The position numbers and the translations under genes were made by a program. A DNA stretch of 64,000 nucleotides from Sedimentisphaerales bacterium (GTDB lineage Bacteria; Planctomycetota; Phycisphaerae; Sedimentisphaerales; Anaerobacaceae), in assembly GCA_016932835.1 (NCBI GenBank), contig JAFGCD010000088.1, positions 1 to 64,000 of the forward strand, given 5' to 3'. Shown here piece after piece: positions 1-64,000 of the stretch; position 1 is the first letter of the stretch; every line of letters starts with the position of its first letter. The notes beneath the pieces were generated by a model. That model was not told the DNA's origin. It made no database searches and saw only the letters and a list, made by a program, of their open reading frames with translations.

Positions 1-2
1 AA

Positions 3-3000
3 GTGAGTCTGTCGCAATACTTCAACAGCGCCACACCGGGCGAGTATAACACTTCGGGCATGCTGGACGTTGTCGCCGACACGAAATTCAGCCGAAACCG
101 CGGCTTCTACGATGTGCCGTTCTCAGTCACAATTACGACTGAAACAGACGGGGCGACCATACGTTACACCACGGACGGGAGTATTCCATCGGAGACAAAT
201 GGAAACAACTACGCAGGCCCAATCAGCATCAACACTACCACATGCCTGCGCGCGAGAGCTTTCAAGGCCGGCTGGATGGCCACTAATATCGATACTCAGA
301 CCTATATCTTCCTCGACGACGTTATCACCCAACCCGCCAATCCGCCCGGCTTTCCCACCTCATGGAACGGCACGACGGCTGATTATGAGATGGATCCGGA
401 GGTAGTAAATGATTCGCGTTATCGCGACCTTATGAAGGACTCGCTGATGTCCCTTCCGAGCGTTTCGATAGTGGCGGATGTGGACAGTCTGTTCGGGCCA
501 AGCGGCATTTACAGCAATCCCCTTGGAGAAGGCGTAACGTGGGAGCGGCCTGTGTCGGTCGAGTGGATCAACCCGGACGGAACTACGGCCTTCCAGGTGG
601 ATTGCGGTCTTCGTATCTACGGCGGCGCGTTCCGCAGGATGGACCTCACAAGGAAGAAGACATTCCGTTTCCTGTTCAAGCGAGACTATGGGCCGAGCAA
701 GCTGCGCTATCCGCTTTTCGGCGAGGACGCAACGGACGAATTCGATACTATCATCCTGCGTGCCGGCGCCAACGACGGCTGGAACAACTGGGGAGGCGAG
801 AATACTCAATACATCATCGACGAATTCATGCGGCGCACCCAACTGGCCCTCGGACAGCCTTCGGGCCACGGCACCTTCGTGCACCTTTATGTCAACGGGC
901 TTTACTGGGGGCTTTATAATCCGGTGGAGCGGCCGGAGCAATCGTTCGCGTCCACCTATTTCGGCGGCGACAAGGAGACCTGGGACACGCTGAACGCCGG
1001 GGCGCCGGTCGGCGAGAGCGGTACTGCGACATGGGGCGCGATGATGAGCATTGCCCGCAGCGGCATGACCACCAACGAGGCTTATCAGCGTATCCAGGGC
1101 AACAATCCCGACGGCACGAATAACCCGGCTTACGACGACTTGCTCGACGTTGGCAACTATATCGATTATCTCTTCTCCAATTTCTGGGGAGGCACCGGCG
1201 ACTGGGGCGGACGGAACTGGTACGCTTCCTGCCGAAGACCCCCGAACGCCACGGGTTTCAAGTTTTTCAACTGGGATTCCGAAGGCGCGATAGTCATCTG
1301 GTCGAACTTGACAGCAGACGTGACCGGAGCCGCGGGTACCGTACAAGAGGCTTATTCGTACATCAGACAGAATTCCGAATTCTGTATGCTGTTCGCAGAC
1401 CACGCGCACCGGCACCTGTTCAACGAGGGACCCGGGGCAGTGCAGAATTCCTATAACCGATACAAGGAGCTTTCCGACCTGGTGGAATTGGGCATTATTG
1501 CCGAGTCGGCTCGCTGGGGCGACCAGGCAACCGCCAGCCCTTATACCCAGGCGAACTGGCAGAATATGCGTGACTACATTCTCAACACGTACATGCCGCA
1601 GCGGCCGAATATCATGTTTGGACATCTGAAAGGGGCCGGCTTGTATCCGCAGCTTGATGCACCGGTAATTCACATCAACGAACACTACCAGAACGGCGGG
1701 GAGATTCAGCCGACGGACGAGGTGTCGATGATCCTCTCAGAGGACGTTTACTACATCGAAGAGGAATTGGTTGCAGAAGGCGCGGCGGTTCGCGCTCACG
1801 TGCCCATCGACAACAGGCTCGGCGAGACGTGGACGGCAAGGGGATTCGTTCCGGACACGAACTGGACCAGCGGAACGAGCGGAACCGGCGTCGGGTACGA
1901 AAACGGCGACGGCTACGAGAACTGGATCAATACGGACGTCGGGGCATGGATGATCGACAGGAGCACCTCGGTCTTCGCTCGCATCGAGTTCAACTGGGAC
2001 GGCAGTGAGGAATTCGACAAGCTCGAACTCCAGATGCGATATGACGACGGCTTTATCGCATATATTAACGGCGAGAGAGTCTATAAGAGCGTCAACGTCA
2101 CGAACGAGATTCCCGGCACCGCAACTGCGCAGGGGCATGAGGCTGTCGAGGCTTACGAGAAATTCGATATTAGCGGCCACATAGATGACCTTGAAGTCGG
2201 GACGAATGTCCTGGCTATTCACGGCATCAATATCACGACCGGCAGTTCCGATATGATTATCCTGCCGAGGCTGATCGGCAAGACCATCGACGAAGCCCCG
2301 CTGACACGGCCCGTCCTTTACACTATGGACGGTTCCGACCCGCGACTGCCCGGCGGGGGCGTGAATCCGGCTGCTATAGAGTACGCCAACGAACCCTTTA
2401 CATTGAGCCAGAGCAGCAAAATTCGCACGAGGACTTTCTATAGCGATCAGTGGAGCGCGCTGAATGAAGTGACCTTCGGCGTCGGGCCTGTGGCGGACAG
2501 TCTGCGGATAACCGAAATGATGTTCCATCCGCTCTATACCGGCGATGCGAATGACCCCAACAAGGAATACATAGAATTGCAGAACGTCGGCGGCCAGACT
2601 ATCAACCTGAATATGGTCAGGTTCACCAACGGCGTCGATTTTGAATTCCCAGGCATGACTCTCGCACCGGGCGAGCATCTGCTGGTCGTCAGGGACCTGG
2701 CGGCATTCGAAGCAGAATATCCGGGATTCTCGGGTGTTATAGCCGGACAATACTCAGGCAGCCTGAATAACGGCGGCGAGAGAGTGGAACTCGTCGATGC
2801 CACCGGCCGGTCCATCCTGAACTTCAGGTACGGCGACGACTGGCGCAGCATAGCCGACGGCGGAGGCTTCTCGCTGACTATAATCGACCCGCACCATCCC
2901 GATCCCAATAGCTGGGGCTTGAAAGACTCCTGGCGGGCAAGCGCTTACGCCGGCGGGTCGCCCGGCTCCGACGACAGCGGGATACTGCCCAATCCGGGTG

Positions 3001-3995
3001 ATATCGCCATCAACGAAGTCCTCGCGCACGCCCATGCCGAGGCGCCGGACTGGATTGAGCTGTACAATGCCAGCGGCGATGAGATCAACATCGGCGGGTG
3101 GTACCTCAGCGACAGCCTTGCCGATTTGCGGAAATACAGGATTGCCGATGGGCTTACTATTGGCTCGGGAGAATACTTAATGTTCTACGAAGACGCCAAC
3201 TTCGGCGAATTCAGCGCGGACCCGGGGCGGATTACAGGTTTTGCATTGAACGAAAACGGCGATTCGGTTTACCTGACTTCCGCCGAGGGCTCGACCCTGC
3301 TGGGCTATCGTGAGGCAGAGGATTTCGGCGCTTCGCCGCGAGGGATATCGTTCGGCAGATACTTCAAACGCAGCACGAATAACTACAACTTCGTACTGAT
3401 GGACCACAATACGCCCGCCTCGGCGAATTCGTATCCTAAGGTCGGCCCGGTAGTCATAAGCGAGATTATGTACAATCCTCTGTACGCTGAGCAGGAAAAA
3501 GAATACGTCGAATTGTACAATAGCGGCGACACAGCCGTGACATTGTACGATTCGAACGAGCAAGAACCCTGGCGATTCACCAGTGGAATCGATTACACAT
3601 TCCCGGACTACCCCGGATTGACGATTCCTGCAGGCTGGTATGTCCTGATTGTTAAGGATATTGCAGTTTATCTGGATGAATACGGCCCGCCTCCGTCGAA
3701 TTCGCTGCTGCTCGGACCTTACAACGGGTCACTGAGCAACGGCGGCGAAAAGCTGGACCTTTCCATGCCGGGCGAGAAGGACGAATACGATGTGAGACAT
3801 TACATTCGAATCGAACGTATCAACTACAGCGACGGTTCGCACCATGAGGACGCCCCCGGCGGCATCGACCAATGGCCGATGGAGGCCGACGGCAAAAGCA
3901 AATCGCTGACGCGCGTACTAATGTCCGGCTACGGTAACGATCCCAACAACTGGACGGCGGCCGAGCCGTCGCCGGGTGAACCGGCTGCCGATTAG
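3..3995 (+). CDS. CotH-kinase / lamin-tail surface protein (5' partial)
   Basis: Large secreted multidomain protein of at least 1330 residues. The frame is open to the window edge and the GTG at 3 is only the first in-frame start, so the true N-terminus and signal peptide probably lie upstream. Residues about 20-100 look like a chitobiase C-terminal, Fn3-like module (IRYTTDGSIP), with a second copy near 773 (YTMDGSDP). Residues about 150-500 resemble the CotH kinase-like fold, with NWDSEG near 422 in the place of the CotH acidic metal/active-site motif. A beta-sandwich stretch follows (YDDGFIAYINGE near 677). Three lamin-tail-like domains start near 830, 999 and 1146 (ITEMMFHP, INEVLAHA, ISEIMYNP). 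No sorting signal is evident at the end (GEPAAD). Family knowledge: CotH of spore formers phosphorylates coat proteins; planctomycete relatives are mostly uncharacterised. Domain calls are firm, function is not. Confidence 0.85.
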   Translation: MSLSQYFNSATPGEYNTSGMLDVVADTKFSRNRGFYDVPFSVTITTETDGATIRYTTDGSIPSETNGNNYAGPISINTTTCLRARAFKAGWMATNIDTQTYIFLDDVITQPANPPGFPTSWNGTTADYEMDPEVVNDSRYRDLMKDSLMSLPSVSIVADVDSLFGPSGIYSNPLGEGVTWERPVSVEWINPDGTTAFQVDCGLRIYGGAFRRMDLTRKKTFRFLFKRDYGPSKLRYPLFGEDATDEFDTIILRAGANDGWNNWGGENTQYIIDEFMRRTQLALGQPSGHGTFVHLYVNGLYWGLYNPVERPEQSFASTYFGGDKETWDTLNAGAPVGESGTATWGAMMSIARSGMTTNEAYQRIQGNNPDGTNNPAYDDLLDVGNYIDYLFSNFWGGTGDWGGRNWYASCRRPPNATGFKFFNWDSEGAIVIWSNLTADVTGAAGTVQEAYSYIRQNSEFCMLFADHAHRHLFNEGPGAVQNSYNRYKELSDLVELGIIAESARWGDQATASPYTQANWQNMRDYILNTYMPQRPNIMFGHLKGAGLYPQLDAPVIHINEHYQNGGEIQPTDEVSMILSEDVYYIEEELVAEGAAVRAHVPIDNRLGETWTARGFVPDTNWTSGTSGTGVGYENGDGYENWINTDVGAWMIDRSTSVFARIEFNWDGSEEFDKLELQMRYDDGFIAYINGERVYKSVNVTNEIPGTATAQGHEAVEAYEKFDISGHIDDLEVGTNVLAIHGINITTGSSDMIILPRLIGKTIDEAPLTRPVLYTMDGSDPRLPGGGVNPAAIEYANEPFTLSQSSKIRTRTFYSDQWSALNEVTFGVGPVADSLRITEMMFHPLYTGDANDPNKEYIELQNVGGQTINLNMVRFTNGVDFEFPGMTLAPGEHLLVVRDLAAFEAEYPGFSGVIAGQYSGSLNNGGERVELVDATGRSILNFRYGDDWRSIADGGGFSLTIIDPHHPDPNSWGLKDSWRASAYAGGSPGSDDSGILPNPGDIAINEVLAHAHAEAPDWIELYNASGDEINIGGWYLSDSLADLRKYRIADGLTIGSGEYLMFYEDANFGEFSADPGRITGFALNENGDSVYLTSAEGSTLLGYREAEDFGASPRGISFGRYFKRSTNNYNFVLMDHNTPASANSYPKVGPVVISEIMYNPLYAEQEKEYVELYNSGDTAVTLYDSNEQEPWRFTSGIDYTFPDYPGLTIPAGWYVLIVKDIAVYLDEYGPPPSNSLLLGPYNGSLSNGGEKLDLSMPGEKDEYDVRHYIRIERINYSDGSHHEDAPGGIDQWPMEADGKSKSLTRVLMSGYGNDPNNWTAAEPSPGEPAAD

Positions 3996-4805
3996 ACCAT
4001 CAATCGAAATCGCTCGGCGCACCGGCGGTAAGCATCGCGAGACTCGGATATGTAGTACGAAAAGCCGGATTTGCTGCCCAGGATGCATGAATTAGCATTT
4101 CTCGAGGTCGAAAGGGGACTGTGCGGCGAAATAGCTTATTTATTGCCGTAAATGCAAGCCTTTTCCTTGCCAACACCAAGTGTTTTCCTCTTAAAAATGA
4201 GCATAATACGCATATGCTCCCCTTGCACAAAGCCTATTATAGTCACGGAAGAAGGAGTCGAGCTGCGCTGCTTGCGAGGTAAACACAGGTTCAATAAACA
4301 TAAATGGCGCGTTCCTGCGAGTAGATACTACTGTGGGTGGGGAGTAGTGTCTCTCGCATCGGGCGTCATTGGCGGCTGCATCGGCGGTAGGGCAGGCCTG
4401 ATGCTGCAATGGGGGAGGATGATCGGGCATCGGATATACACAGCAGCATTATTCTGCACACAGCAGTCGTACCCATATCGCTGAGATCCGACCGCGAAAT
4501 GGATATCCTTTCTCAGGACCCGCGATTTAAAGTTGCATGAAAGCCGAAAGATTCGGGAAACCCAAAAAAAATGTGGCATTTTGATTAATGAGCGTATATT
4601 ATGCTGTTCCTGGTTAGAGACGCGTTTTTTCAGGAACAACGTCGGTTTACACACTGCTAACTAAGTTTTCGGTGGATAGTGTGTCCCGTTAGATTTGTGG
4701 CAGGAGGCCCGCGATATGGTGGCATTGGAAGATTACGGTCGCAGCGGACATGCTTTAGCGAACCATACCCTACTCAGAAGCCCAGCGAGAGGTATTGTCA
4801 AATTC

Positions 4806-4836
4806 AAGCGTTCATACAGACAATGTCTGTACGCTT
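4806..4836 (+). repeat. Bulged 12-bp inverted repeat in the leader region
   Basis: The left arm is AAGCGT, then TCAT, then ACAGAC. After the 3-nt loop AAT comes the right arm GTCTGT directly followed by ACGCTT. All 12 arm bases pair, with the TCAT as a one-sided bulge. No T-run follows, so it is not a standard terminator. It could be a leader-RNA structure or a protein-binding dyad controlling the downstream locus. Confidence 0.5.
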
Positions 4837-4976
4837 CGCGGATTCTCTCTGCGATGATTCTGAGTTGATTCGGCACGAGTAAGAAGGCCGGAGGCAACCG
4901 AATTGCGGCCGGGTTTTGCGGATAATATACGGAAATGCCTTTGGTGCGTCCGACGGGGACGGAGTCTGTTCAATCT

Positions 4977-5004
4977 TTGTGTTAAGCTGGACAAATTAGA
5001 TAAT
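4977..5004 (+). promoter_or_regulatory. Weak sigma70-like promoter candidate for the glycan locus
   Basis: TTGTGT (4977-4982) and GATAAT (4999-5004) are separated by 16 bases. The -10 matches TATAAT at five of six positions; the -35 is poor. A start near 5011 would give an mRNA beginning before the ATG at 5055 but after the TTG at 5004, which favours 5055 as the start of the permease gene. Single weak site, low confidence. Confidence 0.25.
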
Positions 5005-5054
5005 TGACCAACGGCTGGATAGTGAATGAAGATTGCCCTCTTGTCAGGGTCTGC

Positions 5055-5816
5055 ATGAATCTCAGACAGAATTTAGAACTCTTATTCGAACTGACCAAGA
5101 AAGAGATAAAGATAAGGTATAAGAACGCCTTTCTTGGAATTCTCTGGTCACTGGCAAACCCATTGGCGTTTGCCCTTGTGTATTATTTCGTATTCAAGCT
5201 GATTATGAGAAGCCGTATAGAGAATTTTTCTCTATTTCTCATAACCGGGTTGTTTCCATGGCAATGGTTTGCAAATTCTTTGATACTTAGCACCTCGATA
5301 TTCATATCCAACAAATCCCTGATCAAGAAGACAATGCTTCCAAAGACGGTGCTGCTGCTTGCATCTATTATGAACGGTGGGGTGCATTTTCTTCTGTCGG
5401 TGCCGGTGGTAGTGCTGTTTCTTCTGCTGGCGGGGAAAAGCCCGTCTTTGATTTGGCTTGTAGGTCTGCCTGCAATGCTTATCCCTCAGTTTTTAATCAT
5501 ACTGGGACTGAGTTGGCTATTCTCTTCGATAAACGTGTTCTTCAGAGATCTGCAACATCTCGTGGGAGTGCTGATTCAGATTGCATTCTGGCTTACGCCA
5601 ATCGTTTATCCGCACACCGGCATACCAAAGAGTTTCAAGATTTTCGTATTTCTGAACCCTATGACGCCGGTGATCATCTCATACAGGCAACTGTTCCTGG
5701 AGGGAAGGTTTGACATACGATATTGGTGTATTTCGTTAATTACGGGGCTGTTGCTGTCAGCCGCGGGATACAGCGTCTATCGCAAATTGAATTGGAAGTT
5801 TGCTGAACTACTATGA
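5055..5816 (+). CDS. wzm: Wzm-like ABC-2 polysaccharide export permease
   Basis: Integral inner-membrane permease of the ABC-2 type that, with the ATPase encoded next, would move a completed lipid-linked glycan across the membrane. About 253 residues, the usual Wzm length. It starts with a short amphipathic segment (LLFELTKKEIKIRYKNAFLGILWS, the typical Wzm opening, here split by the first membrane helix) and has about six hydrophobic segments. WLTPIVYP and NPMTPVI before the last helices are typical of this family. I chose the ATG at 5055; an in-frame TTG at 5004 would add 17 residues with no family similarity. The stop overlaps the start of the ATPase gene by four bases (ATGA), so the two are probably translationally coupled. 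First gene of the long + strand glycan locus. Confidence 0.9.
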   Translation: MNLRQNLELLFELTKKEIKIRYKNAFLGILWSLANPLAFALVYYFVFKLIMRSRIENFSLFLITGLFPWQWFANSLILSTSIFISNKSLIKKTMLPKTVLLLASIMNGGVHFLLSVPVVVLFLLLAGKSPSLIWLVGLPAMLIPQFLIILGLSWLFSSINVFFRDLQHLVGVLIQIAFWLTPIVYPHTGIPKSFKIFVFLNPMTPVIISYRQLFLEGRFDIRYWCISLITGLLLSAAGYSVYRKLNWKFAELL

Positions 5817-6580
5817 CTGAAGCAGTGATTGCCTTCGAGAATGTGTCCAAGTATTATCTGCTCTATCATCAGATAGTGGGTGGAGTAAAAAGCTTTCTCT
5901 TCCATATGCCGAGAGTGCTCAAGGAGATGAGGGACTCGAAACTCTGGGTATTGAAAGACCTTTCCTTTGAGGTTTACAGAGGAGAGGCCTTCGCCATCAT
6001 AGGGCGAAACGGCGTTGGAAAGAGCACGCTTCTTCAACTGATGGCTTCGGTTATAAAGTGCTCGGCGGGCAGGATCACAGTTAAAGGCACCGTAGCGCCC
6101 CTGCTGGGTCTGGGATCGGGATTTCATCCGGATCTTACAGGCAGGGAGAACATAATCATAAACGCGATGATTCTCGGGATGACCAAACGTGAGGTGTTGA
6201 GGAAATTCGATTCGATAGTGGAGTTTTCAGAGCTTGGCGAATTCATCGACCAGCCTTTGAGGATATACTCAAGCGGCATGCTCGCCAGGCTTGGCTTTTC
6301 CGTGGTCACGCATACAGAACCAGACATTTTGCTTGTAGATGAGGTTCTGGCCGTCGGAGATCAGAAGTTTCGCGGCAAGTGCAAGGATAGGATCAGTGAG
6401 TTCAGCAGGAAAGGCGGCACAATCATCATTGTCTCGCATGACATGGGAACCGTAAAGTCAATATGCGATCGTGCCATGTGGATTGAAAATCATCACATAA
6501 GTGAAATCGGAGATGTGGATTCTGCGGTTTCAGGATACATGACTGCATGCCGGAATACCAAGGCAGACAATAACGAGTAA
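5813..6580 (+). CDS. wzt: Wzt-like polysaccharide export ATPase
   Basis: Nucleotide-binding subunit of the glycan ABC exporter. It has a Walker A motif GRNGVGKST, a signature region YSSGMLARLGF, Walker B LLVDEVLAVGD and the switch histidine in IIVSHD, all in order over about 255 residues. FHPDLTGREN is characteristic of the Wzt/TagH branch. It lacks the C-terminal carbohydrate-binding domain present in longer Wzt proteins that read a terminal cap, so this exporter is more likely of the cap-independent or KpsT/TagH-like kind. Overlaps the permease gene by four bases and is followed after 11 bases by the sulfate-activation cassette. Confidence 0.92.
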   Translation: MTEAVIAFENVSKYYLLYHQIVGGVKSFLFHMPRVLKEMRDSKLWVLKDLSFEVYRGEAFAIIGRNGVGKSTLLQLMASVIKCSAGRITVKGTVAPLLGLGSGFHPDLTGRENIIINAMILGMTKREVLRKFDSIVEFSELGEFIDQPLRIYSSGMLARLGFSVVTHTEPDILLVDEVLAVGDQKFRGKCKDRISEFSRKGGTIIIVSHDMGTVKSICDRAMWIENHHISEIGDVDSAVSGYMTACRNTKADNNE

Positions 6581-6591
6581 TCGGATATATC

Positions 6592-7107
6592 ATGGTTATA
6601 TGGTTGATCGGCATTTCGGGTTCGGGCAAAACTACCTTAGGTGTGGAGTTGAAGAAGTGGTTCGACGGATTGAGCAAGGCATCCTGCATAATTGACGGCG
6701 ACCTTGTGAGGGGTTTCTACGACAACGACCTGGGATATTCACGCGAAGAGAGGGTGGCGAATATCAAGAGGATTATGCTGGCGGCATATTTGCTGGACCG
6801 GACCGACGTCGCCGCGATAGTGTGCAATATTTCTCCTTTCGAAGAGTTGAGGAAATTCGCCCGCCAAAAAATCGCCGGCTATAACGAGATATACCTTAAG
6901 AAGAGTCTGGAGAAAAGCAGAGCCGACGACGTCAAGAACATGTACGGCGACAACATCGGCAAGACTGAAATAGTCGGGATAGACCTGGGATTCGACGAGC
7001 CGGCAAAAAGCGACTTGACAATAAATGTGGACGAAGAAACTGTCGAAGAGTCACTCAAGAGGATTACGGCCTTTATCTCGAAGAAGTACGGCCAAGAGCT
7101 TCGATGA
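6592..7107 (+). CDS. cysC: Adenylylsulfate (APS) kinase
   Basis: Cytoplasmic kinase converting adenosine 5'-phosphosulfate plus ATP to PAPS, the donor for sulfotransferases. At 171 residues it is a single-domain CysC. The P-loop GISGSGKTT is near residues 7-15, followed by the APS-kinase motif IDGDLVRG, then NIKRI and ISPFEELRKFA in the positions expected for this family, and IYLKKSLE before the lid region. Its stop overlaps the ATP sulfurylase start by ATGA. Placement right after the exporter, rather than with sulfite reductase genes, suggests sulfation of the exported glycan instead of cysteine synthesis. No sulfotransferase was found in the window, so the acceptor is unknown. A related kinase acting on another nucleotide substrate cannot be excluded. 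Confidence 0.85.
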   Translation: MVIWLIGISGSGKTTLGVELKKWFDGLSKASCIIDGDLVRGFYDNDLGYSREERVANIKRIMLAAYLLDRTDVAAIVCNISPFEELRKFARQKIAGYNEIYLKKSLEKSRADDVKNMYGDNIGKTEIVGIDLGFDEPAKSDLTINVDEETVEESLKRITAFISKKYGQELR

Positions 7108-8180
7108 AACTAACGCACGAGATAAACGACGAGATATTGCAGGACATGATAAACCTGCACACCGGGATGTATTACCCTCTGGACGGGTTCATGACATCAC
7201 TGGATTATCACAACGTCGTCGATAATATGATGCTGAGCGATAAATCGGTTTGGACCATCCCGATAACTCTCGACGTCACTCACGATGTATTTGTCAAGGC
7301 GATGGATGCCGACAAACTGCACCTGACGCACAAATCAAGGCAAGTCGGATTTGTAGAGATAGCCGACTGCTACAAGATTGATGCAGAAAGTGATGTCGTC
7401 AAGGTGTTCAAAACGTGCGATTCGGCGCATCCGGGGGCCAAAAAAGAACTGGAGAGGTTCGAATACAGAGTCGGAGGCAAGGTAATGGTCTCGGATCAGT
7501 CGCTGCTGAAAGGCTCTTTGAGACCCGAACAGACACGCCAAGCATTCGCCGAGAAAGGCTGGAAAACGATTGTCGGTTTTCAGACTCGCAATCCGATTCA
7601 CCGGGCGCACGAACACCTGCAGAGATCGGGATTGGAACTGTGTGACGGGCTGTTCATAAATCCGTTGATGGGATGGAAGAAGACGGGCGATTTCACCGAG
7701 GCCGCTATCGAGGCTTCGTATGAGTGCATGACCAATCAGTTTTATCCGAAGGAGAGGGTGTATCTGGCGGGGCTGTGGACATTTATGCGGTATGCAGGGC
7801 CCAGAGAGGCCGTCTTTCATGCCGTGATCCGGCGGAATCTGGGCTGTACACATTTCATAATCGGCAGGGACCACGCCGGTGTCGGCGACTATTACGGCAA
7901 GTACGAAGCCCACGAACTCGCGAAGAAACTGGCAGCGAAAGACCATCTGGGCATAGAACTGCTGCTCCTGAAGGAGCCCTATTATTGCAGCAGATGCGGG
8001 CAGATAGTCAGCGAAAAGACGTGTCGGCACTCGGGAGCAGACATCGAGCCGGTAAGCGGGACAAGAATCAGGGCAATGCTCAGCGCCGGCAAGCGGCCCG
8101 ACGAGAGGTTTATGAGATCCGAGATCGCCGATGCGATAATTGCGCTGGGCGATGAGATGTTCATCAAGGAATCGAAATGA
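7104..8180 (+). CDS. sat: Sulfate adenylyltransferase (ATP sulfurylase, Sat type)
   Basis: Makes APS and pyrophosphate from ATP and sulfate. The 358-residue length fits the homo-oligomeric Sat family, not the CysDN type. Diagnostic motifs are QTRNPIHRAHE near residue 155 (nucleotide and sulfate binding) and GRDHAGVGDYYGKY near 253. A C-terminal Cys/His cluster (CSRCG then CRHSG) matches the structural zinc site known in several bacterial Sat enzymes. Overlaps cysC upstream and the pyruvate-kinase-like gene downstream by four bases each, so the APS and PAPS steps are tightly coupled. Pyrophosphate removal would need a pyrophosphatase encoded elsewhere. Confidence 0.93.
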   Translation: MKLTHEINDEILQDMINLHTGMYYPLDGFMTSLDYHNVVDNMMLSDKSVWTIPITLDVTHDVFVKAMDADKLHLTHKSRQVGFVEIADCYKIDAESDVVKVFKTCDSAHPGAKKELERFEYRVGGKVMVSDQSLLKGSLRPEQTRQAFAEKGWKTIVGFQTRNPIHRAHEHLQRSGLELCDGLFINPLMGWKKTGDFTEAAIEASYECMTNQFYPKERVYLAGLWTFMRYAGPREAVFHAVIRRNLGCTHFIIGRDHAGVGDYYGKYEAHELAKKLAAKDHLGIELLLLKEPYYCSRCGQIVSEKTCRHSGADIEPVSGTRIRAMLSAGKRPDERFMRSEIADAIIALGDEMFIKESK

Positions 8181-9130
8181 AGAAGGTTATAGTCACGGTG
8201 GGTCCGTCGCTCTTCGGCGACGGCGTGCTGGGAGCAATACACAGTGACGATCACATCTATCGAATCAACGGCGCTCACGGCAGCATCTCGGACATACAAG
8301 GGATCATAGAAGACATCCGCGAGCAGGTTCCCGGAGCGCAGATCCTGCTCGACCTGCCGGGCAATAAAGTGCGAACCGCTGAACTGGATGCGCCTATAGA
8401 GCTTGAGAAGGGCAAGAAGTTCAAGCTCTTGAACAACCAGATCAATTACGCAGACTTCTATAAACACCTCAAGTCCGGCGATGTTGTCCTGGCCGACGAC
8501 AGCACGCTGAAGTTTGTCGTCGAAACGGCAGAGAAGACGGCAATTACATTTCTGTCGAAATCAGAAGGGGTTCTCCGTTCCAATAAGGGCTGTCATGTCA
8601 GAGGTATTCACAAGGACATTCCGTTTCTGTTTGAGAAGGACAGGGAGTTGATAGCCCTGGCTAACAAGAACAGAATCGGCTTTATCGGCCTGTCTTTTGT
8701 GAGATCTGCCGAGGATATCGCACTGGCGCAGGAATTGATCGACGACGATATCGAGATAATTTCAAAAATCGAAACCCGCGCGGCAGTGGATAATCTCAAC
8801 GAGATACTGAACACAGTCGATTACATCCTGATAGACAGAGGAGACCTGTCAACGGACGTGGGGCTGGAGCGGATTCCCCGCTACCAGCGGTTCATCGTGG
8901 AAAGAGCGCACTTTCACAACAAGAGGACTTTTCTGGCAACGCAGTTCCTCAAAAACATGGAAGACAAACCCATCCCGACAATCGCGGAAATAATCGACAT
9001 GTACAACACGTTCAAGATGGGGATATACGGGATACAACTGTCTGAGGAGACCTCTATCGGCAAATATCCGCGCGAGTGTCTGGAAGTAATAAGAAGAGTA
9101 ATGGACGAGATCAACTCGGAGACGCAATGA
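8177..9130 (+). CDS. Short pyruvate-kinase-like protein without the C-terminal domain
   Basis: 317 residues, against about 470 for ordinary pyruvate kinase. The barrel and its inserted B domain are present and the key motifs are kept: IVTVGPS at the start, RINGAHG for RxNxSHG, LPGNKVRT, the substrate/metal stretch ISKIET, the active-site loop DRGDL, ATQFLKNM, and SEETSIGKYP for SGETAxGxYP. It stops after that helix, so the C-terminal domain that carries allosteric sites and part of the tetramer contacts is missing. The same deletion is not a frameshift: the gene ends in a clean ATGA overlap with the next. Located inside the sulfate-activation cassette. It could regenerate ATP from PEP and ADP made by APS kinase, or use PEP in a different reaction. 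Family certain, role open. Confidence 0.8.
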   Translation: MKKVIVTVGPSLFGDGVLGAIHSDDHIYRINGAHGSISDIQGIIEDIREQVPGAQILLDLPGNKVRTAELDAPIELEKGKKFKLLNNQINYADFYKHLKSGDVVLADDSTLKFVVETAEKTAITFLSKSEGVLRSNKGCHVRGIHKDIPFLFEKDRELIALANKNRIGFIGLSFVRSAEDIALAQELIDDDIEIISKIETRAAVDNLNEILNTVDYILIDRGDLSTDVGLERIPRYQRFIVERAHFHNKRTFLATQFLKNMEDKPIPTIAEIIDMYNTFKMGIYGIQLSEETSIGKYPRECLEVIRRVMDEINSETQ

Positions 9131-9873
9131 TAGAAGCAGTATCAGAGTTGGCGAGGACTGCGGGTTCGAGGATATTAGAGATATATGACAGTGGTGATTT
9201 CGAGACCAGTCTAAAGGCCGAGGATAAATCGCCCGTAACAAAAGCCGATTTAGAGGCGAATGAGACGATCATTGCGGGTCTTGCGGAGATATCCGAATAC
9301 CCGGTCGTGACGGAGGAGTCACAGGTTGAATACGGTGTGCGAAGAAAGTGGGAAAGGTTCTGGCTGGTCGATCCGCTGGACGGAACGAAAGACTTTCTCG
9401 CAAAGAACGATGAGTTCACGGTCAATATAGCTCTGGTAGAGAATTGTGAACCGGTATTAGGGCTTGTCTATGCGCCGGCCCTGGGGTTGATGTACCGGGC
9501 TCAAAAGGGTCGAGGCGCGTATAAAGGCTCCGAGCGGATATTCAATAAGTCCGAGAGAACGGAATTGATAGCAGCGGACAGCCGATTTCATTCGACGGAA
9601 GCGACGCTGGAGTTTCTGGCAAAACACGGGATCAATACCGTCAAGAAGTACGGCTCGGCTTTGAAACTCTGCAAGCTGGCCGAGGGCAAAATAGACGTGT
9701 ACCCGAGACTCAACGGCACGAAAGAATGGGATACGGCGGCGGCTCAGCTCATAGCCGAGGAGGGAGGATGCAAGGTTATCGATATTGTCACGCGGGAGAG
9801 CCTGGTCTATAACAAGGAAGATATCAGAAATAATTTCTTCATAGCATCGCGGAAGGATTTGGATTTTCTCTGA
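9127..9873 (+). CDS. cysQ: CysQ-like 3'(2'),5'-bisphosphate nucleotidase
   Basis: Li+-sensitive inositol-monophosphatase superfamily enzyme, about 248 residues. It carries the metal-binding motif VDPLDGTKDF, an upstream acidic residue pair in VTEES, and GTKEWDTAAAQLI, the second family signature. DGTKDFLAKNDEFTVNIAL is close to CysQ. The expected job is hydrolysis of PAP, the by-product of sulfotransferases, to AMP. This completes a cassette of APS synthesis, PAPS synthesis and PAP recycling, and strengthens the idea of sulfation. I chose the ATG at 9127, which overlaps the preceding stop as ATGA; an earlier in-frame ATG at 9076 lies inside the upstream gene and adds unrelated residues. Confidence 0.88.
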   Translation: MIEAVSELARTAGSRILEIYDSGDFETSLKAEDKSPVTKADLEANETIIAGLAEISEYPVVTEESQVEYGVRRKWERFWLVDPLDGTKDFLAKNDEFTVNIALVENCEPVLGLVYAPALGLMYRAQKGRGAYKGSERIFNKSERTELIAADSRFHSTEATLEFLAKHGINTVKKYGSALKLCKLAEGKIDVYPRLNGTKEWDTAAAQLIAEEGGCKVIDIVTRESLVYNKEDIRNNFFIASRKDLDFL

Positions 9874-9902
9874 TAAGTCCGCCTTCAGAGAGATTTAGGA
9901 CT

Positions 9903-11411
9903 ATGGCAAAGAAGTTTTTCGATTTTGGTGGTGAGTTGGGGCTTCCAAAGGTTGTCGAGATAGAGCCGACGGACGCGTGCAACCTGCAATGCCGGATGTG
10001 TCATGTGAGCTATCGAGCGAAAGGGGCGAGAACTCACATCAATCGCAAGCTGCTCGAGCAACTTCGGCCTCTCGAAGGCACGCTCATATCCTTAGGTTCC
10101 AGTTTCGAGCCGATGATGCATCCGGAGTTCTCTGAAATACTCTCGATGCTCAGGGATTTCGGCTTCAGGCTCGACATGGTGACCAACGGCACTCTGCTCA
10201 ACGACAAAATCGTCGGCCAAATGAGAGAATGCGATTTTGGCAGGCTCAGCTTCTCCTTCGACGGAATCAAGAAAGAGACTTATGAATATATCAGGCGCAA
10301 TTCAGACTATGATCGCACCATCGCGAATATCACGAATGCGCGCAAGGCTTTCACAAACAAAGACACGTTTTTCATGATCAACAACGTCATAATGCGATGT
10401 AATATCGACGAATTGATCGAAGGCATCGATTTCTGGGATGCCGAAAGTTTCGACAGAATGAACTGCATGTTCATGGTTCTTCGCGAGAAGAACGACTGGC
10501 TGTGGAATCAAAGCTTATATTCTATCCGTCCTTACGCTTACCGCAGGCTCGACGAAGCCGCCAGGCACGTAATAGAAAAAAAGAAAAGACTTATGATCGG
10601 CTGTGCTTACTATTCAAAGTCCGCGTTGAAGACGACATGCCCGGATAACCTGGCGGACGGCCTTGTATTCAGCGACAAAAAACTTTACGAGAGATTTCCG
10701 AGCATAGAGAAGGTCGCCCTGCAACAGGGTGCGTTTCCCGGCATGAAGTTCAAGGGATGCCGGACGGCGTTTGTGTTCGCGAAGATTTTTCCGAACGGTG
10801 ATGTCCAACTGTGTCACAAGGAAATCGTCGGAAACATCAATAAGCAGAACTTCGTGGAGATATGGTTTGGAGAAGCTGCATACAATTTTCGGCGGCGACT
10901 GATGGCGACGACGGACGCCTGCAGAAAGTGCACGTGCTGGCTGTTCTGCATAAACCAGCACAATATGGATACCGATGACATTCACAGCCATCTTGGGGGG
11001 ACATTCAGGTATCCATGCTTGGTAGAAGAAGGATACAGGGGGTTTAATATAGTATCGCTCAAAGGCAGATTCTATGGTCTGGCCCAGGGTGAAGGTAAAC
11101 TCGACCTCAATAAAGTCAACACGAATGACTATCGTTGTGTTGTCGCAGACAGTATCGGCGAAGTCAAGCAGCTTATAGACGAGTCTCTGGCGTCACCTGA
11201 GCGAGAAGATCGCAGGCTCATCGAGGAGGGATATGGGGATTTCAACATAATCCACCACAAAGACAGATTTTACGGTCTCGCTCAGGCCGAGGGGAGACTG
11301 GAGCTCAGCAAGGTCGGCACGGGGGGCTATCGCTGCGTTGTCGGCGAAACGCCTGAAGAGGTCAAGCGACTCATAGACAAACTGGGCATCCCGGCAGAAA
11401 CAAGACAATGA
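9903..11411 (+). CDS. SPASM radical SAM protein with two C-terminal YGLAQ modules
   Basis: 502 residues in three parts. Residues about 10-230 are a radical SAM barrel, with the [4Fe-4S]-SAM motif CNLQCRMC in VEIEPTDACNLQC and the helper SLGSSFEPMMHP. Residues about 280-365 look like a SPASM/twitch region, with Cys residues in KGCRTAF, VQLCHKE, ACRKCTCWLFC, able to hold auxiliary clusters. Residues 373-427 and 439-493 are two copies of the roughly 55-residue module described separately. The substrate is unknown; related proteins act on peptides, sugars or aminoglycosides. Starts 29 bases after cysQ and overlaps the next gene by ATGA. Surrounded by glycan genes, it is likely a sugar- or glycan-modifying oxidoreductase, by inference only. 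Confidence 0.85.
   Translation: MAKKFFDFGGELGLPKVVEIEPTDACNLQCRMCHVSYRAKGARTHINRKLLEQLRPLEGTLISLGSSFEPMMHPEFSEILSMLRDFGFRLDMVTNGTLLNDKIVGQMRECDFGRLSFSFDGIKKETYEYIRRNSDYDRTIANITNARKAFTNKDTFFMINNVIMRCNIDELIEGIDFWDAESFDRMNCMFMVLREKNDWLWNQSLYSIRPYAYRRLDEAARHVIEKKKRLMIGCAYYSKSALKTTCPDNLADGLVFSDKKLYERFPSIEKVALQQGAFPGMKFKGCRTAFVFAKIFPNGDVQLCHKEIVGNINKQNFVEIWFGEAAYNFRRRLMATTDACRKCTCWLFCINQHNMDTDDIHSHLGGTFRYPCLVEEGYRGFNIVSLKGRFYGLAQGEGKLDLNKVNTNDYRCVVADSIGEVKQLIDESLASPEREDRRLIEEGYGDFNIIHHKDRFYGLAQAEGRLELSKVGTGGYRCVVGETPEEVKRLIDKLGIPAETRQ
11019..11381 (+). repeat. Two copies of the YGLAQ module in the SPASM radical SAM protein
   Basis: Copy 1 spans 11019-11183 and copy 2 11217-11381, separated by an 11-residue acidic/basic linker. 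Both show LxEEGY, FNI, RFYGLAQ.EG, YRCVV and EVK.LID at matching positions. The first Cys of YRC is residue 40 of the module in both. The copies differ at many silent and surface positions, so this is not a recent DNA duplication. Confidence 0.9.
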
Positions 11412-12250
11412 AAACTCACGTGCTTGACAATGTTGACCCGGCTGACTGGGCGGAACACCGCTTCGGGCTTACGCCGGAGCGCTGGGCCGGTCTCAACGGC
11501 AAGAGTTATTGGATTACGGGAGCCGGCACCGGATACGGACGGTGTATTGCCTGCGGACTGGCTGCGGCCGGCGCCAGGGTATTCCTCACGGGCAGACGGA
11601 GAGATAAACTGCAGGAGAGTATTGAAGAAGCCGCGTCCCTGGGCATACCCACGGCCAACTGTCACATAGTGGAAGCCGACCTGACCAGGCAGGACGAGAT
11701 TGCCAGGGCCTGCGATAAAGTCAGGGGGCTGTGCGGAAGTCTGAATGGCTTGGTCAATAATGCCGCCATACCTACTGAGCCTGGCAGCAGCACACCGCTT
11801 CAAAGCGGTTCTCCGGAGTACTGGAGCAAGATGATGGCAACAAATGTCACCGCAGCGTGGCTGCTGACCAAAGGGATTTTTCCGCACATGCTTGCGAGCG
11901 GCGGGGCAAGAGTTCTGCTCATCAGCTCGGACGCCGGCTGGGCCAACGATACGCCTGGTAATGGTATGTATAAAGTCTCGAAGGCGGCTCTCAACAGTCT
12001 TGGACGTGCCGCGGCCTGCGAATATGCCCACGCCTTTCCCGACAAAGATATCCAGATCAATGTTCTGGTCGCCGGTGAGGCGAGAACGGAAATGAACAAA
12101 GGATCTGAAAGAAGTCCCTATTCGATAGTCAGCATGGTACTGATGCTATTATCGCATCCTGGGGGAGGACCTAACGGCAGGTACTTCCGCAGGAACGGCA
12201 GCCATATAGGTTTCGCAAACGCAATTCCATATGACAGGCCGCTTGTTTAG
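11408..12250 (+). CDS. Short-chain dehydrogenase/reductase
   Basis: 280-residue classical SDR. The cofactor glycine motif ITGAGTGYGR is near residues 35-45, after an N-terminal extension of about 30 residues; NNAAI is the expected NNAG variant; the catalytic Ser lies in LLISSDAGW and the YxxxK motif is YKVSK near 180. It should oxidise or reduce an alcohol/ketone using NAD(P)(H). Overlaps the upstream radical SAM gene by ATGA and lies 29 bases before the B12 radical SAM gene, so the three are likely a functional set. The N-terminal extension (VDPADWAEHRFGL) is unusual for a bacterial SDR and may contact a partner. Substrate unknown; a sugar or sugar nucleotide is inferred from context. Confidence 0.88.
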   Translation: MKTHVLDNVDPADWAEHRFGLTPERWAGLNGKSYWITGAGTGYGRCIACGLAAAGARVFLTGRRRDKLQESIEEAASLGIPTANCHIVEADLTRQDEIARACDKVRGLCGSLNGLVNNAAIPTEPGSSTPLQSGSPEYWSKMMATNVTAAWLLTKGIFPHMLASGGARVLLISSDAGWANDTPGNGMYKVSKAALNSLGRAAACEYAHAFPDKDIQINVLVAGEARTEMNKGSERSPYSIVSMVLMLLSHPGGGPNGRYFRRNGSHIGFANAIPYDRPLV

Positions 12251-12279
12251 AGGATTGACTTGCAAGGAGATGTCTCACG

Positions 12280-14232
12280 ATGGAAAGCATCTATCCGATT
12301 GAAATACCCGACATTGAGCTCCGTCCGAACCAGGACCTTATACTGCTGGATCTGCCTGCACGGATATCCGCAATGATGCCCAATGGCCTGGGCTATGTGC
12401 ATAATATCCTGAAGAAGACAGGGATTCGCTTTCAAACGGTTGACCTGGATGTAATTTTCTATCATCTCTACCATTCGAGAAGAATCCTCAACAAACCGGA
12501 CAAAGTGCTTACGCCTGACGGATATGTGATGAGAGAAGACCCGTGGGAGGCCATAGGCATAGAGGAGGAATGGCGAAGACCTGAAGTGATGGAGTACTTT
12601 CGCCAAGAGATCGACGCAACCGTTGCCGGCCTGGTTCAAGCCCGACCTAAGATTTTAGGCATCTCACTGCACAGCACGAATCTGCTAATCGCCAAACACA
12701 TCGTCGAAGCCGTCCGTGCCCGTTACCCGGAGGTTATTGTTCTGGTCGGCGGTTATGATTGCGTAGATCACATTCGCGGCCCGCAGCGATTCAGCGGGTA
12801 TGACTATATGGTGATTCGTGAGGCCGAAATCACATTGCCGGGTCTTGTGCGGGCTTTGGCAGCCGGGGAGAAACCAAAGGATCTGCCCGGCGTCATTTCA
12901 CGCTATGATTCACCGGGACGAATCTGGGAGCCCGGGCCGGTGCCGGAGGACCTGGACTCCATCGACTTTCCGCAATATGACTGGGCCGGACTCGACCTTT
13001 ACAGGCGATGGAACGGGCAGCGCCTGACACCTATCCTTGCAAGCCGCGGATGCAGTTGGTCGCGATGCCGCTTCTGCTGTGAATGGTGTATGTACCGCAA
13101 GCGGTCGGCGGAGAAGGTTGTCGATGAATTGCAGTGGCTCGTCGAGCAAGGCAGCGATGTATTCCAATTCAACGACAGCGATGTGAACGGCGATCCGGAT
13201 TATCTCATTGAAATCTGTAAGGACATTATCAGACGCGGGCTGAAAGTCAAACTTACCGGCCAGTTGCGCATCAACAAGCGCGGTACACGGGAATTCTATG
13301 ATTGTCTCAAGAAGGCCGGGTTCAGCAGACTGCGTTTTGGAGTGGACGGATGGACGGACCATACGCTTCGGCTAGAGAGGAAAGGGTACACGACAGACAT
13401 AGTCAATCAGAATCTTCGCAGTTGTCGCGAAGCCGGAATATATATTGCCGTCAATTCAGTTGTCGGTATTCCGGGAGAAACCGATGAAGATATAGAAGAG
13501 ACTATCGCAAATATCCTCAAGAACAAGGACTATATCGGGCTCGTGGAAAGCGTTCGCACCCTAATGCTTGTGGCAGGCAGTGAGTACTACCAGAATCCGG
13601 AAAAATACAACATCCGTTTTCGCGGCGACAAAGAAAACCTCTACGCCGAGAATCCCATCCACATCCCCGATCACCTATGGTACAGCGTTGACCCGTATAT
13701 CGATGAGGAAGTCAAATCACAACGGTGGCAGAGAGTATGTTCGGCGGTGAGCGCCGGCGGTGTGACGGTCGGCCCCTATATCAAGTGGCGGGCTAAGGAT
13801 ACAGGCGGCAACGCCGCTGATCTCATAATCAAGAGAACGGGCAGCCCCTTGCTGGTAGAAGAGGGCTACAGGCAGTTCAATATAATCTCGTGCAACGGCA
13901 AGCTGTATGGGCTGGCGCAGAGCGAGGGGAGATTAAACCTCGATAAAGTCGATACGGACGGATATCGATGCGTTGTGGCCGAATCTGTCGAGGAAGTCAA
14001 GCGGCTTATCGACAGGCAAACTCCTGCAGACGAGAAACGCACGCTCATCGAGGAAGGATACAGGGGACACAATATCATAAGCGTCGGCGCCAAGCTGTAC
14101 GGCCTGGCTCAAAGCGAAGGAAAGCTGGATTTGGGCAGAGTGAACATGGAAGGATACCGCTGTGTAGCGGGAAATTCGGTGAACGAGGTCAAACGCTCCA
14201 TAGACCGCTGTGTCGCCGAGAAAAGTAAATAA
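12280..14232 (+). CDS. B12-binding radical SAM protein with two C-terminal YGLAQ modules
   Basis: 650 residues. An N-terminal cobalamin-binding-type domain (about 20-220: ILGISLHSTN, VLVGGYDC) precedes a radical SAM barrel (about 245-450) whose cluster motif RGCSWSRCRFC has four rather than three residues between the first two Cys. A second Cys pair follows at once (CEWC). GQLRINK and VVGIPGETDED are typical of the family. Residues 525-579 and 589-643 are two YGLAQ modules. Family members methylate or rearrange unactivated carbon; the product here is unknown. A ribosome-binding site AAGGAG lies 10 bases before the ATG. Sits between an SDR and a membrane glycosyltransferase-like gene. Confidence 0.88.
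   Translation: MESIYPIEIPDIELRPNQDLILLDLPARISAMMPNGLGYVHNILKKTGIRFQTVDLDVIFYHLYHSRRILNKPDKVLTPDGYVMREDPWEAIGIEEEWRRPEVMEYFRQEIDATVAGLVQARPKILGISLHSTNLLIAKHIVEAVRARYPEVIVLVGGYDCVDHIRGPQRFSGYDYMVIREAEITLPGLVRALAAGEKPKDLPGVISRYDSPGRIWEPGPVPEDLDSIDFPQYDWAGLDLYRRWNGQRLTPILASRGCSWSRCRFCCEWCMYRKRSAEKVVDELQWLVEQGSDVFQFNDSDVNGDPDYLIEICKDIIRRGLKVKLTGQLRINKRGTREFYDCLKKAGFSRLRFGVDGWTDHTLRLERKGYTTDIVNQNLRSCREAGIYIAVNSVVGIPGETDEDIEETIANILKNKDYIGLVESVRTLMLVAGSEYYQNPEKYNIRFRGDKENLYAENPIHIPDHLWYSVDPYIDEEVKSQRWQRVCSAVSAGGVTVGPYIKWRAKDTGGNAADLIIKRTGSPLLVEEGYRQFNIISCNGKLYGLAQSEGRLNLDKVDTDGYRCVVAESVEEVKRLIDRQTPADEKRTLIEEGYRGHNIISVGAKLYGLAQSEGKLDLGRVNMEGYRCVAGNSVNEVKRSIDRCVAEKSK
13852..14208 (+). repeat. Two copies of the YGLAQ module in the B12 radical SAM protein
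   Basis: Copy 1 is 13852-14016 and copy 2 14044-14208, with a 9-residue linker. Both have LxEEGYR, NIIS, KLYGLAQSEG, GYRCV and EVKR.IDR. These two resemble the copies in the SPASM protein more than those in the transferase and in the stand-alone array, which carry one extra residue before the Cys. Confidence 0.9.
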
Positions 14233-14330
14233 CATCTTTGACGGCGTTTTTGAGTCGAGCAGAGGCTTGAAACGTCACAATAATCCAAAGAGAAAGTATG
14301 AACCTTAAGACTCCACAACAGGGACCTGCT

Positions 14331-16406
14331 ATGAAAACCAAGTTGCTGTTAGTATTTCTGGCGCTGTTTGTCTGCCTCCCCGCTATCTTCCTGGAATACG
14401 GCATGCACGATGACTATCGATATTTAGGGGCCGGCATCAGCAAGAAAGACATCTGGCGGCTGCACCCTGACATGCAGCCCGGAGTGGTGATGGGCAGGCC
14501 GGTGGCGATGTTTTTTATTGGTATCCAGAGCCTGGTTACTAATGAAATTCGAGATTTCACCTGGCAGCGGCTCGTCTTTTTCGGGTCAACTTTGCTTTGC
14601 GCATTATGCGTTTACTATTACTTGACCAGGCGATTACTGCTGGATTCTGTTTTTGCTGCGTGCCTGGCCTTCTGTATATTCGCCCTGCCGCAAAGCCAGT
14701 TGTTTATTATCTGGTCGGTATGGTCGGTATTCGCCGGCCCGGCGCTGTTGTTGACTATTTTTTCTTATCTCGTATTCGATTATGCGTGGAACAAGTTTTT
14801 CCTTACGCGCCGATGGAAACCCTACGCCATTTATCTGTTTGCCTCCTTCTGTCTTTTCCTCGTTTCACTTTATAATTACCCCGTCATGTCGCTTTTCTTC
14901 GTGGTGTTCACCTGTGCCAATATTCTGTTCTCAGGATTAAGCCAATGGCCCAGAACAAGGGTTCGTGTGATTCACGAAGTATTATTCTGCTGTCTCGGTA
15001 TGGGCGTTTATCTGCTTTCCTACAAGATTATTTACCTGCCGTTAGTCTTGTCGGCCTGGCCTGATCTCCAGACACATTCATCCGCCCTGGGTTATCATAA
15101 GGTTTCGCTGTCACCGGACATAGCTCTGACGGCGAAGCAGTTCTATATCGGTTCGATTCTTTCGCTGGGCGGCGTGTTCCATCCGCTTTTTGGCAGCATA
15201 TCTGCGTTGTGTATGCTGCTGTATCTGTCCGCAGGAAGCGTAGTCGTTTTTGTCGGCAGTCTATTCTGCAAATTCCACTCAAAAACGACCGAAAACATAA
15301 CACTGTTAAACAGACTCAATCGGACTTGGCAAATGCTTCTTGCTGTTGTCATCATTATTCCGCTTTCGATTGCCCCCGTTCTCGCATCAGGCGTATCACT
15401 GAGTTATCGGGTGGTTTTTCCGTATTCAGCTATGATTGTTCTGCTGATGTTCTGGGTATTGCGGGGTCTCTGCAATCTGATGAGTATCAAGAGAGTCAAG
15501 GCGGCTGCCAATTGGGCCGCATTGTTCGCGGTTCTTGTCTTTGGCATTTTAGCGCATTTGTGTATGTCAAATACGGCACTGAGCGCCAACCGGGAATTAA
15601 CGTTCGTGCGTCAAAAATTGGCGTCTGTTGATTTTTCGACAGTTAACATGCTCTTGTGCGAAAAACCATTTGACCGGCCTGCCGCACAGTTCAAAGGCAC
15701 CCTAATTCGAGAAATACCGGGGTATCCCGTTTTTGGCCAATTGCGCCAGAGGTACGAGTACGATCATATGGCAACAAACCGCCGTTTCGTCTCGGAGCTT
15801 TTTCAGGCCGTACTGGCTGAGATGGATATACAACGTTCAATTCCCATAAATCCATACGAGCAGAACTTGTACCACTCGTCAGGGAAGACATACGGCGCTT
15901 ATGTTGTCAATATGAATGAGATTGTGACTCCGATTCCTGGATGTGATTCGTCAGGCCAGATCTCCGACAGGCCTATGGAAAACATCGGGGCTTCACAGTT
16001 TGTTCTTTTTGAACTGTCTGCTCAGGCTGACGGCTGGAATATTCTGGACTTCTATCCTAACTTCTGGGAAGAGACGTGCGAGTATCCGCATTGGGTGAGT
16101 CTCGAACTCAATGAGCCGCGCATTTGTACCGAGTATGCCCTGCAAACCGGTCCATACGGCCGGGACGATACGGGCAGGATGCCCCAGGAGTGGCTTTTGC
16201 AGGGCTCTGACGACGGAGAGAAATGGGTCGATTTGGATCAGAGAGCCGATCAGACAGACTGGAAGAACAACGAAAGACGGCCTTACAAAACAGCGCCCCC
16301 CGCAGCGTTTAAGCACTATCGCTTCTACTGCACAAAGGGCAATAATCCGGGAATATTCAGATTGAACAAGCTTGAGTTGAAGCTGTCGGAAAGGATGCCG
16401 GAATGA
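14331..16406 (+). CDS. Polytopic membrane protein with C-terminal F5/8-type (discoidin) domain
   Basis: About 691 residues. The first 450 or so form roughly ten to twelve hydrophobic helices, with an acidic pair in GMHDDYRYLG right after the first helix, the position where GT-C glycosyltransferases hold their catalytic acid. The last 150 residues (from about 530) are soluble and look like a discoidin/F5-8C carbohydrate-binding fold: YPHWVSLEL, YALQTG, RMPQEW, NERRPY and NPGIFRL. The same landmarks occur in the lipoprotein at 27397-29244. The ATG at 14331 has AGGGA six bases upstream and begins a good signal-anchor (KTKLLLVFLALFV); an in-frame ATG at 14298 is possible. Likely a membrane glycosyltransferase acting at the outer face, but no transferase family is certain. 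Stop overlaps the next gene by ATGA. Confidence 0.7.
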   Translation: MKTKLLLVFLALFVCLPAIFLEYGMHDDYRYLGAGISKKDIWRLHPDMQPGVVMGRPVAMFFIGIQSLVTNEIRDFTWQRLVFFGSTLLCALCVYYYLTRRLLLDSVFAACLAFCIFALPQSQLFIIWSVWSVFAGPALLLTIFSYLVFDYAWNKFFLTRRWKPYAIYLFASFCLFLVSLYNYPVMSLFFVVFTCANILFSGLSQWPRTRVRVIHEVLFCCLGMGVYLLSYKIIYLPLVLSAWPDLQTHSSALGYHKVSLSPDIALTAKQFYIGSILSLGGVFHPLFGSISALCMLLYLSAGSVVVFVGSLFCKFHSKTTENITLLNRLNRTWQMLLAVVIIIPLSIAPVLASGVSLSYRVVFPYSAMIVLLMFWVLRGLCNLMSIKRVKAAANWAALFAVLVFGILAHLCMSNTALSANRELTFVRQKLASVDFSTVNMLLCEKPFDRPAAQFKGTLIREIPGYPVFGQLRQRYEYDHMATNRRFVSELFQAVLAEMDIQRSIPINPYEQNLYHSSGKTYGAYVVNMNEIVTPIPGCDSSGQISDRPMENIGASQFVLFELSAQADGWNILDFYPNFWEETCEYPHWVSLELNEPRICTEYALQTGPYGRDDTGRMPQEWLLQGSDDGEKWVDLDQRADQTDWKNNERRPYKTAPPAAFKHYRFYCTKGNNPGIFRLNKLELKLSERMPE

Positions 16407-17347
16407 CGAATGTCTTTGTTTCAGGGGGAGCCGGATTCATAGGAAGCCATCTTGTGAGGCGACTGCTGTCGAGCCCTTCAACGGAAAGGGTGACAGTCTA
16501 TGACAACTTCTCCTCCGGGAAGGAATGGCACCTTGCAGAGATCGAGAACGACCGGCGTCTATTTGTCGTTGAGGGGGACATCAAGGAACTGAAGACAGTC
16601 ACATCGGCTATGGAGGGCATCGATTGCGTATTCCATCTGGCTTCCAATCCGGATATCGCCAAGGCTATCAAGTTTCCAGATGTGGACTTTTGGGAAGGAA
16701 CCTACCTGACACAGAATATCCTTGAAGCAATGCGAATCAACGGCGTGAAGAAGATGTTCTACACTTCCGGCAGCGGGGTGTACGGCGAGCGCGGCCTTGA
16801 TAAATGCACGGAAAACGACGGGCCTCTGACGCCGATATCCACTTATGCGGCCAGCAAGATTTCCGGAGAAGCGATGATATGTTCGTATTGTCACATGTTC
16901 GATATTCAGGGCTTTGCTTTCAGATTCGCCAACGTGATAGGCCCGCGACAGACACACGGCGTAGCATATGATTTCATCAATAAACTTCGAGAAAACCCGC
17001 ATAACCTGAAGATTCTGGGTGACGGGAGCCAGAGCAAATCATATATACACGTGGAGGATGTTCTGGATGCCGTTTTGCTCGTCGGCGACAAATCGCCCCG
17101 GCAGTATGACTGCTTCAACGTTGCCACAGAAGATTATATCACAGTCAGGCAGATTGCGGATATCGTGACAGAGCGAATGGGATTGAACAGCGTGAAATAC
17201 CAGTTCAGCGGCGGCGACCGCGGCTGGAAAGGAGATGTCCCCATCGTGCGCTTTGATCTGAAAAAGATTCACGAGCTGGGATGGACACCCAAAAGGACCT
17301 CACTGGAAGCCATGCGAGATTCCGTAAACGCCATGCTTGCGCAATAA
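16403..17347 (+). CDS. NAD-dependent sugar-nucleotide epimerase/dehydratase (GalE-like)
   Basis: 314-residue extended SDR. The Rossmann motif SGGAGFIGSH is near the N-terminus, DNFSSG follows the second strand (typical of UDP-hexose 4-epimerases), GDI and LASNP occupy the expected cofactor positions, the catalytic Ser/Thr lies in TSGSGVYG and the YxxxK motif is YAASK near 150. RFANVIGPRQ and IHVEDV are family markers. The reaction is probably C4 epimerisation, or 4-keto formation, on a nucleotide sugar; the nucleotide (UDP, GDP or CDP) cannot be told from sequence. Overlaps the membrane protein gene by four bases. Confidence 0.9.
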   Translation: MTNVFVSGGAGFIGSHLVRRLLSSPSTERVTVYDNFSSGKEWHLAEIENDRRLFVVEGDIKELKTVTSAMEGIDCVFHLASNPDIAKAIKFPDVDFWEGTYLTQNILEAMRINGVKKMFYTSGSGVYGERGLDKCTENDGPLTPISTYAASKISGEAMICSYCHMFDIQGFAFRFANVIGPRQTHGVAYDFINKLRENPHNLKILGDGSQSKSYIHVEDVLDAVLLVGDKSPRQYDCFNVATEDYITVRQIADIVTERMGLNSVKYQFSGGDRGWKGDVPIVRFDLKKIHELGWTPKRTSLEAMRDSVNAMLAQ

Positions 17348-17386
17348 CGAACAGTCTTCGATTATTTCTGCAGGATACTTTGTACC

Positions 17387-18850
17387 ATGAAAAAAGTCTT
17401 ATTGTTGAACCCTCCTTTAGATGAGAAAGAGCGGTCCGGCGCATTGGCTGCGGCGACCGGCCGTTCAATACCTTACGGCCTGATGAGCCTGGCTTCGGTA
17501 ATCAGGCAGGCCGGCTACGACGTCGCTTTCCTGGACTCCGCTAATTTCGGCTACGGTACGAAGGAGACTGTGGAGAGAATATCCACTATCAACCCCGACT
17601 ACGTGGGCATTACCACCGTTACGCTCTCTATTGACAGGACAGCGAAAGTCGCCGACCTGCTCAAGGACCGTAATCCAGGATTGAAGATCATAGTCGGCGG
17701 CGCTCACCTCAGTTCCGTCCCGGAAGAGACGATGGAGCGGTTTCCCGGTTTTGATATAGGCGTAATAGGGGAAGGCGAAACCACAATCGTAGAACTGCTC
17801 CGAACATTGGACCATAACGCTCCCCTGGATACAGTAAATGGAATCATCTATAGAGATAATGGCAAGCTTCGCAGAACCGAGCGAAGAAGTACGATAAAGG
17901 ATATGGATACCCTGCCTTTGCCTGCCTGGGACATGATTCCCGACATGACAGACATCTACAGGCCGTCGGCTCCATCGTACTTGCGTTTGCCCGCCACTAC
18001 TATAGTCACATCGCGAGGTTGTTTCGGACAGTGTATCTTCTGCAACAGCAAGCTGATCCACGGGGGTTTGCGGTGTTTCAGTGCAGATTATGTTTTGAGA
18101 ATGATACGTTATCTCATCAAAAACCACGGCATAAGAGACATAAGCATCTATGATGACAATTTCGTCTTTTTTCAGGACCGTGTCAGAAAGATATGCAAAG
18201 CAATCCTTGACGAGAAGCTGGACATTACATGGTCCTGCTACTCAAGGGTGGATCAGGGCAATCTGGAATTGTTTCAATTGATGAAGAAAGCCGGCTGCTG
18301 GCAGATAAGCTATGGTATAGAGAGCGGTTCACAGCGCATTCTGGACCTTATCAAGAAGAATGTGACGCTCCAGCAGATAGAAAAAACCGTTGTGGAAACA
18401 AAAAAAGCGGGATTGAGGACAAGAGGTTTTTTCATCATAGGCCATTTTACGGAAACAAGAGAATCTATCCTCGAAACGATCAAGTTCATGAAGAAGATGC
18501 CGTTGGACGATTTTCATTTCACGACCTTTACGCCTCTTCCCGGCACCGCAGCGTATGAGATGGCAGATCAATATGGAACGCTGGATAAGACCTGGAGCAG
18601 GATGAACATGCAGTATCCTGTGTTTGTTCCAAACGGGCTGACGCCGGAGGACTTGGAACACTATTCCAAGCTCGCCTACAGGACTTTCTATTTCCGACCC
18701 AGAATCATACTGGGATACCTGCTAATACTCCTTCGGTATCCCAGGAATATCAAAAGACTCGTCAACGCATTGCAGGCTCTCGTGCTGAGGGTCTTCTCGA
18801 AGAATCACAGTAATGCCATGTCTCAAGATGAAGGAATAGAGAGTGTCTGA
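17387..18850 (+). CDS. B12-binding radical SAM protein
   Basis: 487 residues. An N-terminal cobalamin-binding-type domain opens with LLLNPPLDE and contains IPYGLMSLAS, VGITTVTLS and IVGGAHLS. The radical SAM barrel carries TSRGCFGQCIFC (CxxxCxxC) near 210. YGIESGSQ, IGHFTETRESI and TFTPLPGTAAYE are standard in this superfamily, which includes HpnP-, BchE- and fortimicin-type enzymes. The C-terminal 60 residues hold a weakly hydrophobic stretch (RIILGYLLILLRYPR) that may bind the membrane. No YGLAQ module. Its stop overlaps the next gene's GTG start. Substrate unknown; a glycan or lipid-linked sugar is plausible from context. Confidence 0.88.
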   Translation: MKKVLLLNPPLDEKERSGALAAATGRSIPYGLMSLASVIRQAGYDVAFLDSANFGYGTKETVERISTINPDYVGITTVTLSIDRTAKVADLLKDRNPGLKIIVGGAHLSSVPEETMERFPGFDIGVIGEGETTIVELLRTLDHNAPLDTVNGIIYRDNGKLRRTERRSTIKDMDTLPLPAWDMIPDMTDIYRPSAPSYLRLPATTIVTSRGCFGQCIFCNSKLIHGGLRCFSADYVLRMIRYLIKNHGIRDISIYDDNFVFFQDRVRKICKAILDEKLDITWSCYSRVDQGNLELFQLMKKAGCWQISYGIESGSQRILDLIKKNVTLQQIEKTVVETKKAGLRTRGFFIIGHFTETRESILETIKFMKKMPLDDFHFTTFTPLPGTAAYEMADQYGTLDKTWSRMNMQYPVFVPNGLTPEDLEHYSKLAYRTFYFRPRIILGYLLILLRYPRNIKRLVNALQALVLRVFSKNHSNAMSQDEGIESV

Positions 18851-19601
18851 GCCTACAGCCGCAGATATCGACCGGACTTGCGATTATTCCGAGATAGCCG
18901 CGAAATGGGACGATGTCCACAAGTATTCACCGGCGCCGAGACATCGACGCAGAATCATAATGAAGATGATACGGAACCTGGATTTTGCGGATTGCCTTGA
19001 TATCGGCTGTGCCCAACCCTTCTTTCTGCAGGAAGTCTCAAAGAAGAGGCGGACGCGGATTGCCGGGTGCGATATTTCTGAAAATGTCATTCAGTCCAAC
19101 AGGAAGCTGTTCCCTGATGCCGAATTTTTTGTGGCGGATATCTCCAAGCCGCTCGAACACAACGCGCAGTATGATCTCGTGTCTTGCTCGGAAGTCCTGG
19201 AGCATGTGAAAGACTGGCAGGCAGCGGTGAGCAATATTGCCCGTCTGTGCCGAAGATGGCTGATTATAACCGTTCCCAGCGGAAGAGTGTATCCGATAGA
19301 CAAACATATTGGACATATACGCCACTATCAGGGGGAGGAATTGCTGAGCGAGCTTGCCAAAGCGGGCTTTTCTCCCGTCAAGGTGCGAAAATGGGGATTT
19401 CCTTTTCATACGATGTATAAGTACGCAATTAACGCGGTTCTTCACGATACACTTTACAAGACCTTTGCCGAGGAGGACTATGGGATCGTCAAGAAAGCCA
19501 TTTCCAATATCCTTTACGTCTTATTCTTCTGCAACGACTTGTTCAATCACGGCTCTCAGTTCGTCGCCTTGATGGAAAAAAGGAACGACCACAATGCATA
19601 G
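18843..19601 (+). CDS. Class I SAM-dependent methyltransferase
   Basis: 252 residues. The SAM-binding motif I is CLDIGCAQPF near 45-55, a variant of DxGxGxG with Ala-Gln-Pro in the loop. GCDISENVI gives the acidic residue that binds the ribose, VADISKP is the adenine contact, and CSEVLEHV is motif IV, typical of O-, C- or N-methyltransferases of small molecules. The GTG start at 18843 overlaps the stop of the radical SAM gene; no better ATG lies near. Overlaps the next gene's ATG by eight bases. Probably methylates a sugar or a lipid carrier component in this locus. Confidence 0.85.
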   Translation: MSEPTAADIDRTCDYSEIAAKWDDVHKYSPAPRHRRRIIMKMIRNLDFADCLDIGCAQPFFLQEVSKKRRTRIAGCDISENVIQSNRKLFPDAEFFVADISKPLEHNAQYDLVSCSEVLEHVKDWQAAVSNIARLCRRWLIITVPSGRVYPIDKHIGHIRHYQGEELLSELAKAGFSPVKVRKWGFPFHTMYKYAINAVLHDTLYKTFAEEDYGIVKKAISNILYVLFFCNDLFNHGSQFVALMEKRNDHNA

Positions 19602-20823
19602 CAGCTCGTCTGCCAAGGAAGCGGATATGCCCGACGTTAAGCTTCTCATTCCGGATGGGGACGCAGCGAATCCTGAAGTATCCGTAGTCGTTCCAGCTTT
19701 GAATGAAGAGTTGACCATCGCAGACTTTGTTGACTGGTGCAAAGAAGGTCTGCGGAAAGCGGATGTAGCCGGCGAGATACTAATAGTGGATAGCTCCACC
19801 GACAGGACCGCGGAGATCGCACACTCCAAAGGAGCCAGGGTATTAAGGACTCCCAAGCGAGGCCTTGGGAGAGCATACATTGATGCGATTCCGCATATAA
19901 GGGGCAGGCTCGTCATAATGGGCGACTGCGATTGCACTTATGACTTTCGTGAGCTTGGTCCGTTCATAGAACAGTACCGCAAGGGAAACGAATATATAAT
20001 GGGTTCAAGGTTCAAGGGCACTATTGAACCTGATGCGATGCCGGCTTTGCATCGGTATTTCGGCACGCCGGTGACAACATACATACTCAATGCCATATAT
20101 GGGACGCATTTCTCCGATATCCACTGCGGCATGCGAGCCGTCACGCTCTCGGCCTTGAAACGCATAAGGCTGCAGTCCCAAGGCTGGGAGTATGCTTCCG
20201 AACTGGTTCTCAAAGCGGCAAAACTAAAACTCAAGATGGCCGAGGTGCCAATCAAGTTTTACAAAGATCCTCCCGGCCGTATGAGCCTTCATAAGCGGAT
20301 AGGCTGGATATCGCCCTGGCTGGCGGGGTGGGACAATCTGAGAATAATGTTTGTGCTCAGTCCGGAGTTCTTCCTCCTGAAACCCGGCTTGGTGCTGATG
20401 ATCATAGGCCTTCTCCTGGCGTCGGCGCTCATAAGCGGACCATTCTTCGTGGGCAGTATAGGATTCAGCCTGCACGGAATGTTCCTGGGCGTCACCCTGG
20501 CGACTACCGGGTACTCGGCATTTCAACTGGGGCTGCTGAGCCGTATCTACCATAACTTCGACCCTGTCTTTTCCGACAGGATCAAGAGGATTCTGACCTA
20601 TAACAGGGGAACCATCGTCGGTATTCTGCTGATGTTTGCCGGCATACTGCTGAACATTCCCCTTTTTGTTACATGGGTCAAGAGCGGTTTCGAGTTGTTC
20701 ATGTTTCATAATTATGCCCTGTTCGGGCTGCTCCTGATAATACTGGGATTTCAGACTTTTGTCTTTACCTTGATATTCGAGATAATGGCCAAAGGCTATA
20801 AGCACAGTGAGCCGCCTTCTTAG
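19594..20823 (+). CDS. Family 2 glycosyltransferase with C-terminal membrane helices (DPM1/ArnC-like)
   Basis: 409 residues. A GT-A domain (about 28-250) opens with VSVVVPALNEE, has LIVDSSTDRT, KRGLGRAY and the metal-binding acidic motif MGDCDCTYD, then HCGMRAV and a basic MSLHKR stretch. About four hydrophobic segments follow (PGLVLMIIGLLLASAL, GTIVGILLMFAG, ALFGLLLIILG). This is the layout of polyprenyl-phosphate glycosyltransferases, which load a sugar from a nucleotide donor onto undecaprenyl phosphate for use by membrane GT-C enzymes such as those at 14331 and 45923. An in-frame ATG at 19627 with AAGGAAG before it is an alternative start. Confidence 0.88.
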   Translation: MHSSSSAKEADMPDVKLLIPDGDAANPEVSVVVPALNEELTIADFVDWCKEGLRKADVAGEILIVDSSTDRTAEIAHSKGARVLRTPKRGLGRAYIDAIPHIRGRLVIMGDCDCTYDFRELGPFIEQYRKGNEYIMGSRFKGTIEPDAMPALHRYFGTPVTTYILNAIYGTHFSDIHCGMRAVTLSALKRIRLQSQGWEYASELVLKAAKLKLKMAEVPIKFYKDPPGRMSLHKRIGWISPWLAGWDNLRIMFVLSPEFFLLKPGLVLMIIGLLLASALISGPFFVGSIGFSLHGMFLGVTLATTGYSAFQLGLLSRIYHNFDPVFSDRIKRILTYNRGTIVGILLMFAGILLNIPLFVTWVKSGFELFMFHNYALFGLLLIILGFQTFVFTLIFEIMAKGYKHSEPPS

Positions 20824-20878
20824 TAATGCACGAGCAGCGACGGCGCCAATGCTTTATAATTGATTCAGGAAAACAAAC

Positions 20879-21718
20879 ATGGAGAATTGCGTTTCGGAAA
20901 ACTCATATCAACAGTTGCGTCCGGGATTTTTCAATACTGTGCGATTGTCTTTGAAACGTTTCGGCCTGTTGAGAAGTCTTTCGCTGTATTTCATGCTGAA
21001 GGATGAGGAGCACAAGTTCGTCCGGTCGGCACGTTCTAATGAAGACAGAAAGCTGAGGATTTCGATTCTTTCGCAAATCAAGGCCGTTTACAGAAATATC
21101 ATGTGTCTGCATTTTCCATTTCATTTCGTCGCTGTTGCGAAATTTATCCTGGATATGGAAGTGGACGGCCCGATTGTCGAGTGCGGTGCATATAAGGGAG
21201 GTTCCAGTGCCCAGTTGTCTGTGATTGCCAAGGAAACCGGTCGCAGACTTTACGTATGCGATTCATTCCAGGGGCTGCCGAGTCCGAATTCGCCGACGGA
21301 TGCAACAGCAAAGATATTCAATGATTCCCGTGTTCATACCTTCAAGGAAGGTGACTACGCTGCAACACTTGAGGAGGTCAAATCAAACATTTCGAAACAT
21401 GCCTATATTGAGGTGTGCGAATTCGTGCCCGGCTTCTTCAGCGAGTCTCTGCCGGACCTGGAGGCAGAGCCGGCCGTTATTATACTCGACGTTGACCTGG
21501 TTAGCTCAGCTCGTGACTGTCTCAAATACCTGTGGCCCAGGCTGAGGAAAGGGGGATATGTTTTTACTCATGAGGCGGAATCCGAAACATATATAAAGGG
21601 CCTGATGGATGGGCAGTGGTGGCAAGATACCCTGGGAGAATGCCCGCCTGTAATATTCGGCGCCGGCAGCAGCCTGTTGCCCGTAGCCGAGGGCCTTGCC
21701 ATGTTCAGGAAGGAATAA
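20879..21718 (+). CDS. TylF/MycF-like sugar O-methyltransferase
   Basis: 279 residues resembling the TylF family of Mg2+-dependent macrocin-type O-methyltransferases. GPIVECGAYKGGSS (near 98-112) is the SAM-binding motif, LYVCDSFQGLP is the acidic/aromatic motif diagnostic of the family, and VIILDVDL is the metal-binding Asp region. The N-terminal 70 residues are basic and variable. Family members methylate hydroxyls of sugars on antibiotics and in glycans. Lies 55 bases after the glycosyltransferase gene and is followed after five bases by an SDR that starts with GTG. Confidence 0.85.
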   Translation: MENCVSENSYQQLRPGFFNTVRLSLKRFGLLRSLSLYFMLKDEEHKFVRSARSNEDRKLRISILSQIKAVYRNIMCLHFPFHFVAVAKFILDMEVDGPIVECGAYKGGSSAQLSVIAKETGRRLYVCDSFQGLPSPNSPTDATAKIFNDSRVHTFKEGDYAATLEEVKSNISKHAYIEVCEFVPGFFSESLPDLEAEPAVIILDVDLVSSARDCLKYLWPRLRKGGYVFTHEAESETYIKGLMDGQWWQDTLGECPPVIFGAGSSLLPVAEGLAMFRKE

Positions 21719-21723
21719 GCTGC

Positions 21724-22473
21724 GTGCCGGAGAAACTACTGATCATCGGGGCAACATCTGTCTTGGCGCATGAGACGGCGAAGCTGTTTGCAGAAAGAAA
21801 AGCCGCCTTTGCCCTGGTTGCCAGGAACAAGGAAAAGTTGGAGGTAGTCGCTGCGGACCTGAAGCAACGCGGCGCAGAACAGGCCCTGCAATTCAGTCTG
21901 GATGTTACGGATACCGACTCTTATAGCTCTGTGCTGAATAAAGCCTTGGAGTCCCTCGGCGGCCTGGACATCGCTCTGCTGGCTCACGGTTCGGTATACG
22001 ACCAATATGCCTGTGAACACAATGGCGAACTCTTGAGAAGAGAGATACAAATCAATTTCACCGGCACAGTCTCTCTGCTGATGTTGATAGCGGATGTTCT
22101 CGAAAAGCAAGGCAGCGGGGTAATAGCCGTCATTTCCTCTGTCGCCGGAGATAGAGGGCGAAGAGTACAGTATGTCTATGGCGCCTGCAAGGCGGGATTA
22201 ACGGTCTTTCTGCAAGGCCTGAGGCAGCGCCTTCACCGGGCAAATGTATCCGTCGTCACTATCAAGGCAGGGCTGGCTGATACGCCATTCGTTGCCCGTT
22301 TGAAAGAGAGCAGAATGATGAGGTTGGCTGTCAGCAGGGAGGTTATGGCTAAGGCTATCTACAGAGCCATCAGGAAAAGGAAGAATCAGGTGTACGCTCC
22401 ATGGTTCTGGAGATATATTATGATGGGTATGAAAATGATTCCGGAGTCTGTTTTTAAGAAAATGAGGTTTTAG
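21724..22473 (+). CDS. Short-chain dehydrogenase/reductase
   Basis: 249-residue SDR. It begins directly with the cofactor motif LLIIGATSVLAHE, in which the usual glycine pattern is changed to GATSxLA, as in DprE2-like and related SDRs. LLAHGSV replaces NNAG, the catalytic Ser is in VISSVAGDRGR and YxxxK is YGACK. IKAGLADTPF is the usual substrate-loop region. I chose GTG at 21724, which keeps the first strand at the N-terminus; longer in-frame starts run into the preceding methyltransferase gene. The GATSxLA variant and short C-terminus recall DprE2 (decaprenyl-phosphate sugar ketoreductase), so an action on a polyprenyl-linked sugar is possible but unproven. Confidence 0.85.
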   Translation: MPEKLLIIGATSVLAHETAKLFAERKAAFALVARNKEKLEVVAADLKQRGAEQALQFSLDVTDTDSYSSVLNKALESLGGLDIALLAHGSVYDQYACEHNGELLRREIQINFTGTVSLLMLIADVLEKQGSGVIAVISSVAGDRGRRVQYVYGACKAGLTVFLQGLRQRLHRANVSVVTIKAGLADTPFVARLKESRMMRLAVSREVMAKAIYRAIRKRKNQVYAPWFWRYIMMGMKMIPESVFKKMRF

Positions 22474-22487
22474 TCAAAGGAAACGCC

Positions 22488-23570
22488 GTGGAAAGAAAGG
22501 TCTATCGGGATGTCATTTTCACCAGGCTGCGGCATCTTGACCTAAAATGGTTTATTCACAAGGCATACGTTTACATATTTCTCAAGATCGAGAAGTATTT
22601 GAAAAGCGGCCGTTCTCCCGCTCCCCTGGCTTGCGGGCTGGTGGTTACCGAAAACTGTAATATGCGTTGTCCGATGTGCGTCTTGCCGCATCGCTATCTG
22701 AAGAACCGTAACGACCAGGATTCTGATACGTGGAAACTGGTTATAGACAATCTGCACGAATTAGGCATAGGCGGAATAGCCATCAGCGGCGGAGAGCCCA
22801 CTCTGAGAGCCGACGTATTTGAACTCGTCGCCCATGCAAGGAAAAATGACACAACGGTCACGTTGAATTCCAATATGGTGTCATTGTCGGATAAGCAGAT
22901 CCGGCAACTGATAGCGGCAGATCCCAACAATGTGAATGTTTCCATAGACAGCGGCAGGGAAGACCTGAACGACCAACTGCGCGGCGGCAAAAATGTACTG
23001 GCTAAGGTGCTGGATAGAATCCGCGCCCTCAGCGCAGCCAGAGAGGCGGCGGGAAAGAAATTTTCCATCACCGTTGTCACCACTTTGAGCGATGCTAATC
23101 TCGACGACCTGGATATCTTGTTCGAAAAGGTCTCGAAGTGCGGGGCAGACCGTATCTGCTTCATACCATTGCATGACATTAAGAACGGCATAACCTACCT
23201 TGTAGAGTCTAAGAAAGTCAAACCAGACCTCTTCGAGCATCTGCTGAAGCTCTCCGAAAAGTACGGCCTTGCCCTGGAAAACAGCAGCAGCTACCTTAAG
23301 AATTTCTATCATGTGATGACCGGCAACGTGATGAAAGAGAATTGTAACGCAGGATACACTCACCTTGTAATCGGAACAGACTTGAAGATATACCGGTGCA
23401 TCCCTTATATGAATATGGATCGGTATCTATTCAAGTGGGACCCCGCCAGGCAAAGTCTGAAAGAACTCTGGAACAGTCCTAAGTGGCGGAAGGACCGCCT
23501 CGAAGCCCTGCACTGCAAAGAATGCTTCTGGGATTGTCACGCCGAGGTAAATTACCTTATACCGATGTAA
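22488..23570 (+). CDS. Radical SAM protein with SPASM-like C-terminus
   Basis: 360 residues starting at GTG. The cluster motif is TENCNMRCPMC near 58-68, ISGGEPTLR is the SAM-contact GGEP motif, and the tail has Cys residues at positions expected for auxiliary clusters (ENCNAGYTH, IYRCIPY, HCKECFWDCH). The N-terminal 45 residues are basic and partly hydrophobic (WFIHKAYVYIFLKI), perhaps a membrane contact. Unlike the radical SAM protein at 9903 it carries no YGLAQ module. Members of this group include peptide-modifying and HpnH-type enzymes; the substrate here is unknown. Confidence 0.87.
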   Translation: MERKVYRDVIFTRLRHLDLKWFIHKAYVYIFLKIEKYLKSGRSPAPLACGLVVTENCNMRCPMCVLPHRYLKNRNDQDSDTWKLVIDNLHELGIGGIAISGGEPTLRADVFELVAHARKNDTTVTLNSNMVSLSDKQIRQLIAADPNNVNVSIDSGREDLNDQLRGGKNVLAKVLDRIRALSAAREAAGKKFSITVVTTLSDANLDDLDILFEKVSKCGADRICFIPLHDIKNGITYLVESKKVKPDLFEHLLKLSEKYGLALENSSSYLKNFYHVMTGNVMKENCNAGYTHLVIGTDLKIYRCIPYMNMDRYLFKWDPARQSLKELWNSPKWRKDRLEALHCKECFWDCHAEVNYLIPM

Positions 23571-23603
23571 CAATAACCGCACCCCAAGGAAGCCGTCGGG
23601 AAG

Positions 23604-24590
23604 ATGATCATAACACGCAGTCCTTTACGAATAACATTGGGTGGAGGCGGAACCGATTTGCCTTCCTATTATTCCGAGTATGAGGGTTTCCTGATATCTG
23701 CCGCCATAGACAAATATGTCTATATAACCGTGCATCGCCCCTTCAGTAAGACCATAAACCTGAAGTATTCAGAAATGGAAAAAGTCAAATCCGTTGACGA
23801 AATAAGACATCCTATCTTCAGGGAAGTCTTGAAAATGGTCAATATGGACCATGATCCACGAATCGAGATTGTCAGCTTTGCAGACGTTCCGTCCGGCACA
23901 GGCCTGGGTTCATCCGGAAGCTTCACGACGGCCCTGTTGAAGGCATTGCATGGATACAAGAGGAATCTGGTTCATCCGAGGGAATTGGCAGAGCAAGCCT
24001 GCGATATCGAGATCAACAGACTGGGCGAACAAATCGGCAAACAGGACCAGTATATTTCCGCATACGGAGGCGTCACCTGTTTCGAATTCAAGAAAAACGG
24101 CTGGGTGAACGCATATCCATTGGAGATTACCAAGGAGACACTGTACGATCTCGAAGATAATCTACTGCTGTTTTTCACAGGGTATTCCCGTTCGGCGTCT
24201 TCGATCCTGGCCGAGCAAAACCATAAAAGTAAAGACAACGATAAAGAAATGATTGAGAACCTTCATTTCGTAAAAGACCTCGGATTACAGAGCAAGAAGG
24301 CGCTCGAAGCCGGTGATTTGCGCAAGTTCGGAGAGTTATTGGACGTTCACTGGGAAAACAAAAAGAATCGGTCCGGTGCAATGTCCAACGGCAGGATAGA
24401 CGACTGGTACAGTTTGGCCCTGAAGAACGGCGCAATCGGCGGAAAGCTGGTCGGCGCCGGCGGGGGCGGATTCCTGATGTTCTATTCTGAAGATACGGCA
24501 AAACTGAGACATGCAATGATGAAGGAAGGCTTGGAGGAAATGAGATTTCGATTCTGCTTCGAAGGGGCCAAGGTGGTTACAGAATCATGA
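23604..24590 (+). CDS. hddA: D-glycero-alpha-D-manno-heptose 7-phosphate kinase
   Basis: GHMP-superfamily sugar kinase of 328 residues. It begins SPLRITLGGGGTDLPSYY, the HddA-type opening; the ATP-binding loop is GTGLGSSGSF near 103, and GGKLVGAGGGGFLMF is motif 3. HddA phosphorylates heptose 7-phosphate at C1 with alpha stereochemistry in GDP-heptose synthesis. The following genes encode the nucleotidyltransferase, isomerase and phosphatase of the same pathway, which makes this call stronger than sequence alone. Overlaps hddC by ATGA. Confidence 0.9.
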   Translation: MIITRSPLRITLGGGGTDLPSYYSEYEGFLISAAIDKYVYITVHRPFSKTINLKYSEMEKVKSVDEIRHPIFREVLKMVNMDHDPRIEIVSFADVPSGTGLGSSGSFTTALLKALHGYKRNLVHPRELAEQACDIEINRLGEQIGKQDQYISAYGGVTCFEFKKNGWVNAYPLEITKETLYDLEDNLLLFFTGYSRSASSILAEQNHKSKDNDKEMIENLHFVKDLGLQSKKALEAGDLRKFGELLDVHWENKKNRSGAMSNGRIDDWYSLALKNGAIGGKLVGAGGGGFLMFYSEDTAKLRHAMMKEGLEEMRFRFCFEGAKVVTES

Positions 24591-25306
24591 TGCCTCCTGC
24601 TGCAATTTTGTCCGGCGGCCTTGCCACCCGTCTTTACCCGGTTACGCAGGATGTCCCTAAAGCGATGCTGGATGTGGCCGGCGAACCGTTTATAGGCCGC
24701 CAACTCAAGCTGCTCAAGGAAAGAGGGGTAGCAAAGGTTGTCATCTGTGCCGGCTATCTCGGCGAACAGATTAAAGACTTTGCAGGAGACGGCGCTGGTT
24801 TTGGGTTGTCGGTTGATTATTCCTTCGACGGCAATAAACCACTCGGCACCGGCGGAGCCTTAATGAAAGCGCTGCCTCTATTGGGCGACGTGTTCTTTGT
24901 AATGTACGGAGATTCATATCTGGATACGGAATTTGCACCGATAGTCGATTTCTTTCTCTCTCGCAACAAGAAGGGCTTGATGACGGTCCTGAAGAATGAG
25001 AACAATTGGGACAGGAGTAATGTCGTTTACAAAAACCGTGAAATCATACGGTATAACAAAGAGAATCCCACCCAAGACATGAAGCATATCGACTATGGCC
25101 TGGCCTTGTTGCGACGGAGCAGCCTTGCCGATGCCGAGAAAGGCCGGGCCTGGGATTTGGCGGATTTGTATGCCGAACTGGTTGACGAAGGTCAAATGTT
25201 GGGATATGAAGTCAAAGAGCGCTTCTACGAAATAGGCTCATTTCAGGGTCTCGAGGAGACCCGCGAGCATCTCCAGCAGTTGTCCACACATGCAAAGCGA
25301 CAATAG
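24587..25306 (+). CDS. hddC: D-glycero-alpha-D-manno-heptose 1-phosphate guanylyltransferase
   Basis: Nucleotidyltransferase of the NTP_transferase family, 239 residues. The N-terminal signature AILSGGLATRLYPVT with PKAMLDVAGEPF is the nucleotide-binding loop plus substrate Lys, and MYGDSYLDT is the metal-binding Asp motif. PLGTGGAL is typical of hexose/heptose-1-phosphate transferases. In context it is HddC, which makes GDP-D-glycero-alpha-D-manno-heptose. GTP specificity is inferred from the neighbourhood, not visible in the sequence. Overlaps hddA by four bases; the downstream isomerase start lies 17 bases after its stop. Confidence 0.87.
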   Translation: MMPPAAILSGGLATRLYPVTQDVPKAMLDVAGEPFIGRQLKLLKERGVAKVVICAGYLGEQIKDFAGDGAGFGLSVDYSFDGNKPLGTGGALMKALPLLGDVFFVMYGDSYLDTEFAPIVDFFLSRNKKGLMTVLKNENNWDRSNVVYKNREIIRYNKENPTQDMKHIDYGLALLRRSSLADAEKGRAWDLADLYAELVDEGQMLGYEVKERFYEIGSFQGLEETREHLQQLSTHAKRQ

Positions 25307-25322
25307 TTCCGGGATTTTGAAG

Positions 25323-25928
25323 ATGAATATTCGAAACTACATCGATTCATATTTGTCCGAAGCACACAGGATTATCGACTCTATCGACCGAAATTCCATC
25401 GAGAAGTGCGTAAAAATACTGCTGGAGACCAGAGAAGCCGCCGGCCGGGTCTTCATACTCGGCGTCGGGGGCGGCGCCGGCAATGCCTCTCACGCCGTCA
25501 ACGATTTCAGAAAGATTGCGGGGATAGAATCCTATACCCCTACCGACAACGTATCCGAACTGACGGCGAGGGTGAATGATGACGGCTGGGATTCGGCATT
25601 TGCGAACTGGCTTAAAGGAAGCAAACTCAACCCGAGCGACTGCGTTCTTGTATTCTCGGTCGGCGGAGGCAACGCCGAAAAGAATATCAGCAACAACCTG
25701 GTCCTGGCGTTGAAGTATGCCGAAGAGGTCGGCTCGAAGATAATAGGGATAGTCGGCAGAGACGGCGGCTATACCGCCAGGGTCGCCGACAGCGCGGTAG
25801 TCGTTCCGGTGGTCAACAAGGAGACGGTCACGCCCCATACGGAGGCGTTCCAGGCGGTTATCTGGCATATGATGGTCTCACACCCTGCACTGAAAACCAA
25901 TGAAATGAAATGGGAGTCGGCACAATAG
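25323..25928 (+). CDS. gmhA: SIS-domain phosphoheptose isomerase
   Basis: Sugar isomerase domain of about 201 residues expected to convert sedoheptulose 7-phosphate to D-glycero-D-manno-heptose 7-phosphate. The two SIS phosphate-binding loops are GVGGGAGNASHA and FSVGGGNAEKN, and TPHTEAFQAVIWHMM stands where GmhA has its catalytic Glu/His helix. The loops differ from textbook GmhA (GNGGSA, SxSGxS), so this is a divergent member as found in hdd clusters. I chose ATG 25323; an in-frame ATG at 25290 lies inside hddC. Its end overlaps the phosphatase gene by 19 bases. Confidence 0.85.
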   Translation: MNIRNYIDSYLSEAHRIIDSIDRNSIEKCVKILLETREAAGRVFILGVGGGAGNASHAVNDFRKIAGIESYTPTDNVSELTARVNDDGWDSAFANWLKGSKLNPSDCVLVFSVGGGNAEKNISNNLVLALKYAEEVGSKIIGIVGRDGGYTARVADSAVVVPVVNKETVTPHTEAFQAVIWHMMVSHPALKTNEMKWESAQ

Positions 25929-26512
25929 AACACGAGGCAGTTTTTCTCGATCGCGATGGAGTAATCAATCGTAATGTGTTTTACCCGAGTACCGGAGAGT
26001 GGGAGTCTCCCCGCAAACCCGAGGACCTCGAATTGATCCCGGGAGTCCTGGAGTCGCTGTGGAAACTGCAACAACACGGCTATCTCCTGTTCCTGGTATC
26101 CAATCAGCCCAGCCATGCGAAAGGAAAGGCGTCTCTGGAGAGTATAAAATCAACGCATGACAAACTGCATTCCATCCTGCGGGAAAATTCGATATGTTTT
26201 GCAGATTACTTCTATTGCTACCACCATCCGAAAGGGGTCGTTCCCGATTTGGCTGTCTCTTGCACATGCAGGAAACCGGGAACATCGTTTCTCGAAGAAG
26301 CGAAGAAGAAATACTCTTTGAATATGAGTTCAAGCTGGATGACGGGCGACAGGGATTCTGATATTATATGCGGGCAGAAGATGGGCCTGAGAACGATTCT
26401 AATTCGCAGCGGTGAAGAGTCGAATTCAGGAAGAGCAGGCAAGAGCGCCCCCGACTTTGAGGCAGGCAGCCTGGCTGAAGCAGTCAGCATTATTATACGG
26501 AATTCTCGCTAA
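25910..26512 (+). CDS. gmhB: D-glycero-D-manno-heptose 1,7-bisphosphate phosphatase
   Basis: HAD-family histidinol-phosphatase-like enzyme, 200 residues. FLDRDGVIN is motif I with the nucleophilic Asp, LVSNQ is motif II, CRKPG is the motif III Lys region and GDRDSDI is motif IV. The GmhB zinc site is visible as CYHHPKG followed by SCTC. It removes the 7-phosphate before guanylylation. This completes the four-gene GDP-heptose set 23604-26512. The overlap with gmhA suggests coupled translation. Confidence 0.92.
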   Translation: MGVGTIEHEAVFLDRDGVINRNVFYPSTGEWESPRKPEDLELIPGVLESLWKLQQHGYLLFLVSNQPSHAKGKASLESIKSTHDKLHSILRENSICFADYFYCYHHPKGVVPDLAVSCTCRKPGTSFLEEAKKKYSLNMSSSWMTGDRDSDIICGQKMGLRTILIRSGEESNSGRAGKSAPDFEAGSLAEAVSIIIRNSR

Positions 26513-26547
26513 CAACACGCATCAATATTCAGGCAACGGAGAACAAG

Positions 26548-27348
26548 ATGCCATCGATCAACGGATTGAAGATCAAATTGTTTGCGGACGGCGCTGACAT
26601 TGAAAACATGAAACAGGCCTACGCAGATGGAATCGTAAAAGGATTTACGACCAATCCAACCTTGATGAGAAAGGCGAATGTATCAGACTATGAGGCCTTT
26701 GCCAGAGAAGCCATTGCAGCTATCCCGGACCTGCCCATCTCTTTCGAAGTTTTCTCGGACGAGTTCAGCGAAATGGAAAGTCAGGCCCGGTGGATACATA
26801 GTTGGGGTCGGAATGTAATCATCAAGATACCCATCACCAACACCAGAGGCGAATCCTCGCTGGACCTGATCAAGAAGCTCTCGGACGAAGGAATATCTCT
26901 GAATATCACGGCTATCCTGACATTGCAGCAGGTCGAGCAGGTAGTGAAGAGCCTGAACCCTTCCGTGAACAGCATCGTTTCCGTCTTCGCCGGGCGGATT
27001 GCCGATGCGGGTCTGGACCCCGAACCGATAATGGTTGAAGCCGCGAAAATGACGGAACAGAACGCCGGTGCAGAACTGCTTTGGGCAAGCTGTCGTGAAC
27101 TGTTCAATATCTTCCACGCAGAAAGGTGCGGCTGCCAGATTATAACCGTAACCGCCGACATACTGAGAAAGCTGCCGAATATCGGCAGAGACCTGGCGGA
27201 CTTCTCTCTGGATACCGTTAGGATGTTCTATCGAGACGCCCAAACGGCAGGCTATAAGATGACGGCAAAGCCTCCCGCGCAAAAGGTTGTTTCGATCAGA
27301 CAGAAACCGGGAGCAAAGTCCCGCCGAGACAAAATCGTTCATTCTTAA
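26548..27348 (+). CDS. Transaldolase-family protein
   Basis: 266 residues. It has KGFTTNPTLM near the N-terminus (the TTNPS region of transaldolases), the Schiff-base Lys in VIIKIPIT near 92, and LNITAILTLQQV and SVFAGRIADAG as in transaldolase/fructose-6-phosphate aldolase. GGAG ribosome-binding sequence lies six bases before the ATG. Its place directly after the four heptose genes suggests that it supplies sedoheptulose 7-phosphate, the pathway's first substrate. A C-terminal basic tail of about 25 residues (KPPAQKVVSIRQKPGAK) is extra. An aldolase role in making another sugar cannot be excluded. Confidence 0.87.
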   Translation: MPSINGLKIKLFADGADIENMKQAYADGIVKGFTTNPTLMRKANVSDYEAFAREAIAAIPDLPISFEVFSDEFSEMESQARWIHSWGRNVIIKIPITNTRGESSLDLIKKLSDEGISLNITAILTLQQVEQVVKSLNPSVNSIVSVFAGRIADAGLDPEPIMVEAAKMTEQNAGAELLWASCRELFNIFHAERCGCQIITVTADILRKLPNIGRDLADFSLDTVRMFYRDAQTAGYKMTAKPPAQKVVSIRQKPGAKSRRDKIVHS

Positions 27349-27396
27349 CCTGAATTGTTAGGGCGGACAAAACGCGCCGCCGGAGATACTGACATC

Positions 27397-29244
27397 ATGA
27401 AAAGCTTCATCAACCTACCGCTTTGTGCCGCACTTCTTATCATCGGTTGCGGGTGCACCACCGACGATTCACCTGAACGCACCGCTAAAAGCAATGCGGA
27501 CCAGCCATCGAAAGAACCTGTTCTCGTAGAAACGTACAAGGCCTTCGAAATTGTGCGATCTCAAGACAAGTTCTACGGCCTGGACCAGGCAGCCGGGGAG
27601 CTGGATATAGAGAAAATCGGCACGAAGGGTTATCGCTGCGTAATCGGCGATTCGCCTGAAGAGGTCAAGCGGCTTATAGACAAGCTGCTCATTGCAGAAC
27701 TTATCGAGCAGTTGGATCAAACAGAACCGAACAAGGCATCTGATCGAGCGGCTCGTGAATCGGTTTTGGGTGATGCCGGGCCCGCCGAGGCGAGCAGCCA
27801 AGGAACTGCAGATAGCAACGCCGTTAAGATTACAGGGGAATCTACGACAAGAGCACCCGTTCTCTATACTGCGGACTCCGTGAGCACCGGCCGTTTTGCC
27901 GTAACATATCTCTTTGACAATAATCGTGACACCTTCTGGGAGACTACCAGTCCATTTCCGCACTGGGTAGAGACAGACTTTGGCCCCACCCGAAAGCTTG
28001 TCAGGTCATACGCTCTGCAGACCGGCAGCCATGGCAAGAACGGAACTGATTCGACCGACAGAATGCCTAAAGACTGGCAATTCCAGGGATCGAACGACCG
28101 AGAGAGCTGGACGACACTCGACACGCAGACCAACCAGGAAAACTGGCGGATAAACGAGCGAAGGACTTACAACTGCGCCGATCCCAATACATACAGGTAC
28201 TATCGTTTACATATTGCCGCCGGTGTGAATCCCGGCGTATTGAGACTCTCGGAGTTGACCCTGCGGACGCAGGCCGACCCTAATTCAGTCGCAGCGGATA
28301 CGGCGTCACAAAACCGAGACACAGCCGATGTAACCGGATCCGAATCATTTTCTCTGATCGTACTTCCCGACACTCAATCTTACACGATGCACTATCCCGA
28401 GATATTCACATCTCAGACACAGTGGATAAAGGATAACAAAGCGGCTATGAATATAGTCTTTGTGCTGCACGAAGGTGATTTCACAGAGAATGATTCCGAC
28501 CTTGAATGGCAGCGGGCCAATACAAGCATGACCATTCTCGACGGTGTCGTGCCTTATACTTTCTGCGGGGGCAACCACGATGTGCCGAATCACGGCAGGC
28601 TCTCCGCCGATGCCAGGGATAATTCCAAACTGAACCACTATTTTCCTGTCAGCAGGTTTGCCAATGAGCCCTGGTGGGGCGGATGCGCCGCAGACAACCC
28701 GGACGGACGTTACGTCTTTTTCGATGCAGGCGGAATGGAGTTTATGATTGTTTCTCTGGAATTCGGCCCCAATGATGAAATGCTCCGGTGGGCCAACCAG
28801 GTTGTTGCCGAATTCCCCGAAAAGCGGACCATCTTCCTGACGCATTGCTATATGCATGAAGACGATACGCGGTCTGGTCCCGGGGACCAGTGGAACTGCA
28901 GGGGATGGGCCGGCGACGGCAATGACGGCGAACAGATGTGGGATGAATTCGTCAAGCTCCATAAAAACATCTTCCTTGTGCTTTCGGGCCATATTCTCGG
29001 AGACGGGCTGGGCCGATTGACGAGCATAGGAGTAAACGGTAATCCTGTTCATCAGATTCTGGCCAACTACCAGGACCCGCCTATTCCCGTAGGCAACGGC
29101 GGTAACGGATGGCTCAGAATCATGACCTTTCTGCCGCAGAAAGACAGAATCGAAGTTCGGACTTATTCGCCTTGGCTGGATCAGTATGCTACCGATGGGC
29201 AGAACAGATTTAATTTGCCGTATTTGATGAGCGGTACTGGGTAA
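27397..29244 (+). CDS. Lipoprotein: YGLAQ module + F5/8-type domain + metallophosphoesterase
   Basis: About 615 residues. The start at 27397 gives a lipoprotein signal peptide (LCAALLIIGCGC; lipobox Cys 18). One YGLAQ module follows at about 43-96. Residues about 155-295 form a discoidin/F5-8C-like domain (FWETTSPFPHWVE, YALQTG, RMPKDW, NERRTY, NPGVLRL). The C-terminal half is a calcineurin-like phosphoesterase with metal motifs LPDTQSY, HEGDFTEN, GGNHDVPN, LTHCYMH and LSGHILGD. It should sit at a membrane outside the cytoplasm. The combination suggests a surface enzyme that binds a glycan and cleaves phosphoester bonds, perhaps in the same polymer. An in-frame earlier start at 27355 would hide the signal peptide. 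Confidence 0.87.
   Translation: MKSFINLPLCAALLIIGCGCTTDDSPERTAKSNADQPSKEPVLVETYKAFEIVRSQDKFYGLDQAAGELDIEKIGTKGYRCVIGDSPEEVKRLIDKLLIAELIEQLDQTEPNKASDRAARESVLGDAGPAEASSQGTADSNAVKITGESTTRAPVLYTADSVSTGRFAVTYLFDNNRDTFWETTSPFPHWVETDFGPTRKLVRSYALQTGSHGKNGTDSTDRMPKDWQFQGSNDRESWTTLDTQTNQENWRINERRTYNCADPNTYRYYRLHIAAGVNPGVLRLSELTLRTQADPNSVAADTASQNRDTADVTGSESFSLIVLPDTQSYTMHYPEIFTSQTQWIKDNKAAMNIVFVLHEGDFTENDSDLEWQRANTSMTILDGVVPYTFCGGNHDVPNHGRLSADARDNSKLNHYFPVSRFANEPWWGGCAADNPDGRYVFFDAGGMEFMIVSLEFGPNDEMLRWANQVVAEFPEKRTIFLTHCYMHEDDTRSGPGDQWNCRGWAGDGNDGEQMWDEFVKLHKNIFLVLSGHILGDGLGRLTSIGVNGNPVHQILANYQDPPIPVGNGGNGWLRIMTFLPQKDRIEVRTYSPWLDQYATDGQNRFNLPYLMSGTG
27523..27684 (+). repeat. YGLAQ module in the lipoprotein phosphoesterase
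   Basis: 54-residue copy with LVETY, FEIV, KFYGLDQ, GYRCVIG and EVKRLIDK. It is one residue shorter at the start than the others (no second Glu-Gly pair) and is the only copy placed at an N-terminus and predicted to be outside the cytoplasm. Confidence 0.85.
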
Positions 29245-29314
29245 TCTGCTGCGAATACTCTTACCAGTCGAGGTAGAAACAAAAACGCCAAGCAAGAAAA
29301 ATCAGGGAATCCCA

Positions 29315-31207
29315 GTGAAACAAGGACAGATAATCATCATAGGCAACGGCTGTGAAGCCGTCAGGTGCTACGAGGTCTTGAAAAAGTACGGTTTCGATAT
29401 AGCCGGTTTCCTCGGGCCGAACACGGCAGAGATACCTGTGGATGAAAGTCTAACCCTGTTTACCGAGAATAATATTGAGGATATTGCCTCTATGCACTGT
29501 CCTGTCGTCTTTGCAGCAGAAGACGCTGTCTGGGGCCGCCAAATCAAGCAAAAGTTGACTCAGGCTGGAGTACGTCAGAACCTCCTTGTCGATGACTCGA
29601 TACTCTTTTCACAAGATACCGAGAAACTGATCGACGCTCTGTCGTTCAACAGCCAGACAGAGCCGAACGAGTATGTGAGATGCCTGCTCGAACGCTATCC
29701 CAATAGCGCGAAGGATGTGATCGGAACACTGGCGGATTATCAAGTCGAAAAGATAAAAAGCCAGATAGACCCTGACCAAAAAACGCTCGCCATATACTAC
29801 CCAAGCAAGGCCTACAGAGCCAATCTCGGTAGTGAAGGAATGAGGAAAAAAGTCCGCGAGAAGGGTTACAATGTCATTTCTCTCTTTGGCGTCATCCGGG
29901 CAGACGAGTATGAAAAACGCCCCTTCTCGTATTACGCCGGGCACGATTTGATTGAGAGATTCGACTTCGTCGATGTCTTCGTATATCCATGTCTTACCGC
30001 CGGACTCCCGAAAAGGTCTAAGAAGGTTCTCTTTGCCCACGACATATATGACTCGCCGAGCGGCAAGGATGAAGCGCCGCTTGAATCAGGACCGGATTCC
30101 GACGGCCCTCAGCACATCTCGCCCCTGCTGGACGAACTGGATTATACGTTCATACCATGCAGATCGCTCTACGGCAAGACACAGATATCCGTGACAAAAT
30201 ATATCAGGTCGAGGCCGCTGTGGCGAATTCCTGGAGGATACATTAAGCTCGATCGCAATATTCAGTTTTTTGAATCGCACAAATCCGACATACCTGTTGA
30301 CAGCATTATCTACGCCCCGACAGTATGCGGTGACATATTTGAGAATTACGTCTCACTGCCCAGACATGGAAAAGAGATCGTAGGAGCCCTGCTGGCGAAT
30401 TTTCCGGATTACAGGATAATCTTCAGACCGCACCCGCATACACTCGATACGGAATATGTGGCGAGTATTGAAAAGCAATTCCGCGATAATGAACGCTTTC
30501 ATTTGGATTCCAATGCAAGCTTCTACATGAAAAATTACAGCAGATCGACCGTCATGATCACGGACATGTCCGGAACGGCCTTTACATATGCTTTCACTAC
30601 CCTGAGACCTGTAGTCTTCTTTTCGCACAACGAGGATACGGTAGAAGAGGCGTTCAACAAGGTCAAGTATTTTGAAGACCGCCGAAAAATCGGTTATGTC
30701 GTTACAGATATAGAACAGCTTGTGAAGAAAACGACGCTACTTATAGATGAGCGAGAGAACTTTTCAGAGATGATTCGAGAGTTCAGAGACGCTGAAATCT
30801 ACAATGTTGGAAAGGCGGAAGCCTATTTTGCAGCAACGTGCAACCATATTTTTGAAGGCACCGTCCAGAAGGACTGGGGCATCGTCCTGTCAGTGGACTA
30901 CCAAACGCGAGGCAGGCTGGATGCGCCATTGGCAGCCGGCCTCCGACAAGAAACACCCGCTTGCGACGTCAGAAACGACCAGCCCCATCTGATCGAAGAA
31001 GGGCACAGAGGATACAACATAGTACGATTCGGGGATAAGTACTACGGAATTGCCCAGGAGGAGGGGGCGTTTGAGATAGAGAAAGCCCGCGAAAACGAAT
31101 ACAAAAGGTGCTTTGCAGGCAATTCCGTGAACGAAGTCAGGACATATATTGACCGGCAAGCCGTCCATAGCACACACCGCGGCCAGAACCAGCCGGCACA
31201 CATCTGA
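29315..31207 (+). CDS. CDP-glycerol-transferase-like GT-B protein with C-terminal YGLAQ module
   Basis: 630 residues starting at GTG. Residues 1-100 are a small Rossmann-like module (IIIIGNGCEAVR) similar to the PglD/NeuD N-terminal sugar-nucleotide fold. Residues about 150-535 resemble the CDP-glycerol:polyprenyl glycerophosphotransferase (TagF/TagB) and related GT-B group: IYYPSKAYRANLGSEG, KVLFAHDIYDSP, IFRPHPHT and VMITDMSGTAFTYAF, the last like the ISDYSS motif of that family. Residues 559-614 are one YGLAQ module. It may transfer a glycerol- or ribitol-phosphate-like or sugar unit to the glycan. Tandem paralogue of the next gene, which has a coiled coil instead of the module. Confidence 0.78.
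   Translation: MKQGQIIIIGNGCEAVRCYEVLKKYGFDIAGFLGPNTAEIPVDESLTLFTENNIEDIASMHCPVVFAAEDAVWGRQIKQKLTQAGVRQNLLVDDSILFSQDTEKLIDALSFNSQTEPNEYVRCLLERYPNSAKDVIGTLADYQVEKIKSQIDPDQKTLAIYYPSKAYRANLGSEGMRKKVREKGYNVISLFGVIRADEYEKRPFSYYAGHDLIERFDFVDVFVYPCLTAGLPKRSKKVLFAHDIYDSPSGKDEAPLESGPDSDGPQHISPLLDELDYTFIPCRSLYGKTQISVTKYIRSRPLWRIPGGYIKLDRNIQFFESHKSDIPVDSIIYAPTVCGDIFENYVSLPRHGKEIVGALLANFPDYRIIFRPHPHTLDTEYVASIEKQFRDNERFHLDSNASFYMKNYSRSTVMITDMSGTAFTYAFTTLRPVVFFSHNEDTVEEAFNKVKYFEDRRKIGYVVTDIEQLVKKTTLLIDERENFSEMIREFRDAEIYNVGKAEAYFAATCNHIFEGTVQKDWGIVLSVDYQTRGRLDAPLAAGLRQETPACDVRNDQPHLIEEGHRGYNIVRFGDKYYGIAQEEGAFEIEKARENEYKRCFAGNSVNEVRTYIDRQAVHSTHRGQNQPAHI
30989..31156 (+). repeat. YGLAQ module in the CDP-glycerol-transferase-like protein
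   Basis: 56-residue copy with LIEEGHRGYNIV, KYYGIAQEEG, EYKRCFAG and NEV...IDR. Compared with the radical SAM copies it has one extra residue before the conserved Cys and Phe after it. The same form is found in the stand-alone array at 42829-43455. Confidence 0.9.
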
Positions 31208-31223
31208 CAAACTTGATATCCAA

Positions 31224-33194
31224 ATGGCATTTGCATCGAACAAGATAATCATTTTCAGTGACGGCGAGTCGGCGATTGAATGCCACCGCTTCTTCGCCAA
31301 ATACGGTTTTGAAACAGCATTCTTCGTCTTCGACAAGAAAAAAGATGAGAAATTTCTCGGAGCACCCGTATTCCCTTTTGATCGAATCGACGACGAAAAA
31401 CTCGTCGATCTGGACTGCCCGATTGTCATCGCATCAAGTGACCCGGAGTTCATATCCGTCGTAAAAAAGAGGATGGATGGATTGATGATAGATGGTCGTC
31501 TTGTCTTTGATGAACCGCTGATGTATTCGGCCTGGCTGCAAGAGCTGCTTGATGCATTGTCCTTCAACAACAAGACAAAACCAAACGAATATCTGAGCCA
31601 CCTGCTCGACATTCACCCGGCAAACTTGAACAACGGCCCAAGCGCAACCAAAGCACTGGCGGATTATGTATCAAGAAGGATACAGAAAGACATTAAGCCG
31701 GGACAAAAAACGCTGGGTGTGTACTACCCGAGCGCAGCATACAGAATGAACCTCGGCAGCGAGGCGATGTACGACAAAATTCGCCAACAAGGTTATAACG
31801 TCGTTTTTTTGTTCGGCGTTTTGTGCGGCGACCAGTTCGAGAAACGCAACTACTCTTATTACGCAGGACATGACATTGTCGGCTCTCTGGATTTCATTGA
31901 TGTGTTTGTCATTCCTACCGTGATGCTCGGCCTTCCAGAGCAGGCGAAGAAGGTGTTGTTCGTTCACGATATATATGATTCGCCTCTCGGCGCCGAACAG
32001 AAACCGTCGGTTTCCGAAAACAGCGATTATCCGCACGAATCGGCGTTTCTTGACGACTTGGATTACGTCTTCCTGCCCTGCACCGCCGTTATGCGAGCCA
32101 ACATCATACACCAATTCGTACGAAATAAGCCTTTGTGCAGGATACCCGGCGGATATATCAAGCTGGACAGCAACATCCGCTATTTCCAGGAAAACAAACT
32201 GCCGACAGACAGCATAATCTATGCCCCGACTGTCACAGAAGGAAATTTCGCCGAATATGTCTCTGTGCCGCAATACGGAGAAAAAATTGTCGAAGCGTTG
32301 CTGGACGGTTTCGAAAAGTACAGGATAATTTTCCGCCCTCACCCACACACACTTGAAACCGAAGCCGTACAGACAATAGCGAATCGCTTCGCCGGACATG
32401 AAAGATTCGACTTTGATTCCAACGCGAGCTACTACAATGATAACTACTGTCGGTCAGCAATTATGGTTACGGATATGTCGGGGACGGCCTTTACTTATGC
32501 CTTTATGACGCTTCGACCGGTGGTGTTTTTCTCTCACAGAGAAAATTATGTCGCCGAAGCATTCGGCAACGTGAGCTATTTTGAGGACCGTGAGCAAATT
32601 GGCTACATTGCCACAACCATCGACGAACTCAGGAAAGCAGTTGCCCTTGCCTTGAGAAACAGCCGGCGGTTCGCACGCAATACCAGGATATTTCGAGACA
32701 GGGCCGTTTTCAATCTTGGCAAAGCGGAAGACTACTTCGCCGAGAACTTCCACCACATCGTCGAGGGGACCAGACATAAAGACTGGCAGTACGTTGTAGC
32801 GCCTATCTCTCAAGCCGAAGCCAGACTGCTGGAACCGCTGCATGATTGTGTCGAACACTGTCTCGGAGAAACCAACAACCTGAAAGAAACCGTCAAGAAG
32901 CAACAAACGCTTATTCGTAAATCAGAAAGACAAATAGACGACAAGATTCAGGAAATAGAGGGCCTGCGATCCGAAGCAATAGACAAAAAAAGAAGTATTG
33001 CGGCACTTAAGAACTCGGTCGAACTCAAAACCGAAGAGAACAGAAAACTGACCGAGGTATTGGACAAGAGAACCGGCGAGCTTCAGAATTTAAGGCTGGA
33101 ATTAGAGGAGATTAAGTCAAAATGGTGGTTTCGTTTGCTCTCTTCGACCAAAAAGCGTTTGACAAGAGACCGAAAGGCTGATAGAGAAGGATGA
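31224..33194 (+). CDS. CDP-glycerol-transferase-like GT-B protein with C-terminal coiled coil
   Basis: 656 residues, paralogous to the preceding gene through the N-terminal Rossmann-like module (IIIFSDGESAIE) and the transferase region (VYYPSAAYRMNLGSEA, KVLFVHDIYDSP, IFRPHPHT, VTDMSGTAFTYAF). Where the neighbour has a YGLAQ module this protein has a charged coiled coil (about 546-630, e.g. IDDKIQEIEGLRSEA) and a basic end (KKRLTRDRK). The coiled coil may mediate pairing or membrane docking. I chose ATG 31224; an earlier in-frame ATG at 31149 lies inside the upstream gene. Two diverged copies suggest two transfer steps or a heteromer. Confidence 0.77.
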   Translation: MAFASNKIIIFSDGESAIECHRFFAKYGFETAFFVFDKKKDEKFLGAPVFPFDRIDDEKLVDLDCPIVIASSDPEFISVVKKRMDGLMIDGRLVFDEPLMYSAWLQELLDALSFNNKTKPNEYLSHLLDIHPANLNNGPSATKALADYVSRRIQKDIKPGQKTLGVYYPSAAYRMNLGSEAMYDKIRQQGYNVVFLFGVLCGDQFEKRNYSYYAGHDIVGSLDFIDVFVIPTVMLGLPEQAKKVLFVHDIYDSPLGAEQKPSVSENSDYPHESAFLDDLDYVFLPCTAVMRANIIHQFVRNKPLCRIPGGYIKLDSNIRYFQENKLPTDSIIYAPTVTEGNFAEYVSVPQYGEKIVEALLDGFEKYRIIFRPHPHTLETEAVQTIANRFAGHERFDFDSNASYYNDNYCRSAIMVTDMSGTAFTYAFMTLRPVVFFSHRENYVAEAFGNVSYFEDREQIGYIATTIDELRKAVALALRNSRRFARNTRIFRDRAVFNLGKAEDYFAENFHHIVEGTRHKDWQYVVAPISQAEARLLEPLHDCVEHCLGETNNLKETVKKQQTLIRKSERQIDDKIQEIEGLRSEAIDKKRSIAALKNSVELKTEENRKLTEVLDKRTGELQNLRLELEEIKSKWWFRLLSSTKKRLTRDRKADREG

Positions 33195-33301
33195 ACCGTT
33201 TGGAATATGGGGTAGTCATAGAGATAGAGGTGACACAGGCATATTGCCGACTTGCTGCATCATGCCTATGATCAACACAGACGAACATACGGTAAAACCA
33301 T

Positions 33302-34855
33302 ATGGAAATACTGTTTGAGCATAAACAATCTGAACAGCCGAAGGTAAGCCTGGTATTACTGGATTGGTCGGTTCGAGAGAGCCTTCACATCCTCGATTAT
33401 CTGGAACATCAGGACGTCCCAAGAGAATCTTTCGAGGTTATCTGGATCGAATACTACAGCCGGCGATTGGAGGATATAGATTTGCGGCTCAACAAGTGCG
33501 CGGCATTCGACAAACATCCGGCCATCGACAAATGGATAGTCATGAACATGCCGGCGGACGTCTATTACCACAAACACCTCATGTACAATCTTGGAATAGT
33601 GGTCAGTTCGGGGCAGATAATTACCGTGTGCGACTCCGACGCCTTTGTCAGGCCTACGTTTGTTCGATCGATAATCGAGGCCTTCGAGAAGGATCGTAAT
33701 ATCGTTCTGCATATGGATGAATTTCGCAACGTCAACGAGAAGTTCTACCCATTCAGCTATCCTTCTTTCGAAGAAGTGACCACCCTGGACTGCATCAACA
33801 ATATAGGCGGACAACCTACCGGGATAGTAGATTTGTCCGACCCGCTGCACTTGCGCAATTACGGCGCATGCATGTGTGCTATGCGTAAAGACCTCATAGC
33901 TATCGGCGGAGCGGACGAGCACATGGATTACCTGGGACACATATGCGGCCCTTATGACATGACATTCAGACTTGTTAATGCGGGCAAGAAGGAGATATGG
34001 CATCCGAACGAGTGGCTCTACCACACGCGGCATCCGGGCCAGGCCGGGGAAGGCAATTACCTCGGACCGCACGACGGAATGCATATGTCAACGACAGCAC
34101 TGGACGTCATCAGGACCGGACGCGTGCTGCCGCTCGTTGAGAATCAGGCAATCAGGAGCCTCCGTACGAACGGCGACGGAATTTACTACAGCCCATTGAT
34201 TTCGCAGGTGATTCCGAGTATCGAGATAGACAAGTGGAAGATCGACAAGGCCGGCTGGAGCTCCCAGCAATACTGGATAGGCGACGTACAGATAACCGTC
34301 AAAGAGCGCAAGGTCAACGAAGAAGAGAAGCTGCGTCAATCGAAAGGTACATGCCGCAGGTTCTCGTTAACACACATCTGGATTGAACTGATGCTCTACC
34401 GCATCATATTCCTGCTTACTGTAAGGCAGTTGTTCTTCAAGATAAGAAACTACTTCGGCAATAAGGCCAGAGCAAGAAGCATACTTTCCGATTGCAGGCT
34501 TGTCTTTGTGTTCTTCCGGAGGATGTGGAAAAACAACCTCTACACGATAAAGGCGTGCGAACAAGTTATGCAAAGGCTTATCGATGAGGGAGTCGAGGAG
34601 GTGGCCGTTTATTGCACCGGCTATGTCGCCAGAATCCTGCACATACTTGCCAAGGAAATGCCTTTCAAGATCAGCAGCATCTTTGACAAAGTTATGATAG
34701 GGGAGAAGTTTCTGAATTATGAAGTCCTTCCGTATGAAGCGCTGAAGGACTGCCAGGGAAGGGTGATAATCGCTTCGCTCACGGGTATTATCGAAAAGGA
34801 AGCGGAACTCGAAGAATTAGGTATCGACAGAAAGAACATTGTGAGACTGCAATAG
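33302..34855 (+). CDS. Family 2-like glycosyltransferase with C-terminal Rossmann-like module
   Basis: 517 residues. An N-terminal GT-A domain has VSLVLLDWSVRES, a metal-binding TVCDSDAFV near 110 and a downstream basic/acidic acceptor region (GHICGPYDMTFRLVNAGK). The middle segment (about 270-430) is less conserved and partly hydrophobic (IELMLYRIIFLLT). Residues about 430-517 look like a small nucleotide-binding module (VAVYCTGYVARIL, IFDKVMIGEKF, VIIASLTG) of the same kind that begins the two genes upstream. A 107-bp gap precedes the gene and no strong ribosome-binding site is seen. The stop TAG overlaps the GTG of the next gene by one base. Confidence 0.8.
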   Translation: MEILFEHKQSEQPKVSLVLLDWSVRESLHILDYLEHQDVPRESFEVIWIEYYSRRLEDIDLRLNKCAAFDKHPAIDKWIVMNMPADVYYHKHLMYNLGIVVSSGQIITVCDSDAFVRPTFVRSIIEAFEKDRNIVLHMDEFRNVNEKFYPFSYPSFEEVTTLDCINNIGGQPTGIVDLSDPLHLRNYGACMCAMRKDLIAIGGADEHMDYLGHICGPYDMTFRLVNAGKKEIWHPNEWLYHTRHPGQAGEGNYLGPHDGMHMSTTALDVIRTGRVLPLVENQAIRSLRTNGDGIYYSPLISQVIPSIEIDKWKIDKAGWSSQQYWIGDVQITVKERKVNEEEKLRQSKGTCRRFSLTHIWIELMLYRIIFLLTVRQLFFKIRNYFGNKARARSILSDCRLVFVFFRRMWKNNLYTIKACEQVMQRLIDEGVEEVAVYCTGYVARILHILAKEMPFKISSIFDKVMIGEKFLNYEVLPYEALKDCQGRVIIASLTGIIEKEAELEELGIDRKNIVRLQ

Positions 34856-35835
34856 TGACGGACCACAGCGGAATTCCCACGGAAATCCTCTTAAAACTCT
34901 ACGTTATCATCTCTAAAATCCGACGGGTCGAACTCAGAATTGAGAGCCTCTACCACGAGGACGAGATGAAGACTCCTGTTCATTTGTGTCTGGGGCAGGA
35001 AGCCATCTCTGCAGGTGTGTGTGCCACTCTGCAAACCGACGACTACGTTTTCAGCAACCATCGCAGTCACGGTCATTATATCGCCAAGGGCGGTGACCTG
35101 CCGGCTATGATTGCCGAGTTATACTGCAAGGAAACAGGCTGCTCCCGGGGTAGAGGCGGCTCGATGCACCTGGTCGATACGTCGGTGGGGCTGTTGGGTT
35201 CGTCCTCCATTGTAGGCGGCGGCATACCGCTTGCCGTCGGGGCCGCGCTGGCGTCTGTTTTACGGGGAGACGGACGCGTAACAGTTGTGTTCTTCGGGGA
35301 CGGGGCTTCTGAAGAAGGGGTCCTGTACGAGAGCATGAATTTTGCAGCGTTGAAGAAGCTGCCCGTGGTGTTTGTCTGCGAGAACAACTTCTATTCCGTC
35401 TGCTCGCATCAGACTGCAAGACAGGCCAACAATGATATCTCGATGCGACCGAGGGCATTCGAGATGCCTTCCAGCAGGGTCGACGGCGTCGATGTCATTG
35501 ACGTCTTTAGAAAAACAATGGATGCCGTCAATAGGACCCGATCAGGGAAGGGACCTTCTTTTCTGGAGTGTCGGGCTTACCGCTGGCGGGGCCATGCCGG
35601 CGCCGGAGACAACCTGAAATCTCAATACAGAAAACTCGATGAATGGGACCAGTGGATGACAAGAGACCCGCTACAAGAGTATGAAAAAGCCCTCGTCGCC
35701 GGAAACATTCTAACGGAAAAGAAAAAGAAACAGATCACCGAAACAATCGACAAAGAGATAGACGAGGCCTTCAGTTTCGCCCAGGCAAGTCCCCTGCCTA
35801 ACGAGAAGGAAGTGACCAAGTATCTCTATTCATAA
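34855..35835 (+). CDS. Thiamine-diphosphate dehydrogenase E1 component, alpha subunit
   Basis: 326 residues resembling the alpha subunit of pyruvate/acetoin dehydrogenase E1. HGHYIAKGGDL, SRGRGGSMH and the thiamine-diphosphate motif FFGDGASEEG through CENN are present, and YRWRGHAG is the usual phosphorylation-loop region. Begins with GTG overlapping the previous stop. The beta subunit follows after six bases. No lipoyl E2 or E3 gene is near, so the pair probably does not form a complete oxidative complex. In glycan loci E1-like pairs may decarboxylate a 2-oxo acid and pass the carbanion to a keto sugar, or handle a keto sugar directly; this is inference. Confidence 0.9.
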   Translation: MTDHSGIPTEILLKLYVIISKIRRVELRIESLYHEDEMKTPVHLCLGQEAISAGVCATLQTDDYVFSNHRSHGHYIAKGGDLPAMIAELYCKETGCSRGRGGSMHLVDTSVGLLGSSSIVGGGIPLAVGAALASVLRGDGRVTVVFFGDGASEEGVLYESMNFAALKKLPVVFVCENNFYSVCSHQTARQANNDISMRPRAFEMPSSRVDGVDVIDVFRKTMDAVNRTRSGKGPSFLECRAYRWRGHAGAGDNLKSQYRKLDEWDQWMTRDPLQEYEKALVAGNILTEKKKKQITETIDKEIDEAFSFAQASPLPNEKEVTKYLYS

Positions 35836-35841
35836 ACTCAG

Positions 35842-36882
35842 ATGCCCTGGACCAAGATACTAATTGAACAGCAAGAGCCCGGCTTTGACGAACACGCCGG
35901 GCAGGATGTCCGAAAGCTTACATTCCCTCAGGCCTTGAGGGAGGCGATGGACCAGGCGCTCGATCGAGATGAGCGCGTATTCGTCATGGGGCAGGGAGTG
36001 GACGATCCCATGGGCATGTTTGGCACAACGCTGGACCTGCACAAAAAATACGGCGGCCAGCGAGTCTTCGATACCCCCCTGTCCGAAAACGGGCTTACCG
36101 GAGTTGCCGTCGGCGCTGCCATAGCGGGAGCCAGACCCGTTTATGTTCACAACAGGCCTGACTTTTTGCTGCTGGCGATGGACCAGATCGTAAATCACGC
36201 CTCCAAATGGAGCTTTATGTTCGGAGGACATGTGAATTGCCCGCTCGTTATCAGGGCCGTTATTGGCAGAGGTTGGGGCTCGGCCGCTCAACATTCACAA
36301 TCGCTGCACGGGCTGTTCATGCATATACCCGGGCTCAAGCTGGTAATGCCGAGCACCGCATATGACGCCAAGGGCCTGCTGATCACGAGTATTGCCGACG
36401 ACAATCCCGTGATATTCATCGAGCATCGATGGCTCTACAAGCATGAGAGCCACGTGCCCGAGGAGCTTTATTCGATTCCGTTCGGCAAAGGAATCGTCCG
36501 CAGGCAAGGCAAAGATGCCACCGTTGTGGGAATATCATATATGGTTATCGAAGCTCTGCGGGCTGCAGAGAAGCTGGCGGAAGACGGATATGAGATCGAG
36601 GTTATCGATTTGAGGACTCTCAAGCCGCTTGACGAGGAAATAGTCCTCCAGTCGGTCGAAAAAACCGGTCGGCTCGTTATTGCCGATACCGACTGGGTCA
36701 CAGGCGGAGCCGGGGCCGAAATTGCAGCAATGGTGGCTCAGAAAGGCTTTAACCACATCAAGGCCCCTATTAAGCGGGTAGGTTGGCCCGACGTTCCAAT
36801 ACCGGCGAGCTATGTTTTGGAAAACGCGTTCTATCCGGGAGCAGAAGATATCATCAATGCCGTAAGGAGAATTGCCAAATGA
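35842..36882 (+). CDS. Thiamine-diphosphate dehydrogenase E1 component, beta subunit
   Basis: 346 residues with the E1-beta layout. TFPQALREAM starts the domain, FVMGQGVDDP replaces the usual GEDVG, FDTPLSENG holds the catalytic Glu (ISE in typical enzymes), and GARPVYVHNRPDFLLLAMDQI, VIEHRWLY-type and IDLRTLKPLD follow; the C-terminal transketolase domain ends normally. An extra 25 residues precede the domain. Together with the preceding subunit it should form an alpha2beta2 thiamine-diphosphate enzyme. Its stop overlaps the next epimerase start by ATGA, tying it to sugar-nucleotide chemistry. Confidence 0.9.
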   Translation: MPWTKILIEQQEPGFDEHAGQDVRKLTFPQALREAMDQALDRDERVFVMGQGVDDPMGMFGTTLDLHKKYGGQRVFDTPLSENGLTGVAVGAAIAGARPVYVHNRPDFLLLAMDQIVNHASKWSFMFGGHVNCPLVIRAVIGRGWGSAAQHSQSLHGLFMHIPGLKLVMPSTAYDAKGLLITSIADDNPVIFIEHRWLYKHESHVPEELYSIPFGKGIVRRQGKDATVVGISYMVIEALRAAEKLAEDGYEIEVIDLRTLKPLDEEIVLQSVEKTGRLVIADTDWVTGGAGAEIAAMVAQKGFNHIKAPIKRVGWPDVPIPASYVLENAFYPGAEDIINAVRRIAK

Positions 36883-37811
36883 ACATTCTTGTGACAGGCG
36901 CCGCCGGCTATATCGGCTCGGTTCTCGTGCCTGAACTGCTGAAAAAAGGCAACGAAGTCACCGCCGTCGATAGTTTTATGTACGGCCAAACGTCTCTTCT
37001 CGATTGCTGCTACAACGAAAAGCTGAAGGTCATTCGTGGAGACGCCCGCGACAGGGAATTGATTTCAGAACTGCTCGAAGATGTTGAGGCTATCATTCCG
37101 TTGGCATGTCTGACCGGAGCACCACTCTGCGACAAAGACCCGGTAAGCGCCAGAACAACAAACCTGGATGCTATCAAGATGTTGATGGAACTGCGCAGTA
37201 AAGAACAAAGGGTCATCTTCCCTACGACGAACAGCGGCTACGGCATAGGCCAGAAGGGCAAATTCTGCGACGAGAACACACCATTGAACCCGATTTCCCT
37301 ATACGGCCGGCTGAAATCGGATGCTGAGAAAGCTATCCTTGATGCAGGCAACAGCATTACATTAAGACTGGCTACCGTTTTCGGCGCCAGCCCTCGGATG
37401 CGTCTCGACTTGCTGGTAAATGACTTCACGTACAGAGCGGTTTACGACCGTTTCATAGTCCTGTTCGAAGCCCACTTCAAAAGGAATTACATTCATATCC
37501 GGGATATTGCCAGGGCCTTTATTCATTGCATGGACAACTTCGAAGACATGCAGGGAGAGCCTTACAACGTCGGCCTGAGTGACTGCAATATCAGCAAACG
37601 CCGGTTGTGCGAGGAGATCAAGAAACAAGTGCCGGAATTTCACATCGTGGAATCGGAAATCGGCAAAGACCCGGACAAGAGAGATTATATCGTCAGTAAT
37701 GAAAAAATCGAAGCCACAGGATTCAAGCCTGAATTCAACCTTCAATTCGGCATAAGCGAACTGATAAAGGCGTATCGGATCGTCAAAGTAAATCAATATG
37801 CAAATATCTGA
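36879..37811 (+). CDS. NAD-dependent sugar-nucleotide epimerase/dehydratase
   Basis: 310-residue extended SDR. TGAAGYIGSVL is the NAD loop, VDSFMYGQ follows strand 2, GDARD is the adenine contact, and YGRLKSDAEK supplies YxxxK near 150. LRLATVFGASPRMR and NYIHIRDIARAF are family markers. I chose ATG 36879; the frame is open from 36783 but that part lies in the E1-beta gene and is unlike the family. The ATGA overlap with E1-beta suggests that the epimerase or dehydratase product and the thiamine enzyme act in one branch of the pathway. Reaction not determined. Confidence 0.88.
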   Translation: MNILVTGAAGYIGSVLVPELLKKGNEVTAVDSFMYGQTSLLDCCYNEKLKVIRGDARDRELISELLEDVEAIIPLACLTGAPLCDKDPVSARTTNLDAIKMLMELRSKEQRVIFPTTNSGYGIGQKGKFCDENTPLNPISLYGRLKSDAEKAILDAGNSITLRLATVFGASPRMRLDLLVNDFTYRAVYDRFIVLFEAHFKRNYIHIRDIARAFIHCMDNFEDMQGEPYNVGLSDCNISKRRLCEEIKKQVPEFHIVESEIGKDPDKRDYIVSNEKIEATGFKPEFNLQFGISELIKAYRIVKVNQYANI

Positions 37812-37838
37812 AGTACGGCAGCAGGAGAGCCAATAACA

Positions 37839-38975
37839 ATGATTATCAGCAAGACTCCTTACCGAATCTCTTTCTTCGGAGGCGGCACCGATTATCCCGT
37901 TTGGTACAGGGAAAACGGCGGCCAGGTATTAGCCACGACCATAGACAAGTACTGCTATATTTCGTGCAGGTATCTGCCCCCCTTCTTTGATCACAAGTAC
38001 CGGATTGTGTATTCGAAGGTGGAGAATGTAAAAAAGGTCTCCAGAATCAAGCATTCGGCTGTCAGGGCGGCGCTCGAGTATATGGGAGTCGATGAAGGAG
38101 TGGAGATTCACCATGACGGGGATTTGCCGGCAAGAACGGGCCTGGGATCCAGCTCGTCTTTCACAGTAGGTTTGCTATACAGTCTTTATGCCTTGAAGGG
38201 CCTGATGCCGACAAGCATGCGCCTGGCAAGAGAGGCAATTCATATCGAACGCGACGTTCTGAAAGAGCATGTCGGCTCGCAGGACCAGATACTGGCGGCC
38301 TGCGGCGGCTTCAAAAAGGTAAGTTTTCGCGCCGATGATGATTTCAGGCTTACGCCGGTCATACTGGATCGCGCCAGGCTCGAAAATCTGCAAAACCACA
38401 TAATGTTAATCTTCACCGGCTTCACAAGAATTGCCTCCAAGATTGCAAAGGCTCAGATTCAAAACACGCCAAAAAGAAAATCCGAATTGACAACTATGGG
38501 CAAGATGGTGGATGACGCTTTAAGGATTCTTACCGAAGGCCGGGACATCAAAGATTTCGGGCGATTGCTGCACGAATCCTGGCGTCTTAAGCGAAGTCTA
38601 ACGGACAGAATATCCAATTCGGAAATTGATGATATTTATAACAGGGCCTGCGACGCCGGCGCCATGGGCGGCAAACTATTAGGCGCTGGCGGCGGCGGTT
38701 TTATGATATTCTTCGTTGAGCCGGATAAACAAACCCGTGTCATGGATGCGATGGACGGTTTTCTGCACGTTCCCTTCAGATTTGACAGTACCGGCAGCGA
38801 AATCATCTTCCACCACACTTCTTACGATACCGCCGGTTCTATCGCCCCGGCCAAAATCGATATCCCCAGTCATGTCCGAACATTGACTGCCCCGGCAGCA
38901 TCGATAATCGAGACCATTGGAGCAAACAGGCAGCGCAACACCGAAAGAGAATTGACTTATGGCAAAAAAGATTGA
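37839..38975 (+). CDS. Second HddA-like GHMP sugar kinase
   Basis: 378 residues with TPYRISFFGGGTDYP at the start, TGLGSSSSF as the ATP loop and GGKLLGAGGGGFMIF as motif 3. It is clearly related to the HddA at 23604 but diverged, and has about 50 extra C-terminal residues. It may phosphorylate a second heptose or another sugar at C1 (fucose- or heptose-kinase-like). A nucleotidyltransferase partner is not adjacent. AGGAG lies 11 bases upstream of the ATG. Its end overlaps the next gene by 17 bases. Confidence 0.85.
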   Translation: MIISKTPYRISFFGGGTDYPVWYRENGGQVLATTIDKYCYISCRYLPPFFDHKYRIVYSKVENVKKVSRIKHSAVRAALEYMGVDEGVEIHHDGDLPARTGLGSSSSFTVGLLYSLYALKGLMPTSMRLAREAIHIERDVLKEHVGSQDQILAACGGFKKVSFRADDDFRLTPVILDRARLENLQNHIMLIFTGFTRIASKIAKAQIQNTPKRKSELTTMGKMVDDALRILTEGRDIKDFGRLLHESWRLKRSLTDRISNSEIDDIYNRACDAGAMGGKLLGAGGGGFMIFFVEPDKQTRVMDAMDGFLHVPFRFDSTGSEIIFHHTSYDTAGSIAPAKIDIPSHVRTLTAPAASIIETIGANRQRNTERELTYGKKD

Positions 38976-40437
38976 CTTGCTACTTATCAACCCCGGAGGA
39001 AAGAAGGAAGCATACGGCGACCTCAGATTCAGCCTTGCGGCAATTGAGCCCCCGATCTGGGCGGGATTGATAGCAGCTTTTGTGCGCGAGAGGGGGTTCT
39101 CGGTCGCGATAATCGATACCGAAGCCGAGATGTATTCCGATGAGCGAATAATCGAGGTAATCGCAGAATGTAGGCCCGTCCTGGTGGCAGTAGGCGCCGT
39201 TGGATCAAATCCTTCGGCGTCCTCCACACCGAAGATGGTCGCGAGCGGACGACTCTTGAACCTGATCAAGAGTGAATTTCCGAAACTGATGACGGCACTC
39301 TACGGTATTCATCCGTCTGCTCTGCCGGAGAGAACACTTACTGAAGAACGTGCCGACTTCGTATTCAAGGGAGAGTGCTTCTATACTGTGGTTGAACTGC
39401 TGGAAAGACTGAAGTCGGACGGCCGACAAAGCAACTACAACATTCAGGGGCTGTCCTATAGAAAAAACGGCAGGGTAATCTCGAATGGGTGGGGGCATCT
39501 GGTCGAAAATATCGACGAACTGCCCTTCACCGCATGGGACATGCTGCCCATGAAGGAATACAGGGCACATAACTGGCATTGTTTCGGCCATCTGGATCAG
39601 AGGCAGCCTTATGCCGTTCTATATACAAGTTTCGGATGCCCATTCAGCTGTACGTTCTGCAATATCAACGCCAATTATAACGGGAAGTCGGGAGTGAGAT
39701 TTAGAAACCCGACAAGAATCGTCGACGAAATCGGAATGCTCGTGGCAGAGTATGGGGTGAGAAATATCAAGTTCGCAGATGAGATATTCGGATTGCGAGA
39801 GAGCCATATCGTTCAAACCTGTGATCTGATTACCGAACGCGGATATAACCTCAATATTTGGGCATACACACGGATAGATACGATAAACCAGAGGCTGCTG
39901 GAGAAAATGAAGGCAGCGGGGATCAACTGGCTTGCCTTCGGGATCGAGTCAGGAAGCAAGAAGGTGCGAGACGGCGTTGTAAAAGGCAGGTTCGACAGGA
40001 ACGCCATAACCAAAGCTATCGATATGACTCATGAAGCGGGTATCTATATCGTCGCTAATTTCATCTTCGGTCTTCCCGACGACGATGCCGAGACAATGCA
40101 GGAAACTCTGGACATGGCCAAAGAGTTGAATTGCGAATACACGAATTTCTACACGGCTATGGCGTACCCGGGCTCGCAATTATATGAAGAAATGGTCGCA
40201 CAGCAAGCCGACCTGCCCGATAACTGGCTCGGTTATTCACAATTCAGCCGAGAGGCCCTGCCCCTTTCGAACAAACAATTGTCGAGTTCGGAAATCCTGC
40301 GGTTCCGTGATAAGGCATTTGAGGAATATCATGACAGCCAACCTTATCTTGATATGATCGAGCGGAAATTCGGCATCGCTACTGTAGAGCATATTAAGCA
40401 AATGCTGGAACACAAACTTGTTAGAAACCTCGCCTGA
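38959..40437 (+). CDS. B12-binding radical SAM protein
   Basis: 492 residues. An N-terminal cobalamin-binding-type domain (LLLINPGGKKE, IIDTEAEMYSDE, VAVGAVGSNP) precedes a radical SAM barrel with TSFGCPFSCTFC near 222, FADEIFGL, FGIESGSKKV and FIFGLPDDDAETM. It differs from the protein at 17387 in its binding domain and lacks YGLAQ modules. Overlaps the sugar kinase gene and is followed after two bases by a large glycosyltransferase. Possible roles are methylation or a radical rearrangement of a sugar or lipid carrier; not determined. Confidence 0.88.
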   Translation: MAKKIDLLLINPGGKKEAYGDLRFSLAAIEPPIWAGLIAAFVRERGFSVAIIDTEAEMYSDERIIEVIAECRPVLVAVGAVGSNPSASSTPKMVASGRLLNLIKSEFPKLMTALYGIHPSALPERTLTEERADFVFKGECFYTVVELLERLKSDGRQSNYNIQGLSYRKNGRVISNGWGHLVENIDELPFTAWDMLPMKEYRAHNWHCFGHLDQRQPYAVLYTSFGCPFSCTFCNINANYNGKSGVRFRNPTRIVDEIGMLVAEYGVRNIKFADEIFGLRESHIVQTCDLITERGYNLNIWAYTRIDTINQRLLEKMKAAGINWLAFGIESGSKKVRDGVVKGRFDRNAITKAIDMTHEAGIYIVANFIFGLPDDDAETMQETLDMAKELNCEYTNFYTAMAYPGSQLYEEMVAQQADLPDNWLGYSQFSREALPLSNKQLSSSEILRFRDKAFEEYHDSQPYLDMIERKFGIATVEHIKQMLEHKLVRNLA

Positions 40438-40439
40438 AA

Positions 40440-42836
40440 ATGAAAAACCTATCCCTGATACTACCCACCAGAGAGCACCCTATACTGGTCAAAAGGCTGT
40501 TTGACAGCCTGGTGCAAACCGTCAGTGACCCTGAGCAGATGGAGATCGTGCTGTATGTAGATGACGACGACGTTGAGAATCATCACATCTCTCATCCCTC
40601 ACTAAACATCATCACGAAAATCGGGCCGAGTCCAAGAAAGACTATGGGCAACATAATCAAAGATTGTTATAACGCCAGCAGCGGCCGTTATGTGATGTTG
40701 ATAAATGACGACGTCGTCTTTCGTACAAAGAAATGGGATGCCAAGCTATTGGAAGCCTTCTCTCGCTTCGACGATGAGGTCGCTCTTGTTTACGGCAGGG
40801 ATTGCTACTACGATAAGGAAATGTGCACATTCCCGGCTTTGTCCCGCACCACCTGCGACCTGATGGACGGGATATGCCCGGGCGACTACGACAGTCATTG
40901 TATAGACTCGCACATATTTGATACCTTTAAGCAGTTGGCTGAGATCGGACATGACAGAGCGGTATATCTTCCAGATGTAGTCTTCGAACACATGCACTAT
41001 GAGTCAGGCGCCTCGGCATACGAAAATAAATTCGAGCGCACCAATGACCAGAATGATCAATCCGTATATCTTGCTCTTGCCGCCAAACGACAGAATACGG
41101 CAAAAAAGATGGCTCAGTATATAGCATCCTGTAAGAACCCCGCGGCAAATACGAATACCGGAAAGATCGAGAAAGACAAACCAGCAGTCAATCCTGTTGC
41201 CGGCAATATGACGAAGCCCTCATCACCACCGGTTGTCTCGCTGATAATGCCGGTGAACCAAGACTCTTTGGAATATGCCGTCGCGTGCCTCAAGGCCGCG
41301 CTCGACGATAACAGCGATAATGCTTTGTCACTCGAATTTGTTATCGTCCTCAGTGATGCAGATGAAGACAATCTCCGATTCCCCAAGCGAATAAAGAAGA
41401 AGACGACAGTCGTCTTAAATGAATACACCAGCACCGCCGGTGCGTTGAATTCCGGAGCCTCGGCTGCCAAAGGCGACTATCTCGTTTTTCTCAGCAGTAA
41501 ATCGGTTCCCAAGAAAGGCTGGATTGGCGCTCTCTGGCAGACGGCACAAGATGAAAAAGCAGGTATCGTCGGCTCTAAGTGGCTCAACTCACGCACTGGC
41601 AGAATCGAACACTTCGGTATCGGCTTTCATAAAGACAATGGCGTGCTCAGAAAAAGTTATTTATATCGAGGACTCGCCGCGAATCACCCTGCAGTTAACA
41701 GTATCAAAGAAATCCAGGCTGTAAGAAGTGTCGGGATGTTTGTGAAAAAGGATGTTTTTCTCAATGTCGGTTGTTTTGACGAGACCTATCCGGGAGTGGA
41801 AGACATAGATCTGTGTTTGAAGGTGCGTCAATCGGGCCGCAAGGTCTTGTGCGCACCGAATGCTAATCTCTACTGCGAAGGCCAGAACACAGGGGAAGAC
41901 CACTCCACAATGGATGCTGGTTTAGAGGCCCTCAATTCCAAATGGAACGGACAGATAAAATGCGACTTGGAGGACTTACTCGAAAAAGACGGGTTCATAC
42001 TTCGCTCGCATGTTGAGAAAAGCTATGTTTGCCCAAGCCGGAACCTGATTGATGGGCTGGCTGATACAGGCAACAACTGCACAAAATCCAGAGAATTTCT
42101 CGAAGAGACCCTCGAACTTGTCAAAAACGCCGGAGGCGACAATGAGGACATGTCCGCGATCTGCCGGAAACTTGTCGACGTCTATATCTCATTAGGTCGA
42201 GATGATGATCTTCATAAAATCTATCGGCTGATGCAGGATTACGGATTGTCCGCCCCGGTTACACTGGGAAAATATGAGAATCTAACCAGGGCCGACAAGC
42301 GGAATCTGGGCACGGTTACTTCTGTCGATATGTATGCAGGCACTAGATTCGTGATACCTGTACCGGCTTCTGTCTCAAAAATACAGATGAAGATGTACAA
42401 GCAGGGTTCGCCGGATGATGACATAGCAGCTTTTCTTTACCGTGACCACGAGGGTCCGAGTGACCCGGTAGGCAAAGGAGGTTCCAAAACAGTCCGCGGA
42501 AAGGATATAGCCTCAGACCCGACTGGCCAATGGGTCGATTTCACCTTCTCGAAACCGGTGCCGCTTCGCGCCAACACCTATTATTGGGTCGTCCTGCACC
42601 GAACCGGCCGGGCGGATAATGCAAACTACTATAGAATACTCCTCGATTCCAGTCCTGAGTGCAAATATCCATACGCCTCCGATTATTACGGGGCAATGGC
42701 AATCAACGGCAATATCAGTGCTCGTATCAGCCAGTTGTTCAGGGTCACAGGCAGTGTAGCTCCGCATGCACCCAAGAGCAAAAAACAACGAAACAATAAA
42801 CCACCAACAAAGAAAAGGGCGAGACGGCATGAATAA
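40440..42836 (+). CDS. Fused double family-2 glycosyltransferase with C-terminal beta domain
   Basis: 798 residues. GT2 domain 1 (about 1-225) has LSLILPTREHP and an intact acidic motif LINDDVVF. GT2 domain 2 (about 265-520) has VSLIMPVNQ, GALNSGASAAKGDYLV and GVEDIDLCLKVRQ, but the metal motif reads LSSKS: Lys 354 (codon 41499-41501) stands where Asp is expected, so domain 2 may be inactive or metal-independent. Residues about 530-620 are helical. Residues about 623-778 look like a jelly-roll, choice-of-anchor-R-like domain (KMYKQGSP, FTFSKPVPLRANTYYWVV). The end is very basic (KKQRNNKPPTKKRARR). Overlaps the module-array gene by eight bases. Confidence 0.8.
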   Translation: MKNLSLILPTREHPILVKRLFDSLVQTVSDPEQMEIVLYVDDDDVENHHISHPSLNIITKIGPSPRKTMGNIIKDCYNASSGRYVMLINDDVVFRTKKWDAKLLEAFSRFDDEVALVYGRDCYYDKEMCTFPALSRTTCDLMDGICPGDYDSHCIDSHIFDTFKQLAEIGHDRAVYLPDVVFEHMHYESGASAYENKFERTNDQNDQSVYLALAAKRQNTAKKMAQYIASCKNPAANTNTGKIEKDKPAVNPVAGNMTKPSSPPVVSLIMPVNQDSLEYAVACLKAALDDNSDNALSLEFVIVLSDADEDNLRFPKRIKKKTTVVLNEYTSTAGALNSGASAAKGDYLVFLSSKSVPKKGWIGALWQTAQDEKAGIVGSKWLNSRTGRIEHFGIGFHKDNGVLRKSYLYRGLAANHPAVNSIKEIQAVRSVGMFVKKDVFLNVGCFDETYPGVEDIDLCLKVRQSGRKVLCAPNANLYCEGQNTGEDHSTMDAGLEALNSKWNGQIKCDLEDLLEKDGFILRSHVEKSYVCPSRNLIDGLADTGNNCTKSREFLEETLELVKNAGGDNEDMSAICRKLVDVYISLGRDDDLHKIYRLMQDYGLSAPVTLGKYENLTRADKRNLGTVTSVDMYAGTRFVIPVPASVSKIQMKMYKQGSPDDDIAAFLYRDHEGPSDPVGKGGSKTVRGKDIASDPTGQWVDFTFSKPVPLRANTYYWVVLHRTGRADNANYYRILLDSSPECKYPYASDYYGAMAINGNISARISQLFRVTGSVAPHAPKSKKQRNNKPPTKKRARRHE

Positions 42837-43455
42837 ACACAACAACTATTTGGCAGGCAACACGTTGCTGGAGGTCAAGGACGCGATAAGCTCGGTTATT
42901 GCTGAATCACAACCAACCGACGAACCCGTACTAATCGAAGAAGGGTACGAACGCTTTAATATAATGCAGTATGGTAAGACTTATTATGGTTTATCGCAGA
43001 ATGAAGGTGCGTTCGAGCCGCGAAAGGCGAAAAATCGCGAGTATAAGAAATGCTTTTCCGGCAACTCCATTGCAGTAGTTAAAAACGCAATAAGCGCAGC
43101 TATGCGAACGCAGGCCAACAGCATCGATGCCGCGAGATGGGAACCGCGTCTCGTCCATGACAATTACTATGGGTTCAACATTATTCATTTTGGGGATAAG
43201 TACTTCGGAATTTCTCAAAGCCAGGGAGAGTTTGATATAAACAGGTTCCATAGAAACGAATATGACCACTGCTATCAAACCGCGACCGCAGACGAGATCA
43301 GAAATATCATCGACAAGGTCATTGCACGCTCGAACACGTCACGCGAACCGATTCTGGTAGAGGAAGACTATCGTGGATACAACATTGTGCTCTTTGGCGA
43401 TAAGTACTACGGAGTTTTTCGGAATGGAGAGGCCTTCGACGTATCCAGAATATAG
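42829..43455 (+). CDS. Stand-alone circularly permuted array of YGLAQ modules
   Basis: 208 residues made almost wholly of the module found on other proteins of this locus. Residues 5-24 match the second half of a module (LAGNTLLEVKDAI). Full copies lie at 35-90 (42931-43098) and 108-163 (43150-43317). Residues 176-208 (43354-43452) are the first half of another (DYRGYNIVLFGDKYYG), after which the frame stops at TAG. First and last halves would make one whole unit, as in proteins closed by N- and C-terminal strands. Reading the next 60 bases in other frames gives no continuation, so the end is not a simple frameshift. No signal peptide, membrane helix or catalytic motif is seen. Start ATG 42829 overlaps the upstream gene. 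Function unknown; a hub or adaptor is inferred. Confidence 0.85.
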   Translation: MNKHNNYLAGNTLLEVKDAISSVIAESQPTDEPVLIEEGYERFNIMQYGKTYYGLSQNEGAFEPRKAKNREYKKCFSGNSIAVVKNAISAAMRTQANSIDAARWEPRLVHDNYYGFNIIHFGDKYFGISQSQGEFDINRFHRNEYDHCYQTATADEIRNIIDKVIARSNTSREPILVEEDYRGYNIVLFGDKYYGVFRNGEAFDVSRI

Positions 43456-43511
43456 GATGCTGCCGGCCGCTCGACCACAACAATCCCGACACAACTTCAA
43501 CGGAGTATTAG

Positions 43512-44705
43512 ATGGAATTACCCTTCGGTACAATCTCGATAACGCAAGATTCCAGAAGGCTTATCGACCAAGCTTTGGATTCCGGCAGAGTTTCTAATGG
43601 CAAGTACGTTCGCCAATTCGAAGAGGACTTTGCCTCGCTGACGGGAACCAAAGAAGCCGTTGCTTTGAGCAGTGGAACGGATGCGGATGCCCTGGCCCTG
43701 GCTGTACTGTATGATTTTGGGGCGGAAAGAGGAGACGAAATCATAATCCCGGCACTGTCGTTCGTGGCAACGGGTAATTCCGTTCTCCAGGCCGGATTCA
43801 CTCCGGTATTTGTAGATGTCGAGAGAAATACCCTTAACATCGACCCCGCACTGATCGAAAATAAAATCACACAAAGAACTCGAGCGATTATGCCCGTACA
43901 CCTCATGGGCAAACCCGCAGAAATGGATACGATAAACGAAATCGCCAAAAGACACGGGCTGTTTGTTATCGAGGATGCAGCGGAAGCTCATGGCGCTGTT
44001 TACAAAGGAAGAAATGTTGGGACTATTGGCGACATGGCCGCTTACAGCTTGTATCTGGCCCATATTATCACTACTATCGAGGGGGGTGTTGTCACCACCG
44101 ACAGAGAGGACTTTGCCGACGTACTTCGGTCCCTGCGATGTCACGGCCGAGCTTGCAAGTGTAAGGTGTGTGTCGTCAATACAAGTTCAGGGTACTGCAA
44201 AAAGAGATTTGCACAAGGCAGAGACATACGATTCATTTTCGAGAGAATAGGCTACTCCTGCAAAATGAACGAAATCGAGGCCGCAGTCGGTATCGGAAGT
44301 CTCAGAATGTACGACCGGATTATCGGAAAAAGAAGGCATAACTTGATTACGATGACAGAGCGGCTCGCCGAATTTGATGAATACATCACCACTATTCACG
44401 AAGAAGAATATGAAACGATGGGCCCACACGCTCTGCCTATGATTGTCAGGGAAGACGCCCCCTTCTGCAGGGATGAGTTAACCGATTACCTGGATAAAAA
44501 CGGCATCGATACGCGGGACCTGTTTGCCTCAATGCCCACACAATGTCCCGGCTTCTCCTTCCTTGGGCACAAATTGGGTGAATTCCCCCAGGCCGAGTAT
44601 ATCGGCGACAACGGCCTTCATATCGGGGTGCACCAGAACCTAAGCGACGATCATATCGACTACTTCATCGACATGGTCGCCAAGTTCATCCGCCGGCGCA
44701 CATAG
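43512..44705 (+). CDS. DegT-family PLP enzyme, RfbH/ColD type (His for catalytic Lys)
   Basis: 397 residues of the DegT/DnrJ/EryC1 fold. SSGTDADALALA binds the cofactor phosphate, IEDAAEAHGA gives the Asp that pairs with the pyridine nitrogen. The segment SLYLAHIITTIEGG aligns with the Schiff-base Lys region of aminotransferases but has His 184 (codon 44061-44063) at the Lys position, as in the 3-dehydratases ColD and RfbH/E1. A Cys cluster after it (CHGRACKCKVC ... YCKKRF, residues 210-229) resembles the [2Fe-2S] region of RfbH. So it is probably a 3-dehydrase making 3-deoxy sugars, not an aminotransferase. No matching reductase (E3) is in the window. GGAG lies six bases before the ATG. Confidence 0.82.
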   Translation: MELPFGTISITQDSRRLIDQALDSGRVSNGKYVRQFEEDFASLTGTKEAVALSSGTDADALALAVLYDFGAERGDEIIIPALSFVATGNSVLQAGFTPVFVDVERNTLNIDPALIENKITQRTRAIMPVHLMGKPAEMDTINEIAKRHGLFVIEDAAEAHGAVYKGRNVGTIGDMAAYSLYLAHIITTIEGGVVTTDREDFADVLRSLRCHGRACKCKVCVVNTSSGYCKKRFAQGRDIRFIFERIGYSCKMNEIEAAVGIGSLRMYDRIIGKRRHNLITMTERLAEFDEYITTIHEEEYETMGPHALPMIVREDAPFCRDELTDYLDKNGIDTRDLFASMPTQCPGFSFLGHKLGEFPQAEYIGDNGLHIGVHQNLSDDHIDYFIDMVAKFIRRRT

Positions 44706-44785
44706 CGACAATCGAGGTCTCTCCCGATATAAGAAACACAGCACAAAGTCGAAATCAAGAACAAGCGAGAATCCCGGCACAGGAA

Positions 44786-45910
44786 ATGAGAATAGCCCTT
44801 GTCTGTGACTGGTTGACGGGAATGAGGGGCGGAGAGAGGTGCCTCGAAGCTGTCTGTGAGTTGTATCCAAAAGCGGATATATACACATTAGTGCACTTCC
44901 CGGGTACGGTTTCCTCAACCATAGAATCGCACAAAATCCATACTTCATATATCCAGCGACTGCCCCGGAGTCGCGAAAAGTTCCGGCGGTACCTGCCGAT
45001 TTTCCCCAACGCAATACGGCGATTTGATCTGAGAGGCTACGATTGCGTCCTGAGTTTCAGCCATTGCGTCGCAAAGGGTGCCGCCGTCCCCGCAGGGATT
45101 CCGCACATATGCTATTGTCACACTCCAATGCGTTATGCCTGGCACATGAGAGCCGACTATTTAAACAGGCTGGGATATATCCGAAAGAGAGTCGCCGTTC
45201 TGGTCCTTGATTATCTGAGAAGGTGGGACAGAAAAACCTCATACGGCGTGACGCATTTCATAGCCACCAGCAGAAACATTCAAAACCGGCTCAGGAACGC
45301 CTACGGCAGAGAATCCGTTATTATTCATCCGCCGGTGGACTGCGACCGCTTCGCCGTATCCGACGCCAATGACGGCTATTATCTGATTGTCTCGGCACTG
45401 GTGCCCTATAAACGGGTGGATTTGGCAATCAGAGCCTTCGACGGCCTGGCAAGAGAACTTGTCGTCGTCGGAAACGGTCCGGAATTGCACTTCCTCAAGG
45501 AATCCGCTCCGACTAATGTCACTTTCGTCCATGACGCCGGCGACAGAGAAGTCGTCGAGTATATGGAAAGATGCAGAGCCCTGATTTTCCCGGGCGAGGA
45601 AGACTTCGGCATCGTGCCGCTTGAAGCACAGGCATGCGGCAAAGGCGTTATCGCTTTCGGCAAAGGAGGGGCGATGGAAACAGTCGTTGGATTTGAACCT
45701 GACGGCGAGCCCGCCGGCAACCCCACCGGAATTTTCTTCGGCAAGCAAAGCCCTATGGAATTGCGGAAAACCATTCTGAGATTCGAAGAGATTGAAGAGC
45801 AATTCGACAAGCAGGCCTGCCGGAGCAACGCCCTTCGATTCGACCGTCCCGTTTACAAACAGTTGATGCGCAACTTTGTTCAATCTGTTGTTGGTGAACA
45901 CCTTGGCTGA
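44786..45910 (+). CDS. Family 4 glycosyltransferase
   Basis: 374-residue GT-B enzyme. N-terminal domain: RIALVCDWLTGMRGGER, SFSHCVAKG and CYCHTPMRYAW, the last typical of mannosyl- and related GT4 transferases. C-terminal donor domain: SALVPYKRVD, VVGNGPEL and the EX7E-type motif EEDFGIVPLEAQACG near 272. Retaining transfer from a nucleotide sugar, quite possibly GDP-mannose or the GDP-heptose made in this locus. Last gene of the + strand locus; it converges on the - strand membrane protein with only 12 bases between stops and no strong terminator. Confidence 0.92.
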   Translation: MRIALVCDWLTGMRGGERCLEAVCELYPKADIYTLVHFPGTVSSTIESHKIHTSYIQRLPRSREKFRRYLPIFPNAIRRFDLRGYDCVLSFSHCVAKGAAVPAGIPHICYCHTPMRYAWHMRADYLNRLGYIRKRVAVLVLDYLRRWDRKTSYGVTHFIATSRNIQNRLRNAYGRESVIIHPPVDCDRFAVSDANDGYYLIVSALVPYKRVDLAIRAFDGLARELVVVGNGPELHFLKESAPTNVTFVHDAGDREVVEYMERCRALIFPGEEDFGIVPLEAQACGKGVIAFGKGGAMETVVGFEPDGEPAGNPTGIFFGKQSPMELRKTILRFEEIEEQFDKQACRSNALRFDRPVYKQLMRNFVQSVVGEHLG

Positions 45911-45922
45911 TTAAGCCTTAGT

Positions 45923-47428
45923 CTAAAGCGTTCGTCTGTATATAATCACTTTATCGTTCCCGCTCTCATCTTCGATAGAAGTTTCTGCCCGCAGCATACC
46001 ATCCTTGTCGATTAACGCTCCCCTGCCATCCTTCAACACATCCACTACGTAGCCGGCCTCTCCTGGAACGGCGCCGTCATGATAGACTATGCCTATGCGC
46101 TCGGCGTAGAAACTGATACGAATATCACTGACAGCCAGGACATCTTTCGGGTCGGTATTATCGGCAAGCCACCGTGAAGTCAGGCGAATAAACCGCCTGT
46201 CGTGATGAATCGGCCTCAGAAGTTTCGGGATACATATTGAAATCCCCACAACCATGAGCAACACAAATACGAAATGCCTTCGTTCGTCGGCTCGGCCGCT
46301 ACCGCCGGATTCGGACTTCGGCCCGCCGCACATCAATGCCGCCAATTTTCGCAGACCGGCGCCAATATAGAGAATAGAAAAGACTACTATTGGCAATGTG
46401 TGTCTTTTGCTCATATAACCATATCTCGTGTACAGCCATATCATCAACGTTGCGTTGCACGCGAGAAGGCAAAGTGTAAAAAACTTCTTTGGGTCGATCC
46501 AAGCCCTCCTTTTCAGGGCGTCAAACACGCCTATAAACAGAGGCGGCACAAAAAACCACATCACCGTCTCGCCAATATTGCCAAACAGTTGCAATCCACA
46601 TTTTGCAATATCCGCAGGCGTAATGACAGCCGCGTATGACGTGGTCGAAGCAACTTGAACGGCTGACGCCAGCTCGCCTATGTCCTTCTTTGGAAAGACC
46701 GCCCCCTTCAGGTACATATAGGGCGCAGCCAATACACAGAAACCGACCGTTAAAGCCGCCAGGGCAAATCCGATTCTTGGTCTGCTCATATTACGTCCCG
46801 GCAGGAAGAACTGAATCGTCAGCCACAGGATACTGTAGCCCACAACTTGCGCGCACTCCGGCCGAACGAGATAGCCTGCGCCTGCAAGCACCCCGGCCAA
46901 GCCAAACAACCACCACCTTCCCTTAACCGCCCCGATTATCGACGATAACATTGCCGCGGCCAGAAAGAACATGTGGGGCCAATCACTCAGAGCATCGCTT
47001 CCATATCCAGCCGGAAGAGGAAGCAGGATAAGAATTAGAATCGCCGGAAAACTGTCCCTCGAACCCGCCAGAAGTCTGCCCAGAAGATAGATCGTTAGAA
47101 TCGCTAACAATCTGAATATCAGAGACGCCGTCTGAGCCGAATAAACCCAGCCAAGCAATGTCGATCCGCCACCGCAAACCCGTGTAACCTTGTGCACAAT
47201 TAGAATCAGATATGGGTAGCCTGGATGCTGGTCCTCGTTTATCATCGTGTTGGATGAGGCAACCTCCAGATTCCGGGCGTATTCAATGAAAGTCACTCCG
47301 TCCTTTGCGATAACAACGCTTGTAGAAATCAGGTATATCCCGATAGCCAGACCAATTGCCAGCAAAATCCCAACATGAATGACATCCTGTCTTATACCGG
47401 ATTGCCCGGAAGCGAAGTCAACGCGCAT
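45923..47428 (-). CDS. GT39/ArnT-like membrane glycosyltransferase
   Basis: 501 residues with about ten to twelve hydrophobic helices. The first periplasmic loop has AKDGVTFIEYARNLE and DQHPGYPYLI, the acidic-loop plus HPP/G-type pattern of protein- or lipid-linked GT39 family transferases. A soluble C-terminal part of about 90 residues follows the last helix. It would transfer a sugar from a polyprenyl phosphate, such as that made by the enzyme at 19594, to a lipid, protein or glycan at the outer face of the membrane. Its ATG overlaps the end of the WcaJ-like gene, so the pair is one transcription unit on the - strand. Confidence 0.75.
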   Translation of the reverse strand: MRVDFASGQSGIRQDVIHVGILLAIGLAIGIYLISTSVVIAKDGVTFIEYARNLEVASSNTMINEDQHPGYPYLILIVHKVTRVCGGGSTLLGWVYSAQTASLIFRLLAILTIYLLGRLLAGSRDSFPAILILILLPLPAGYGSDALSDWPHMFFLAAAMLSSIIGAVKGRWWLFGLAGVLAGAGYLVRPECAQVVGYSILWLTIQFFLPGRNMSRPRIGFALAALTVGFCVLAAPYMYLKGAVFPKKDIGELASAVQVASTTSYAAVITPADIAKCGLQLFGNIGETVMWFFVPPLFIGVFDALKRRAWIDPKKFFTLCLLACNATLMIWLYTRYGYMSKRHTLPIVVFSILYIGAGLRKLAALMCGGPKSESGGSGRADERRHFVFVLLMVVGISICIPKLLRPIHHDRRFIRLTSRWLADNTDPKDVLAVSDIRISFYAERIGIVYHDGAVPGEAGYVVDVLKDGRGALIDKDGMLRAETSIEDESGNDKVIIYRRTL

Positions 47429-48824
47429 TCTTCCCCCTTATAACGTGCAACGGCGTTCGCAGCAATATCCACAAATCCAGCATAAACGACCAGTTTCTCA
47501 CATAGTATAAGTCATACACAAGTCTCTTCCTGACAGAGCTGTTGCCTCGAAATCCATTTACCTGAGCCCATCCGGTCATTCCGGCCTTGACTTTATGCCG
47601 AAGCATATATTTCTTATAGTCCTCGGAAAACCGCTTGACGAAATAGGGACGCTCGGGTCTGGGGCCGACAAGACTCATCTGACCGGCGATCACATTCACG
47701 AGTTGAGGCAATTCATCCAGACTCATTCTTCTCAGCAGTTTGCCTAATACCGTAAGCCTGGAATCATCCTCTTTGCTCCACTGAGGCGGGTCTTCCATAT
47801 CGGCGTCGATTTTCATTGTACGAAATTTGAGTATCTTGAATTCTCTCTGATCCGCCCCGACTCGCGTTTGCCTGTAGAAAACAGGCCCCCTGCCGGTCAG
47901 TCTGATGAGCAAAGCAATAAGCAGCATCGGAACAAAGACTGCAACAAATGTCACCATAGCAATCGTAAGGTCGAACAATCGCTTCATGATGATATTATAT
48001 CCGCCCAACGGCGAGTCTCCGGCAGAAAACAGCACCTGAGAACCAACCGGCACAACCACAGGATCGCTCAACGAGATAAGATTACCCCAATCCGGAATAA
48101 TCCGCACAGTCACACCGGAGGCCTGAAGATACTCGAGAAACCCGAAGGCCTCGTGCGCTTCGCTGCCGCTCAAAGTCATACAAACTTCGTCTATTCTGTC
48201 GGAAGTCACCAATTCGGGAATCCTCTCGATTGGACCGTCGATTGGAATACCGAGATACTTAGTTCCTATCAGACTCGCGTCGTTATCGATGAACCGCACG
48301 CAATTCAAGCCCGACCAGGGCATAGCCTCGATATCGCGGACTAATTGCCGCCCCTTCTCGCCGGCGCCTATGACGACGTAGTGACGCAGGTTGTAACCTC
48401 TTTTGCGAAGCAATCTTAGAATACTCATAACACCAAGATGCGAGAAGAAAAGCCCGAAAAACAGCATAAAAATGAACAAGGCCAACAAAATCCTCGAATA
48501 TGGAGCATCCATGAGATAATAAAAGAATGCCAGCATAAACAAGCCGCTCAGCACGGTGGCCCTGAACACCTCGAGGAACTGGTTAAACAGACTGCGGACA
48601 CGCTGGGACCTGTACAGACCCGACCATATACAGGTCACATAGCACGTGAATGCAACCAGCGGCATCAAGAGCAGATGCTCCCTGATATCCGGAATGCCGA
48701 GCTTGATGCTGAAACCGCCGGAATAGAAGCGAATATAGTAGGCCGCTATCCATATGCAGAATATCATCACAATATCGGTGACCGAACGGATGAAAGAGAA
48801 ATATGCCGCACATCTCCTGAGCAT
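47418..48824 (-). CDS. WcaJ-like undecaprenyl-phosphate sugar phosphotransferase
   Basis: Polyisoprenyl-phosphate hexose-1-phosphate transferase that starts glycan repeat assembly. About 468 residues from ATG 48824: four N-terminal membrane helices, a CoA-binding-like middle domain (YVVIGAGEKGRQLV), a fifth membrane segment (KRLFDLTIAMVTFVAVFVP) and the catalytic domain with GPVFYRQTRVG, ILKFRTM, DELPQLVNV and MSLVGPRPE. AGG six bases before ATG 48824 supports this start; ATG 48851 and GTG 48890 in the same frame are alternatives. Next to the export locus and probably its initiating enzyme, though ABC-exported glycans often use WecA instead. Confidence 0.9.
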   Translation of the reverse strand: MLRRCAAYFSFIRSVTDIVMIFCIWIAAYYIRFYSGGFSIKLGIPDIREHLLLMPLVAFTCYVTCIWSGLYRSQRVRSLFNQFLEVFRATVLSGLFMLAFFYYLMDAPYSRILLALFIFMLFFGLFFSHLGVMSILRLLRKRGYNLRHYVVIGAGEKGRQLVRDIEAMPWSGLNCVRFIDNDASLIGTKYLGIPIDGPIERIPELVTSDRIDEVCMTLSGSEAHEAFGFLEYLQASGVTVRIIPDWGNLISLSDPVVVPVGSQVLFSAGDSPLGGYNIIMKRLFDLTIAMVTFVAVFVPMLLIALLIRLTGRGPVFYRQTRVGADQREFKILKFRTMKIDADMEDPPQWSKEDDSRLTVLGKLLRRMSLDELPQLVNVIAGQMSLVGPRPERPYFVKRFSEDYKKYMLRHKVKAGMTGWAQVNGFRGNSSVRKRLVYDLYYVRNWSFMLDLWILLRTPLHVIRGKNAR

Positions 48825-49125
48825 AAGTAACCTGACACCTCTCAATCCCATTGTGCAATACGTAAAATCACTTGCCTCACTCACACCCACATCACGAACT
48901 CATCCAAGTGAATTTGAATCTGCCTGCATAACTCGTGAATTTCCCCAGATTCAGCCTCAATTCGCTATGCACTATGCCGGCAAAACCACGACTCGATAAT
49001 CTGCGATAATATGATCGGGCAACTTCTGAGGTTTGTCAACGACATTCCCGCGGTTCCGGCATCCGACATGGGCACATCCGCCCACTATACCCCGCGGAAC
49101 CGCCTGCGCCGAACATACTCTGTCG
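48825..49125. other. Intergenic region between two - strand genes
   Basis: About 300 bases with no gene. It contains a nested inverted repeat: GCGGTTCCG (49050-49058) with CGGAACCGC (49095-49103), enclosing TGGGC/GCCCA arms. No T-run follows on the - strand, so a terminator for the PQQ-propeller gene is only possible. The part near 48990-49020 is A/T-rich and could hold the promoter of the WcaJ-like gene. Confidence 0.4.
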
Positions 49126-50721
49126 TCATTTCATCAATGCAGTCGCCCAGAGATAGCGATTTGAAGCGATATAGACGACGCCGTTGGCCGCGACTGCAGT
49201 GCTGTGGACAGGAGCAGACATCCTCATTGAACTGATGAGTTTCGCCTCCCTGCCGGCCGCCATAATATAAAAGTTTCTCTCATTGCCGAAATAGAGCTTG
49301 CCGTCGGCAAGCAAGGGGCCGCCCCAGGTTTCCTTGTTTGTCTCATATACCCAGCACTGTTCACCTGTATCGGCATCGAGGCAATGAAGCCGCCCGCCTA
49401 TATCGACAAGATACACTAATCCGTCGGCGACCGCCGCCGTCGCCATGCTGCGATCCAAACCGTCGTAGGTCCAGATACAGCCGTTCTTGGTGATATCGCC
49501 GGTCTTTGTCGCGTCGATACAATGAAGCAATCCCTTCCCGCGTCCATGCGCGGGGTCCTGCCCGATAGCTATGTATATACGGTCACCGTATAAGACCGGA
49601 GTGGCTATAATCTGGCTAGGGCCAAGGTAATTGCCGTCGTTCTTGTTCGGGCTGCTGCCTTTTCGCTTGTCGCCGCGATAATACGGGATTTCTTTGCCGT
49701 CAAGGAATCTGAATTTCGGCGGGTTGCAGTCGTATGACCATGCCTTCTGCAAGTGAGTCGGCTCGTCGCCGGCAGAGACTAAAGCCTCAAAGGCATAGCA
49801 TATACCGTCCCCGCCTCCCAGGAAAATGAGCATCCTGCCCCCAACCTCCCCACATGAGGGAGACGCCCACTGCGCGTGCCACAAACGAGTGCCTATCTTT
49901 TCATTGTCAGTCGCCAGAAGCTCGCCCGTCCTCTTATCAAGAACGACCAGGCTCGGCGCCAGCGGAGCCAAAACCTTGTCATGAGGCTCATCAACACCAT
50001 TGGACGTACTCAGATACAGCATGTCTCCGACAATCAGAATCGAACAACTGGCGGCATCGTGGGGATAGACGCCCAATTCCTCAATCAGATCGAAACGCCA
50101 TATGATATCACCGTCTTTCTCATTTATTTCGATCAGCGGCTTTCCGGGCCCGGCCATATATGTACCCTCATCCTTGAACGGGCCGTCGTTGCCATTAGTC
50201 TGCCCCCTGACATCCAGACATAGGACCTCGGCATTACTGCCCACGATATACACGCGGTCCGAATCAACCGTCGGCGAAGAGCAGATACCAAGATGCTGCA
50301 GGCCGAAATGTATGCCTGGCGGCAGATCGTGGCGTTCGGGCATACCGAACTGCCACAGAAGTTCTCCGCTGTCTTCCTTGAAGCACTTGATAAGACCGCC
50401 CCGGGTGTAATCATATCTCGGATCAGAAGAAAGCGTCTGCGCATTCGTGCCCACAAAAACCCTTCCGTCGGCGACTGTTGGGTTGCCGTAAGCATAAGCG
50501 CCGAGCCTTGCGAGCCACTTAACATTCCTGGCAGTCCCTGCAACCGCCTTATCCTTGTCAGCCTCGAAAGAATCAGGCAAGCCCTTCTCCGCAGAGACCA
50601 TGTTCCGATTATTCCTCCCACCCCACTGGGGCCAGTCGGCGCCCAATGCGGAAAGTGAGGTGCTCAGAATATAAACGACTACTATAACGTGCAACAAGAG
50701 GCGATTTGATAACATAGTCAT
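49126..50721 (-). CDS. Exported PQQ-like beta-propeller protein
   Basis: 531 residues with a Sec signal peptide (LLLHVIVVVYILSTSLSALG, cut before ADWPQWGG). It is built of quinoprotein-type propeller blades, seen as repeated GxxxWxx strands such as DSGELLWQF, KDGDIIWRF, DTGEQCWVY and VADGLVYLVD, GDRIYIAIG. DWPQWGG is a common start of such proteins in Planctomycetota. No dehydrogenase catalytic residues were identified, so it is probably a scaffold or binding protein in the periplasm and not an enzyme. Divergent from recQ across 377 bases. Not obviously part of the glycan locus. Confidence 0.88.
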   Translation of the reverse strand: MTMLSNRLLLHVIVVVYILSTSLSALGADWPQWGGRNNRNMVSAEKGLPDSFEADKDKAVAGTARNVKWLARLGAYAYGNPTVADGRVFVGTNAQTLSSDPRYDYTRGGLIKCFKEDSGELLWQFGMPERHDLPPGIHFGLQHLGICSSPTVDSDRVYIVGSNAEVLCLDVRGQTNGNDGPFKDEGTYMAGPGKPLIEINEKDGDIIWRFDLIEELGVYPHDAASCSILIVGDMLYLSTSNGVDEPHDKVLAPLAPSLVVLDKRTGELLATDNEKIGTRLWHAQWASPSCGEVGGRMLIFLGGGDGICYAFEALVSAGDEPTHLQKAWSYDCNPPKFRFLDGKEIPYYRGDKRKGSSPNKNDGNYLGPSQIIATPVLYGDRIYIAIGQDPAHGRGKGLLHCIDATKTGDITKNGCIWTYDGLDRSMATAAVADGLVYLVDIGGRLHCLDADTGEQCWVYETNKETWGGPLLADGKLYFGNERNFYIMAAGREAKLISSMRMSAPVHSTAVAANGVVYIASNRYLWATALMK

Positions 50722-51098
50722 CTTCCTTGATGTAACATCTGTTCAATGAACTATAATGAAGACATGCTGCCATTGTATCAGCAACTACGCCGATTTCAAC
50801 CAAACCTGCCCGGTCTACTGACAAGACCCGCCCTGCCGAATGCGAACCGAGAGCAACGAGCCAATACCTGCATGCCTCCTATTCTCCGAAAAATTTATCG
50901 CTTTACCCCACGACATATCGTGGTATATTGACGGTGCTGCTAAAAGAGGATACGACATTAGCGACAGAACAGACTGAGCATCGCCGCAGTGTTGGACGGC
51001 AAGGACGGTATCCCTAAGAAAAAATCGTCGATATTGACACGATGAGTATAGACGAATGAGACAAAGTTCTGGCTGCATCTGTGGAGGTAATATAGTAG
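50722..51098. other. Divergent intergenic region with a small palindrome
   Basis: 377 bases between two divergent genes. CCACGA (50908-50913), CATA, TCGTGG (50918-50923) forms a 6-bp dyad of operator type next to the A/T-rich TATATTGAC. GGAGGT at 51083-51088 is the ribosome-binding site of recQ. No open frame with recognisable features is present. Confidence 0.45.
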
Positions 51099-52919
51099 AT
51101 GATTGAGAATATCAGAAAAACGTTGGCGAAGTACTGGGGCTACGACAATTTCTTGCCGTTACAGGAAGAAGCTATGGCCTGTATTGCCCGCAGGCGAGAT
51201 TCGGTCGTGGTCTTGCCGACCGGAGGAGGCAAATCGCTCTGCTTCCAAGCGCCTGCCGTTGCAATGTCGGGACTTGCAGTTGTTGTCTCGCCCCTGATCT
51301 CTCTGATGAAGGATCAGGTTGACGCTTTGGCCCAGTGCGGTGTCCCCGCCGGGCGTATCGACAGTTCAATCTCATCCGAGCAGCGGATGACCGTTCTGAA
51401 CGGGATACGCAATAACAAGTTCAAGCTTCTTTACCTGGCGCCCGAACGCCTCGTCTCTGATGATTTCCTTCAAGTTCTCCGCAAAATCAATCTGTCTTTC
51501 GTCGCCATCGATGAGGCTCATTGCGTCAGCATGTGGGGGCACGACTTCCGACCGGAATATCGGCAACTGGGATCTCTCAAGAGGCTCTTTCCCGGCGTCA
51601 CTATAGCCGCATATACTGCTACCGCCACCGAGCAGGTTCGAAGAGATATTGCCGAGCAGCTTGGCCTCGATAAGCCGAAAATGCTGATTGGCTCGTTTGA
51701 CAGGCCCAACCTTGTTTATAAGGTTCGCCAGCGAGGAAGCATACTAAAGCAGGTTCGCGATGTACTTGACAGACATAGCAGCGAGTCCGGTATAGTCTAT
51801 TGCATCAAGCGCAAAGATGTCGATAGAATGTGCGCTCAGTTGGCACACAAGGGTTACAGTGTGGCACCCTACCACGCCGGCATGGAGGATGTGGACCGCA
51901 AGAAGAGCCAGGAAATGTTCATCAATGAGAAAGTCGATACCATCGTAGCCACTATCGCATTCGGCATGGGTATCGACAAATCGAATGTACGCTACGTTAT
52001 TCATGCCGGGATGCCAAAGTCCCTCGAACATTACCAGCAGGAAAGCGGCCGAGCAGGACGTGACGGCCTCGAAGCCGAATGCGACCTCTTCTACTCGGGC
52101 GGAGACTATGGAACGTGGAAGTTTCTAATGAAAGATATGCAGCCAGAGGCCCAGAAAATTGCTATGGTCAAGCTCAGCGAGATGTACAGCTACTGCACGG
52201 GCGGAATATGCAGGCACAAAACGATTCTCCGGTATTTCGGTCAGAACCTCGACAATGCAAACTGCGAAGCCTGCGATGTGTGCCTCGGCGAACTGAGTCA
52301 TATAGACGACGCATTGGTGACGGGACAAAAAATCCTGTCCTGCATCGCCCGTCTCGACCAGAGATCCGGTAGCAACTATACGGCCTTGGTGCTGACCGGC
52401 TCGCGGGAAAAGCGGATAATAGAAAACAACCACGATACGCTCAGCACCTACGGGCTCCTGAGTGATTATTCGAAGGATACCGTACACAACTGGATCGAAC
52501 AGCTTGTGGGCCAGGACTACATTGAGAAAACCGGCGAATACAACGTGCTCACAATCACTGAAAAAGGCCGCCGAGTACTCAACGGCCAAGAGACGCCACG
52601 CCTGCTGAAACCCGTCAAGAGACCGACCAGAATATCCAGGGTAGCCGCCGATTCCTGGGACGGCGTTGATCATGGACTGTTTGAAGCCTTGCGAAAATTG
52701 CGAAAGACCCTTGCGGGCAAAAAAGGAGTCCCGGCCTACGTAGTTTTCGGCGATGCGGCATTGAGAGATATGGCAAGGCGAAGGCCTTCAACGCCGACCG
52801 GATTTCTCGAGGTCAAGGGAGTGGGGGAAATGAAAAGCAAGCAATACGGCAAGACCGTCCTTACCGCAATCAAAGCCTATTGCACCGCCAACTCACTTGA
52901 AACCGATGTTATAGACTGA
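51099..52919 (+). CDS. recQ: ATP-dependent DNA helicase RecQ
   Basis: 606 residues in the standard order: helicase domain with LPTGGGKSLCFQ (Walker A), IDEAHCVSMWGHDFRPEY (motif II and RecQ loop), TATATEQVRRDI (motif III) and QESGRAGRDG (motif VI); zinc-binding region with CRHKTILRYFG and CEACDVC; winged helix (about 400-500); and a C-terminal HRDC domain (about 525-600: LRKTLAGKKGVPAYVVFGD). The aromatic-rich loop is complete. A 3'-5' helicase of recombination and fork repair. Good ribosome-binding site, own promoter region; a housekeeping gene between the surface-system loci. Confidence 0.97.
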   Translation: MIENIRKTLAKYWGYDNFLPLQEEAMACIARRRDSVVVLPTGGGKSLCFQAPAVAMSGLAVVVSPLISLMKDQVDALAQCGVPAGRIDSSISSEQRMTVLNGIRNNKFKLLYLAPERLVSDDFLQVLRKINLSFVAIDEAHCVSMWGHDFRPEYRQLGSLKRLFPGVTIAAYTATATEQVRRDIAEQLGLDKPKMLIGSFDRPNLVYKVRQRGSILKQVRDVLDRHSSESGIVYCIKRKDVDRMCAQLAHKGYSVAPYHAGMEDVDRKKSQEMFINEKVDTIVATIAFGMGIDKSNVRYVIHAGMPKSLEHYQQESGRAGRDGLEAECDLFYSGGDYGTWKFLMKDMQPEAQKIAMVKLSEMYSYCTGGICRHKTILRYFGQNLDNANCEACDVCLGELSHIDDALVTGQKILSCIARLDQRSGSNYTALVLTGSREKRIIENNHDTLSTYGLLSDYSKDTVHNWIEQLVGQDYIEKTGEYNVLTITEKGRRVLNGQETPRLLKPVKRPTRISRVAADSWDGVDHGLFEALRKLRKTLAGKKGVPAYVVFGDAALRDMARRRPSTPTGFLEVKGVGEMKSKQYGKTVLTAIKAYCTANSLETDVID

Positions 52920-52950
52920 ACAGATTCCACAACCGGCATTCCGCATATCG

Positions 52951-53427
52951 TCAGAAGACAGAGTCGGTATCGTCCAAACGACGCTCAGATTTCCGGCCCC
53001 GTTCGCGATTTACAGACGGTGACGCAGATGCTGCCAGGCCGCTGCTGCCTGTGGAGAGTCTGTACGTTCTGTCGTACTCGCTAATCGGCTGCTCCCCGGG
53101 TTTCAGTGGAAGTGACCGAGCAAACTGGATCGCTATGCGGCGCAGGTCGCCGATACTATCGACCCTGCAGATACGGCCGATCCGATCGAAACTCTGTATG
53201 TCGAAAGATATGTCCGAATCAAACCGAGGCACGCTGAAACGAGTCGTTACCAGCTTGCCAAAGCACAACCCGTCCTCCCGAGACGGGCATATGAACGCTG
53301 CGCCCGTTGACGAAATATCAACCATCCGACCTTGCGAAAGCGGCTCCTTGACGCTCCTGGAATACTCCATGAACCAGCGGTATCGCAGTCTCTGATCGCT
53401 TCTTCGTTCGTCTGCTTTCGTTGTCAT
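52951..53427 (-). CDS. PilZ-domain protein (c-di-GMP binding)
   Basis: About 158 residues. The two c-di-GMP contacts of PilZ are visible: the Arg motif RRSDQRLRYRW at the start and DISSTGAAF about 35 residues later. A further 40 residues at the end lack known features. ATG 53427 with GGAG five to six bases upstream is preferred; the frame is open to 53604 but that part lies inside the secretin gene. Last gene of the pilus operon, 37 bases after the secretin stop, so c-di-GMP probably regulates pilus assembly or secretion. It converges with recQ across 31 bases. Confidence 0.85.
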   Translation of the reverse strand: MTTKADERRSDQRLRYRWFMEYSRSVKEPLSQGRMVDISSTGAAFICPSREDGLCFGKLVTTRFSVPRFDSDISFDIQSFDRIGRICRVDSIGDLRRIAIQFARSLPLKPGEQPISEYDRTYRLSTGSSGLAASASPSVNRERGRKSERRLDDTDSVF

Positions 53428-53464
53428 GATCACTCCGTAGGGCGATTGTGCAGCCTTGCCTTGT

Positions 53465-54766
53465 CTATTTCTCTTTACTGCTTTTGCCTGCGGCCTTGCG
53501 GGATCGCTTCTCTTTGGCTGGGGACAATGTAAGAACCGGAGCTTCGACGATCTTCTTGTATTTCGCCATCGCATCTTCAGACACCGGCTCACCCTTGTAA
53601 ACACGCGGTGACAGAAAAACCATCAACTCGGAGTTCTTCTGAACCGTATCCGTATTCCTGAACAGGAACCCTATAAGAGGCAAATCACCAAGAATGGGCA
53701 CCTGGTTGACTTGTTTCTGGGTTTCTTTGCGTCGCAGCCCCCCCATAACAACAACCTGGCCGTCCTTAAGTAACAACTCGGTCTTTGCATTTCTGGTATC
53801 AATGACCGGAACGGAGGTAGCGCTTTCACCCGTTGCAACATTTTGTGTGGCCTCAATAGTAATGTGAATATGTTCGTCATCCGTAACGGTGGCGCTGACC
53901 TCGAGGGTAATGCCGACCTCCTTGAACTCCGTGTTCGACATGCTCCCGCCGGCGGACGTATTCACTATCTCATTGTAAGGCAATTCCTCCACCGCCTTGA
54001 TTGAAGCGGTCTTGCCGCTGACTACCATAACGCGAGGACTGGCGAGAATCTCGATCTCCTTCTTCTGCTGAAGCAGCGTAAGCACATTTCGAATCGTGCC
54101 GCTTATGATACTGAAATTGCCGCCCGTACCCGTGGTATTGTAAGCCGTTGCATTGCCGATATTGGTCGCCGATGCGATAGTCGAGCCAAGACGGCTAGTG
54201 AAGTTCTGTCTGTAAGCAACGTCATAGTCCTTATCCGAAAGGATGTCCCAATTCACGCCGATTTCGGTATCGTCGTTGAGTTGAACATCGGCTATTACCA
54301 CTTCCACCATAATCTGCTGAGGCGCTACATCCGCTTTCTTCACCTCTCTAAGAATATTCTCAACATCCTCTTTCGTATCACAAATCATCAGAGAATTGTT
54401 CTCCGGATCGATCGAAATGCTGCCGTATTGAGATGACATCTTCTCGATTGCCGGCTTGAGCTTATCTGCATCGAGAAACTTCAGAACCACCGTTGCCATA
54501 GTCAGCGGCGGCCTTGGCTTTTCTACCGCTACAGGAGAGGATAAGACCGGAGCCACAGACGCCAGAGGCGCAGCCGACAATCTCTTTTTCTCCATAGCCT
54601 TTGCAAACGGATTCTCTCTGCCGATAACAGGCTCTTTACTCTGCCCTTCGACCGAATCCGAACCAGGCCTCTCGCCGGCGTCCTGCGATTGTGCAAGACC
54701 GCCACACAGACACCAGAAAACCATAATAAAACAGACAGTGCGTCTGATCTGGTTGGGTTTAGCCAT
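53465..54766 (-). CDS. Secretin (PilQ/GspD/MshL-type outer-membrane pore)
   Basis: 433 residues with a signal peptide (TVCFIMVFWCLCGGLAQSQ). After a Pro-rich linker there is one short N-type domain (VVLKFLDADKLKPAIEKM, NSLMICDTKEDVENI) and then the conserved secretin beta domain (VEVVIADVQL, ILASPRVMVVSGKTASI, VVMGGLRRKETQ, GDLPLIGFLF, LMVFLSPRV). No AMIN domains and few N domains, so it is shorter than typical PilQ (about 600-700) and closer to MshL-like secretins. The C-terminus is Lys-rich. Overlaps pilO upstream by eight bases. Confidence 0.9.
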   Translation of the reverse strand: MAKPNQIRRTVCFIMVFWCLCGGLAQSQDAGERPGSDSVEGQSKEPVIGRENPFAKAMEKKRLSAAPLASVAPVLSSPVAVEKPRPPLTMATVVLKFLDADKLKPAIEKMSSQYGSISIDPENNSLMICDTKEDVENILREVKKADVAPQQIMVEVVIADVQLNDDTEIGVNWDILSDKDYDVAYRQNFTSRLGSTIASATNIGNATAYNTTGTGGNFSIISGTIRNVLTLLQQKKEIEILASPRVMVVSGKTASIKAVEELPYNEIVNTSAGGSMSNTEFKEVGITLEVSATVTDDEHIHITIEATQNVATGESATSVPVIDTRNAKTELLLKDGQVVVMGGLRRKETQKQVNQVPILGDLPLIGFLFRNTDTVQKNSELMVFLSPRVYKGEPVSEDAMAKYKKIVEAPVLTLSPAKEKRSRKAAGKSSKEK

Positions 54767-55355
54767 CAGAATTTATCTCCTCGTCTTGCATAACATATAC
54801 CATTATATTCATTTCGCAGTCTAATATGTCGGATGCGCTATCGCCCAATTTAATACTAATTGAGTCGATCAGCACCAACTCGGTGCGATTCTGGAATTCA
54901 TTCATCATCTCAAGCAAATCAGAGTACTCGCCCAGTATATTCAACTTGACACGCTGGGCCGTTATGAAGCCTTCCAGGTTATTTCCGCCGGACTGTGCGT
55001 TGATCGGCTTGAATGTCAGCGACGAGACGATGCAACCTGCGCTTTCCGCCATAACCTCGATGCAACTGAAGAACTCTTTTGCCCCGGAGGAATCAAATAC
55101 CTGCGATTTCGTTTGCGACAATTCCTCCCGCAACTCACTAAGCCGTTGGTGCTGTTTGGCAATACCCGTGCTCATTGCACGATATTTCCCGGCGAATTCA
55201 TCCGCCGTTGCTCCGTATCTGTGGGCCGCTTCAAGGTAAGCAACATGAGGCGACAAAAACCAATTGTACGCCGCAACTGTACCTATCAGCACAATCGATG
55301 CCAACATCACGCTCCTTGATTTTCGAGTCATTTTTGGCCAGGTCATCGGTTTCAT
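54759..55355 (-). CDS. pilO: PilO-like pilus assembly protein
   Basis: About 198 residues. A short cytoplasmic basic start, one membrane helix (SVMLASIVLIGTVAAYNWFLSP), a coiled coil (about 55-90: HQRLSELREELSQTKSQ) and a small alpha/beta periplasmic domain (VKLNILGEYSDLLEMMNEFQ, the ferredoxin-like fold of PilO) are visible. It would join PilN in the inner-membrane alignment complex. ATG 55355 overlaps the pilMN stop as ATGA. Low overall similarity is normal for PilO; the call rests on layout and position between pilMN and the secretin. Confidence 0.82.
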   Translation of the reverse strand: MKPMTWPKMTRKSRSVMLASIVLIGTVAAYNWFLSPHVAYLEAAHRYGATADEFAGKYRAMSTGIAKQHQRLSELREELSQTKSQVFDSSGAKEFFSCIEVMAESAGCIVSSLTFKPINAQSGGNNLEGFITAQRVKLNILGEYSDLLEMMNEFQNRTELVLIDSISIKLGDSASDILDCEMNIMVYVMQDEEINSDG

Positions 55356-56872
55356 TCTTGAAATCCCTTCCGCTGAACCAACGAACAATTGATAACATAT
55401 CTGATCGATCCTTCTGGTTCCGGTTCCTTTTCGGTCCTAATCAGCGATGCGGAGTCAACGTGCTCACATTCGTTGAGCATATCGACAAATAATTGAATAT
55501 CCTCGTGTGACAAAGACCGACCTTGCAGTGACATCACAGAACTGTCTTGACACGACAACTCGGTTATCTGCACGCCTTGCGGTGTGGCCATGCCGGTATC
55601 TTTTAGAACTTCGCTCCATTTCAGAAAGCCCCCCGTCGAAAGAACGCCCTTCAACCTTTCGAGTTTGGCCGATACTATAGCGAATTCGCCGTTGAGCGAC
55701 ATCTGTTCGTCCTTAACCGCCACAATATTCTTGCCTGCCAGCATCTTTCTGCGATTTCTTATCTGTCCGCCGGCCTTCTGAATCTTCGCATCAAAGAACG
55801 CAGCAGCCAGGATTATCAGAACAAAGATGAACGCCGCAATATTGGCGCTTATGAGCACCTGCTTTTCTATCGCTTTGGCCTCCGTTACTTTCGACGGGAG
55901 GAGATTCACGCCAAGGTCCAAATCGGAGACACATAATATCTTCATTGCAAGCCCAACGGCAACAACCGAAGCCTCGATGCCTTTTTTCGTGTTTGCAACC
56001 GGCGTCTCAATGCACGAACTGCTGATGGTCGCAACCTCTAATTCCACAGCATCGAGTCTGGTCTTAAGTTGTTCGACTTCTTTTTCGAAAGAATCGCTGC
56101 CCACGTCCACAACCAGAGTCACTTTCCATTTGTTCGGTTTACCCGAAACCTCAAATTCATAGAATCTGACTATCGCATCGATCTCTTCCGACAGCCATTC
56201 AGAATAGCCACATGAGCTCAGGGCAGCGGGTTCAAGCTGTTTTGTTCTCACGAAATCCAGAGTCTCATTTCGAAAAAGACACAAAATGACAGTGCTATTG
56301 TGGACTACCGCAAACAACAGATTCGTGTCAAATGTATTGGCGATTTTCTTTGCATAACACGCTCTGATATACGCCAGCCAGGCCGGTTCAATGGCAGCAA
56401 TACTCAAACCTTTGTTCGCAAGAGCGCCGGCGCAATCGGTCACCCTTCGTTCGTCGGTGGCGACAACGAGAACCTGCCGCCCGTCCGACTTGCCGCGATT
56501 AACAATCCCCCTAAAATCAACCGCAGTTTTCTTCATCGGAAGAACTGCGTAGTGCTTCACTTCATCGTGCACGAATGTGCGCACGTTGGACGGTCGGTCT
56601 TTCGGCAAATCCAGGATTTGCACAAGCACAGGAGTGGCTATCAGCGACATAGCAACGGGGTGTGAGTGTATTCTGCTTGCGGCTTTCAGCTTCTTTATCG
56701 CCCCGGCCAGAAGCGCAGGGTTCTCAATGTTGCCGTCCTTTATAGCCCCGTCCGGCACCGCCCCGCTTGCAGCCTTAACTAATCTTATGCCTTTGGCGCT
56801 GCGCCTGAGCAAGGCCAGATTGATCCGGTTATTCGAAATGTCAATACCTAATGCGGTCCTCGATCCACGCAT
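55352..56872 (-). CDS. PilM-PilN fusion, pilus assembly platform protein
   Basis: 506 residues. Residues about 1-320 are a PilM-type actin-like ATPase (ALGIDISNNRINLALL, GLSIAAIEPAWLA, FAVVHNSTVILCLF, VAVGLAM). Then comes the PilN opening LGVNLLPSK, a single membrane helix (ISANIAAFIFVLIILAAAF), a coiled coil and a periplasmic domain (LSHEDIQLFVDMLNEC). In most bacteria PilM binds the N-terminal tail of a separate PilN (which contains INLLP); here the two are one chain. Its ATG overlaps the stop of the PilX-like gene (TAATG) and its stop overlaps pilO. Confidence 0.87.
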   Translation of the reverse strand: MRGSRTALGIDISNNRINLALLRRSAKGIRLVKAASGAVPDGAIKDGNIENPALLAGAIKKLKAASRIHSHPVAMSLIATPVLVQILDLPKDRPSNVRTFVHDEVKHYAVLPMKKTAVDFRGIVNRGKSDGRQVLVVATDERRVTDCAGALANKGLSIAAIEPAWLAYIRACYAKKIANTFDTNLLFAVVHNSTVILCLFRNETLDFVRTKQLEPAALSSCGYSEWLSEEIDAIVRFYEFEVSGKPNKWKVTLVVDVGSDSFEKEVEQLKTRLDAVELEVATISSSCIETPVANTKKGIEASVVAVGLAMKILCVSDLDLGVNLLPSKVTEAKAIEKQVLISANIAAFIFVLIILAAAFFDAKIQKAGGQIRNRRKMLAGKNIVAVKDEQMSLNGEFAIVSAKLERLKGVLSTGGFLKWSEVLKDTGMATPQGVQITELSCQDSSVMSLQGRSLSHEDIQLFVDMLNECEHVDSASLIRTEKEPEPEGSIRYVINCSLVQRKGFQE

Positions 56873-57264
56873 TATTCGTTTATCCTGAAATTATCTATTC
56901 TGATTACATACGGGCTGCTGTTGCCGACGGTTATATCCGCTTCGACTTTCGCGACAAAACCATATGGCGAAATCCCTGTCGATGTCACAGTTGAGCCGAC
57001 GATATCAACCGTATATGAACCGCCGTTGAAAGCCTTATCCGTAAATCCGGAATCCCAGCTTGAGTCGCTCCGTATTTCAGCGAAAGCATCGTTCAGACCG
57101 GCCTCCGCTGTGGCCATCGCCTCGGCCGCCCGAATTTGATTCTGAACAAGCTGAATTTCTTCCGTATTCATCTGCAGCATGCCGACGACAAGCGCAGAAA
57201 ACAGCGCAACAACAAAAATTGTCATCAATAGTGCTGAGCCATTTTTTTCTGATTGAGTTCTCAT
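56872..57264 (-). CDS. PilX/GspK-like minor pilin protein
   Basis: About 130 residues. A short basic start (MRTQSEKNGSALL) is followed by a hydrophobic helix (MTIFVVALFSALVVGML) and a Thr-Glu-Glu-rich segment (EEIQLVQNQIRAAEAMATAEAGL), the layout of PilX N-terminal and GspK proteins in which QAE.GL-type sequence follows the helix. The C-terminal part is a small beta-rich domain. I chose ATG 57264, after the stop of the upstream gene. Probably part of the pilus tip or initiation complex. Remote homology, so moderate confidence. Confidence 0.75.
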   Translation of the reverse strand: MRTQSEKNGSALLMTIFVVALFSALVVGMLQMNTEEIQLVQNQIRAAEAMATAEAGLNDAFAEIRSDSSWDSGFTDKAFNGGSYTVDIVGSTVTSTGISPYGFVAKVEADITVGNSSPYVIRIDNFRINE

Positions 57265-57277
57265 AGTCGAATAAGCT

Positions 57278-59005
57278 CTAAGGCCTGAGCTCGTTACTTC
57301 CACTTCCAGATATATCGCTCTCGCTCAATTCCGCCGTCCCGAATACGCTCGTATCCTCCCAGGCCGTCGAAAGAGTGGTATGCCAGGATACCTGCGCGTC
57401 ACGCTCGTGCGCATTATCGTCGTCATCAACATATATCTCCACCCCGATAAGATTGCCCATAGAAGGTGTTACACCCAGAGTTGACCAGGGGATGGAAACC
57501 TCAAGCCGATAGCCGCCGCTCTTACTCACCATGTCGAAATCCACACCGGTTGTATCGTCCACCGAATAGGCGCCCGTATGAATCGTGCTGTCATCCCAGC
57601 GGAAGCCGTACTGAAAATCATTCACACCGTCATATGCCCCCCCCTTGTTATTGTCCGCATCGATCATTATCTCGATAGTATCATCATCCCACCATGAAGT
57701 TCCGGAGTTGTTCCGCAGTTTGTCGTCCGTTATATCGATAAAATAATAGATATTGCTCGAATCCCAGAGCGCCTGCCATGAACCCGACAAATCGCTGGAT
57801 GACTTTATACTGCCCACAACCACATTACTTATCGAATAAGCCGGAACGGCCGACCAAATGCTGTCAACAGCGCCATCGATAATCGGTGGCGTTGTCGTCA
57901 ACACAATCGCGGCATCCCCACTCGAAAGTGTATTGCTCACGCTGACGCTGTCGATCTCCGAAGTGCACACCGTTCCGTCGTTGTGACTGGTGACAGCCAG
58001 GCCGATATATACATCGCTTGCCATGCTGATGGACACACTGTCAATCTCCGTCCAGGTGGCGCCATTGGACGACTGATAGCCGGTCAGGGTGTTGCCGCTG
58101 CGAGTCAGCTTAACCCAATACGGCGCCCCGGAGCTGTCTCCGGCGGTGTGGTCGCTCCAGTCTCCTGTGCTTGTGCGCCTCTGGAAAGCCACACCGTTGC
58201 CCGGCGTAACAACCACCATTGCATGTCTCGAATCCGCATCCATGGTTTCTCGAATCATCACGCCTGCCTTTGCCCAGCCGTCTGTATATTCGACACTTGC
58301 CACCCTGGCGATGATTTGCCCGTCGCCGCTGAAAGACCGGTAAACGTAATGAAATTCGTCGGTTGTGTTCCAAATGTCGGCGCCGGAAGCATTGATGGTC
58401 CAGGTATCGTCCGCATTCGCGGCACTGCCGGCCGCACCCACATCTCCTATATCGCGATTCTGCCAGGTCACCTGATTATTCCCGTTGGTGCGAAGGTAGG
58501 CCGATGCGGCCAGGGTCTTATCCTGACCAAGCGCCGCTGAATTGGTTAGAGTTGTCTGCACTTCTACGAAGCGAATGGAATTCACGTCTGTAATCGGCGT
58601 ATCCAGGTCACAGGCATCATAACACGTGAACTGCAACTGGGTTACAGGACCGGCCAGATCCGAGAGATCCCCGACGACGCCATATTGGACATAGCCGTTT
58701 GCAACCTCGTATCGCAGGTTATTGCCGTCGTTGTCTTCAAACTGAATATAACCATCTATATCGGACGACTCGCTAACGGCGGTAACCTTAACAGCCTTTG
58801 AGAGATTGCGCTCGAAGTGGTCTATCAGGATTCTGCCGTTTTGGAGCGATTCAGCCGCGCCCTGCTTGGAATCCCAACCGTTTCGGATGGCTGAAAACTG
58901 CGGAACTATGGACGCAAATATAATACCCAACATGGACATCGCTATGACCATCTCCGGCAGCGTTAAAGCCGTACAGAATCGAGTTATGTTTGTTCGCCAC
59001 TTCAT
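57278..59005 (-). CDS. PilW-like minor prepilin with Con-A-like and CBM9-like C-terminal domains
   Basis: About 575 residues. The N-terminus has a type IV prepilin signal: TALTLPEMVIAMSMLGII, with likely cleavage after Ala (Gly is commoner) and Glu at +5. A pilin-like body (about 40-150) is followed near 190-360 by a concanavalin-like domain as in DUF1349 proteins (GVMIRETMDADSRHAM, WVKLTRSGNTLTGYQS). Near 370-560 a CBM9-like domain follows (PIIDGAVDSIWSAVP, IYYFIDITDDKL, DTIEIMIDADNNKGG, EVSIPWSTLG). CBM9 modules bind carbohydrates. This suggests a tip adhesin for polysaccharide, or sorting of the pilus to glycan. ATG 59017 is an alternative start. Ordinary PilW is about 200-350 residues. 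Confidence 0.82.
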   Translation of the reverse strand: MKWRTNITRFCTALTLPEMVIAMSMLGIIFASIVPQFSAIRNGWDSKQGAAESLQNGRILIDHFERNLSKAVKVTAVSESSDIDGYIQFEDNDGNNLRYEVANGYVQYGVVGDLSDLAGPVTQLQFTCYDACDLDTPITDVNSIRFVEVQTTLTNSAALGQDKTLAASAYLRTNGNNQVTWQNRDIGDVGAAGSAANADDTWTINASGADIWNTTDEFHYVYRSFSGDGQIIARVASVEYTDGWAKAGVMIRETMDADSRHAMVVVTPGNGVAFQRRTSTGDWSDHTAGDSSGAPYWVKLTRSGNTLTGYQSSNGATWTEIDSVSISMASDVYIGLAVTSHNDGTVCTSEIDSVSVSNTLSSGDAAIVLTTTPPIIDGAVDSIWSAVPAYSISNVVVGSIKSSSDLSGSWQALWDSSNIYYFIDITDDKLRNNSGTSWWDDDTIEIMIDADNNKGGAYDGVNDFQYGFRWDDSTIHTGAYSVDDTTGVDFDMVSKSGGYRLEVSIPWSTLGVTPSMGNLIGVEIYVDDDDNAHERDAQVSWHTTLSTAWEDTSVFGTAELSESDISGSGSNELRP

Positions 59006-59230
59006 CTTTATCAACATACTTCTGCATATAAACTCTGCGACTATCGCTGTTTTCGGCATAGAACGACCGTTTGTTGTCCAAGTTCCAAGAGACAAACGCA
59101 CAAAAAGGAAGCTCGAAGATACAGCGCTAAAACCGGCTGTCTGGGGGTTTTCACTGGCCTATTATCAGGCGTAGTACGGCATCGGATAAGGAATTTCCTG
59201 CTCCGGAACAATGGTCCTATAACTCTGGGC

Positions 59231-59677
59231 TCAACCGCTCCATCTCCTGGCGACCAGAGTTGTCAAGGCCACTTCGACCTCATCATTGGCAAGCATCGAA
59301 TCACCGTTGACGTCGTAGCCGATTGAAACGGTTATCATCCTGATATCACTGCCGGAACCGCTGTCGCTCACGTTACAAAGATATGACCCATCGACAGACG
59401 AATCGCTTTCGGCAAACGTACCGGAATAACCGTAAATCGAACGTGCCTTTATCTCGTCAAGTTTGTTCTGAGCGAGCAACAGGCTTCGCGTCTTGCGCTC
59501 GATCAGCGTCGTATTAAGGTGCGCGACAGTCAGACCTTTGAGAATCGGGACTATAGCAACGATCAATAGTCCCGATGCAACAACAACTTCGGTGATGGTA
59601 AACCCATCTCTTCGATTGGGAGTCACCCGTCTTAAGGAAACTGTGCCGAATTCAATTGTGCTTAGTTTTCGGTGCAT
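59231..59677 (-). CDS. PilV/GspI-like minor prepilin
   Basis: About 148 residues with the prepilin signal RRDGFTITEVVVASGLLIVAIVP: cleavage after Gly, Glu at +5, then a hydrophobic helix. The leader before the Gly is long (about 24 residues) and basic. The rest (NKLDEIKARSIYGYSG, SIGYDVNGDSM, VALTTLVARR) is a small beta domain of PilV/GspI kind. Start ATG 59677 overlaps the upstream gene by 16 bases; ribosome-binding sequence is weak. Between it and the PilW-like gene lie about 225 bases with no gene seen. Confidence 0.8.
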   Translation of the reverse strand: MHRKLSTIEFGTVSLRRVTPNRRDGFTITEVVVASGLLIVAIVPILKGLTVAHLNTTLIERKTRSLLLAQNKLDEIKARSIYGYSGTFAESDSSVDGSYLCNVSDSGSGSDIRMITVSIGYDVNGDSMLANDEVEVALTTLVARRWSG

Positions 59678-60120
59678 TTTATCATGCCGGTTGGCGTCGT
59701 GATCGTGATTGTAAAGGTCTTTCCTGAAGCCGAAACAACAAGCTGTGTATCGCTTCCTGTCAATAGGTTGCCCAACGGACCGAACTCGAATGCGCTGCCG
59801 CCGGTGCAACTCACACCGGAATCAATCGCATGCGAATCCACAATCGCCGATGTATCCATGTTCACTATCTCATAGCCTGTATAGGAACCCGAACCTGTCA
59901 TGTTCAGTGCAAAACCTGCACTGTTGGTCGCTGCATCGGAAATGGCAAGCCTGCGCACCCGGCGAAGGTCCGTGACAATCTTTCCAGCAGTGACATCGAC
60001 TTTGCCTTTGGAAACTGCGGAGAAATTAAGCCTCGGTACGGCAATAACCGCCATTATCCCCACGAGGAGGACCGCCAGAATCATTTCCGCCAGTGTGAAA
60101 CCTGCTTTATGACGGGACAT
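59662..60120 (-). CDS. FimT/GspH-like minor prepilin
   Basis: 152 residues with the prepilin signal HKAGFTLAEMILAVLLVGIMAVIAVP, cleavage after Gly and Glu at +5. The pattern AGKIVTDLRRVRRLAISDA is the diagnostic helix of GspH/FimT pseudopilins, and the C-terminal beta domain (FEFGPLGNLL, KTFTITITTPTG) matches the GspH core. First gene after the stem-loop that follows the major pilin. Confidence 0.88.
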   Translation of the reverse strand: MSRHKAGFTLAEMILAVLLVGIMAVIAVPRLNFSAVSKGKVDVTAGKIVTDLRRVRRLAISDAATNSAGFALNMTGSGSYTGYEIVNMDTSAIVDSHAIDSGVSCTGGSAFEFGPLGNLLTGSDTQLVVSASGKTFTITITTPTGMIKCTEN

Positions 60121-60142
60121 ATACGAACCCTATAAAACATAT

Positions 60143-60178
60143 CGGGGATGGCCGCATTCGTACCTGCGGCCATCCCCG
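60143..60178 (-). terminator. Strong stem-loop after the major pilin gene
   Basis: CGGGGATGGCCGCA (60143-60156) pairs fully with TGCGGCCATCCCCG (60165-60178): 14 bp with an 8-nt loop. On the - strand it follows the major pilin stop by about 40 bases and leads into ATATGTTTTATAG, a weak T-run. It may act as an attenuator or mRNA 3' stabiliser, allowing more major pilin mRNA than minor pilin mRNA. Confidence 0.75.
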
Positions 60179-60220
60179 CCTTGAAATCCAGAAAAAAATA
60201 CCACATTGGCGACCCGGTCC

Positions 60221-60535
60221 TTAGTGGCCGGAGGCGTCGCATGAAACCCGGTTGCCGCTCATTGAATAAGTGCCGCCGGAAGGGCACACCGGCAAACCGT
60301 CGGGAAAGTAGTTCGGGTCACTAACCAAAGCAGTAAGAGTACTAGGATATGAACCAGTATCGGCACGGTACATCTCAATCTGAGAATTCATGATGTCGAT
60401 ATTGGCCGCACAAGCATTCGCCTTAGCAGTTGTGGAACTCGCCGTAATCCTCGGAATGGATATGGCTGCAAGCGCTCCAAGGATCACCACTACAATCAAC
60501 AATTCGACCAATGTTACGCCTTTTCTACTTTCCAT
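60221..60535 (-). CDS. pilA: Major type IV pilin / pseudopilin
   Basis: About 104 residues. Prepilin signal: short leader MESRKG, cleavage after Gly, then VTLVELLIVVVILGALAAISIP with Glu at +5. ANACAANIDIMNSQIEMY and DTGSYPSTLTALV are the GspG/PilA-like helix and loop; two Cys near the C-terminus (VCPSGG ... VSCD) may form the D-region disulfide. GAGGAGA lies seven bases before ATG 60535, a strong ribosome-binding site, which I prefer over ATG 60553. Flanked by stem-loops on both sides, so probably a separate, highly expressed transcript. Short for PilA and similar to GspG, so a T2SS-like pseudopilus is possible. Confidence 0.9.
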   Translation of the reverse strand: MESRKGVTLVELLIVVVILGALAAISIPRITASSTTAKANACAANIDIMNSQIEMYRADTGSYPSTLTALVSDPNYFPDGLPVCPSGGTYSMSGNRVSCDASGH

Positions 60536-60639
60536 TGTGCTTCTCCTCATCAAACATGAAGGGATTAATACTAACCATTGATTTCGTATAATAAACGAAC
60601 AGCCCTAATATCGACATCCCAGGAATGACCCTTAAGAAG

Positions 60640-60660
60640 AACCCAGGAAAAACCTGGGTT
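60640..60660 (-). terminator. Rho-independent-like terminator after pilC
   Basis: AACCCAGG (60640-60647), loop AAAAA, CCTGGGTT (60653-60660): an 8-bp stem that includes the pilC stop codon. On the - strand it is followed by CTTCTTAAGG. It would end or reduce the pilB-pilC transcript before the major pilin gene. Confidence 0.65.
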
Positions 60661-61855
60661 ATTTAAGATGGCTCATATAATCGAACATGGGCAGATAAAC
60701 CGCTAATAGCACAAAACCAACGGCTACTCCCATAATAACGGTCATGGCCGGCTCAATCTTCACCAACATCGACTTGATCTTGCGGTCAATATCTTTGTCG
60801 AGAAGATCGGTGCCCTTGTCCAGCATTTCCGATAACTTGCCCGACTCTTCTCCGCATGAAGCCAACTGGACGACAACAGGAGGAAAAATATCATATTTCA
60901 TCAAAGAACTCGCAATAGGATTCCCCGCCTTGACAGACTCCTGCAGATCCCGCGCCACTTCCGATAGTCGCGCATTGCCAACAACCCTGCTCGCAATAGC
61001 CAGAGCCTGAGTCAGGGGGATTCCCGCCGAAACAAGCATGGCGAATGTTCGAACGAAGCTTGAAGCAACAACCATCCGGTTAAGTTCCGAGAATACAGGC
61101 ATTTTAAGCTTGAAGGCATCCCATCTCACCTTGAAACGCCTGGCCCTGGGAATGGTTCTAACCACGAACACCGCGACCGTGATTAACGGAAGAATCGCCC
61201 ACCAGTAACCTCGCCCCACCACGCTCAGGGTAATCAGCAGTTTCGTAGGCCCCGGCAACTCAACATGCATCTGTTGATACAGCTTCGAAAACACCGGCAC
61301 AATGAACATTACAAGACAACTAACCACCACAATCGACATGATGCCGACTACTACCGGATAAGCAAAAGCGGACTTGATCTTGTGCCTGAAATCCGCCTGC
61401 TTCTCAATATACACCGCGCTGGCTTTGATGGTTTCAGAAAGTTTGCCCCCGGATTCACCAGCTTCGATCATGCCGATGAACAGAGCAGGGAATACATCCT
61501 CTTGTTTTTCGAAGGCGTCTTTCAACGTTGACCCTGTCGCAACACTCTGCCTGACATCGGAGATCACTCGTCTGAAAGGCCGATTCTGCGTCTGCTCCTC
61601 AAGCGCTTCGAGACTCCGGACAATCGATAATCCCGCAGAAAGCATCCCGGCAAATTTGTAGGCGAACGTAGCAATGTCCTGCCTGCTTATTTTCACCCGT
61701 TTAACAACGGGACTCTTCTTCCATTTCGCTTTGAGAAGCGTATCTCCCATCTTGTTGAGATTCTCACGAAGCTCGGTAGTACTGTCTATATCGCTGCAAA
61801 CGCCGGAGAATCTATTACCTTCCGCATCTTTTGCCGTATACTCCAAGACCGCCAT
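60659..61855 (-). CDS. pilC: Type IV pilus/type II secretion inner-membrane platform protein
   Basis: 398-residue GspF/PilC protein. The N-terminus is soluble (YTAKDAEGNRFSGV is the standard opening). Two T2SF domains follow (FAYKFAGMLSAGLSIVRSLEALEEQ and SFVRTFAMLVSAGIPLTQALAIASR) with three membrane helices (VGIMSIVVVSCLVMFIVPVF near the middle, a pair around WWAILPLITVAVFVV, and MGVAVGFVLLAVYLPMF at the end). It couples the PilB ATPase to pilin polymerisation. Overlaps the pilB stop region by one base. Confidence 0.95.
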   Translation of the reverse strand: MAVLEYTAKDAEGNRFSGVCSDIDSTTELRENLNKMGDTLLKAKWKKSPVVKRVKISRQDIATFAYKFAGMLSAGLSIVRSLEALEEQTQNRPFRRVISDVRQSVATGSTLKDAFEKQEDVFPALFIGMIEAGESGGKLSETIKASAVYIEKQADFRHKIKSAFAYPVVVGIMSIVVVSCLVMFIVPVFSKLYQQMHVELPGPTKLLITLSVVGRGYWWAILPLITVAVFVVRTIPRARRFKVRWDAFKLKMPVFSELNRMVVASSFVRTFAMLVSAGIPLTQALAIASRVVGNARLSEVARDLQESVKAGNPIASSLMKYDIFPPVVVQLASCGEESGKLSEMLDKGTDLLDKDIDRKIKSMLVKIEPAMTVIMGVAVGFVLLAVYLPMFDYMSHLK

Positions 61856-63558
61856 TACTCAGCCCTCATATCAACAAGCCGTTGAAGTTCATCGATAGTT
61901 GTCGATCCGTTCAGAGCCTGCTCGATACCCGTCTTCCGCAGTGTCTTCATGCCTTCGGATATCGCCTGTTGTTTGATGTGATCGTCGCCGTCGCCGTTGA
62001 TTATACTCTCGCGAATCGCTCTTGAGACGCTGAGTACCTCAAAGATGGCCTTGCGCCCGCGATACCCCGTGCCGTGACAGTTGTCGCAGCCTGTTCCTCG
62101 ATACAATTGAGCGGCTTCATCAGTTCGTCTAATACAAGACAATTGCTCAAGCTCCTGTTCAGTCGGCGAATACGCTTGTCTGCACCCTATACAAGTAGTT
62201 CTGACAAGTCTCTGGGCAACCACTCCAAGGAGCGACGACGCAACAAGAAAAGGCGGTATCCCCAGATTTATAAGCCGGGAAACAGCCCCGGCAGCGTCGT
62301 TCGTGTGCAACGTGCTCAGAACCAAATGCCCCGTAAGAGCGGCACTTACCGCAATCTCGGCTGTCTCATAGTCACGAATCTCGCCTATCAGTATAATGTC
62401 GGGATCTTGCCTGAGTATGCTTCGCAACGCCGACGCAAACGTCCTGCCGGCGGCTTTGTTGACCTGGACCTGCGTGATGCCGTCCAAGTGATATTCGACA
62501 GGGTCCTCAACCGTCACAATATTCACCTTGGGCTCATTAAGAAACTGGAGCATCGAGTACAAAGTTGTTGTCTTTCCACTGCCGGTCGGCCCGGTAAGAA
62601 GGATAATACCATACGGACTCTGCACAAGAGATCTTAGCCTTCGACTGTCATCGGCTGAAGCGGCAAGCTCGTCGAGCAACCATTTGCTTGAGCCCTTGTC
62701 GAGAACACGAATAACAATCTTCTCGCCTTTGACCGACGGAAGTGATGAAATCCTCAGATCATAATCGCGCCCGTTATGTCCCAACGTCATATGACCGTCC
62801 TGGGAAATCCTTCGTTCTGATATGTCCATATTCGCCAGAATCTTGATATGCGATATCACTTCCTGCTGAACCGACGACGGAACACCTATCTCATTATGGA
62901 GCAAGCCGTCTATGCGATAACGCACCCGCATATCAGGCTCTTGAGGCTCGATATGTATGTCACTCGCACCGACATCAATAGCCCCGATAATAATTGACGA
63001 AACGAGTTTCGTGATAGGACCCTCGGCATTCTGGAGCAGCTTACCCCTAAGGGTGCCGCTGTCCGTCTCTTCCTTGTGGTCGTCCGCCTTCAGCCGCATC
63101 GAAGCTATGGCCTGGCGAGTAACGTTCTGAACGCTGAAGTGATACCTGACAGCCTGTGTTATTGCGTTCAATGTCGTCGCCAGAGGAACTACTTTCAGCC
63201 CCGTCCTGACCTCGATCTGATTCCTCACCGCGAGATTCAGAGGTGTGCTCATCGCAACCAGCAGTTTATCCCCCTCCTTCCTGACCGGTATGACGTTGTG
63301 CCGGCTCGCCATCTCGTGCGTGACCATATGGGCGGCCATCGGATCTATCATATCAGCCGAAAGGTCTATGAACTCAATACCCTGGCTCGCAGCGACAAGT
63401 CTGCCCAACTGCTCCTCCGGCAGGTACTCGCCTTCTTTCAGAAGACTTACAAAACTCCGACCGCTGGCTCGATGCTGTTCGGCAACCTTCTCCAGGGTCG
63501 CCTCGTCCAGTAGGCCGTGTTCGCGAATATACGAAATTGTACAAGTCGGGTTATCCAT
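61855..63558 (-). CDS. pilB: Type IV pilus assembly / type II secretion ATPase
   Basis: About 567 residues of the GspE/PilB type. N-terminal MshEN-like part (TISYIREHGLLDEATLEKV, SQGIEFIDLS) with an upstream domain copy, then the N2 domain (ASDIHIEPQ, MRVRYRIDG), the Walker A GPTGSGKTTTLYSM, the Asp box TVEDPVEYHLDGITQVQ, Walker B DIILIGEIRDYETAE and His box GHLVLSTLHTNDA. A tetra-Cys zinc site CIGCRQAY ... CDNCHGTGYRGR lies near the C-terminus. The MshEN-type N-terminus can bind c-di-GMP in relatives, which fits the PilZ gene of the operon. I chose ATG 63558; the frame is open to 63660. No PilT gene is in the window. Confidence 0.93.
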   Translation of the reverse strand: MDNPTCTISYIREHGLLDEATLEKVAEQHRASGRSFVSLLKEGEYLPEEQLGRLVAASQGIEFIDLSADMIDPMAAHMVTHEMASRHNVIPVRKEGDKLLVAMSTPLNLAVRNQIEVRTGLKVVPLATTLNAITQAVRYHFSVQNVTRQAIASMRLKADDHKEETDSGTLRGKLLQNAEGPITKLVSSIIIGAIDVGASDIHIEPQEPDMRVRYRIDGLLHNEIGVPSSVQQEVISHIKILANMDISERRISQDGHMTLGHNGRDYDLRISSLPSVKGEKIVIRVLDKGSSKWLLDELAASADDSRRLRSLVQSPYGIILLTGPTGSGKTTTLYSMLQFLNEPKVNIVTVEDPVEYHLDGITQVQVNKAAGRTFASALRSILRQDPDIILIGEIRDYETAEIAVSAALTGHLVLSTLHTNDAAGAVSRLINLGIPPFLVASSLLGVVAQRLVRTTCIGCRQAYSPTEQELEQLSCIRRTDEAAQLYRGTGCDNCHGTGYRGRKAIFEVLSVSRAIRESIINGDGDDHIKQQAISEGMKTLRKTGIEQALNGSTTIDELQRLVDMRAE

Positions 63559-63897
63559 AATCGTCCGGTTCCGCAACAAATAATGACGACTCGCTTCTCG
63601 GCGCGATCGGCTTCCACCCGGCCGCACCAATACAAAATCACCATCGACATGCCGCCACAACCACTTTATTGAAAACTAAACAACGTCTCGCAACCGACGG
63701 AGCAACAACAGTGCACTTTCAGCCGATAATACTACCCCCAACCGCCAGAATAGTGAAATCCCAGTGGAATGATGTCGATCTTGTATTTGGATCGCCAGTT
63801 CCGATTGGGAAACGATGCCCGCGTCCGTGCCGAATTCGGTCAAACGACAGGCCGGTCAGGGAAACTCCTTACCCGATGGCGGACAGTTGTCGAGAGG

Positions 63898-64000
63898 TTA
63901 CTTGCGAACGGTCTGACGGTCGTCTTCCCGGCGACGCCGGAGAATTTCCTCTGCGAGCTTCGCAGGCACTTTAGAGTAGCGGGCCATCTCCATCGAGAAT
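63898..64000 (-). CDS. Possible 3' end of a gene running off the window
   Basis: On the - strand an open frame enters from the window edge and stops at 63900-63898. The visible end is Arg/Lys/Glu-rich (ARYSKVPAKLAEEILRRRR, then about 10 more charged residues). Too short to recognise; it may be the end of a gene upstream of pilB. The 340 bases between 63559 and 63897 show no other feature I can support. Confidence 0.3.
   Translation of the reverse strand, partial: FSMEMARYSKVPAKLAEEILRRRREDDRQTVRK

Follow-up and report, generated by a model that had tools for sequence, protein, structure and literature searches.

The window analyzed here, that is, the whole 64,000-nucleotide stretch from a Sedimentisphaerales bacterium, contains a surface-polysaccharide cluster in which a 208-aa ORF is located. 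The cluster encodes an ABC-2 permease and ATPase, radical SAM enzymes, glycosyltransferases, GHMP kinases, a SIS-domain protein, a HAD phosphatase, and a nucleotidyltransferase, a gene set that suggests a heptose pathway. The ATG of the 208-aa ORF at 42829 overlaps the 3' end of an upstream glycosyltransferase ORF (40440-42836), and its stop is separated from the next start by 56 nt. The upstream glycosyltransferase has a C-terminal domain with a weak match to DUF4082, under the curated cut-off. The layout of the 208-aa protein, as obtained from the ORF call, profile search, and structure prediction, is as follows (residue numbers refer to the protein).

42829..43455, + strand: stand-alone permuted module array (P0001, 208 aa; ORF call, profile search)
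42829..42906, + strand: N-terminal half module; strand 7-10 followed by helix 13-26 in the prediction, equivalent to the second half of a canonical module (profile, prediction)
42922..43116, + strand: complete module 1; strands 34-40, 43-48, and 51-56, short helix 64-68, strand 75-78, helix 81-96
43141..43332, + strand: complete module 2; strands 107-113, 116-121, and 124-129, short helix 137-141, strand 148-151, helix 154-168
43345..43452, + strand: C-terminal half module, equivalent to the first half of a canonical module; strands 175-181, 184-189, and 192-197 (profile, prediction)

The core of the module comprises approximately 53 residues, and the profile used to delineate it was built from 187 modules, with the 208-aa protein left out. 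Modules 1 (residues 36-88) and 2 (residues 110-161) match this profile at 61.6 and 52.8 bits, respectively, and thus belong to the module family; the linkers between modules, as measured from the profile match coordinates, are 15 to 20 residues long. The C-terminal half scores 34.3 bits alone, and its match breaks off at model position 31-32 of 53. The N-terminal half alone yields a weak match of 4.4 bits to model positions 37-53; none of 5000 random 30-mers scored as high as this half in local alignment to the second half of module 1, and by this comparison the N-terminal half module can be taken as real despite its weak stand-alone score. The layout agrees with the preliminary description, according to which the protein begins with the second half of a module, contains two full copies, and ends after the first half of another. 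The same description stated that no lost second half is found in other frames, and our search of the flanking DNA, upstream and downstream and in any frame, likewise revealed no half modules.

The module recurs in four other proteins of the window, in each case as complete canonical copies:

11010..11384, + strand: C-terminal pair of canonical modules in a radical SAM/SPASM protein (ORF 9903-11411)
13843..14214, + strand: C-terminal pair of canonical modules in a B12-binding radical SAM protein (ORF 12280-14232)
27514..27687, + strand: single canonical module close to the N-terminus of a protein with metallophosphoesterase and F5/8-type domains (ORF 27355-29244)
30980..31159, + strand: single C-terminal canonical module in a Glyphos_transf-family protein (ORF 29315-31207)

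The beta halves of the stand-alone protein have their closest relative in the last of these modules. Outside the window, the module was found in Omnitrophota, Deltaproteobacteria, Nitrospirae, and Spirulina, as well as in a few members of the phylum to which the window belongs. It is rare in five phylum samples, being present in 3 of 392, 7 of 285, 19 of 346, 4 of 345, and 1 of 234 genomes, where the last four samples were picked because one member carries the module. One module profile was too diverse and was dropped for the contig scans. The module-carrying proteins include Wzt-type ATPases, radical SAM enzymes, GT2 and GT4 glycosyltransferases, methyltransferases, and a sulfotransferase, and in several loci the module is placed between the ATPase domain and Wzt_C. 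Carrier loci outside the window include L037, L038, L040, L041, L042, and L070. The highest copy number observed is 12, in a protein of 1195 aa whose N-terminal part is GT2-like (L118:4989-8573); NCBIfam model NF047701, which gives a weak match on this 12-module protein, was rejected as a descriptor of the module, since it failed to match the genome of the window. No significant match to the module was detected in Pfam, NCBIfam, PADLOC, PHROGs, or the PDB sequences. The novel elements of the present analysis are the module itself, which lacks a sequence match in Pfam, NCBIfam, or the PDB, and its permuted stand-alone form.

Whether an array is permuted depends on the phase in which its repeat is read, and the phase was determined from a survey of 93 distinct ORFs containing 181 modules from several phyla; contig ends truncate some of these ORFs and others stem from related genomes, so that the number of independent events is below 93. 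The canonical phase of the family is the beta half followed by the helix half. The first modules of all other arrays begin at model position 1-10, in the beta half, and the 208-aa protein is the only one among the 93 ORFs in which the chain ends with a stop in the middle of a module. In the other 92 ORFs the last module is either complete or followed by further sequence, the latter including three ORFs with a short last match, in which the chain runs on beyond the match. An arbitrary choice of phase was therefore rejected, and the permuted phase claimed previously proved to be a deviation from the family's own. Within proteins, similarity between beta halves tracks that between the helix halves of the same modules (rho 0.54, reached in 0 of 500 permutations) as compared with the preceding helix halves (rho 0.12); this signal comes mainly from the 12-copy protein, and leaving it out gives rho 0.28 for the own helix versus 0.26 for the preceding one. 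The structural alignments to the predicted model cover residues 32-103 and 102-169, in each case a sheet and then the next helix, and therefore each helix is packed against the sheet that precedes it.

No orthologue of the 208-aa protein was found in two congeneric genomes, in 161 genomes from the order, in viral contigs, plasmids, and phages, in the five phylum samples (392, 285, 346, 345, and 234 genomes), or among the genome contigs scanned with degenerate patterns. The lack of orthologues in these sets is consistent with a degenerate remnant, that is, an array cut from a longer one at both ends, in which the half modules are unpaired leftovers and only the two complete modules work. The relationships between copies fit this scenario as well: beta halves 2 and 3 form the closest pair and helices 1 and 2 are unlike each other, as would be expected if a helix had been lost after beta half 3.

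The properties of the two end halves, however, argue against decay. Rejoined in silico, the C- and N-terminal halves produce a sequence that scores 42.5 bits over the whole profile (positions 1-53) with one deletion, a score attained by the C-terminal half joined to a random 30-mer in only 8 of 20000 cases. All hydrophobic core columns of the rejoined module are filled (14/14), and its junction loop of 9 residues falls in the range of the family (8-19 residues, mode 10); the chain break itself sits in a loop, within the least conserved stretch of the module. The earlier proposal that the two halves would complete a third unit is thus borne out to the extent that the rejoined sequence is a full-length member of the family. 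The two halves complement each other to within one residue. Among random double cuts, about 7 to 18% would by chance give halves that match to within two residues, a range that leaves room for the remnant scenario, and for this reason we regard complementarity by itself as moderate evidence, which becomes stronger together with the conservation of the core. Between beta halves 1 and 3, identity is 43% at the protein level and 23% at third codon positions, which suggests that the C-terminal half has been under long purifying selection, at least before any truncation. Third codon positions are near saturation between most copies, and yet every core residue is kept in both halves. Given these data, together with the prediction that both halves are folded and that the N-terminal strand is paired in the model (see below), we consider a remnant to be unlikely. 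The assignment of the 208-aa protein as a circular permutation of the module array is well supported by sequence comparison.

The structure of the 208-aa chain was predicted by AlphaFold2 with a 17-row alignment (pLDDT 86.0, pTM 0.52); because the pTM is only 0.52, the arrangement of modules relative to each other is uncertain. A full module is predicted to have the order beta-beta-beta-(short helix)-beta-alpha, and both end halves are predicted to be folded: the N-terminal half forms the same strand and helix as the internal modules, and the C-terminal half forms three strands. Strand 7-10 is as long as its counterparts in the complete modules, 75-78 and 148-151. The assignment of strand 7-10 implies a partner strand in the model. 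Modules 1 and 2 already have their fourth strands in 75-78 and 148-151; the natural partner is therefore the sheet of the C-terminal half, and strand 7-10 would accordingly pair in the model with this sheet, which is without its own fourth strand. One structural row, 1k0e_A (39 residues, rmsd 2.0, Z 2.4), spans model residues 6 to 198; as a fold match it is at chance level, and it was used for geometry only. It provides indirect evidence that the N-terminal half may be placed beside the C-terminal half in one compact piece. Foldseek searches against the PDB and BFVD gave no match at E 0.001 or better, and the best VIA structural rows, with Z of 4.6 and below, do not suffice to name a fold. The comparison with propeller-like folds made in the preliminary description is not supported, given the predicted order of secondary structure elements in the module and the lack of significant matches in the structural searches.

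Together, these observations lead us to a reading that we consider somewhat probable: the protein would be a permuted array of an undescribed module that forms a closed bracelet of three modules, the split third module being assembled from the ends. In this arrangement, (i) two modules would fold from contiguous sequence, (ii) the third module would be composed of the C-terminal half, which supplies three strands, and the N-terminal half, which supplies the last strand and the helix, and (iii) the termini would clasp each other, thereby closing the bracelet. The end halves, then, probably pair with each other, and the pairing would take place within one chain rather than between chains. The alternative offered alongside a closed ring in the preliminary description was a head-to-tail oligomer or polymer, in which the N-terminal half completes the C-terminal half of the next chain, so that the chains either stay open-ended or close into a dimer or trimer. 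Since this interface does not differ from that of the closed monomer, complementarity, core conservation, and the predicted structure fit equally well, and a scaffold would be well served by pairing between chains. With 15 to 20 residues, on the other hand, the linkers look long enough for closure within a chain, which is favoured at low concentration, and the weak 1k0e_A row brings residues 6 and 198 together in a single predicted chain; we therefore assign the polymer a rather low probability, slightly above that of the remnant. Of the earlier proposal of a ring or a polymer, the permutation stands, and contact between the end halves is indicated indirectly, by strand 7-10 and this one row.

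Another way to satisfy the end halves is complementation in trans, by pairing with orphan halves on other proteins of the cluster. Unpaired halves would expose hydrophobic core residues, and the module is present on many cluster proteins; but the other modules found in the genome are all complete, with no orphan beta half among them (orphan helix halves are too short to detect), and this explanation appears very improbable.

Comparison with known systems revealed that the closure of an array by split ends is already documented in plant inhibitors and in propellers, and the closest known principle, by analogy, appears to be the bracelet of the Pot II inhibitors together with the Velcro closure of propellers. 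In the Pot II (Pin-II) inhibitor precursors, segments from the two termini combine into one non-contiguous domain, which closes the bracelet (PMC2259423). Both there and in the arrangement proposed here, tandem repeats of about 50 residues are closed by terminal segments, and the terminal segments of the 208-aa protein sum to one repeat, as judged by the complete profile span and the filled core of the rejoined module. The 208-aa protein is not a member of the Pot II family, which consists of cysteine-rich plant proteinase inhibitors with eight conserved cysteines per repeat (PMC2259423), whereas the 208-aa protein has two cysteines in all. The bracelet also occurs in most multi-repeat Pot II members, whereas a single member of the module family is permuted. 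In propellers such as tachylectin-2, the blade at one end of the chain is completed by a strand from the opposite end, and such closure can arise from duplication combined with new start and stop codons (PMC4735018). Propellers are rings of four-stranded blades, in contrast to the predicted beta-beta-beta-beta-alpha units of the 208-aa protein, which are connected by linkers and end in a helix; propeller chains gave weak partial matches to the model, with Z below 3. If the proposed closure is true, the protein would be a natural bacterial case of a permuted array whose module is otherwise seen in open arrays only, so that the effect of permutation could be measured directly.

Accessory regions in ABC-dependent glycan assembly serve to recognize the glycan or to recruit enzymes (PMC11231755). 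The carbohydrate-binding module of Wzt-type O-antigen ABC transporters and the coiled-coil scaffolds are accessory regions of this kind, through which transporter and enzymes recognize the glycan or one another; the module described here lies between the ATPase domain and Wzt_C in several loci, but it matches no Pfam family and is distinct from the Wzt_C domain of the same chain. The module hints at a shared putative recognition element in pathways of ABC-exported polysaccharides. Because the same module decorates an exporter ATPase, glycosyltransferases, methyltransferases, and radical SAM enzymes, the modules-only protein may act as a trivalent adaptor presenting three sites for one partner, either the growing glycan or a shared protein; this role is less certain than the closure itself. 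The wider proposal, that an undescribed module exists also as a permuted three-module clasp or a split-module polymer scaffolding the parts of the polysaccharide-assembly machinery, is tentative, and we hold it to be possible but doubtful.

Two further observations concern the glycan and the location of the module. APS kinase and ATP sulfurylase genes (6592-8180 in the window) adjoin exporter genes, and a sulfotransferase carrying the module is encoded in locus L037; for these reasons, the glycan may be sulfated. The protein encoded by 27355-29244 starts with a lipoprotein-like signal sequence, which is followed by one module, the F5/8-type domain, and the metallophosphoesterase domain; given this signal on a module carrier, the module may have a role on both sides of the membrane.
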